A DNA stretch of 42,784 bases from Oceanicaulis sp. BBD 1991-10 (GTDB lineage: Bacteria > Pseudomonadota > Alphaproteobacteria > Caulobacterales > Maricaulaceae), in the NCBI GenBank assembly GCA_001657295.1, contig LYSW01000040.1, positions 1 to 42,784 of the forward strand. The letters are read 5' to 3'. The first letter of the stretch is position 1. Each line of letters starts with the position of its first letter. Positions 1 through 42,784 of the stretch are shown piece by piece. Below the pieces are notes generated by a model. The model ran no database searches, was not told the origin of the DNA, and was given only the letters and a program-made list of their open reading frames with translations. The translations under genes were made by a program, and so were the position numbers.

Positions 1-290
1 CGCACCGCCAGGAAAGGCGCCGCCTCCACCGTGATGCGGATCTTCTCCACCGGCGTGACGAGATAGGTGAATCCATCCTCATCCTTGCGCAGAATGCGCG
101 AAAACAGCCGGATCAATTTCTCCCGGCCGATGCGGACGCCTTCATGCCACCAGGACCCGTCGCGGCGGATCACCATGTCCATTTCGCCGCAATAGTCCGG
201 GTTCCAGCGCTCGACCGGCGGGTAGGCCGCGCTCTCCGCCGCCTTTAGCAGCGACTGCATTGCATTTTGTTCAGGCGCGGTGCGAGCCAT
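1..290 (-). CDS. DUF1285 family protein (5' part; gene runs off the window)
   Basis: The visible N-terminal 96 residues start at an ATG and read MARTAPEQNAMQSLLK, then PPVERWNPDYCGEMDM, a basic stretch with GSWWHEGVRIGREKL, and LVTPVEKIRI. The P-x-E-x-WNP-x-x-CG-x-x-DM opening, the WxxxGxxIGR segment and VTPVEK are typical of the DUF1285 family of small cytoplasmic proteins (about 180-200 residues), whose function is not established. The remainder lies before base 1. It is divergently oriented from the MoxR gene, with 67 bases between the two starts. Family assignment is by motif recognition. Confidence 0.8.
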   Translation of the reverse strand, partial: MARTAPEQNAMQSLLKAAESAAYPPVERWNPDYCGEMDMVIRRDGSWWHEGVRIGREKLIRLFSRILRKDEDGFTYLVTPVEKIRITVEAAPFLAV

Positions 291-357
291 GGACACTCCC
301 GGTGGCTGCGGCCATGTTTGCCCATGACCACTTCCCTTAGGCCAAGGATGTAAGGCG

Positions 358-1353
358 ATGGCGAGCGATATGAAAGACGTGGATCTGGCCGCGAAAGCGG
401 ACCAGGCGACCGAAAGGCTGGCGCAGGCGCGCGCCTCCATCGCCAAATCCATCGTCGGGCTTGAAGATGTGGTGGAGCAATCGCTTGCGGTTTTGCTGTC
501 CGGCGGCCATGGCTTGCTGGTCGGCGCGCCCGGTCTGGCGAAGACGCGGCTGGTTCACACGCTCGCGGTGGTCACCGGTCTGGACGACAAGCGTGTCCAG
601 TTCACCCCGGATCTGATGCCGGCGGACATTCTGGGCTCCGAAGTGCTGGAAGAGGATGCGGCCGGCACGCGCGCCTTTCGATTCATTCCCGGTCCGATCT
701 TCTGCCGGCTGCTGATGGCCGACGAAATCAACCGCGCCAGTCCACGCACTCAGGCGGCGCTCCTGCAAGCCATGCAGGAAGGATATGTGACCATCGCCGG
801 CCAGCGCCACGATCTGCCCAAGCCATTCCATGTCCTGGCGACCCAGAACCCGATCGAACAGGAGGGCACCTATCCGCTTCCCGAAGCGCAGCTGGATCGA
901 TTCCTGATGCAGATCGACGTGCCCTATCCGAGCCGGGAGGAGGAACGTGCGATCTTGCTGGCGACCACGGGCGTCGAAGAGGCGGAGTCTGAACCTGTTC
1001 TTGATGTCGCCGAATTGCTGGAGCTCCAGCGTCTGGTTCGCGCCATGCCCGTTGGCGAAGCGGTCATGGCCGCGATCCTGACCCTTTTGGAGAACGCCCG
1101 CCCCGACCGCTCCAGCGATGCGGATGTCCGCGATGGCGTGGACTGGGGACCGGGCCCGCGCGCCGGCCAGGCCTTGATGCTGGCGGTGCGCGCGCGCGCC
1201 TTGATCCAGGGTCGGTTGGCGCCCAGCACGCAAGACGTGCTGGCGCTGGCTGAGCCTGTTCTTAAGCACCGCATGGCGCTGAGCTTTGCAGCGCGCGCGG
1301 ACGGCCTGTCTCTGGAGACATTGATCGCGCGGCTGGCCGGCGAGGCGGCCTGA
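358..1353 (+). CDS. MoxR-family AAA+ ATPase
   Basis: A 331-residue AAA+ ATPase. Walker A is GAPGLAKT at residues 56-63, Walker B with DE is LLMADE at 118-123, followed by INRASPRTQAALLQAMQE and the sensor region LATQNPIEQEGTYPLPEAQLDRF, all hallmarks of the MoxR/RavA branch. The lid domain occupies roughly residues 200-331. MoxR proteins act as chaperone-like ATPases that mature partner proteins, usually those carrying VWA domains encoded next door. Here it heads a four-gene operon with DUF58, DUF4159 and VWA-like proteins, 7 bases before the DUF58 gene. The start has an AAGG-type ribosome binding site. The exact client is unknown. Confidence 0.93.
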   Translation: MASDMKDVDLAAKADQATERLAQARASIAKSIVGLEDVVEQSLAVLLSGGHGLLVGAPGLAKTRLVHTLAVVTGLDDKRVQFTPDLMPADILGSEVLEEDAAGTRAFRFIPGPIFCRLLMADEINRASPRTQAALLQAMQEGYVTIAGQRHDLPKPFHVLATQNPIEQEGTYPLPEAQLDRFLMQIDVPYPSREEERAILLATTGVEEAESEPVLDVAELLELQRLVRAMPVGEAVMAAILTLLENARPDRSSDADVRDGVDWGPGPRAGQALMLAVRARALIQGRLAPSTQDVLALAEPVLKHRMALSFAARADGLSLETLIARLAGEAA

Positions 1354-1360
1354 TCGCGCC

Positions 1361-2248
1361 ATGCCGCCCAGCCCGCCCACCCGACACTTCACCGATCTGC
1401 GCCGCGAGGCGGAGCAGGCGGCGGCGCGCTTTCCCGCGCTGATGGCGCAGGCTGAGCGGATCGCCGCCAGCGTCGCGCTGGGCGCCCACGGGCGGCGTAG
1501 AGCCGGCACGGGAGAAACCTTCTGGGAGTATCGCCGCCATCGTCCGGAAGACGGCGCCACCGCGGTCGACTGGCGCCGGTCCGCCCGAGGAGATCAACTC
1601 TTTGTCCGCGAGACCGAATGGGAGGCCGCGAACGCGGTTCATCTCTGGCGCGACGGCGCGCCGGGCATGCAGGCCGGTTCGCCAAGACTTCAGACGAAGC
1701 AAGACCGCGCCGCCGTCTGTCTGATGGCCGTCGCCAGCCTTCTCGTACGCGGCGGAGAGCGGATCGCCGCCTTGGGCGAAACCGGCCGCGCGCGCAGCGG
1801 CAAGGTCGGCCTGGAGCAGGTCGGCCGCGCCCTCGCCGATGGCCGAGGCGCGGCTTCGGACGTTGAAGCGCCCGACCTGCCGCGTCATTCGCGAGTCGTC
1901 CTGGCGAGCGATTTCATCGACCCGCCGGAAACCTGGGAGCGGCGCCTGGCCGCTTTCAACAGTCTGCAGGCGCGCGGCGTCCTCTTAAGGATCATCGATC
2001 CCAGCGAAGAAGATTTCCCCTTTGAAGGCCGCACGCGCTTCACGCCGCCCGCGGGCGGAGATCCCATGCTGTTCGGCAAGGCTGAGGAGGCGCGCAAAGC
2101 TTACGGCGATATCTGGTCGCGCCATGGCGGGCAGCTAAGGGCGCTTGCGCGCCGCGCCGGATGGCGCCTGATCACGCATCGCACCGACCGCCCCGCCGCA
2201 GCGGCGGTGCTGGCGCTGCACCAGGCGCTTTCGGGCGAAACGGCATGA
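1361..2248 (+). CDS. DUF58 domain-containing protein
   Basis: A 295-residue protein. The segment around residues 45-80 (RRAGTGETFWEYRRHRPEDGATAVDWRRSAR, read in pieces, then GDQLFVRETEWE) is the DUF58 signature, including the D-W-R-x-S-A-R core. A VWA-like fold follows, with VVLASDFID near residue 183. No signal peptide or membrane helix is evident. DUF58 proteins are almost always encoded beside MoxR ATPases and are thought to be their partners; the molecular role is unknown. It begins 7 bases after moxR, and its TGA overlaps the next gene's ATG in an ATGA arrangement, so co-translation is likely. Confidence 0.9.
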   Translation: MPPSPPTRHFTDLRREAEQAAARFPALMAQAERIAASVALGAHGRRRAGTGETFWEYRRHRPEDGATAVDWRRSARGDQLFVRETEWEAANAVHLWRDGAPGMQAGSPRLQTKQDRAAVCLMAVASLLVRGGERIAALGETGRARSGKVGLEQVGRALADGRGAASDVEAPDLPRHSRVVLASDFIDPPETWERRLAAFNSLQARGVLLRIIDPSEEDFPFEGRTRFTPPAGGDPMLFGKAEEARKAYGDIWSRHGGQLRALARRAGWRLITHRTDRPAAAAVLALHQALSGETA

Positions 2249-4952
2249 TTGCCCTCGGCCCCCTCGCCTTCGCCGCGCCCTGGGCGCTTCTGGCGCTGGT
2301 CGCGCTGCCCGCGCTCTGGATGCTGCTGCGCGCAACGCCGCCGGCGCCGCAGACCGTTGTTTTCGCACCGATCCGGCTGCTCCAGGCCTTGGCGCGAACG
2401 CCAGAGACGCCGCAGACCACACCGTGGTGGCTGATTCTGCTTCGGCTTTTGATGGCGGCGTTGATCATCACGGCGTTGGCGCGGCCCATCTGGCGGCCGG
2501 ACACCACCGCGCTCGTCGACGCGCCGCTGCTGGTGATCGTCGACGATGGTTGGAGCTCGGCGAGCAGCTGGCCGCAGGTGCAAGCCGCCGCGCGCGCCCG
2601 TCTTGAAGCGGCGCGCGCCGACGCACGCCCGGCCGCCCTGCTGTTCACCGCAGCCGATCCCCGCTTCGCGGAGGCGCCGCGCTTTGCGGACGCCTCCGGC
2701 GCGCTGGCCCGGCTGGACGCGCATCTGCCCTATCCCTGGGCGCCTGACCGCGCCGCCGCGGCGGAGCGGCTGCGGTCAGGCCTCGCCGAGCCCGGCGCTC
2801 CGGACCGCTTCACCACCGTCTGGATCACCGACGGACTTGAGGGCGAAGGCGACGCCGATCTGGCGCGGACCGCGAGCGAGGCCGGTCCATTGCGGATCGT
2901 CGCGCCGGACGACGCCGGCCTGCCGCTCGCCTTGACCGGCCTTCGGCCGGCGACCGACGGCTTCAGCGCCTCAATCGTCCGGCCCGTTGCATCGGGAAGC
3001 CGGCGGGTGGCGGTCACCGCCTACGCCGCGGATGGCCGCGCCGTGGCGCGCGCCGAAGGCGCGTTTGACGCCGAGGCGACAAGCCTGGACGTGGCGGCGC
3101 GCCTGCCGCTGGACCTGCGCAATCGGATCGTCCGGGTCGAAATCGACGCCGAAGCGTCCGCCGGCGCGGTTCACCTCACCGGAGACCGCTGGCGGCGCCC
3201 TCGGGTCGGAGTTCTGCAACCGGAAGGCGGGGCTGAGGGTCAGCCTTTGCTCTCCGACCTGCACTATCTCAGGGAGGCGCTGGGACCCAGCGCCGAGTTG
3301 ATCATCGAAGACCTGGACACCGTCCTGGAGACCGAACCTGCAGCGCTTGTGGTCATTGACGCCGCACCGGCCGGCGACCCGGCGATCAGCGCCTTCGTGG
3401 AGGCCGGCGGCCTGGTGATCCGGTTCGCCGGGCCGCGCCTGGCGGCCAGTCCAGACGATCTTTTGCCGACCCCGCTGCGCGAGGGCGGCCGTCTATTTGG
3501 CGGAGCGCTGGCCTGGGATACGCCGCAAGGCCTCGGCGCCTTCGCCGATGACAGCCCCTTCGCCGGTCTGGCCGTGCCGGAAGAAGCGCGGGTGACGCGC
3601 CAGGTGCTCGCCGAGCCCGGCCCGGCGCTGGATGATCGGGTCTGGGCGCGTCTCGACGACGGCACGCCCCTGGTCACCGCCGATCGGCGCGGCCAGGGCT
3701 GGCTGGTCCTGTTTCATGTCACCGCCGGACCGGACTGGTCCTCCATCCCGCTGTCAGGTCTGTTCCCCGCCATGCTCGAGCGAACCTTGTCCCTGGCGGA
3801 CAATGGCGGCGGGGGCGCGCCTGCGAGCGGCGCATGGACGCTTGATCAAAGTCTGACCGGCCGCGGGGGCCTCGGGGCGCCGTCCGCCGGCGCGGATCCG
3901 ATCCCGGCCGACGGCTTCAACGCCGCGCGATCTGGCCCGGCGACGCCGCCGGGCGTCTGGACTTTGGGCCCGGCCAGCGCCGCGCTCAATACGGTCGATG
4001 CGGAGACGATACTGACGCCGCTGGCGCGCAATCTGCCCGGCGCGGTCATGGAATCCCGCGGCGTGACGCGGGACCTGAGATTCGCCGGGCCGCTGATCGC
4101 GATCGCGCTCGTCCTGCTCGCATTGGATGCGCTGATCGCGCTTGTCCTGTCCGGACGCATGCCGCGGATCGCGCGCGCCGCGCCGGTCGTCCTCGCCGCG
4201 GCCGGCTTCGGCGCGCTTGCACCGCAGACGCTTGAGGCGCAGACCGCTGAGGAGGTCGAGCGCGCCCTGGACGTGCGCCTCGCCTATGTCGCGACGGGAG
4301 ACGCCGCGATCGACCGCATTAGCGAGGCGGGCCTTGCCGGGCTTGCCTTCGAAAGCACCCGGCGCAGCGCCGTGGAGCCCGGCGCGCCGGCGCGCGTGAA
4401 TATCGAGACTGACGAAATCCTGTTCTTCCCGCTGCTCTACTGGCCGCTCACTCCGAACGCTCCGCCCCTGTCCGAGGACGCCGCGGCGAAGGTGTCCGCC
4501 TATCTGCAGTCGGGCGGCCTGATCGTCTTCGATACCCGCGACGGCGCGGAAACCAGCCTGCGCCAGGCGCCTCACCCGGGTCTCATCCGCACGCTTGAGG
4601 CCATCGATCTGCCGCCATTGCAGGCTCTGCCCGCCGATCACGTGATCGGCCGCACCTTCTATCTCCTGAGCGAGTATCCCGGTCGCTATCCGGGCGGAGA
4701 AGTCTGGGTCGAAGCGGCCGCTGAAGGGTCGGCGCGCGACGGCGTATCCGGCGTCGTGATTGGATCCGCCGACTGGGCCTCGGCCTGGGCGATGGACGAG
4801 AATGGACGCCCGCTCGCCCCGGTTGAAGGCGGCCCGCGCCAGCGTGAGCTGGCGATCCGCTTCGGGGTCAATCTGGCGATGTATGCATTGACGGGCAATT
4901 ACAAGGCCGATCAGGTCCATGTTCCCGCCATATTGGAACGGTTGGGCCGCGA

Positions 4953-4956
<4 letters not shown>
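2245..4956 (+). CDS. DUF4159 domain membrane protein with N-terminal BatA-type segment
   Basis: I chose the ATG at 2245, which overlaps the DUF58 stop as ATGA, giving 903 residues; the reading frame is open further upstream but lies inside DUF58. The N-terminus (LAFAAPWALLALVALPALW) matches the double-helix BatA-type N-terminal segment, and a second helix lies near residues 62-82. A long periplasm-type region with VWA-like segments (VIVDDGW, VWITDGLEGEG) follows. Two more helices are at about residues 614-660, then a C-terminal DUF4159 domain (about 678-895) with FFPLLYWPLTP and YLQSGGLIVFDTRDG. The domain resembles a class I glutamine-amidotransferase-like fold. Likely an inner-membrane partner of the MoxR system; the biochemical role is unknown. 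Confidence 0.9.
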
Positions 4957-9154
<4,198 letters not shown>

Positions 9155-10849
9155 TCAAGCGCCCATCAATTGATCGGCTGCAGCGCGCGCAGCGTCGGTG
9201 ATCTCCGCGCCGGAAAGCATGCGGGCGATTTCTTCGCGGCGCTCCAGCGAGCCGAGCTCGCGCACCGTGGTGCGCACCGCGTCGCCCGCCTGACCCTTCT
9301 CGATGCGAAAATGCATGTTCGCGCGGGCCGCAACCTGCGGCGCATGGGTGACCACCAGCGCCTGGCCGGTCTGGGCCAGTCGCGCCAATCGCTGGCCGAC
9401 CGCGTCCGCGACCGCGCCGCCGACGCCCTGGTCCACCTCGTCGAAGACCATCACCTTGCCGGCTTCGCCCACCAGGCAGACTTTCAAGGCCAGTGCAAAG
9501 CGCGAGAGCTCGCCGCCTGAGGCGATCTTGTCGAGCGGGCCAAAAGGCGCGCCGGGATTGGTTGCGACTTCAAACGCCACCTTGTCCCACCCCTTCGCGC
9601 CGGCGCGATCTTCGTCGGTCTCGATACGCACCTGAAAGCGCGCCTTGTCCATTTTCAACGGCGCCAGTTCGGCAAGGACAGCGTCCGCCAGCGCCGCGCC
9701 GGCCTTGACGCGCTGCGTCGACAACGCCCCGGCGGCGGCCGCATAATCCGCTTGCGCGGCGGTCAGCGCGGCTTCGGCTTCCTTCAAACGGTCATCGGCG
9801 TGATCGATCAGATCCAGACGGTCGGAGAGCGATCGCCGCAGGTCGGCCAGCGCATCGACCTCGACTGAATGCTTGCGGGCGGCGGCGCGCAGGGCGAACA
9901 GGCGTTCCTCCACGGCGTCCAGACGCCCCGGCTCGACTTCGAAGCGCTGGGCGGCGTCCTGAAGGCTGTCTTCCGCTTCGCTGAATTCGATCAGAGCCCG
10001 GTCCAGCGCCGCCGCGGCGCGATCGACCGCCGCGCGGGCCGCCGCGGCGTCGCCTTCGCCGTCGGCGTCTCCTCCCAAGGCGCCGCGGACACGCTCCAAG
10101 CCGCGCAGCGCGGTGTTGAGGCGGCCTGAGAGCCCTTCCCCGCCCGCCAGCGCATCGGTCGCGTCCTGCAATTCGGTAAGCGCAGTTTCGGCCTGCTGGA
10201 GGAATTTGCGTTCGTCCGCGAGGCGCGCTTCTTCGCCAGGCTCCGGCGCGAGGGCGTCCAGCGCCTCGACGCTGTCGCGCAGGAAGCTTTCTTCCTCCCT
10301 GGCTTTATCCCGGGCGGCGGCGAGATCGCTCGCCGTCCGCCGGGCGGCGCTCAGCTGCGCCCAGGCGGATTGCACGATTCTAGCATCGACCCCGGCGAAG
10401 AGGTCCAGCAATTCCCGGTGGGTCTTGGGATCCAGCAGGCCGCGGCCATCATGCTGACCGTGAATCTCCACCAGGGTTTCGGCGAGGCGCGCCAGCAGGC
10501 CGACGCTTGCGGGCTGGTCGTTCACATGGGCGCGCGAACGTCCGTCGGCGCTCAGCGACCGGCGCAGAATGACCGGCTCGCCAGGTTCGGCGGAGATTCC
10601 GGCCTCCTCAAGGACGGCGTAGCAGGGATGGCCGGCGGGCGGCTCGAACAGGGCGATCGCCTGGGCCTGCCCAGCGCCGGCGCGCACCATGGCCCGGTCT
10701 GCACGGTCGCCGCACGCCAGGCCCAACGCGCCCAAAAGGATGGATTTACCGGCGCCGGTTTCCCCGGTCAGCGCAGAAAGCCCGGCCGCGAAGTCCAGCT
10801 GAAGCTGGTCGATGAGGACGATGTCCTTGATGGACAGGGACGCCAGCAC
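9155..10849 (-). CDS. recN: DNA repair protein RecN
   Basis: SMC-like ATPase acting in double-strand break repair. The 564-residue protein starts LASLSIKDIVLIDQLQLDF with Walker A GETGAGKS at residues 29-36, has EIHGQHD near residue 130, a long Ala/Glu-rich coiled-coil centre (about residues 150-390), the ABC signature region ASGGELSRFALALK and Walker B VMVFDEVDQGVGG, then VTHAPQVAA. This order matches RecN throughout. The start is a GTG, preceded only by a close AAGG. It lies 24 bases after bamD, so it is probably in the same transcript; gene order bamD-recN-ligA is common in alphaproteobacteria. No SOS box was evident in the short gap. Confidence 0.96.
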   Translation of the reverse strand: MLASLSIKDIVLIDQLQLDFAAGLSALTGETGAGKSILLGALGLACGDRADRAMVRAGAGQAQAIALFEPPAGHPCYAVLEEAGISAEPGEPVILRRSLSADGRSRAHVNDQPASVGLLARLAETLVEIHGQHDGRGLLDPKTHRELLDLFAGVDARIVQSAWAQLSAARRTASDLAAARDKAREEESFLRDSVEALDALAPEPGEEARLADERKFLQQAETALTELQDATDALAGGEGLSGRLNTALRGLERVRGALGGDADGEGDAAAARAAVDRAAAALDRALIEFSEAEDSLQDAAQRFEVEPGRLDAVEERLFALRAAARKHSVEVDALADLRRSLSDRLDLIDHADDRLKEAEAALTAAQADYAAAAGALSTQRVKAGAALADAVLAELAPLKMDKARFQVRIETDEDRAGAKGWDKVAFEVATNPGAPFGPLDKIASGGELSRFALALKVCLVGEAGKVMVFDEVDQGVGGAVADAVGQRLARLAQTGQALVVTHAPQVAARANMHFRIEKGQAGDAVRTTVRELGSLERREEIARMLSGAEITDAARAAADQLMGA

Positions 10850-10873
10850 CGCCTTCGCGCACTCCTGTTCCGA

Positions 10874-11707
10874 CTAGCCGAAGACCCGGTCGAGCGCCCG
10901 GCGCAACAAGGTCGGGTCACGCTCGAAATCTTCCGCGCCCGGCAGCGCCACACCGCGGGCCGTCATCAGCTCGTAAGTGTCCTGATACCAGTCCGAGCCC
11001 GGGAAGTTATAGCCGAGAACCGAGGCGACCTGCCGGGCTTCTTCGTCAACGCCCAACGCGACATAGCTTTCGACGAGACGATGAAGCGCTTCCGGCGTGT
11101 GGCTGGTTGTCTGGTAGTCGCGCACGACAGTCTGGAAGCGGTTGATCGCCGCGAGATAATAGCCGTTACGCAGATACCAGCGGCCGACACTCATCTCCTT
11201 GCCCGCGAGGTGGTCCCGGGTCATGTCGAGCTTCAGCCGCGCGTCCTGGGCGTAGGGCGTTTCAGGGAAGCGCCGGACCACCTGCTCCAGCGCATCCATG
11301 GCCAGCTGGGTCGTCGATTGATCGCGCCCCACGTCATAGATCTGCTCATAATGGCAAATGGCGATCAGGTAATAGGCGTAGGGTGCGCTTGAGGATCCGG
11401 GATGCAGCGCGATAAAGCGTTCCGCATCGGAAATCGCTTCGGAATAGAGCCGCGCTTCGTAGTTGGCGTAGGCCGCCATGAGCATGGAGCGGCGCGCCCA
11501 TTCGGAGAAGGGGTGCTGGCGTTCGACCTCGTCGAAGAATTGCGCCGCTTCAGTATAGCGACGGTTCTGCATGCGATCGAAGCCCTCATTATAGAGGCGC
11601 TCGACCGGCGTCTCCACATAGGCCAGCTCGGCCGTCCGGCCGCCGCCGCACGCCGCAACGGTAAGGGCGAAAAGACACAGGGCTGTTGCGCGCAAGGCGA
11701 AAGTCAT
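10874..11707 (-). CDS. bamD: Outer membrane assembly lipoprotein BamD
   Basis: Essential lipoprotein of the BAM complex, which inserts beta-barrel proteins into the outer membrane. The start at 11707 gives MTFALRATALCLFALTVAACGGG, a lipoprotein signal peptide with lipobox V-A-A-C; an open frame upstream lacks such a signal. The mature protein carries tandem TPR-type repeats: ERLYNEGFDRMQNRRYTEA, FDEVERQHPFSEWARR, YYLIAICHYEQIYDVGRDQ and FPETPYAQDARLKL are typical of the ComL/YfiO family. Length (277 residues) fits. It follows lpxC by 99 bases and precedes recN. Confidence 0.95.
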   Translation of the reverse strand: MTFALRATALCLFALTVAACGGGRTAELAYVETPVERLYNEGFDRMQNRRYTEAAQFFDEVERQHPFSEWARRSMLMAAYANYEARLYSEAISDAERFIALHPGSSSAPYAYYLIAICHYEQIYDVGRDQSTTQLAMDALEQVVRRFPETPYAQDARLKLDMTRDHLAGKEMSVGRWYLRNGYYLAAINRFQTVVRDYQTTSHTPEALHRLVESYVALGVDEEARQVASVLGYNFPGSDWYQDTYELMTARGVALPGAEDFERDPTLLRRALDRVFG

Positions 11708-11806
11708 GGTCACGCGACCTCTAACGTTGAAAGCGGCCGTCGCCGCCCAATGGGTTGAGAAGGTGTAACCGATTGCCGGGCGGTGCAAAAGCGCTCAATC
11801 AGGCGA

Positions 11807-12703
11807 TCAGGAGCGAACTTTGCGGGTTTCCACCGCTTCGACTTCGCCCATATTCGCCCACCGCCAGGCCGTCTCATCGCTCAAGAGCGCTTCAACCGCC
11901 TTGGCGTTGAGGCCATGGCCGGGCCGTTCGGCGCGATACAGGCCCAAAATCGGGGCCCCGGCGAGATAGAGATCGCCAAGCGCGTCCAGCGCTTTGTGGC
12001 GCACGAATTCGTCGGCGAAACGCAGGCCTTCCGGATTGGCGACCTTGCCGTCGTCCAGCACCACGGCGTTGTCCATCGAGCCGCCGCGCGCGAGGCCGTT
12101 CTTCAGCAGCATGTTGAGGTCGCGCCGGAACCCGAAGGTGCGCGCGGGCGCCACCAGGCCGGCGAACGCGTCGCCGGTGACCTCAAAAGCGAAATGCTGG
12201 CGGCCGATCGCCGGGTCGTCGAAATCGATGACGACATCAATGGCCGGTTTCAAGGCCGGCAGGAAAACGGCGTGACGGGCCCCGTCTTCGACTTCCACCG
12301 GCTTTAAGACCTGAATGGCGCGGCGGGGCGCCGGCGCGGTTTTCAGACCCGCATGAAGCATCAATTCCACGAAGGGCGCGGAGGAGCCGTCCATGGCCGG
12401 CACTTCCGGTCCGTCGAGCTCGACGATGACGTCGTCGACGCCAAGACCGGCGAACGCCGCCATGAGATGTTCGACCGTCGCAGCCGATGCCCCGGCGTCG
12501 TTGACCAGCGTCGTGCCCAGATCGGTTGACCGCACATACTCGCGCTGAGCCGGAACGCTCCGGTCCGCGACATCAAGATCCGTGCGTTCGAAGACGATCC
12601 CGGCGCCCACAGGCGCGGGCTTTAAGACCATGCGCACCCGTGCGCCGGTGTGCAGACCGATACCAGCGCAAACCGCCGGAGATGTGAGCGTGGTGCGGTC
12701 CAT
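11807..12703 (-). CDS. lpxC: UDP-3-O-acyl-N-acetylglucosamine deacetylase LpxC
   Basis: Zinc-dependent deacetylase for the committed step of lipid A synthesis, cytoplasmic. The 298-residue length is normal. Zinc ligands are visible: His79 in TVEHLMAA, His236 and Asp240 in HKALDALGDLYL, with the catalytic His263 in RPGHGLN. The N-terminal half contains GIGLHTG and the loop DGSSAPFVE. The presence of LpxC shows the organism makes LPS or a lipid A-like molecule. It sits 180 bases downstream of ftsZ, the common arrangement in proteobacteria. The ATG has a GGAGG very close by, a tight spacing. Confidence 0.97.
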   Translation of the reverse strand: MDRTTLTSPAVCAGIGLHTGARVRMVLKPAPVGAGIVFERTDLDVADRSVPAQREYVRSTDLGTTLVNDAGASAATVEHLMAAFAGLGVDDVIVELDGPEVPAMDGSSAPFVELMLHAGLKTAPAPRRAIQVLKPVEVEDGARHAVFLPALKPAIDVVIDFDDPAIGRQHFAFEVTGDAFAGLVAPARTFGFRRDLNMLLKNGLARGGSMDNAVVLDDGKVANPEGLRFADEFVRHKALDALGDLYLAGAPILGLYRAERPGHGLNAKAVEALLSDETAWRWANMGEVEAVETRKVRS

Positions 12704-12883
12704 GACCTCCAGCCCCCAAGACTTAAGACTTCAAACATCGGCGCGCCCCGCCTGACGCCGCGCATGCGGTGAAGAGCAAGGCGCAATCCCCTCATTCAAG
12801 GGTCATGCTAGCCGCTTACGCAGCTGCAGCAATTAAACGATTGTTGCGCCGTGTTACGGGCCGAAACGGCTGGAATGCAAAGC
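12704..12883. other. ftsZ-lpxC intergenic region
   Basis: This 180-base gap between ftsZ and lpxC is large for this cluster, so it may hold an lpxC promoter. I looked for a Rho-independent terminator after ftsZ on the minus strand and found only a short GCCG-TTT-CGGC hairpin without a T tract. No convincing -35/-10 pair could be picked by eye. No small ORF with a ribosome binding site is apparent. Confidence 0.4.
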
Positions 12884-14464
12884 TTAGTTCGCCTGGCGGC
12901 GCAGGAAGGCGGGAATTTCCAGATCGCTTTCATCCAGCTGGTCGCCGAACAGGTCGCCGCCTGAATTGGACGCCGGACGCGGGGCCGGACGCGGCTGCGG
13001 CTTGGGGTCGGCCATGCGGCTGGACAACGGATCGGGACGCTCTTCCGGCTGCGGCTTGGGACGCCGGCCGAACAAGGAGAGGCCGCGGCGCTTGGGCTGC
13101 GGTTCGCGAGCAGGTTCCGGCGCCGTCGGCGTTTCTGCCTGCGGCGGGGATTGAGGGACCTCAGCGACCGGCGCGATCTCGCGCTCAAGACGCTCGCGGG
13201 CTTCGACCACCGCCGGCTTGGCCGCCGGCGCATCAGTCTGGGCGGCGGCCATCGCCTGAGCATGCTCCGCGGCGCGGGCGGCGAGCTTCTCCGCCATTGT
13301 CGGCTCGGGCGTCGCAGGGTCGGCGGCCGCGGCGGACGCAGCCGCGCCGGTCGTCGCGGCGGTGCGCGGCGTTTCGTTCACGGCGACGGCGTCCATTTGG
13401 CGGCGCACGACCGGCTCGGCCTGCCGGTTCGGACGCGTCTCACGTCCGCGCCAGGCTGCGGCGATGGGCTCGGGACGGCGCGCCGGCTGGGTCACGGATT
13501 CCGCGTCAATTCCAGTGGCGACCACGGACACGCGCACCATGCCGTCCAGCGCTTCGTCAAAGGTGGAGCCGACGATGATGTTGGCGTCCGGATCAACTTC
13601 ATTGCGGATTTCGTTCGCCGCTTCGTCGACCTCGTACAGCGTCATGTCCATGCCGCCGGTGATGTTGATGAGGACGCCCTTGGCGCCCTTCATGGAGACA
13701 TCGTCCAGCAGCGGATTGTTGATGGCGTTGTGAGCCGCCTCGATGGCGCGCTTGTCGCCGGACGCCTCGCCGGTGCCCATCATCGCCTTGCCCATCTCAT
13801 TCATGACGGTGCGCACGTCGGCGAAGTCCAGATTGATCAGGCCCGGCATGACCATCAGATCGGTGATGCCGCGCACGCCGGAATGGAGCACCTGGTCGGC
13901 CATGCCGAAAGCTTCCGCGAAGGTGGTTTTTTCGGTCGCGATCCGGAACAGATTCTGATTGGGAATGATGATCAGCGTGTCGACATGTTCCTGCAGGCGT
14001 TCGATGCCGGCCTCGGCGATGCGCATGCGCCGCGTGCCTTCGAAATGGAAGGGCTTGGTGACCACGCCGACCGTCAGGATGTTCTGCTCGCGCGCCGCCC
14101 GCGCAATCACCGGCGCGCCGCCCGTGCCGGTGCCGCCGCCCATCCCGGCGGTGATGAAGACCATGTGCGCGCCTTGAAGATATTCGCTGATCTCCGCGAT
14201 CGAATCCTCAGCCGCCTGTTCACCGACTTCCGGACGCGCCCCAGCGCCCAAACCCTCGGTGATCGCTGCGCCCATCTGAATCCGGCGTTCGGTGCCGGAG
14301 CGCGCCAGCGCCTGCGCGTCGGTGTTTGCGACCGCAAAGTCCACGCCTTCCAGCTCGGCGTCGATCATATTATTCACCGCATTGCCGCCGGCCCCGCCGA
14401 CGCCGAAGACGAGAATTCGGGGCTTCAACTCCGTGGTTTCGGGAGCGGAGAGATTGAGGGGCAT
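12884..14464 (-). CDS. ftsZ: Cell division protein FtsZ
   Basis: Tubulin-like GTPase that forms the division ring. The 526-residue protein has [15 protein letters not shown] at residues 21-35, ANTDAQAL at 47-54, the GTP loop GGGTGTG at 109-115 and the T7-loop region ([14 protein letters not shown]). The globular domain ends near residue 325. A long, low-complexity Ala/Pro/Arg/Glu linker of about 180 residues follows, as in other alphaproteobacteria, ending in a C-terminal peptide ([13 protein letters not shown]) that binds FtsA and other partners. It lies 162 bases after ftsA. The linker explains the long antisense open frames here. Confidence 0.98.
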
Positions 14465-14626
14465 GGGGCGGCTCCAACGGGCATCAAGGTTAAGCGGCGG
14501 TTATCATGCTGAGCCTGAACCGCTCTGCTTAATCCCCGGTTAAGCCAAGCCCCCGGACTCAAACAGTTTTTCAGGAACGCTTCGGGAACGAAGGATTAAT
14601 GAGGCGTTGCCGAGGCGATTGGCGGC

Positions 14627-15946
14627 CTAAAAGCTCTCGGCGAACCAGCGCCAGATCGCCGCGGGTCCGCGGTCCACACTCTCCGGCCGCCGGCGCGCCG
14701 ATGCGGCCCGGTCGAAGCGCGGCGGGCCGGAAATCGCTTCGGTCGGACCGTTGACGCAGCGATGGACGGCGCCTGAACAGGCGGAAAACGCCGGCCCCGA
14801 GACGGCGTCGCCCAGACCGGCGAGGGCGTCGGGCCGGCCGACGCGCGCATGCTTGCCGAGCACACGGCCCGCCAACTCGCACGCCCCCGGCAACTGGCTG
14901 GCCCCGCCGGTGAGCACCAGGCTGCGCCCTGCGGCCCGGTCAACGCCCGCCGCCGACAGGCGGTCGCGCGCCAATTCGAAGATTTCTTCCAGCCGCGGGC
15001 GAATGACGGCGTTGAGCAGAGCCCGCGGCTGCTGGCTCATGGTCGCCTCGGACGCCCCGGCGACCGGCGGCGTTTCGATCATCACCTGATCGTCGTCCGG
15101 ACTGTCGAGCGCGCTGCCGTAAAGCGCTTTGATCCGCTCGGCGGCCTGCACCGGCGTGGACAGGCCGCGCGCGATGTCGCTGGTCACATGCGCGCCGCCC
15201 AGAGGCAGCGCATCCAGATGCTGCAGACCGCCTTCGGCGAAGACGGCGAGGCTGGTCACATGCGCGCCCATATCGACCACCAGAGCGCCCAGTTCGCGCT
15301 CATCGGGGGACAGGACGCTCAGCCCGGCCGCATAGGGCGTCGCCACGACGCCTGCGATGCTCAACTGGCAGCGCTCCACGCAGGCGGTGAGATTCTGGAT
15401 CGGATCGCCGAGCGCGGAGACCAGGTGAAGATCAACGCCGAGCCGGTCTCCGAACATGCCGCGAGGGTCTTTGACGCCTCGGTGCCCATCCACTCTCCAG
15501 GAGAGCGGCAACGCATGCAGCAAGACACGGCCAGGTTCGCGATGTTCATGCAGCGCCTCGGCGAGAATCCGGCGCAGATCCCGATCAGTGACTTCACTGG
15601 AAGCCAGGTCGAGATCAACCGAGACTCGCGCGCTCGATAGCCCGCCGGCCGCCGCGCATATGACGATCTCGCTGACCGTATGCCCGGCCATCCGTTCAGC
15701 ATTCTCAACCGCCGTGCGCACGCTTTCGGCGGCCGCGTCCATGTCCACAATGGCGCCGGCGCGCAGACCGCGCGTGGACACATGACCCACTCCGATCGCG
15801 CGGGGACGCAGGCCCGCCAGGGTCTGCTCGGTGCGGGCGATGAAACAGACCGTCTTGGCCGCCCCGATGTCCAGCGCCGCGAATACGCCAGGCTTGGCCT
15901 TGGGTTCAGCCGTCGCCCTGGAATTGAAAATGGACAGCATGCCCAT
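14627..15946 (-). CDS. ftsA: Cell division protein FtsA
   Basis: Actin-like ATPase anchoring FtsZ to the membrane. I chose ATG 15946 (439 residues: MGMLSIFNSRAT), 4 bases after the ftsQ stop, with GAGGGG about 9 bases upstream; a second ATG at 15940 is possible. Visible landmarks are ALDIGAAKTVCFIAR (phosphate 1), the SHS2-type insertion near residues 80-165, ALVVDMGAHVTSLAVF (phosphate 2), LPLGGAHVTSDIARGL and LVLTGGASQLPG (adenosine). The C-terminus ends in an amphipathic GPAAIWRWFAESF, the membrane-targeting helix. The gene is tightly coupled to ftsQ upstream and separated from ftsZ by 162 bases. Confidence 0.97.
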   Translation of the reverse strand: MGMLSIFNSRATAEPKAKPGVFAALDIGAAKTVCFIARTEQTLAGLRPRAIGVGHVSTRGLRAGAIVDMDAAAESVRTAVENAERMAGHTVSEIVICAAAGGLSSARVSVDLDLASSEVTDRDLRRILAEALHEHREPGRVLLHALPLSWRVDGHRGVKDPRGMFGDRLGVDLHLVSALGDPIQNLTACVERCQLSIAGVVATPYAAGLSVLSPDERELGALVVDMGAHVTSLAVFAEGGLQHLDALPLGGAHVTSDIARGLSTPVQAAERIKALYGSALDSPDDDQVMIETPPVAGASEATMSQQPRALLNAVIRPRLEEIFELARDRLSAAGVDRAAGRSLVLTGGASQLPGACELAGRVLGKHARVGRPDALAGLGDAVSGPAFSACSGAVHRCVNGPTEAISGPPRFDRAASARRRPESVDRGPAAIWRWFAESF

Positions 15947-15950
15947 GACG

Positions 15951-16868
15951 TCACGCCCCTCGCCCGGCGGCGTCCTGAGCGCGGTCAGGCCAGGGCCGCA
16001 GGACAAGCTCGCCTTCATTGCGCAGGTCGAGCACCTGCGCATCATAATCCAGGACGCCGCGATCGGCGTGGAGGCGGCCGAGCAAGATCAGCGCGCCGGC
16101 CGGGTCGGCTTGCGGCAGCTGGACTTCGCCGCCATTGACCAGGCGCAAGGACCAGCGGCGCTCGCCGACGAAGATCAGATGGCTGACTCGCCGCGCGATT
16201 TCTTCATGGCGCGCCAAAAGGCCGAGCATTTCGCCGGCCTGAACATTGGCTCCGGCGCCCACCACGCGCGGCAACGCGGCGAATTCGGCGGGGTCGGCGG
16301 CGTCGATCACGGCGCCGGTTTCATCGATGACCCGATGGACGCCGTCCGCCTGCCAGAGGGCATGGGGCTGGCGCTCTTCGATGACGACGCTGAGCCGGTT
16401 CGGCCACAAGCGATGCAGACGGGCGGAGCGCACCCAGGCTTCCGCCTCCAATGCGCGGCGGGCGGTTTCAAGGTCAATCTCGCCTAACCCCGCGCCCGGC
16501 ACTGCGCCGATCGTCTCGGCTATCGCCTGGTGGCTGACGCGCTCGGCGCCGGCGACATCCAGCCAGTCGACCGTGAAGCCGGCCTGGATCAGCTGGCGTT
16601 CAGTGCTGCGCGCCAGTTCGGCGCCGGCTTCATCCAGGCGGCCAGTGAAAGCGTAGAGCGCGATGATCACACCGAATAGCGCAACGCCCGCGATTGCGGC
16701 GAGACGCACGGCATGGCTGGCGCGATGGCGCGCGGCGCGCAATTGAGCCGCGAACCAGTTCGCGGTTTTGGCGCTCGCGGAGCGCGCTTTGGATTTGGTT
16801 TTGCGCCGGGATCTCCCGCGCCCGTCAGACGAGGTGTCGCGGGCGCCGGCGCGTCCTATCTTGGGCAA
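15951..16868 (-). CDS. ftsQ: Cell division protein FtsQ
   Basis: Bitopic divisome protein linking FtsL/FtsB to the rest of the machine. I prefer a TTG start at 16868 (305 residues), because GGAGG lies 7-8 bases before it inside the end of ddl; a GTG at 16889 lacks a comparable site. The N-terminal tail is strongly basic ([17 protein letters not shown]). One helix follows ([19 protein letters not shown]), then a POTRA-type domain ([22 protein letters not shown]) and the FtsQ beta domain ([28 protein letters not shown]). It overlaps the end of ddl by 13 bases and precedes ftsA by 4. Confidence 0.93.
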
Positions 16869-17762
16869 GACGCATCCTCCGCCATCCACTCCACGAGATC
16901 CTCAAAGGAGATCCCGCAATACGCCGCCTGCTCCGGCGCGAGGGATGTGGGAGTCATGCCCGGCTGGGTATTAATTTCGAGTAACCAAACCTGCCCGGTT
17001 TCAGGATCGTATCGAAAATCCGACCGGGTCAGGCCCGCACACCCGATCACCCGATGCGCGGTGAGCGCATCGGCCATGCAGCGCGCTTCGATGTCCGCGG
17101 GAATATCCGCCGGCACCTGGTGGACCGATCCGCCGTCGGCATATTTGGCTTCGTAGTCATAAAATGCGGTCTTCGGGGTGATCTCGGTCACCGCAAGCGC
17201 CCGGTCGCCAAGCACTGCGACCGTGAGTTCCCGGCCGGGAATGAAGCGTTCGATCAAAACCTCGTCGCCATAGGGCCAGTCCTCTGATCCCAGGATGGCT
17301 GGCGGCCCATTGGCGCCCTTGGGCACGATCACCACGCCGACAGACGAGCCCTGGGCGTTCGGCTTGGCGACATAGGGCGGGTCCATCACATGCGCGCGCG
17401 CCGCATCGAAGCGGTCCACGATCACACCGTCCGGACACGCCACGCCGGCGGCGTCCAGCACCGCCTTGGCGCGCTGCTTGTCCATCGCCAGCGCGGACGC
17501 CAAGACGCCGGAATGGGTATAGGGCAAACGCAAATATTCGAGCACGCCCTGGATACGTCCGTCTTCGCCCCATTCCCCATGCAACGCATTAAAGGCGAGA
17601 TCCGGCTGCGCCGCATTCATGCGGTCCGGCCAGTCCGCCTCCGCAGGATCAATCTCAATCACCTCGTGACCCCGCTGGCGCAGGGCTTCGGCGACCTTTT
17701 GGCCAGAGATGAGCGAGACGTCGCGCTCCGGCGACAGGCCGCCCAGAAGAAGCGCGATGCGT

Positions 17763-17770
<8 letters not shown>
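16856..17770 (-). CDS. ddl: D-alanine--D-alanine ligase
   Basis: ATP-grasp enzyme making D-Ala-D-Ala for MurF. The 304-residue length is typical of DdlB. Motifs in order: [16 protein letters not shown] (residues 7-22), [46 protein letters not shown] (glycine-rich loop), [14 protein letters not shown] and [20 protein letters not shown] (metal and substrate site). It starts with ATG overlapping the murB stop by 8 bases and overlaps ftsQ at its end, consistent with translational coupling. Confidence 0.96.
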
Positions 17771-18682
<912 letters not shown>

Positions 18683-18686
<4 letters not shown>

Positions 18687-20092
18687 CCCAACGCCTCCAG
18701 CTCCGCAGGCAATTCCGCCGCCCAGGCCGTGATGTCGCCGGCGCCCAGGCATACGATCAGGTCACCATGGGCGGCCTTTTGCTTCACATCCGAAGCAAGT
18801 GATGTTCGCGACGTCTGCGCAGCGTCGCGATGACCGTGGCGCGCCAAGCCTTCAACCAGGCCGGCCGCGTCCGCGCCGTCGATGGGCTCTTCGCCCGCCG
18901 CGAAGACCGGCGCGACCAACACGCTGTCGGCGTCGTTGAAGCAGGTGCAAAACTCATCGAAGAGATCATGAAGGCGGCTATAGCGATGGGGCTGAACCAC
19001 TGCATGCACGCGCCCCTCGCCGGCGCGTTGCCGCGCAGCCTTAAGGACCGCTGCGATCTCCACGGGATGATGACCATAATCATCAATGATGGTGACGCCG
19101 CCCGCCTCGCCGACCAGGGAGAAGCGGCGCTTGACGCCGGTGAAACCGGCGAGCCCGGCGCGGACTTCGGTCTCATCGCCGCCGAGCGCCTCGACGACTG
19201 CGATGGCGGCGGCGGCGTTGAGCACGTTGTGCTCGCCCATCATGGGAAGTTGAAGCTCGGTCCAGGTGTCGGCCGCGTCATCGCGGGCCTGGAAATTCAA
19301 CGAAAACTTCGCGCCCGAAGCATCCATGACCAAGTCGGTGATCCGCACATCCGCCTGAGGCGATTGGCCATAGGTGATCACACGGCGGTCCTCGATCCGG
19401 GCCGCAAGGGCCTGAACCTCGGGGTGGTCCACACACAGCACGGCGAAGCCGTAAAAGGGCAAATTCTCGACAAATTGCTCAAAAGCCGCGCGGAGCACGT
19501 CGAAGCTGCCGTAATGCTCCATATGTTCGGGATCGATATTGGTGATGATGCCGACCGAGCCGCGCAGCTTCAGGAAAGAGCCGTCGCTCTCGTCGGCCTC
19601 GACGACCATCCAGTCGCCGCCGCCCATTTTGGCGTTGGAGCCATAGGCGGAAATAATGCCGCCATTGATGACGGTGGGGTCAAACCCGGCCGCGTCCATC
19701 AGCGCGGCCACCAGGCTGGTCGTCGTCGTCTTGCCATGGGTGCCGGCGACGGCGACGGCATGTTTTAGCCGCATCAGCTCTGCAAGCATCTCGGCGCGGC
19801 GCACCACCGGCACACGGCGAGACCGCGCCGCAACCAGTTCAGGATTGTCCGCCTTCACCGCGCTGGAGACCACCAGCGCGCCCGCGCCGTCCACATTGGC
19901 GGCGTCATGGCCGATATGGATGACGGCGCCTTTCTTCCGAAGCCGGGCTGTGTTGGCGCTGTCCTTGATGTCGGAACCGCTGACCGCATAGCCCAGATTG
20001 AGCATGACTTCAGCGATGCCGCTCATCCCAATACCGCCGATGCCGACGAAATGGACGGGCGCGACGGAGGCGGCGAGATCAATAGGCGGCAT
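18683..20092 (-). CDS. murC: UDP-N-acetylmuramate--L-alanine ligase MurC
   Basis: Adds L-Ala to UDP-MurNAc. The 469-residue protein has an intact N-terminal Rossmann motif ([17 protein letters not shown]), the ATP loop GTHGKTTTT at residues 117-125, the [11 protein letters not shown] segment, [12 protein letters not shown], the domain 3 hinge region ([31 protein letters not shown]) and [11 protein letters not shown]. These preserved motifs make a useful internal control: the neighbouring murD homologue lacks the equivalent residues. It starts 8 bases after murG and overlaps murB. Confidence 0.97.
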
Positions 20093-20100
20093 GAGGCTGG

Positions 20101-21186
20101 TCAGTCCCTGCAGGCGGCGGTCATCAGATCGGCGAGCCGAATGTGCGCATCAAGCCGGCCGGCGGCGCGCGCCGCCTCGGCTTGAGCGGCCAGAGCTTCG
20201 CTGTCTGAAAGGGCTGTTTCAAGGCGGGCTGACAGCATATCTGCGGCGAATTCAGGTTCTGCGATGGCGATCGCCGCCCCGGCCGCCACCAGGTTGCGCA
20301 CATTCGCTGTTTGATGGTCGTCCATGGCGATGCCGAGCGGCACGAAAATCGCCGGCCGGCCCATCGCTGCAATTTCGCTGACGGAGCTTGCCCCCGCCCG
20401 GCTGATCACCAGATGCGCATCGCGGTAAAGCGCGCCCATGTCGGAAAAGAAAGGCGCCAGCTCCGCCTTGACGCCGGCGGCGTCATAGATGGCGCGCGCT
20501 TCGGCCAGGGTCTCCTTTCGGGTCTGCTGAACGACGCGCAACCGCTTGCGCAGTCCCGCGGGCAATTGCGCCAGCGCCTTGGGTACGGTCAGGGACAAGA
20601 GACGCGCGCCCAGACTGCCGCCGACCACCAGCAACCGGATGTCGCCTTCAGCCTCCGGCGCCGTGTAGTCGGCGACCGCCTCCAGGATCGGCGCCCGCAG
20701 CGGATTGCCGGTGACTTCGCGGCGCGTGCCGGGCTTCAGGCGCTCGAGCGTTTCGAAACCGGACGCGACCGCGAAAGCCGAGCCGGCGAATAGCCGGTTC
20801 ACCCGGCCGAGCACGGCATTTTGTTCATGGATGACAAATGGCGTGCCCGACAGGCGCGCCGCCGCCAGCGCCGGAAAGGCGGGATAGCCGCCAAAGCCCG
20901 CAACCACGTCAGGATTGAACTCCGCCATCGTGTCGCGGGTCGCGCCAAACCCCCGCGCCAAGCTGACCAAGGCCTTCGCGGCGCGCAGCGGGTTTTTCTG
21001 AAACGGGCTGGCCGCCTCGATGACGAGCGGCGCGTCTCCCGGAAAATCTTCCGCGTGCACTCGGCCGCGCACATCCGTGACGAGGCGGACCCGCCAGCCG
21101 CGGCTGACCAGTTCGCCGGCCGTGGCGCGCGCAGGAAAGATATGCCCGCCGGTCCCGCCGGCGGCGAACAGCGCGCGGCGCTTCAT
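20101..21186 (-). CDS. murG: UDP-N-acetylglucosamine transferase MurG
   Basis: Converts lipid I to lipid II at the inner face of the membrane. ATG 21186 overlaps the ftsW stop as ATGA and gives 361 residues. Motifs: [13 protein letters not shown] near the N-terminus, [48 protein letters not shown], and the donor-binding region [38 protein letters not shown] (in segments). All are conserved in MurG. It takes MraY's product from the same cluster. Confidence 0.96.
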
Positions 21187-22313
21187 GCGACCGCCTGCCG
21201 GCGCGGCGGCGGGGCGTAGGCGCCCGGGCGCTTGCCGGTCAGCGCCAGCAGCAATCCGGCCGAAAAGCACAGCGCGAGCATGGACGACCCGCCGTAGGAA
21301 ATGAACGGCAAGGTCATGCCCGTGGGCGGCGCGATGTCCAGATTGACAGCGATATTGACCAACGCCTGCAGCCCGAACAGCAGCGCCAGGCCGGACGCGG
21401 CGAGCTGAGCGAACGGATCCTCGAGACGCAGCGACAGCATCCAGGCGCGGGCGAACAGCAAGGCGTACAACCCGATGATCGCCAGGGAGGCGATGAGGCC
21501 GAATTCCTCCGCCGCGACGGAAAAGATGAAATCGGTATGGGCTTCAGGCAATACGTGCTTGACCTCGCCTTCGCCCGGCCCGGCCCCCCAAAATCCGCCG
21601 CGCGCGATAGCGTCCATGGCGATATCGGTCTGGGTGCGCGCGGCATCCGGCCCGGCCGGCGACAAGAAGTCGGCGATGCGCGCTCGAACATGGGGCAGCA
21701 GCGCATAAGCGCCGCTGGCGCCGGCGATCACGAAGCCGGCGAGCAGAGCCGTGTATCTCCATGCCAGGCCGCCCGCCCAGAGCAGGGCGCCGAAGACCAG
21801 CGTGATCAGCACGGTCTGACCAAAATCTGGCTGCACCAGGAGTAGTCCCGCCGCGAGGATGTATAGTCCGAAGGCGATCAGCCGGCCGGGCGCCGGGGCG
21901 CCGCGGTCTTCCTCAACGAACAGCCAGGCGATCATAACCACGAAGGCGGGTTTCAGGATTTCGCTGGGCTGCAGCGAAAACCCGCCAAGACGCACCCATC
22001 TTTGCGCGCCGTTCACGTCATGGCCCGCGACCGCGACGATCGCCAGCAGGATCAAGCTCGCCAGCAGAGCCAATCCGGACATGCGTCTGACACCGGTGAT
22101 GCTCAGGGCGCTGGTGACCAGCAAAACCGCAAGGCCCGCTGCAGCGAACACGATCTGCCGTTTGAGATAATACCAGGGATCCGCCGCGCTCGAGACTGCG
22201 GGGCTCGCCGCGAAGGCGAGCACGACGCCGATCACCATCAAAAACAGGACGGTGGCGAAGATGGATCGGTCCAAGCCGCTCCACGGCCAGGCTCGGCGCG
22301 AATTCTGGGTCAT
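21183..22313 (-). CDS. ftsW: Lipid II polymerase FtsW (SEDS family)
   Basis: Septal glycosyltransferase working with FtsI. The 376-residue polytopic protein has about ten predicted helices. SEDS signatures are ALSITGVRRMSGL, GAQRWVRLGGFSLQPSEILKPAFV, LLVQPDFGQTVLI and LPEAHTDFIFSVAAEEFGLI, ending with GMTLPFISYGGSSMLALCFSAGLLLAL. The N-terminus is basic and cytoplasmic (RRAWPW). Its ATG overlaps the stop of the degenerate murD as ATGA, and its stop overlaps murG, so its translation may depend on ribosomes finishing the murD homologue. Confidence 0.97.
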   Translation of the reverse strand: MTQNSRRAWPWSGLDRSIFATVLFLMVIGVVLAFAASPAVSSAADPWYYLKRQIVFAAAGLAVLLVTSALSITGVRRMSGLALLASLILLAIVAVAGHDVNGAQRWVRLGGFSLQPSEILKPAFVVMIAWLFVEEDRGAPAPGRLIAFGLYILAAGLLLVQPDFGQTVLITLVFGALLWAGGLAWRYTALLAGFVIAGASGAYALLPHVRARIADFLSPAGPDAARTQTDIAMDAIARGGFWGAGPGEGEVKHVLPEAHTDFIFSVAAEEFGLIASLAIIGLYALLFARAWMLSLRLEDPFAQLAASGLALLFGLQALVNIAVNLDIAPPTGMTLPFISYGGSSMLALCFSAGLLLALTGKRPGAYAPPPRRQAVA

Positions 22314-23623
22314 GCGGCCTCTTTCTGGCGTATCGCATCCGTCAATTGGGCCATCGCCGCGGTCAGCGCATCCAGCGGCGCCTCATCCTGACCTGACTCG
22401 CAGGCGGGCGCATAAATGATCCGGGCGTCTGGACCGGCCCGGAGCGCGGCCAGGCTGGCGCGCGCCAACAGCGCTCCGATGTCCGTCGTTACGCGCGTCG
22501 GGCAAAGGCGTGACAGTTTGCGCGCGGCGCGGCGACGATCACCGGTCATGAAAACCGCGTTGGGCGCGCAGCCCTCCGCCCCGATAAACGCAGCGGCGCC
22601 CGGGTCCAGCGCGGGTCCGGCGATCCAGATCACCGGACCCCGGGTGCTCAGCGCTTCGATCGCGTCGCGAGAGGTCGTCGCCGAAGACCAGTCGAGCAGC
22701 AGGATCGGGCCGAGCGACGCGACAGGGCGCCCATGTCCCGCGATGCCTTCGAAGCCGGACAGCAGGTCTCGCAACCGTTCCGGCGCATAATTGAGACCGC
22801 GCAGCACCGCCCACGCCATGGCGAGCGCGCCCTGCGGGGCGTATTCAAGGGCGGGCGCGGCGCCGAGCGGCGCCATCTGGCGCGGCGGGCCGTTCAGGCC
22901 GTCAAACAGCGTCCCGCCTCTTGCAAACACGCCGCCCGCCAGGGCTTGCCGCCCCGAGGTGAGAATCGCCCGGTCTGTGGCCGCCATCGCAAGGCGCCGC
23001 GCCGGCGCATGATCGGCGTCCAGGATGACGGGCCCGCTCGTGCGCCCGATCAGGGCCTTGAGGGCGGCGCTCTCCTCCTCCGCGATGTCGCCAACCGCGA
23101 TCAGGTCCGGCGCCGGCGCCAACGCCGCGGCGGTCTCCACAGCGACAAGGCACACCGCGCCGCGCGCCGCGGACGCCGCCTCCGCTTGCAGGTCCGGTCC
23201 GATGCAATCGGCGCCGGATTGGGCCAAAAGCGCCTTCACGATCTGCGCGGCTTGGGCCGCGCCGCCGCCGATGAAGGCGCAGACCGTCAGGCCCTGGCGG
23301 CAGGCCGTCTCGACCATAAGACTGGCCGGGCATCGCACCGGGATGTCCAGGGACCTGGCCAGTTCAACAGTCCCGATGGACACGTCCTCACCCAGCATGC
23401 CGCCGTCGCCCGCGACGAGCAGCGCCAGATCCGACCAGTCCCGCGTCGACGGGTCCTCCAGGCGCAATCCCTCAGCCTGCGCGGCGTTTCGGCGCGCTTC
23501 GTCCTCGTCCCAGACCGTGACCTGCGCGCCGCCTGCGGACAGCGCCCGGGCGGCCGCCAGCCCCTCTTTGGTGAGACGCAGCACCGCGACGCGGCGTCCG
23601 GCGTAGGCGCGGACCGGGATCAT
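22310..23623 (-). CDS. Degenerate MurD homologue (predicted pseudoenzyme in the murD position)
   Basis: Occupies the murD slot between mraY and ftsW; 437 residues, the normal MurD length. Remnant similarity runs end to end: VAVLRLTKEGLAAARAL at 12-28, DIPVRCPASL, LSGFEGI, WIAGPALDPG and YAPACES (compare SPACAS in MurD). The defining residues are gone. The ATP loop GTNGKST is replaced by GGGAAQA (119-125; lysine position Ala123), NDSKATN by DWSSATT (311-317; lysine to Ser314), the ELSSFQ region by VAVETAA, and the HN-x-x-N motif by PQGAL. The N-terminal glycine-rich turn (GLG) reads LRL. Lys189 may match the carbamylated lysine. The frame is intact, AGGAG precedes the ATG by 5 bases, and the stop overlaps ftsW. 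Ligase activity is very unlikely; a structural or regulatory role is inferred. An annotation pipeline may call it MurD. Confidence 0.85.
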   Translation of the reverse strand: MIPVRAYAGRRVAVLRLTKEGLAAARALSAGGAQVTVWDEDEARRNAAQAEGLRLEDPSTRDWSDLALLVAGDGGMLGEDVSIGTVELARSLDIPVRCPASLMVETACRQGLTVCAFIGGGAAQAAQIVKALLAQSGADCIGPDLQAEAASAARGAVCLVAVETAAALAPAPDLIAVGDIAEEESAALKALIGRTSGPVILDADHAPARRLAMAATDRAILTSGRQALAGGVFARGGTLFDGLNGPPRQMAPLGAAPALEYAPQGALAMAWAVLRGLNYAPERLRDLLSGFEGIAGHGRPVASLGPILLLDWSSATTSRDAIEALSTRGPVIWIAGPALDPGAAAFIGAEGCAPNAVFMTGDRRRAARKLSRLCPTRVTTDIGALLARASLAALRAGPDARIIYAPACESGQDEAPLDALTAAMAQLTDAIRQKEAA

Positions 23624-23631
23624 TCAGACTC

Positions 23632-24732
23632 CTAGCGCAGTTTCAACGTCGACAACCCAATCAGGGCGAGCACGAACGCGATGATCCAGAAACGGATCAC
23701 GATCGTCGGCTCCGCCCATCCCAATTTCTCAAAATGATGGTGAATCGGGGCCATCTTGAAGACCCGTTTGCCGAACAGTTTGAAGCTGGCGACCTGGACC
23801 ATCACCGAGACGGCCTCCAGCACGAACAGCCCGCCGATGATCACCAGAACGATCTCATGTTTGACCGCCACCGCGATCGCGCCGATCGCGCCGCCCAGCG
23901 ACAGCGAGCCGGTATCGCCCATGAAGACCATTGCGGGCGGCGCATTGAACCACAGAAAGCCAAGACCTGCGCCGATCATCGCGCCGCAAATCACCGCCAG
24001 CTCTCCGGTGCCGGGCGTGAAATTGAGGAAGAGATATCCGGCGTAAACGGAGTTGCCGACGAAATAGGCGATCAAGCCGAACGCGCCCGCCGCGATCATC
24101 ACCGGCACGATGGCCAGGCCGTCCAGACCGTCGGTGAGATTGACCGCATTGGAGGCGCCGACGATCACCACCATGCCGAACAGGAAGAAGGCGAAGCTGA
24201 GGGGAATGAAGACGTCCTTGAAAAACGGCACGGCGACAGAGGTCGCAAAGCCGTCCGGCGCGTCCGGTGCGTTCGACAAGAGCTGGACCATCCAAACGAC
24301 CGCGATCAGGGCGACGGCGAATTGAAGGACCAGCTTGCCCTTTCCGGACAGGCCCCTGTGGGATTTCTCGGTGACCTTGCGCCAATCATCGATGAAGCCG
24401 ATGCCGCCAAAGCCGGCGGTCACGAAAAGGACGACCCACAGATACTGGTTCGACAAGTCGCCCCACAAAAGTACCGACGCGATCAACGCGGCCAGGATGA
24501 TGAAGCCGCCCATGGTCGGCGTTCCAGCCTTGGCGACGATATGGCTTTCAGGACCATCATCGCGGATTGGTTGGGTGCCTTTGGTCTTCAGCCAGCGAAT
24601 GAAGGGCTCGCCCATGATCACTGCGATGACGAAGGCCGTCATCAAGGCGCCGCCGGTTCGAAACGTGAGATAGTTGAACACGTTGAACAGCTGGAACTGC
24701 TCGGAAAACGGCGCGAGAAACTCGTAAAACAT
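23632..24732 (-). CDS. mraY: Phospho-N-acetylmuramoyl-pentapeptide transferase MraY
   Basis: Integral membrane enzyme transferring phospho-MurNAc-pentapeptide to undecaprenyl phosphate (lipid I). The 366-residue protein has about ten helices. Diagnostic segments: [38 protein letters not shown] (aspartates of the active site), [39 protein letters not shown] and [24 protein letters not shown]. It starts 6 bases after murF and ends 8 bases before the murD homologue. Confidence 0.98.
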
Positions 24733-24738
24733 TGAAAA

Positions 24739-26151
24739 TCAGGCCTTTGTTGACGCAGGCGCGCGAGACTGGCGCAGAGATGCGGCAAGAGTGTGTACCC
24801 GCGAAGCATTCGACCCTTTGATTAACACGAGGTCTCCGGACCGCAGCTGGCCATGCAGGCTTGATTCAGCTTCAGGCGCAGTGGCGAACCAGACAGCCTC
24901 CACCGTGGAGGGCAGGGCCTCCAGGAGCGGCCGCGCACCCTCCCCGACCCCGATCACGAGCTGCGCGCCGGAAGCGGCCAGCGGCTCGGCGAGCGCGGCG
25001 TGCATGGCCGCAGACCGCGGTCCCAGCTCGAGCATTTCACCTAGGATCGCGACGCGGCGGCCGCCGGCCTCGGGGCGGCGCGCGGCGAGCGCTGAAAAAG
25101 CGGCCCTCATGCTGGCCGGGTTGGCGTTATAGCTGTCGTCGATGACCGTCAGAACCCGGTCGCCATCAAGTCGCGCGTGGAACACAGCCCCGCGGCCCGA
25201 CGCCGGCGCCAATTGCGCAAGCGCGTCAACGGCGAGCTCTGCATCCACGCCGGCCGCGAGCGCCGCCGCGACCACGCCGGCCGCATTGATCGCCTGATGG
25301 GCGCCGGTGAGTTTCAGCCGGAAGGCGAGCCGGCGGCCCATGACATCCAGCTCACCGACGCCGCCATCTGCGCCGTCTTCATAGCGCATGACCCGCACGG
25401 CGGCGCCGCGGGCTTGCCCGAAATCGATCAGGAAACCCGCCTTGGAGCGCTTGACCGCGTCGGTCAGGCGTGGCGCGAATTCGTCATCGGCGGGGATGAC
25501 CGCGACCCCGTCGTCGGCCAGCGCGGTGAAGATCTCCGCCTTGGCGTCTGCGATCGCCTCCATGGAGCCGAGATTTTCAAGATGCGCCGGCGCGATCTTG
25601 GTGATCAGAGCCACATGCGGGCGCACCAAGGCGACCAGGTCGGCGATTTCACCGGCATGATTCATACCCATTTCGAAGACCGCGCGCTCGGTCTCGGAAG
25701 GCATGCGGGCCAGGGTGAGAGGCACGCCCCAATGATTATTATAGCTTTTCTCGCTCCAGTGAGCGCGGCCCGCCGCGCGGAAGACCGCAGCCAACGCCTC
25801 CTTGACGCTGGTCTTGCCGACCGAGCCCGTGACGCCGACGCGCACGGCGCCGGATCGGATGCGCGCCGCCTCGGCCAGCGCGCGCAAGGCGGCGAGGACA
25901 TCGTCTACGACCAGGCGCGGGCCCGATGCGGCCTCAGGTTTGGACACCAGCACCGCCGCCGCACCGGCCTTGAGCGCGGCCTCGGCGAATTCGTGACCGT
26001 CGCGCCTGTCTGCAAGCGCAACGAAGAGATCGCCAGGCTGCAGCGTGCGCGTGTCGATCGACACGCCGGTCGCGCTCCACCCGCCGTCTGTGAGCTGGCC
26101 GCTCACCGCGTTTGCAGCGTCCGCCGCCGTCCACAAGACCGGCGGGCTCAA
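24739..26151 (-). CDS. murF: UDP-MurNAc-tripeptide--D-alanyl-D-alanine ligase MurF
   Basis: Adds D-Ala-D-Ala to complete the pentapeptide precursor. The 470-residue protein has SIDTRTLQPGDLFVAL (31-46), the ATP loop GVTGSVGKTS (106-115), NNHWGVPLTLARMP, FEMGMNHAGEI, GAHQAINAAGVVAAAL, VIDDSYNANPASMRAAF and LGEMLELG. The catalytic signatures are intact. The start is a TTG in a TTGA overlap with murE, with AGGGG about 9 bases upstream; a rare start codon here may lower output relative to murE. Confidence 0.96.
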   Translation of the reverse strand: MSPPVLWTAADAANAVSGQLTDGGWSATGVSIDTRTLQPGDLFVALADRRDGHEFAEAALKAGAAAVLVSKPEAASGPRLVVDDVLAALRALAEAARIRSGAVRVGVTGSVGKTSVKEALAAVFRAAGRAHWSEKSYNNHWGVPLTLARMPSETERAVFEMGMNHAGEIADLVALVRPHVALITKIAPAHLENLGSMEAIADAKAEIFTALADDGVAVIPADDEFAPRLTDAVKRSKAGFLIDFGQARGAAVRVMRYEDGADGGVGELDVMGRRLAFRLKLTGAHQAINAAGVVAAALAAGVDAELAVDALAQLAPASGRGAVFHARLDGDRVLTVIDDSYNANPASMRAAFSALAARRPEAGGRRVAILGEMLELGPRSAAMHAALAEPLAASGAQLVIGVGEGARPLLEALPSTVEAVWFATAPEAESSLHGQLRSGDLVLIKGSNASRVHTLAASLRQSRAPASTKA

Positions 26152-27599
26152 GACGCGGCCCCTGCAAGGATGCGCGCAATGATAGCGGCCTCATCGAAAG
26201 CCACCACCTTGTCGCCGATGATCTGGCCGGTCTCATGACCCTTTCCGGCGATCAGCAGCACGTCACCGGCGCCCAGGGCGTCGACGCCGACCCGGATGGC
26301 GCTTTCCCGGTCCGCGACCTCGGTGGCGCTTGGCGCACCTTGTAAAATGGCGGCGCGGATGGCCGAGGGGTCTTCGCTGCGCGGGTTGTCGTCGGTCACG
26401 ATGATCTTGTCGGCGAGTTTTTCGGCGACCGCGCCCATCTTTTCGCGCTTGGAGGGGTCACGATCTCCGCCGGCGCCGAAAACCAGGACGATCCGGCCTT
26501 GGGTATGCGGCCGGGCGGCGCGCAAGAGCTTGTCCAGCCCGTCGGGCGTGTGTGCGTAGTCGAGCAGTATCGGCGCGCCTTGCCGGGTTCGCCCCACGCT
26601 TTGCATTCGCCCCGCCACGCCGGTGAGCGCACCGAGCGCCTCAAAGGCGGTATCGGGCTCGACGCCGGTCGCGATCGCAAGCGCGGCGGCCACCACGGCG
26701 TTGGCGCTCTGAAACTCGCCGATCAACGGCAGCTCCGCTTGATGATCGGCGCCGCGCCAAGCGAAATGCAGGGTCTGGCTGGCGGGGCGCGGGGTGATTT
26801 CGGCGATCGCCAGATCGCGCCCGCGCCATCCAACGGTGATCACGTCCAGACCCGCTGCGCGGCATCCCTCTGCGACCTTGTCCGACCAATCGGAATCCAT
26901 GTGAACGACGGCTGGCGCGCCATCTTCGGCGAGGGCGGAGAAGAGACGCATTTTGGATGCGAAGTAATCGGCGAAATCCGGGTGATAATCCAGATGATCC
27001 TGGGTCAGATTGGTGAAGGCGGCGGCTGTCACGCGCACCCCGTCCATCCGCTTCTGCTTGAGACCGTGGCTGCTGGCCTCCATCGCAAGATGGGTGACCC
27101 CTTCGCCCGCCAGCGCATCGAGCGAACGATGCAGGGCGATGGCGTCCGGCGTGGTGTATCCGACCTCCGTCCGCCCGGACGCGCGCGTCACTCCCAGCGT
27201 GCCCAGACAGGCCGCCTCGTGGCCGGCCGCCGCCCAGATCTGGCGGAGAAACTCGACCGTCGAGCTCTTGCCGTTGGTGCCGGTGACCGCCGCGATGGTT
27301 TCGGGCTGGCGCGGATAGAAGCGGGCCGCAATCGCGGCCAGAGCAGCCGCCGGATCGTCGGCTTCGACCACAGGGACCGGCGCGGGCGTGCCAGGCGGCG
27401 CGAGCACCGCGACCGCGCCGCGGTCCACCGCCATGGGAATGAATTTCCGGCCGTCGGTGTGCACGCCGGGCAGCGCTGCGAAGAGATCGCCTTGCGCGAC
27501 CTTGCGGCTATCAAGCGCCAGCCCGCCGATTCTCAGATCAGCGGCCTCGGGCGGCGCAAATCGCGCGCCGGGCGCCAATTCGGCGAGCGTGCGGGTCAC
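26148..27599 (-). CDS. murE: UDP-MurNAc-L-Ala-D-Glu--meso-diaminopimelate ligase MurE
   Basis: Adds the third stem-peptide residue. I start at GTG 27599, overlapping the ftsI stop as GTGA, with GGAG about 8 bases upstream (483 residues); the open frame upstream lies within ftsI. Motifs: LALDSRKVAQGDLFAALPG (28-46), ATP loop GTNGKSS (107-113), MEASSHGL, TNLTQDHLDYH, the carbamylated-lysine region ASKMRLF (Lys216), LDYAHTPDGL and the DNPR motif at 404-407, which indicates meso-diaminopimelate rather than lysine. Its substrate is the product that MurD normally makes. Confidence 0.96.
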   Translation of the reverse strand: MTRTLAELAPGARFAPPEAADLRIGGLALDSRKVAQGDLFAALPGVHTDGRKFIPMAVDRGAVAVLAPPGTPAPVPVVEADDPAAALAAIAARFYPRQPETIAAVTGTNGKSSTVEFLRQIWAAAGHEAACLGTLGVTRASGRTEVGYTTPDAIALHRSLDALAGEGVTHLAMEASSHGLKQKRMDGVRVTAAAFTNLTQDHLDYHPDFADYFASKMRLFSALAEDGAPAVVHMDSDWSDKVAEGCRAAGLDVITVGWRGRDLAIAEITPRPASQTLHFAWRGADHQAELPLIGEFQSANAVVAAALAIATGVEPDTAFEALGALTGVAGRMQSVGRTRQGAPILLDYAHTPDGLDKLLRAARPHTQGRIVLVFGAGGDRDPSKREKMGAVAEKLADKIIVTDDNPRSEDPSAIRAAILQGAPSATEVADRESAIRVGVDALGAGDVLLIAGKGHETGQIIGDKVVAFDEAAIIARILAGAAS

Positions 27600-29425
27600 G
27601 GCTGCTCTCCGGCGGCGGTCGGCAATTGCACGGGCTCTTCGGCGGGCATGACGGCCCGGGCGCGCGGCGCGAACATCGCAGCGACATTGGAGATGCGCGC
27701 CTGTGGATCCACTTCGCGCCGGTCGAGATTCAGCACGCCCGCGAGCTGCTCCATGATTTCTCCCGCCGCCGGCATCGCCGTCCATCCTGCTGTCGCGAAG
27801 CCGTGGGTCTCGGCGGTTGGGCGGGGACGGTCAAGGCTCACCGTCAGCACGTATTGCGGGTCATCGAAGGGGAACACGCCCACGAAGGTGTTGAAGCGAT
27901 CATCATCGGCGTATCCGCCGCGCACCGCGCGCTCGGCGGTCCCGGTCTTGCCGGCCACCGCCAGGCCCGGAATATCCGCCGAACCGGTTTGGGAGCGCAC
28001 CACGGTTTCGCGCATGACGCCCAGGACCTGCGCCGCCACTTGCGGGCTCATGACCGGATCGCCGGCGACGCTTTCACCAGGCGCGACCGGCCGCAAGGTC
28101 GGCGGCACATAGACCCCGCCATTGGCCAGCGCGCCATAGGCCGCGGCGAGCGCCAGAGGGCTCACGGCGAAGCCGTGGCCGTAGGAGGCGGTCATGGTCT
28201 GAATGCGCCCCCAGCGCTGGGGCAGCTGCGGCGCCCCGCTTTCCGACAATTCGATCGGCGCCGCATCGAACAGGCGCAGCGAGCGGTAGAAGTCGGCCAG
28301 CACCTCCGGCGTGATTTGATCGGCCATGCGCGCGGACGCGATATTGGACGAGAACAGGATGGTTTCGCGCGCCGTCAAAGGACGGTTTTCGCCGCGATAA
28401 TCCCCGATCGTATGGCCGCCGATCCGCACAGGCTGCGAGGCGTCGAAGACATCTTCGAGACGGACGCGGCCGCTTTGCAGGCCGGCCGCGAGGGCCAGGG
28501 GCTTGAAGACGGAGCCGAGCTCATAGACGCCCCTGCTCGCCTGATTGAAATGGGGATGAGTCGCGCCGGGACCGGATGGCTGCGCGTCCGCCCACAAATT
28601 GGGATCAAAGTCCGGCAGGGACGCCATAGCGATGATCTCACCGGTTCCCACGCGCATCAGAACCGCAGAAGCGCCGGCCGCCTGGTGTTCGGCCATGCGC
28701 CGGCGCAAGACGCTTTCGACGCGGTGCTGGGCGGTCAGGTCGATCGACAGGACAACGGGGGCCGCGCCTTCCGCCAGCTCGGCGTCGAACGCCAGCTCCG
28801 CGCCGGCCAGGCCTTGATTATCGGCGCCGACATAGCCCAGCACATGGGCGGCGGCGCGCTGTTTGGGATAGACCCGGCCTGGCTCGGACTGGAAGAAGAC
28901 GCCGGGCAAGCCCAGCATGTGGATCGCCTGCCGCGTACGCGGTGAGACGCTCTCGGCGATCGACACATAGCGCGTATCCGACTGCAAGCGGCGCAGCAGG
29001 CGCTCTTGATCAAGATCCGGCAGCACGGTCGACAATTGTTCGACCACCTCGCGGGCGTCCCAGACATAGTGCGGATCGGCGAACACAGTGTGAAAATCCA
29101 GCGTCGCCGCGAGTATCTCGCCGTCGCGGTCGACCAGCATGGCGCGGCGTGCGGCGACTTCGGCGGTGCGCGCGGCGGCTTCGGGCCCGGCCCCGGTCAT
29201 CGAGACTTCGACCGCGCGCCCGGCGGCCACCAGGAAACCGGCGGCGAAAACCATCCCGATCACCGTCAGGCGCCGGCGCTGGCGCTCGGGCGCCGCTGCG
29301 CCCTGCGCGGGCAGATGGAGCGTCCGCGTCGCCCCGGCCGGCGAAGCCTCGCCCGGCGCAGGCGGAGCCGGTTCTGAAGACGCGCTAACCTTAACCGGGC
29401 GCAGGAGGCGGCGGATCAGCTTCAC
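27596..29425 (-). CDS. ftsI: Septal peptidoglycan transpeptidase FtsI (PBP3)
   Basis: Class B penicillin-binding protein crosslinking septal peptidoglycan, partner of FtsW. The 609-residue protein has a Pro/Ala-rich cytoplasmic tail, one helix at about 53-72, a pedestal domain with RRAMLVDRDGEILA, and a transpeptidase domain with the active-site S-V-F-K at 305-308, SSN at 359-361 and KTGT at 493-496. A C-terminal extension of about 90 residues follows. The start is GTG, 5 bases after the ftsL stop, with a distant GAGGGG. The stop overlaps murE. Confidence 0.97.
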   Translation of the reverse strand: MKLIRRLLRPVKVSASSEPAPPAPGEASPAGATRTLHLPAQGAAAPERQRRRLTVIGMVFAAGFLVAAGRAVEVSMTGAGPEAAARTAEVAARRAMLVDRDGEILAATLDFHTVFADPHYVWDAREVVEQLSTVLPDLDQERLLRRLQSDTRYVSIAESVSPRTRQAIHMLGLPGVFFQSEPGRVYPKQRAAAHVLGYVGADNQGLAGAELAFDAELAEGAAPVVLSIDLTAQHRVESVLRRRMAEHQAAGASAVLMRVGTGEIIAMASLPDFDPNLWADAQPSGPGATHPHFNQASRGVYELGSVFKPLALAAGLQSGRVRLEDVFDASQPVRIGGHTIGDYRGENRPLTARETILFSSNIASARMADQITPEVLADFYRSLRLFDAAPIELSESGAPQLPQRWGRIQTMTASYGHGFAVSPLALAAAYGALANGGVYVPPTLRPVAPGESVAGDPVMSPQVAAQVLGVMRETVVRSQTGSADIPGLAVAGKTGTAERAVRGGYADDDRFNTFVGVFPFDDPQYVLTVSLDRPRPTAETHGFATAGWTAMPAAGEIMEQLAGVLNLDRREVDPQARISNVAAMFAPRARAVMPAEEPVQLPTAAGEQP

Positions 29426-29430
29426 TTAGG

Positions 29431-29775
29431 CTAACGCCCCTCGCCTCGCAGGCGCAGCTCGGCGCGCATGGTTGAAGCCGGCGCGCCGGCATCGCCGGCC
29501 TCAAACCGCGGCAATTGCGTGAATGCGATTTCCTGGTCTCCGCTCACCGGCTCGAACCCCAGATAAAGGCGGGCGAGCTCACGTAGATTTTCGCCATCTT
29601 CCTGATGGGCGATCTCGGCGCGCAGCGCGCTGATGCGCCCGCGCTCGCGAGCCAGCTCGGCCTGAAGATTGGCCAGCTCGACCTGGTCGGCGGCCGCGCC
29701 GGACTTTGCGAAATACAGCGCGGCCAACAAGGACGCAGCGACAATACCGGCAAGGATTTCAGCAAATCGGATCAT
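29431..29775 (-). CDS. ftsL: Cell division protein FtsL
   Basis: Small bitopic divisome protein of 114 residues. One N-terminal helix ([19 protein letters not shown], residues 4-22) is followed by a coiled-coil periplasmic segment ([22 protein letters not shown], given in parts). The sequence is poorly conserved in this family, so the call rests on architecture and on the position between rsmH and fts[13 protein letters not shown] is typical of alphaproteobacterial FtsL. Its ATG overlaps the rsmH stop as ATGA. Confidence 0.9.
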
Positions 29776-30773
29776 GAGGCGATCTCCAGTAGGCGCTCAT
29801 AGGGGGGCACGCCGGCCAGGGCGGCGTCGGGCCGGGGAAAGGGATCCGCCGTCGTGCGCACCGCGGCGCGCAGCTTGGCGGAACGGGCGCGCGGATTGTC
29901 CGCCGCCTCACGTTCGCTGGCCGCTTCGGCCTTTTTCGAAACCAGTGAGAAGCTGGGCGCACGCCCCGGCGCCGCTTCCGGCTGATGGCGCGATCCGCCC
30001 GGGACCAGGCCGGCGCGCTCGCGCAGAAAGGTCTTCGCCAACCGGTCTTCCAGGGAGTGGAATGTCACGACCACAAGCCGCCCGGCGGCGCGCAAGCCAT
30101 ATTCGGCCGCCACAAGGCCACGCGACAGCTCGCCCAGCTCGTCATTGACATAGATGCGAAGTCCCTGAAATGCGCGGGTCGCGGGATGTATGCGGCTCGG
30201 CTTGCCGCCGACCGCTTTTGCGATGATTTCAGCAAGGCGCAGCGTTGTGGTGATCGGCTCTTCGGCGCGCTCGCGCACGATCGCCTGGGCGACGCGGCGG
30301 CCATGACGCTCTTCGCCATAGACCTTGAAGATCGCCGCCAACTCGCCGGCCTCAAGCCCGTTGACGGCGTCCGCCGCGCTGGGCCCGGACCGGGACATGC
30401 GCATGTCCAGCGGACCGTCCTTCTGGAAGGAGAAGCCGCGCTCGGCCTGGTCGATCTGCATGGAGGAGACGCCCAGATCAAAGACGATCCCGTCCGCGCC
30501 GGAGCTGCCCGCCTCCTCCAGCACCGCTTCAAGCATGGAGAACGGGCCGAAGGCGAAGGCGAAACGGCCGGGATAGGCCGCCTTGATCCGGTCCGCCGTC
30601 GCCCGCGCGCCTGGATCGCGATCAATCCCCAGCACCCGGCAGTCGGCTGCCTCCAGAATCGCGCGGCTATAACCGCCCGCCCCGAAGGTGGCGTCGATAT
30701 AAAGCCCGCCATCGCGCGGCGTCAGCGCGGCGAGGACTTCATCCAGCATGACCGGGATATGCGGGCTGGCCAT
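29772..30773 (-). CDS. rsmH: 16S rRNA (cytosine(1402)-N4)-methyltransferase RsmH
   Basis: S-adenosylmethionine-dependent enzyme methylating C1402 of 16S rRNA. I start at ATG 30773 because GGAGG lies 7 bases upstream; a GTG at 30776 would add one residue. Motifs: [13 protein letters not shown] at the N-terminus, [16 protein letters not shown] (cofactor loop), [48 protein letters not shown] and [15 protein letters not shown]. Length 333 is normal. It overlaps mraZ and ftsL. Confidence 0.97.
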
Positions 30774-31234
30774 CACGCCCCCTCCCGACGCCGGCGCGGC
30801 GTCCGCAAGGCGGTGCGGTTCTCGCGCGCGAATTTCAGGGCGTCGCCGGCCTCGGCCTCATGCGCCGCCGGATCCCAAATCTCGAACCGCTTTCCCAGAC
30901 CGATGAAGACCGCCTGCTTGGACAGGCCGGCATGCTCGAGGAAAGCCTTAGGCAGCGACACGCGGCCCGTGGAGTCAAAGATCAACGGCTTGGCCCCGCC
31001 GAAGATCACGCGCTCGAATGCGGTGCGCGCAGGGTCATAAGGGTCCAGGTCTTCGATCGCGTCGGAATAGTCCTCCAGCAAATGCTGACCGCCGCCTTCC
31101 AGAAAGGCGCCGTTAAAGGACGGCCAGACATAGATGCCCGCAAAGCCCTGCCCGGTCACGACCGCGCGGAATTCGGCCGGGACGGAGACCCGCCCCTTGG
31201 CGTCAATGCCGTTCTTCGTGGTCGACACGAACAT
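30773..31234 (-). CDS. mraZ: Transcriptional regulator MraZ
   Basis: First gene of the dcw cluster, encoding a ring-forming AbrB-fold DNA-binding protein that represses its own operon in the species studied. I start at ATG 31234 ([16 protein letters not shown]), matching the usual MraZ N-terminus; a TTG at 31255 is possible. Two SpoVT/AbrB repeats are visible: [13 protein letters not shown] and [18 protein letters not shown]. Length 153 fits. Three TGGGA repeats upstream are candidate operator sites. The stop overlaps rsmH. Confidence 0.95.
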
Positions 31235-31285
31235 CGCGCTGAACCGCTTCCCCAAACCGCCACACGCCCCTCGTGTGGTTAACTA

Positions 31286-31310
31286 TGGGATAACATGGGA
31301 CAGCATGGGA
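31286..31310 (+). promoter_or_regulatory. Candidate MraZ operator: three TGGGA direct repeats with 5-base spacers
   Basis: TGGGA occurs at 31286-31290, 31296-31300 and 31306-31310, a 10-base period that places each on the same DNA face; a fourth degenerate copy (ATGCC) follows. MraZ of several bacteria is known to bind TGGGN-type direct repeats with 5-base spacers before mraZ. Here the repeats read on the plus strand, opposite to mraZ, and lie 52-76 bases upstream of its ATG. Assignment combines the visible repeat with family knowledge. Confidence 0.8.
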
Positions 31311-31335
31311 AACAATGCCGAAAGGCGCATGGCGT

Positions 31336-31369
31336 GCGGGTTTTGCCGGGTTTTTCAAGTAAAACCCGC
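31336..31369. repeat. Perfect 9-bp inverted repeat upstream of mraZ
   Basis: GCGGGTTTT at 31336-31344 is repeated inverted as AAAACCCGC at 31361-31369, with a 16-base centre that itself contains CCGGGTTTTT. It lies between rnpB and the TGGGA repeats. It could be a regulator binding site or a weak terminator-like hairpin for rnpB transcripts on the minus strand; the large loop and absence of a following T tract on that strand argue against a strong terminator. Confidence 0.5.
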
Positions 31370-31463
31370 GCGCTTTGCACGTTAACCAATAGAACAGATA
31401 AAGAACTCACCGGCTCGCCCGGCCGCACGGCGGACTGGACTCGCGATCGATGGGGCGGAGAAG

Positions 31464-31872
31464 CCGTGTCAGGCGGCCTGTAAGCCGGGTTCTGTAACGC
31501 TATTTCCAAACTGGAAACAACGTGGCGACCATTCCTCTGGGACGCCGCTTGCGCGACGCCTCTAGCAGCCTACCCGAATGCACCAGCGCGGAGGCGCGCC
31601 TGCCCCGAAAGGGCGCTGCATTCCTATTCGGCCTTGCTCCAGGCGGGGCTTGCCGTGCCCCCTTCCTTGCGGTCGGGGCGGTGGGCTCTTACCCCACCGT
31701 TTCACCCTTGCCGCGCCGGGACGCGGCGGTTTGATTTCTGCGGCGCTGTCCCTGAACCGGTTGGACCGGCCCGCCGGGATTTCCCCGGCGCCTCGCCTCC
31801 GTGGAGCCCGGACTTTCCTCTCCCACGGCCTTTCGGCCCTTGCGGGAGCGGCCGCCCGGCCGCCTGACACGG
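31464..31872 (-). ncRNA. rnpB: RNase P RNA (class A)
   Basis: Catalytic RNA that trims tRNA 5' ends. On the minus strand the 5' part contains GGAGAGGAAAGTCCGGGCTCC (reported here as GGAGAGGAAAGTCC plus GGGCTCC), the near-universal rnpB core, and the 3' part contains ACAGAACCCGGCTTA, its conserved partner. The ends pair perfectly: GTGTCAGGCGGCC at the 5' end (31858-31870) with GGCCGCCTGACAC at the 3' end (31466-31478), extended by two C-G pairs, forming helix P1. The length of about 409 bases is usual. The ends are placed from P1 and may be off by a few bases. Confidence 0.95.
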
Positions 31873-31875
31873 TCT

Positions 31876-31904
31876 TAAGTCGGGCGCCGGGAAGCCCGGG
31901 TCAA
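31876..31904 (-). promoter_or_regulatory. Candidate sigma-70 promoter of rnpB
   Basis: On the minus strand TTGACC (31899-31904) is followed after 17 bases by GACTTA (31876-31881). Transcription would begin about 6-7 bases on, near 31870, which is the first base of helix P1. The -35 box is strong and the -10 weak, as is common in high-G+C alphaproteobacteria. The position agrees with the RNA 5' end found independently. Confidence 0.55.
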
Positions 31905-31921
31905 GGGGCCTGCGCGATCAA

Positions 31922-32299
31922 TCAGTCGATGGAGATCCGAACCAAAACGGGCTCGGTCCCGATATCCAGCTTGGCGTCATCGAAACGCGGCGGACCGAAA
32001 ACGGCTCGCGGATCGCGCGATATGGCCGTCGGCTCGAGCGGCACGCCGAACATGCCGCGGCGCATCCGGCCGTCGGATTCCGGATCGCGCCAGACCATCA
32101 CCGCCCATTCGCCGGGCGGGACATCTTCGAAGGCGAATGACATTTCCGCCTCGGCCCGGGCGCGGTCCTGATACGGGCATTGGGAGATCATGAAAGTCTC
32201 CCGATCGCAGAGCTGGACATTCATCACGCCCTCCGGCGTGGAAGTCGTGATATCGACCGTGACCGGCGTCAGGGCGAGCATGGCGGTGAGCAATACCAT
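31922..32299 (-). CDS. DUF2141 domain-containing secreted protein
   Basis: A 125-residue protein. GGAGA lies 6 bases before the ATG at 32299. The N-terminus (MVLLTAMLALTPVTV) resembles a short signal peptide although it lacks a basic N-region. The body has VMNVQLCDRETF, FAFEDVPPGEWAVMVWRD, the D-P-E-S-D-G loop, and MFGVPLEPTAISRD followed by GPPRFDDAKLDI, which together are the DUF2141 pattern. The family is a beta-sandwich of unknown function in Gram-negative envelopes. It stands alone, between the amidase and rnpB. Confidence 0.85.
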   Translation of the reverse strand: MVLLTAMLALTPVTVDITTSTPEGVMNVQLCDRETFMISQCPYQDRARAEAEMSFAFEDVPPGEWAVMVWRDPESDGRMRRGMFGVPLEPTAISRDPRAVFGPPRFDDAKLDIGTEPVLVRISID

Positions 32300-32410
32300 G
32301 ATGCGTCTCCTTCAACGCGGCGCCGGCGGAACATCGCCGGCGCCGCCCAATAAAGGCGAGCCCGGCTTCCGCGTCCGGTGTCAGATGTCACTCAGGGGCG
32401 CTGCCGGACG

Positions 32411-33097
32411 TCAATGGCGATAGGCGGCGAAAACCTGGCCGATCCGCGCCCGGGTCTCCGCATCGGCCACGCCGTCAATGCGGGATGTCCGAAACCGGCG
32501 CTGAAAGGCCATGACCGCCTGGTCGACCGAAATCGCGGCGCCGACCGGATAGCCGATCGCCTTCAGGGCGGAACCGACGTCATCGACGATGGCGCATGGC
32601 GCATCCGCCGCCGGCCAGAGCCCGACGCCCGCTGCGGCCAGTCGCGCCCAGGGAAAGCGCTCGCCCGGGTCCTGCTTGCGGTCCGGCGCCATGTCGGAAT
32701 GGCCGATGACGCCGTCCGGCGCGATAGGGTGACGGCTGAGGATGTCCCGGCTCAGTGCGATGACGCTTTCGATCTGCGCCGCGGCAAAGGCGGGCAGGCC
32801 GAATTCATGACCGCCATTGACGATCTCAATGCCGATGGAGGCTGAATTGACATCCTTCCGGCCGGCCCAGGCGCCCATGCCGGCATGCCAGGCGCGATCG
32901 GACTCCGCGACAAGCTGCAGGACGGCGCCGTCCTCCTCGACCACATAATGGGCGCTGACCCCGGCTTCTGGGTCGCAAAGACGCTCGATCGCCGCTTCGC
33001 CGGTCTCCATACCGGTGTAATGCAGCACCAGGATCGAGACCGGCGCCTTGCGGGCGTTGAAATTCGGCGAGGGTCTGTGGGTGACGATCAGGCTCAT
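32411..33097 (-). CDS. N-acetylmuramoyl-L-alanine amidase (amidase_2, AmiD-like)
   Basis: Zinc amidase that cleaves the bond between MurNAc and the stem peptide. In this 228-residue protein the zinc ligands appear as His26 (VLHYTGM), His133 (GHSDMAPDRK) and Asp143 (DPGERFPW), with Glu91 in SIGIEIVN. A C-terminal peptidoglycan-binding type domain (about 170-226: AVMAFQRRFRTSRIDGVADAETRARIG in parts) completes it. No signal peptide is visible, so it may act on recycled muropeptides or be exported another way. Its location upstream of rnpB and the dcw cluster is shared with other alphaproteobacteria. Confidence 0.92.
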   Translation of the reverse strand: MSLIVTHRPSPNFNARKAPVSILVLHYTGMETGEAAIERLCDPEAGVSAHYVVEEDGAVLQLVAESDRAWHAGMGAWAGRKDVNSASIGIEIVNGGHEFGLPAFAAAQIESVIALSRDILSRHPIAPDGVIGHSDMAPDRKQDPGERFPWARLAAAGVGLWPAADAPCAIVDDVGSALKAIGYPVGAAISVDQAVMAFQRRFRTSRIDGVADAETRARIGQVFAAYRH

Positions 33098-33106
33098 GGC
33101 GTGAGG

Positions 33107-34018
33107 CTAGCGCGGTTTGCCCATCACGTCAGAGACTTGAGCGGTCCTTGACCGCCGCGCGGCGACAACGCCCACGCCCGCCAGAGCCAGAGCGCCGCCC
33201 AGCACCAGCTGCCAGGTGACCGGATCGCCCAGCAGAAGCACGCCGCAGATCACCCCGATCAGCGGCGCCATCAAGGTCAACGGCGCGATCAGCGACGCGT
33301 CATAGCGGCGCAACAGGTAGTAAAACCCGCCATGGCCCACGACATTGACCAGCAGAACAGTGAAGACCAGGGTCGCAAAGAAAGGCCAGCCGCCCGCCAG
33401 CGTGTGCGCGATCTGGTCCTGCTCCAGCAGGAATGACGCGATCAGCAGCGGCGGCCAGGAAATCAGGCCGATCCAGGCTTGAAGCGACAGGGCCGGCACG
33501 TCCGCGCGCTTGACGAAGATCGAACCGGCGGCGGCGGCGAACGCCGCGCCGATCCCGGCGACCAGACCGATGGTGAAGCTGAATTCGGCGGGCTTGAAGA
33601 CCACCAGGGAGGCGCCGAGAAAGGCGATGGCCATGCCCGAGCCTCGAACCCACCCGACCCGCTCGGAAAGAAAGATGATGGACAGGATGGTGGTGAACGG
33701 CACGGCCAGCTGGACAATGATCGCGATCGCCGACGGGGTCGCAAAGCGCAAACCGATGAACAGCAGGGCGAACTGGATCGCCCCCATGGTCAGCGCCGCG
33801 CCGATCACCGGCCCCATGCGCTTGGGGACCGGGAGCAGGAATGGCGCGAGGAGGGCGTAAAGCAGCACGAAGCGCAGGAAGGCGAAAAAGAGCGGCGGCG
33901 CGCCTTCAAAGCCTTCCACGATGACCGGGGTTCCCGACAGCGACCATTTGGCCACGACGAAATTCACGCCCCAGATGAGGCATATTCCGAACAAAAGGGC
34001 GAAATGGCGCGGGGTCAT
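33107..34018 (-). CDS. EamA/DMT-family transporter
   Basis: A 303-residue inner-membrane protein with about ten helices arranged as two EamA repeats. The first has FGICLIWGVNFVVAKWSL at the N-terminus and AIQFALLFIGLRFATPSAIAIIVQ; the second has GSIFVKRADVPALSLQAWIG and YYLLRRYDASLIAPLTLMAPLIGVICGVLLLGD. The family exports metabolites such as amino acids; the substrate cannot be told. It ends 9 bases upstream of the amidase start, so the two could be co-transcribed, with no obvious functional tie. Confidence 0.9.
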   Translation of the reverse strand: MTPRHFALLFGICLIWGVNFVVAKWSLSGTPVIVEGFEGAPPLFFAFLRFVLLYALLAPFLLPVPKRMGPVIGAALTMGAIQFALLFIGLRFATPSAIAIIVQLAVPFTTILSIIFLSERVGWVRGSGMAIAFLGASLVVFKPAEFSFTIGLVAGIGAAFAAAAGSIFVKRADVPALSLQAWIGLISWPPLLIASFLLEQDQIAHTLAGGWPFFATLVFTVLLVNVVGHGGFYYLLRRYDASLIAPLTLMAPLIGVICGVLLLGDPVTWQLVLGGALALAGVGVVAARRSRTAQVSDVMGKPR

Positions 34019-34073
34019 GGACCGGCTCTACGGGCGCAAGGGCACGCCGGCAAGCCGACGGGTGTGAAGGCGT

Positions 34074-34355
34074 TCAGTCCTTGTCGGCTTCGCCGTCGAC
34101 GGTCCAGCCATGAGGACCCCGGCGCGCGACCAGAACATCCGGCTGGCGGCGCGCGCGGCGGCCGCGCACTTTCATGTAGAGCCACCAGGCTGACGCGCCC
34201 AGCGCCGCCACGCCGGCGGCGATCAGGGCCGCCATGGTCAGGAAGGCGGCGAGCACGAAGATGAGCCCGATGAAGGCGACCGCGATCACTGCAGCAAGGC
34301 CGGCGCGCAGGAAATTCATAAGGCCCGCACCAGAAAAGGCTTGCTGTTGGATCAT
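34074..34355 (-). CDS. Small hypothetical membrane protein
   Basis: I start at ATG 34355, where AGGAG lies 7 bases upstream, giving 93 residues (MIQQQAFSGAGLMNFLRAG). Two adjacent hydrophobic helices span roughly residues 17-55 (AAVIAVAFIGLIFVLAAFL and MAALIAAGVAALGASAWWLYM), followed by a basic tail with RGRRARRQPDVLVARRG and an acidic end. No family is recognised. It follows the TerB/J-domain gene by 123 bases and precedes the EamA gene by 55. Confidence 0.7.
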   Translation of the reverse strand: MIQQQAFSGAGLMNFLRAGLAAVIAVAFIGLIFVLAAFLTMAALIAAGVAALGASAWWLYMKVRGRRARRQPDVLVARRGPHGWTVDGEADKD

Positions 34356-34478
34356 CTGACATCTCCTGTCATCGCGTCGCCGAGAAGGCCCAGCCTCTGC
34401 AAGATTTGGGCTTAAAGCTGCGCGGGTCAATGCTGCGCTTGCTCAAACCGGATTACCGATTGGCAACACTGTTCAATT

Positions 34479-35168
34479 TTATGCCTTTTCCAAGGCCATG
34501 CGCTTTTGAATCTCGCGATAGGCCGCATTGATCGCCGCCATCTTCTCATCTGCGATTCGCTGAAGCTCGGTCGGAGCGCCGCGCGCAATCAGCCGATCCG
34601 GGTGATTTTGCGCGGCCGCGCGGCGCCAGGCGCGCTTCACCGTCGCTTCGTCGGCATCGTGAGCCACGCCGAGGATCACGAAAGGGTCATCCTCGGGCGC
34701 GCCCAGATGAGCGACCCGGATCCGGTCGAATTCTCGCGCGCGGAAGCCGAAGATCTCCGCAACCGTCTCCAGATATTCGGCTTCGTCCTCGGTCACCCGC
34801 CCGTCCGCCTTGGCAATATGGAACAGGCCGTCCAGGACATCCTCCAACACGGCGGGATGGTGCCGGAAGCGGCGCGCCAAGCGGCGCGCATACCCGTCGA
34901 AGCCCAGCGTGGTCTGCTTGGCCAGGTTGAAGGCCTGGCGCAGCGGCGCTTCAGAGCCCGGCGGCGCCCGAAAGACTTGCGCGAAAGCGGCGACCTCGTC
35001 GCGCGTGACCTCGCCGTCGGCTTTGGCCATTTTCGCGCCGAGCCCGATCAGCGCCATGGCGTAGTCGGCGTCCTCGACCCGATGGCCCGGCAGGCAGTCT
35101 TCGCCTTCACAGTCGAACGGGTCCGGCCGTCCGGTGATCAGCTCTCTTAAGGCGCGCCACAAGCTCAT
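34479..35168 (-). CDS. TerB-like and J-domain (DnaJ/DjlA-type) protein
   Basis: A 229-residue protein. Residues 32-150 match a TerB/DjlA-like helical domain with two acidic repeats (KMAKADGEVTRDEVAAF and HIAKADGRVTEDEAEYL). Residues 160-229 form a J domain with DPFVILGVAHDADEATVKRAWR and the HPD motif at 189-191. This is the DjlA arrangement without the N-terminal membrane helix. It probably stimulates a DnaK-type chaperone; what it serves is unknown. It is divergent from the 5-oxoprolinase gene. Confidence 0.9.
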   Translation of the reverse strand: MSLWRALRELITGRPDPFDCEGEDCLPGHRVEDADYAMALIGLGAKMAKADGEVTRDEVAAFAQVFRAPPGSEAPLRQAFNLAKQTTLGFDGYARRLARRFRHHPAVLEDVLDGLFHIAKADGRVTEDEAEYLETVAEIFGFRAREFDRIRVAHLGAPEDDPFVILGVAHDADEATVKRAWRRAAAQNHPDRLIARGAPTELQRIADEKMAAINAAYREIQKRMALEKA

Positions 35169-35317
35169 AACGGGCGTGAATTTACGGCCTGCGAGCTGAT
35201 TTAGCTACGGCTTCGCGCAAGCCGCATCGCCGCAGGCGCTCCGCTTGCCAAAGGCCGCCCGCCGGTGTTGATGCTTGCGTCAGCCCGGCTGACGGGCGAG
35301 CCTTGAGGGACCACGCC

Positions 35318-38938
<3,621 letters not shown>

Positions 38939-39030
38939 CTGTAGTGCGTTCAACGGACCCACACCAATGAGATTGCGCGCCTTTTGGCTTCACCTATAGT
39001 CGGCGCCGAAGAGGGTGGGAGGAAGATCAC

Positions 39031-39447
39031 GTGTTCAGGATCGCCTATCGGTCCAATCTATGTCCGCACACGAAGTCCGCTGACATTGATCGCATCGTCG
39101 CAATCGCGAATTCACGCAACGCCGATCTCCAGATCACCGGCGCCTGGATGCTCCATGACGGCGACTGTCTCGCCGCGATCGAAGGGCCGCCGCTGGCCGT
39201 CCGGGAAATCATGGACACCATCTGGGACGATCCGCGCCACACCGATGTGAATCTGATGCACATGGAGCAGTGCGACGACCGCCTGTTCAGCGGTTGGGCG
39301 CTGCGTTTCCTGCCAAAGAAGGCGGTCGAGGCCGATCCGCAGCTTCAGTCCCATGCCGGTCTGACCTGGCTGTCTGGCTTCGCCGGCGGGCTGAACGCCT
39401 TCTATGCGCCGCGTCAGACTGGCGCGCCGACCAGCGCCGCGCATTAA
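39031..39447 (+). CDS. BLUF-domain-like protein lacking the photoactive glutamine
   Basis: A 138-residue protein starting at GTG 39031 with GGAGG 8 bases upstream. It follows the BLUF blue-light sensor plan: FRIAYRS at the N-terminus (Tyr6), NADLQITGAWMLHDG (Asn30), then a short helix (PPLAVREIMDTIW) and DDPRHTDV, ending the domain with FSGWALRF. The flavin-contacting glutamine, expected in the F-L-Q-V-L-E-G strand, is Ala48 here (CLAAIEG), and the usual methionine after tryptophan is leucine. Photochemistry is therefore unlikely. The C-terminal 40 residues (SGFAGGLNAFYAPRQ) are unassigned. Confidence 0.85.
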   Translation: MFRIAYRSNLCPHTKSADIDRIVAIANSRNADLQITGAWMLHDGDCLAAIEGPPLAVREIMDTIWDDPRHTDVNLMHMEQCDDRLFSGWALRFLPKKAVEADPQLQSHAGLTWLSGFAGGLNAFYAPRQTGAPTSAAH

Positions 39448-39598
39448 AACTCTGCAATCTTCGATCCGGTCGATGATCCGCGACTGAGCCTGCGTCGTAG
39501 TATCGCATGTTCTATATTCGATAGAGCAACCGCGAGCCCCGCCGGGGCGGCGGACTCATCATCCTTGTCCCCCCGGACAGGTTTACGGGAGAAACCCC

Positions 39599-40120
39599 AT
39601 GCGTTTGACCTCCACCCTTCTGGCCGCCTCCGCGCTGGCGCTCACCGCCGTCGCGCCGTCCTTCGCCCATGATCATGGCGGCAAGGCCGCAGCCGAGACC
39701 CAGAACTCCATCGTCGAGATTGCGGTCGGCAATGACAACTTCACCACGCTGGTCGCCGCCCTGCAGGCGGCCGACCTGGTCGGCGCCCTGTCAGGCGAGG
39801 GCCCGTTCACGGTGTTCGCACCGACCAATGACGCATTTGGCGGCCTGCCGGCCGGCACGGTTGAAACGCTGCTTCAGCCCGAAAACAAGGGTCAGCTCAC
39901 CGCCGTGCTGACCTATCACGTGGTCGCCGGCGAGCTGTTCGCTGAAGGCACGCCGGAAGGCACCTATGAGCTGGAGACGCTGCAGGGCGACACCGTGGAG
40001 GTCATCGTCGACTCCCACGGTGCGGTCACGGTCGACGGCGCCAATGTCATCACCGCCGACATCGACGCCTCAAACGGCGTCATCCACGTCATCGACGCGG
40101 TGATCCTGCCGGGCCAGTAA
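39599..40120 (+). CDS. Secreted fasciclin-domain protein
   Basis: A 173-residue protein with GGGAG 7-8 bases before its ATG. A signal peptide (MRLTSTLLAASALALTAVAPSFA) ends at A-F-A/H. A single FAS1 domain follows: IVEIAVGNDNFTTLVAALQAADL (in parts), the H1 motif FTVFAPTNDAFGGLP, LTYHVVAGEL and the H2 motif NGVIHVIDAVILP. FAS1 proteins mediate adhesion or surface interactions; the partner here is unknown. A strong terminator lies 29 bases downstream. Confidence 0.95.
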   Translation: MRLTSTLLAASALALTAVAPSFAHDHGGKAAAETQNSIVEIAVGNDNFTTLVAALQAADLVGALSGEGPFTVFAPTNDAFGGLPAGTVETLLQPENKGQLTAVLTYHVVAGELFAEGTPEGTYELETLQGDTVEVIVDSHGAVTVDGANVITADIDASNGVIHVIDAVILPGQ

Positions 40121-40148
40121 GCTCCAGCGTTTGACTTTGCGGTCACAA

Positions 40149-40183
40149 CGGCTCCGCGCCCAGGCGCGGGGCCGTTTTTTATT
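40149..40183 (+). terminator. Rho-independent terminator after the fasciclin gene
   Basis: CGGCTCCGCGCC (40149-40160) pairs across a CA loop with GGCGCGGGGCCG (40163-40174), giving a 12-bp stem with one U-G pair, followed directly by six Ts and ATT. It ends plus-strand transcription of the fasciclin gene. On the minus strand no T tract follows, so it should not stop transcripts from the other side. Confidence 0.93.
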
Positions 40184-40194
40184 GGGCCGCAGCC

Positions 40195-40914
40195 TCACCC
40201 CGCCGCCAGCGTGCCGGCGAAATTCACCGATTGGCGCGCCAGCAAGTTCAGGAAAATCATCGCCAGGATTACGAAGACGAATAGAAACAGGCCCGCTTGC
40301 GCCGCCAGCCTGAGCCAGAGCGGCTGGGCAGGCGTGAAGCGGGCGGAGATGCGCGGCGCCACGCCGATATTGAACACGATGAAGGCCAGGAAAAGCGGCA
40401 GCGCCACGATCAAGGCGAGCGGCCCGTCGGGGACCGCTTCATAACCGGGATGGCGCACCATATCGACCAGAGTTCGGCCCAGGCCCTTCGCCGCGCCGGC
40501 GGCAATACGCAGCGCCCCGTCTTCGGCGCTCGACGCGCCGACAAGACTTCCTAGCGTGCCGGGAATGACCGCCAACAGATTTTCGCCCGTACGCATCAGC
40601 CAACGGGTCTCGGCGTGCAGAGATTCGTAGAACACCCAGTTCGCCACCCCCAGCAGGCCCGCCGCGCCGGCGATGAGGATGCTGGCGAGGCTGATGAGAT
40701 ACAAACTCGCTTCGCGGATCTGGCGCAGATAGAGGCCGGCGTTGACGGCCAGCACAATGACCGCAGCCAGGCTTGCGGCGAGCCGCAAGTCGGGGCGCGT
40801 CAATTCCGCCGCGTGCGCGCCCAGGCCCGACACCGCCTCGGCGGAGAAGAAGCTGAGCCCGAAGCCTGCGAGACCCAATGCGGCCAGCGCCAGCAATCCT
40901 GCGAACCATTTCAT
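40195..40914 (-). CDS. Hypothetical polytopic membrane protein
   Basis: I choose ATG 40914 (239 residues, MKWFAGLLALAALG) over an upstream TTG. Five hydrophobic helices are visible, near residues 3-25, 47-67, 73-97, 163-187 and 208-235. Between helices 3 and 4 is a soluble loop with WLMRTGENLLAVIPGTLGSLVG and KGLGRTLVDMVRHPGY. No family is recognised. It lies 75 bases downstream of the ChaN-like gene and may share its transcript. Function is unknown. Confidence 0.75.
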   Translation of the reverse strand: MKWFAGLLALAALGLAGFGLSFFSAEAVSGLGAHAAELTRPDLRLAASLAAVIVLAVNAGLYLRQIREASLYLISLASILIAGAAGLLGVANWVFYESLHAETRWLMRTGENLLAVIPGTLGSLVGASSAEDGALRIAAGAAKGLGRTLVDMVRHPGYEAVPDGPLALIVALPLFLAFIVFNIGVAPRISARFTPAQPLWLRLAAQAGLFLFVFVILAMIFLNLLARQSVNFAGTLAAG

Positions 40915-40989
40915 CGCGCCATGCCCTGCCGATCCCGCCGCACTCCGGGTCAGACAAGCGGGACAAGCAGGCGAGAACAAGGCGGCGGA

Positions 40990-42210
40990 TCAGGGCGTGC
41001 TGAGGCTGACCGGCTCGCCGAAGGCGCCGTCCCGGGTCCAGGCGGTCAGCACCCAGTCTCCCGGCGGGACAAGGACGGGCGCGATTTCGCCGGGGAAGAG
41101 CAGGACGCGATCGCCCGGCATGGCGTCCAGCGACGCTCCCGGCGGTCGCGCCTCGATGATCACCGCCTGCTCAGCCGGGCGTAGCGACTGCGGGATGTCC
41201 ACAGCGACATCGCCCGCCTGCCGCCGCCAATCGGGCCGCAAATCGGTGAAGCTCATCGGCGGATGGGCGAGGAAGAGGTCAACGGCGTCCGCGGGCACGA
41301 GGCTCGCGCCATCAACCAGCACAGGCCAGGCCAGGATTTCGGCGGGCGGAGACGCCGGCGCACCGTCCGCCGAGGCTTCCGGCGCCGCAAGGGCGCAATG
41401 GGTTTGGGAGATGGTAAGCGGGTCGATCCCGGTTCTGTCTTTCAGCCGGGCGGCGAACCATCGCAACGGCGCCTGGTCCTCGCCCAGCGCCTGGGGCGCC
41501 TCGAACACATGGGAATGGCCGACATGAATCAGCAGGCGCGCATCGGGCTCCTCCTCAAGCACGTCCGCGATCAGGTTTTCAGCCTGAGCCTCCTGGCGCA
41601 TCGCAATGCGTTCGATGGGATCGGTGACGGAAGAATCGCGCTGGCCCAAGCGGATTTCATAGGCGGCGAAGCGATAGCCCCGTTCCCGCAGGGCGTTCAC
41701 CTGGCGGGCGAAGACCGGCTCGCGGTCATACCAGCCCAACGGCCCTGACGCGGGCCGCATCGTCAAGCGGACATGATTGAAGGTCTCGGCCGCGAAGACG
41801 GTGAATTGATCGCTTAGCGCACCGCCCAGCTGGGCGATGGTCCAGCGATGACGGGGTTGATTGTGCGCTTCATTGATGATGACGATCTGCGCCTCGCGCG
41901 CAGCGGCGATGGCGGCGTCAATCCCGTCTTCGCGCGCCAGAGGACAAGGCGGCAGGTCATAAAGCCCAGGCTGGACACGCAATGCCAGGTCCTCGCGCCC
42001 GGCCATGGTGAAATTCCGCACGGCGACGGCCTGCGCGCGGCCTTGCGGCGCAAATCCCTCGAGGGACGCCGGCAATTGCTCGAACAGCGAAAGCGCGATT
42101 TCGGAGACCGGCGCCGCGACCGGCTGGTCTTGCGCGGCGGGCGCCGGGACCGGCTCTGCGACGGGCGGCTCCTGGGCGGTGAGAAACGCGGCGAGCGCAG
42201 CGATCAGCAT
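40990..42210 (-). CDS. Putative ChaN/EreA-like (Tiki superfamily) secreted protein
   Basis: I start at ATG 42210, with GGAG 6 bases upstream (406 residues); the first residues (MLIAALAAFLTAQ) look like a short signal peptide, followed by a Pro/Ala linker. Around residue 107 is IINEAHNQPRHRW and around residue 225 IHVGHSHVFE. These match the paired G/N-E-x-H and G-H-x-H metal-type motifs of the ChaN, TraB and erythromycin-esterase-like superfamily. The last 150 residues have a beta-rich segment (VLVPPGDWVLTAW) I cannot assign. Superfamily members bind haem or are hydrolases; the activity here is unknown. Confidence 0.65.
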   Translation of the reverse strand: MLIAALAAFLTAQEPPVAEPVPAPAAQDQPVAAPVSEIALSLFEQLPASLEGFAPQGRAQAVAVRNFTMAGREDLALRVQPGLYDLPPCPLAREDGIDAAIAAAREAQIVIINEAHNQPRHRWTIAQLGGALSDQFTVFAAETFNHVRLTMRPASGPLGWYDREPVFARQVNALRERGYRFAAYEIRLGQRDSSVTDPIERIAMRQEAQAENLIADVLEEEPDARLLIHVGHSHVFEAPQALGEDQAPLRWFAARLKDRTGIDPLTISQTHCALAAPEASADGAPASPPAEILAWPVLVDGASLVPADAVDLFLAHPPMSFTDLRPDWRRQAGDVAVDIPQSLRPAEQAVIIEARPPGASLDAMPGDRVLLFPGEIAPVLVPPGDWVLTAWTRDGAFGEPVSLSTP

Positions 42211-42269
42211 TAAGGTCTCCAACTCCCCGATTGGCGGTTGCTCCTGCGCGCGACTATCCTATTCCCGCG

Positions 42270-42722
42270 ATGGCGAGAAAAGCGCGAATTCCCTTTACCG
42301 CCCTCTGCGCCCTCGCCGGCGCGGCGCTGCTGGGAGCCTGCGCCGCACCGCCCGGGCCTGGCGCGCAGGACGTCCCGTCGGTACGCGCCGCGCCGCCCCA
42401 TACGGCCGGTCCGGGATCAATCGAACCGGCCGCCGGCGCCGGCGTTCTGGACGGCGGCATCTGGACGCTCGTCAAACTCAACGGCGCGGCGATTCCGCCG
42501 GACCATGCCCCGACCCTGGCGTTTCAGGGCCGGAGCGTGACCGGCTCTACAGGGTGCAACCGGTATTTCGGCGAAGTCTCGGTGACCGAAACCGGCGTCG
42601 TCTTCGGCCCCATGGGCGTCAGCCGACGGGCCTGCGCGCCTGAAATCATGGATCTTGAGAACGACTTCTTGGCCGCGCTTAGAAGGTCGACGGTTTTGCG
42701 CTTCGTGACGGCGACCGATTAG
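42270..42722 (+). CDS. META (HslJ-like) domain lipoprotein, probably frameshifted near the end
   Basis: I start at ATG 42270 (150 residues). The signal has a lipobox L-G-A-C (ALLGACAAPPG), so it should be an outer-membrane or periplasmic lipoprotein. A META domain follows: WTLVKLNGAAIPPD, LAFQGRSVTGSTGCNRYFGEVSV and MGVSRRACAPEIMDLENDFLAAL. The frame then ends abruptly after RSTVLRFVTATD, short of the usual last strand. The next frame from about 42706 reads DGDRLGLSAGLDVQIEARRAR to a stop at 42772, which looks like the missing strand. Either a natural one-base deletion or a sequence error is possible. Confidence 0.75.
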   Translation: MARKARIPFTALCALAGAALLGACAAPPGPGAQDVPSVRAAPPHTAGPGSIEPAAGAGVLDGGIWTLVKLNGAAIPPDHAPTLAFQGRSVTGSTGCNRYFGEVSVTETGVVFGPMGVSRRACAPEIMDLENDFLAALRRSTVLRFVTATD

Positions 42723-42784
42723 GCTTGAGCGCAGGCCTGGACGTACAGATCGAAGCGCGCCGGGCGCGCTAGCCCGTCTTGCGC

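Follow-up and report, generated by a model that had tools for sequence, protein, structure and literature searches.

A MurD-derived pseudoenzyme candidate retained in the dcw cluster of Oceanicaulis

At the murD position of its dcw cluster, Oceanicaulis sp. BBD 1991-10 encodes a full-length protein that has lost the motifs defining MurD, and orthologues of this protein evolve under purifying selection. We regard it as a genuine MurD-derived pseudoenzyme candidate that recurs and is under selection, and gene content accounts for the apparent death of an essential enzyme by a bypass encoded outside the window, that is, outside the whole 42,784-nucleotide stretch analyzed here (contig LYSW01000040.1). 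Our preferred reading, to which we give a probability of about two in three, is that the protein was kept after a swap of pathway, probably for a binding role combined with coupling to ftsW.

The protein at the murD position

The eroded murD occupies 22310..23623 on the minus strand, begins with ATG, ends with TGA and encodes 437 amino acids. The initial annotation had read this ORF as a MurD homologue, and its coordinates proved exact; the similarity to MurD is weak (29.7 bits, E = 3.3e-7 against TIGR01087, which has a cut-off of 211.95), and a Pfam search returned zero matches at E ≤ 10. Upstream lies mraY (23632..24732, minus strand; TIGR00445, 390.2 bits, over the cut-off), the stop of which is 8 nt from the start of the eroded gene. 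Downstream lies ftsW (21183..22313, minus strand; TIGR02614, 336.7 bits against a cut-off of 337.5), and the stop codon of the eroded murD and the start codon of ftsW share an ATGA overlap (22310..22313, minus strand). This overlap is kept in 11/11 genus orthologues, which suggests translational coupling of the eroded murD to ftsW. Also on the minus strand are murE (26148..27785), murF (24739..26151), murG (20101..21270; TIGR01133, 257.9 bits, over the cut-off) and murC (18683..20092), and the cluster further contains mraZ, rsmH, ftsL, a PBP3-like gene, murB, ddl, ftsA, ftsZ and lpxC. Profile matches and motif checks showed intact P-loops in MurC, MurE and MurF, as well as GEHNVLN (the HN motif) in MurC and DDSYNAN in MurF. 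The earlier statement that these three ligases keep all of their motifs was thus borne out for the P-loops, but simple patterns missed some of the other motifs named.

Alignment to intact relatives showed that the segment opposite TGTNGKSTT reads IG-GGAAQA (P-loop remnant, residues 118–126; 23246..23272, minus strand) and contains no lysine, the next lysine being residue 130, and that DWSSATT replaces NDSKATN at 22673..22693 (minus strand), both as first described. ELSSYQL, the segment from DHLDRH to the carbamyl-lysine, GRHNAQN, HRQE, GGQAK and SPACASFDQF are lost, altered or deleted, in agreement with the ELSS and HN-x-x-N losses that had been reported. The N-terminal glycine-rich motif had also been reported as lost; this held only in part (GLGRTG has become RLTKEG). 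The eroded MurD of the genus also lacks the SPG motif in its N-terminal domain. Of the features by which we would recognize an active MurD, the protein lacks a TIGR01087 score over the cut-off, the P-loop lysine, NDSKATN, ELSS, HN-x-x-N and SPACASFDQF.

Identical losses were found in all 11 genus genomes that carry the gene, the window genome included, and are therefore not due to chance. The column of the P-loop lysine holds alanine in 11/11 genus orthologues, and these proteins retain 42–55 of the 142 columns that are conserved across 22 genomes whose motifs are intact. When five further genus orthologues were scanned against NCBIfam, four matched the MurD model with 21.1, 22.4, 29.9 and 32.4 bits, and the fifth had no match to it at E ≤ 0.01. 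A sequencing or assembly artefact is hardly credible: we found no point in its favor, and it is ruled out because the losses recur across 11 species, each with its own assembly, and the assemblies of G010, G011 and G012 consist of a single contig.

We also considered whether the protein might still work as a MurD ligase whose active site has diverged strongly. Its full length fits such a reading, as does a structure predicted from an alignment of 34 of 37 MurDs (all except L111, L158 and L161), for which MurD was the best fold match, intact MurDs having been part of the input. Prediction from the single sequence was uninformative, a direct sequence search of the PDB with the eroded MurD gave chance matches only, and the best non-MurD matches were weak, Rossmann-type and confined to residues 5–79. 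However, the P-loop lysine, NDSKATN and the carbamyl-lysine segment are absent in 11/11 orthologues, and a second MurD scoring over the cut-off is present in the genome, leaving an active divergent ligase very improbable; we rejected it on the motif losses, from which we infer that the eroded MurD lacks catalytic activity. The protein resembles canonical dcw MurD in its position between mraY and ftsW, its length, its residual similarity and the best fold match of its alignment-based model, but is without the catalytic motifs.

A second MurD and a MurL homologue elsewhere in the genome

A dead MurD in an otherwise complete cluster had been noted as a puzzle, MurD being essential. The eroded MurD is real, but the step it once catalyzed does not appear to be missing, as a second MurD and a MurL homologue are encoded elsewhere and MurI (glutamate racemase) was not found in the window genome by a search that was positive in 11 of 14 control genomes. 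In the assembly (98.95% complete), one MurD scores above the model cut-off; it lies on another contig (G000:C81:79758-81077) and reaches 282.8 bits against 211.95. Its gene is convergent with that of the MurL homologue, and their 3′ ends overlap by 4 bases. The latter protein matched NF041275, a Xanthomonadales equivalog model with a curated cut-off of 700 bits, with E = 8.5e-78 and 261.8 bits over residues 50–446; because this score is far below the curated value, we use the term MurL homologue. A PDB search for it found no solved relative at E ≤ 0.001.

This gene set resembles the MurD2–MurL route of Xanthomonas, as described in PMC8788868 and PMC5808125, in which L-Glu is ligated first and epimerized afterwards on the nucleotide precursor. 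The likeness consists in a second MurD beside a MurL homologue in a genome where MurI was not found; we did not find Oceanicaulis among the pathway-carrier genera listed in PMC8788868. According to the same paper, positions K348 and K319 of Escherichia coli MurD bear on the choice between L- and D-Glu, and Xanthomonas MurD2 has Glu at the D182 position and Arg at K348. The second MurD of the window genome has Arg at K348 and Leu at K319 but retains Asp at D182, so we grade its use of L-Glu only as likely.

A weak homologue of D-amino-acid transaminase could be another source of D-Glu in the genus. Scores against this model, none of them over the curated cut-off, split into a strong group (at least 187.8 bits) and a weaker one (159.2 bits or less), the divide being a score gap of our own choosing. 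Matches were found in 14/15 genus genomes, all in the weaker group, with a best score of 153.5 bits, compared with at least 187.8 in relatives that have a strong homologue.

We propose that a MurD2–MurL-type route took over and left the canonical dcw MurD without its D-Glu substrate. Such a swap would end the need for D-Glu ligation and would therefore explain the loss of the active site.

Distribution and recurrence of the erosion

The distribution of these genes was examined in 61 genomes, comprising 15 of the genus, 22 from the rest of the family and 24 from the rest of the order. One genus member, G014, is Oceanicaulis sp. MMSF_3324, as 3,000 bases from its dcw region occur in the named record L093, and NCBI taxonomy places Oceanicaulis in Maricaulaceae. 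The MurL homologue was present in 15/15 genus genomes, 1/22 from the rest of the family and 3/24 from the rest of the order. MurI was detected in 29 of the 61 genomes and in 0/15 of the genus. The search for the genus-type second MurD succeeded in 14/15 genus genomes, the exception being G004, whose 1.7-Mb assembly is fragmented.

A full-length eroded murD free of internal stops was present in 11/15 genus genomes. The losses are common to both gene-bearing sub-clades, so the erosion is older than their split, and the active site would have been lost before that point. In the other four genomes murD is absent between mraY and ftsW, with ftsW beginning 12–56 nt past the last mraY codon. These four make up a single clade (support 100%), which groups with the window's sub-clade at 71% in an IQ-TREE tree that includes G004 and at 0.95 in a FastTree tree that excludes it. 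The trees are most simply read as one deletion of murD within the genus, its exact placement being modestly supported. As the gene is missing there, it is dispensable in this clade, which counts against an indispensable role.

The 61 genomes include 42 that are MurL-negative. MurD motifs were examined in 23 MurL-negative genomes, chosen because their loci were available or as controls, and all 23 keep them with minor substitutions. G023, a member of the window's family, carries a MurL homologue, but the motifs and 127/142 columns are preserved in its dcw MurD; MurI was not found in this genome. Together with G219 of family f5 (below), it is a counterpoint to the pathway-swap reading, since a MurL homologue coexists there with an intact or nearly intact dcw MurD.

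We further surveyed family f5, taking all 20 of its MurL carriers in a sample of 398 genomes from a larger order. Fourteen have complete eroded ORFs, and one more eroded ORF is truncated by a contig end (G256). In G159 murD is partly eroded (122/142 conserved columns), in G219 it is nearly intact (130/142), in G097 it is deleted, and in G146 and G191 no murD adjoins mraY. Unlike in the window's genus, GK persists in the P-loop of all 15 f5 ORFs that are clearly eroded. As this P-loop is kept while NDSKATN is lost, the eroded f5 orthologues may have retained nucleotide binding.

Complete loss is the other outcome, found at loci from genera listed for the Xanthomonas route, whereas the window genome retains the old MurD in eroded form. 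In ten loci from genera listed in PMC8788868, with carriage of the pathway taken from that paper at genus level, the ftsW match starts 25–159 nt after the mraY match, which leaves no room for murD. These loci, chosen by that genus listing, are L116, L117 and L132 from Stenotrophomonas, L119, L149, L151, L162 and L170 from Dyella, L121 from Pseudoxanthomonas and L128 from Xanthomonas. A broader account, which we advance tentatively and hold short of an even chance, is that the swap from D-Glu to a MurD2–MurL route occurred apparently at least twice and split the catalytic role of MurD from a structural or regulatory one in the wall-synthesis machinery, so that a MurD stripped of its ligase motifs would persist as a conserved non-catalytic component, giving a series from intact through partly and fully eroded to deleted. 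Our search of print, covering open-licence PMC papers with preprints outside its scope, did not find a conserved eroded dcw MurD.

Selection on the eroded gene and its probable role

A dN/dS comparison across relatives had been suggested together with the initial annotation, and pairwise codon models showed purifying selection. Of the 55 possible genus pairs, seven were fitted first, most of them close pairs and two including the window genome, and then eight, five of which were repeats. The seven unsaturated pairs (dS 0.53–1.18) all come from the sister sub-clade, which comprises G001, G005, G008, G011, G012 and G013; they gave dN/dS values of 0.163, 0.134, 0.150, 0.148, 0.141, 0.162 and 0.246, with likelihood-ratio statistics of 87–180 against omega = 1. 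This selection indicates that the protein still has some function. In pairs with the window genome, dS was saturated in every fitted pair, so that the omega value itself is meaningless, and omega = 1 was rejected (likelihood-ratio statistics of 221 and 169). Selection on the copy of the window lineage would thus be an extension from the sister sub-clade, joined to this rejection.

Constraint on the eroded gene is weaker than on a functional MurD, yet far from neutral. Three control pairs of intact MurD gave 0.034, 0.060 and 0.094 (dS up to 1.21; the other three of the six fitted had dS of 3 or more), and the neighboring dcw genes gave 0.021–0.135 in four of the seven pairs. The eroded f5 gene gave 0.036 and 0.087 in the two unsaturated pairs of eight fitted. 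Between G000 (the window genome) and G002, the eroded MurD is 51% identical, compared with 93% for MraY. By domain, omega in five genus pairs was 0.06–0.22 for the N-terminal and middle domains and 0.15–0.51 for the C-terminal domain; the weakest constraint, in the C-terminal domain of G005/G008, was still below 1 (0.51). Across six pairs, nucleotide indels were absent or measured 3, 3 and 12 nt. The saturated pair G002/G003 showed two gaps of 4 nt, which were read as alignment noise because both frames are open. Neutral decay with stop codons, the pattern that had been set against the idea of a pseudoenzyme at the outset, was seen in none of the 11 genus genomes with the gene.

These values bear on the possibility that the gene is an operon spacer, encoding an inert protein whose open frame is needed for handover to ftsW through the ATGA and for uninterrupted transcription. 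The overlap conserved in 11/11, the fast evolution of the gene and the clade that lacks it, where ftsW starts so close to mraY, are all in keeping with a spacer. A spacer should, however, show dN/dS near 1 with stops forbidden, and 54 neutral simulations run under that constraint gave 0.61–1.24, against the observed 0.134–0.246, and 0.06–0.22 in the N-terminal and middle domains. Also against a spacer, sixteen residues that are rare in intact MurDs (3/22 or fewer) are common to 10 or 11 of the 11 eroded orthologues. Coupling to ftsW alone is insufficient to account for the amino-acid constraint, a neutral relic as the full account is ruled out by dN/dS and the stop-free simulations, and we consider the spacer reading distinctly unlikely.

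The residues specific to the eroded set, which include R5, D73, A122, G224, R225, G296, D311 and G411 (10–11/11 orthologues), are also what a neofunctionalized protein would display. Such a protein would have gained the ability to bind a ligand or catalyze a reaction that has nothing to do with MurD, and might for instance sense a cell-wall precursor. The GK P-loop of the eroded f5 orthologues, which may still bind nucleotide, points the same way. In the window's genus, by contrast, the nucleotide site and the N-terminal SPG motif are gone, and no convincing match to any other family was found; we judge a new activity of this kind unlikely.

The evidence thus supports the pseudoenzyme proposed initially as a candidate: motifs lost, ORF intact and orthologues under purifying selection. 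Under our preferred reading, a MurD-derived pseudoenzyme kept after the pathway swap, most species would retain, under purifying selection, a MurD of full length that has no catalytic role. The ATGA overlap would place its translation directly ahead of that of ftsW, which it would also feed. The likeliest job would be binding, in the old place of MurD within the Mur/MraY/MurG/FtsW assembly; regulation of the second MurD or of another Mur ligase would be an alternative within the same reading. We infer, by analogy, that the function most naturally retained would be binding within the Mur/MraY/MurG assembly, and we favor it because Thermotoga MurD is described as binding MurG and MreB (PMC6420597, PMC4929429). 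The Caulobacter localization work cited in PMC6420597 is listed there for MurB, MurC, MurE, MurF and MraY, a list without MurD. The clade without the gene shows that this role can disappear or pass to something else.

A dead homologue alongside an active one recalls the trypanosome prozyme, described as a catalytically dead paralogue that activates its partner enzyme (PMC5201418). Unlike the prozyme, the dead MurD holds the ancestral position, the active second MurD looks like a distant replacement, and any partner would be hypothetical.

For annotation, these results are a warning that the working enzyme is not necessarily the one encoded by the murD of the dcw cluster. A structural part for Mur ligases in a Mur/MraY/MurG/MreB complex is a suspicion of long standing, and in model bacteria such roles are hard to separate from catalysis because the catalysis is essential. 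The lineages described here may have separated the two naturally, with a MurD that is apparently without its chemistry and still selected. The question of a structural role would thereby become directly testable, with the neighboring clade that deleted the gene as a built-in comparison.

Second MurD, MurL and D-glutamate supply

In eight genomes of the genus (G000, the genome of the window, and G002, G003, G006, G007, G009, G010 and G014), the second MurD adjoins the MurL homologue; in G001, G005, G008, G011, G012 and G013, which form one sub-clade, the two genes are widely separated or lie on separate contigs. Across the order, the source of D-Glu varied patchily among 61 genomes: it was MurI in some, a strong homologue of the transaminase in others, and MurL in yet others. 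A search of these 61 genomes for the three sources found none of them in the draft genomes G016 and G029.

Genome G023 carries a MurL homologue (G023:C3:1687-2970) and a second MurD, and a search for MurI in this genome found none. The MurD of its dcw locus (L088) retains its motifs and 127 of the 142 columns conserved in genomes with motif-intact MurD. This state perhaps reflects a recent pathway swap.

Loci without room for murD and a further window protein

In dcw loci L104, L131 (Wenzhouxiangella), L156 (Marinicella), L114, L168 and L098, ftsW follows closely behind mraY, leaving no space for murD; these lineages are not among the MurD2-MurL carriers listed in PMC8788868. An arrangement lacking murD was also observed in L150, from a metagenome-assembled genome labelled Rhizobium sp., with mraY-ftsW spacing identical to that of Arenimonas L172. 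L150 is possibly mislabelled or contaminated.

Elsewhere in the window, a 1211-aa protein (35303-38938, + strand), which we take to be hydantoinase/oxoprolinase-like, matched the models of the caprolactamase subunits alpha and beta, one with each half; each match scored under the curated cut-off of its model.

Eroded MurDs of a second family

In family f5, which also has MurL homologues, the eroded MurDs (loci L090-L092 and L173-L189) have lost NDSKATN and the C-terminal motif and kept the P-loop GK. They are sometimes strongly conserved, as in G092 and G187 (93.6% identity, dN/dS 0.036). These proteins may have retained nucleotide binding or possibly acquired a new activity.
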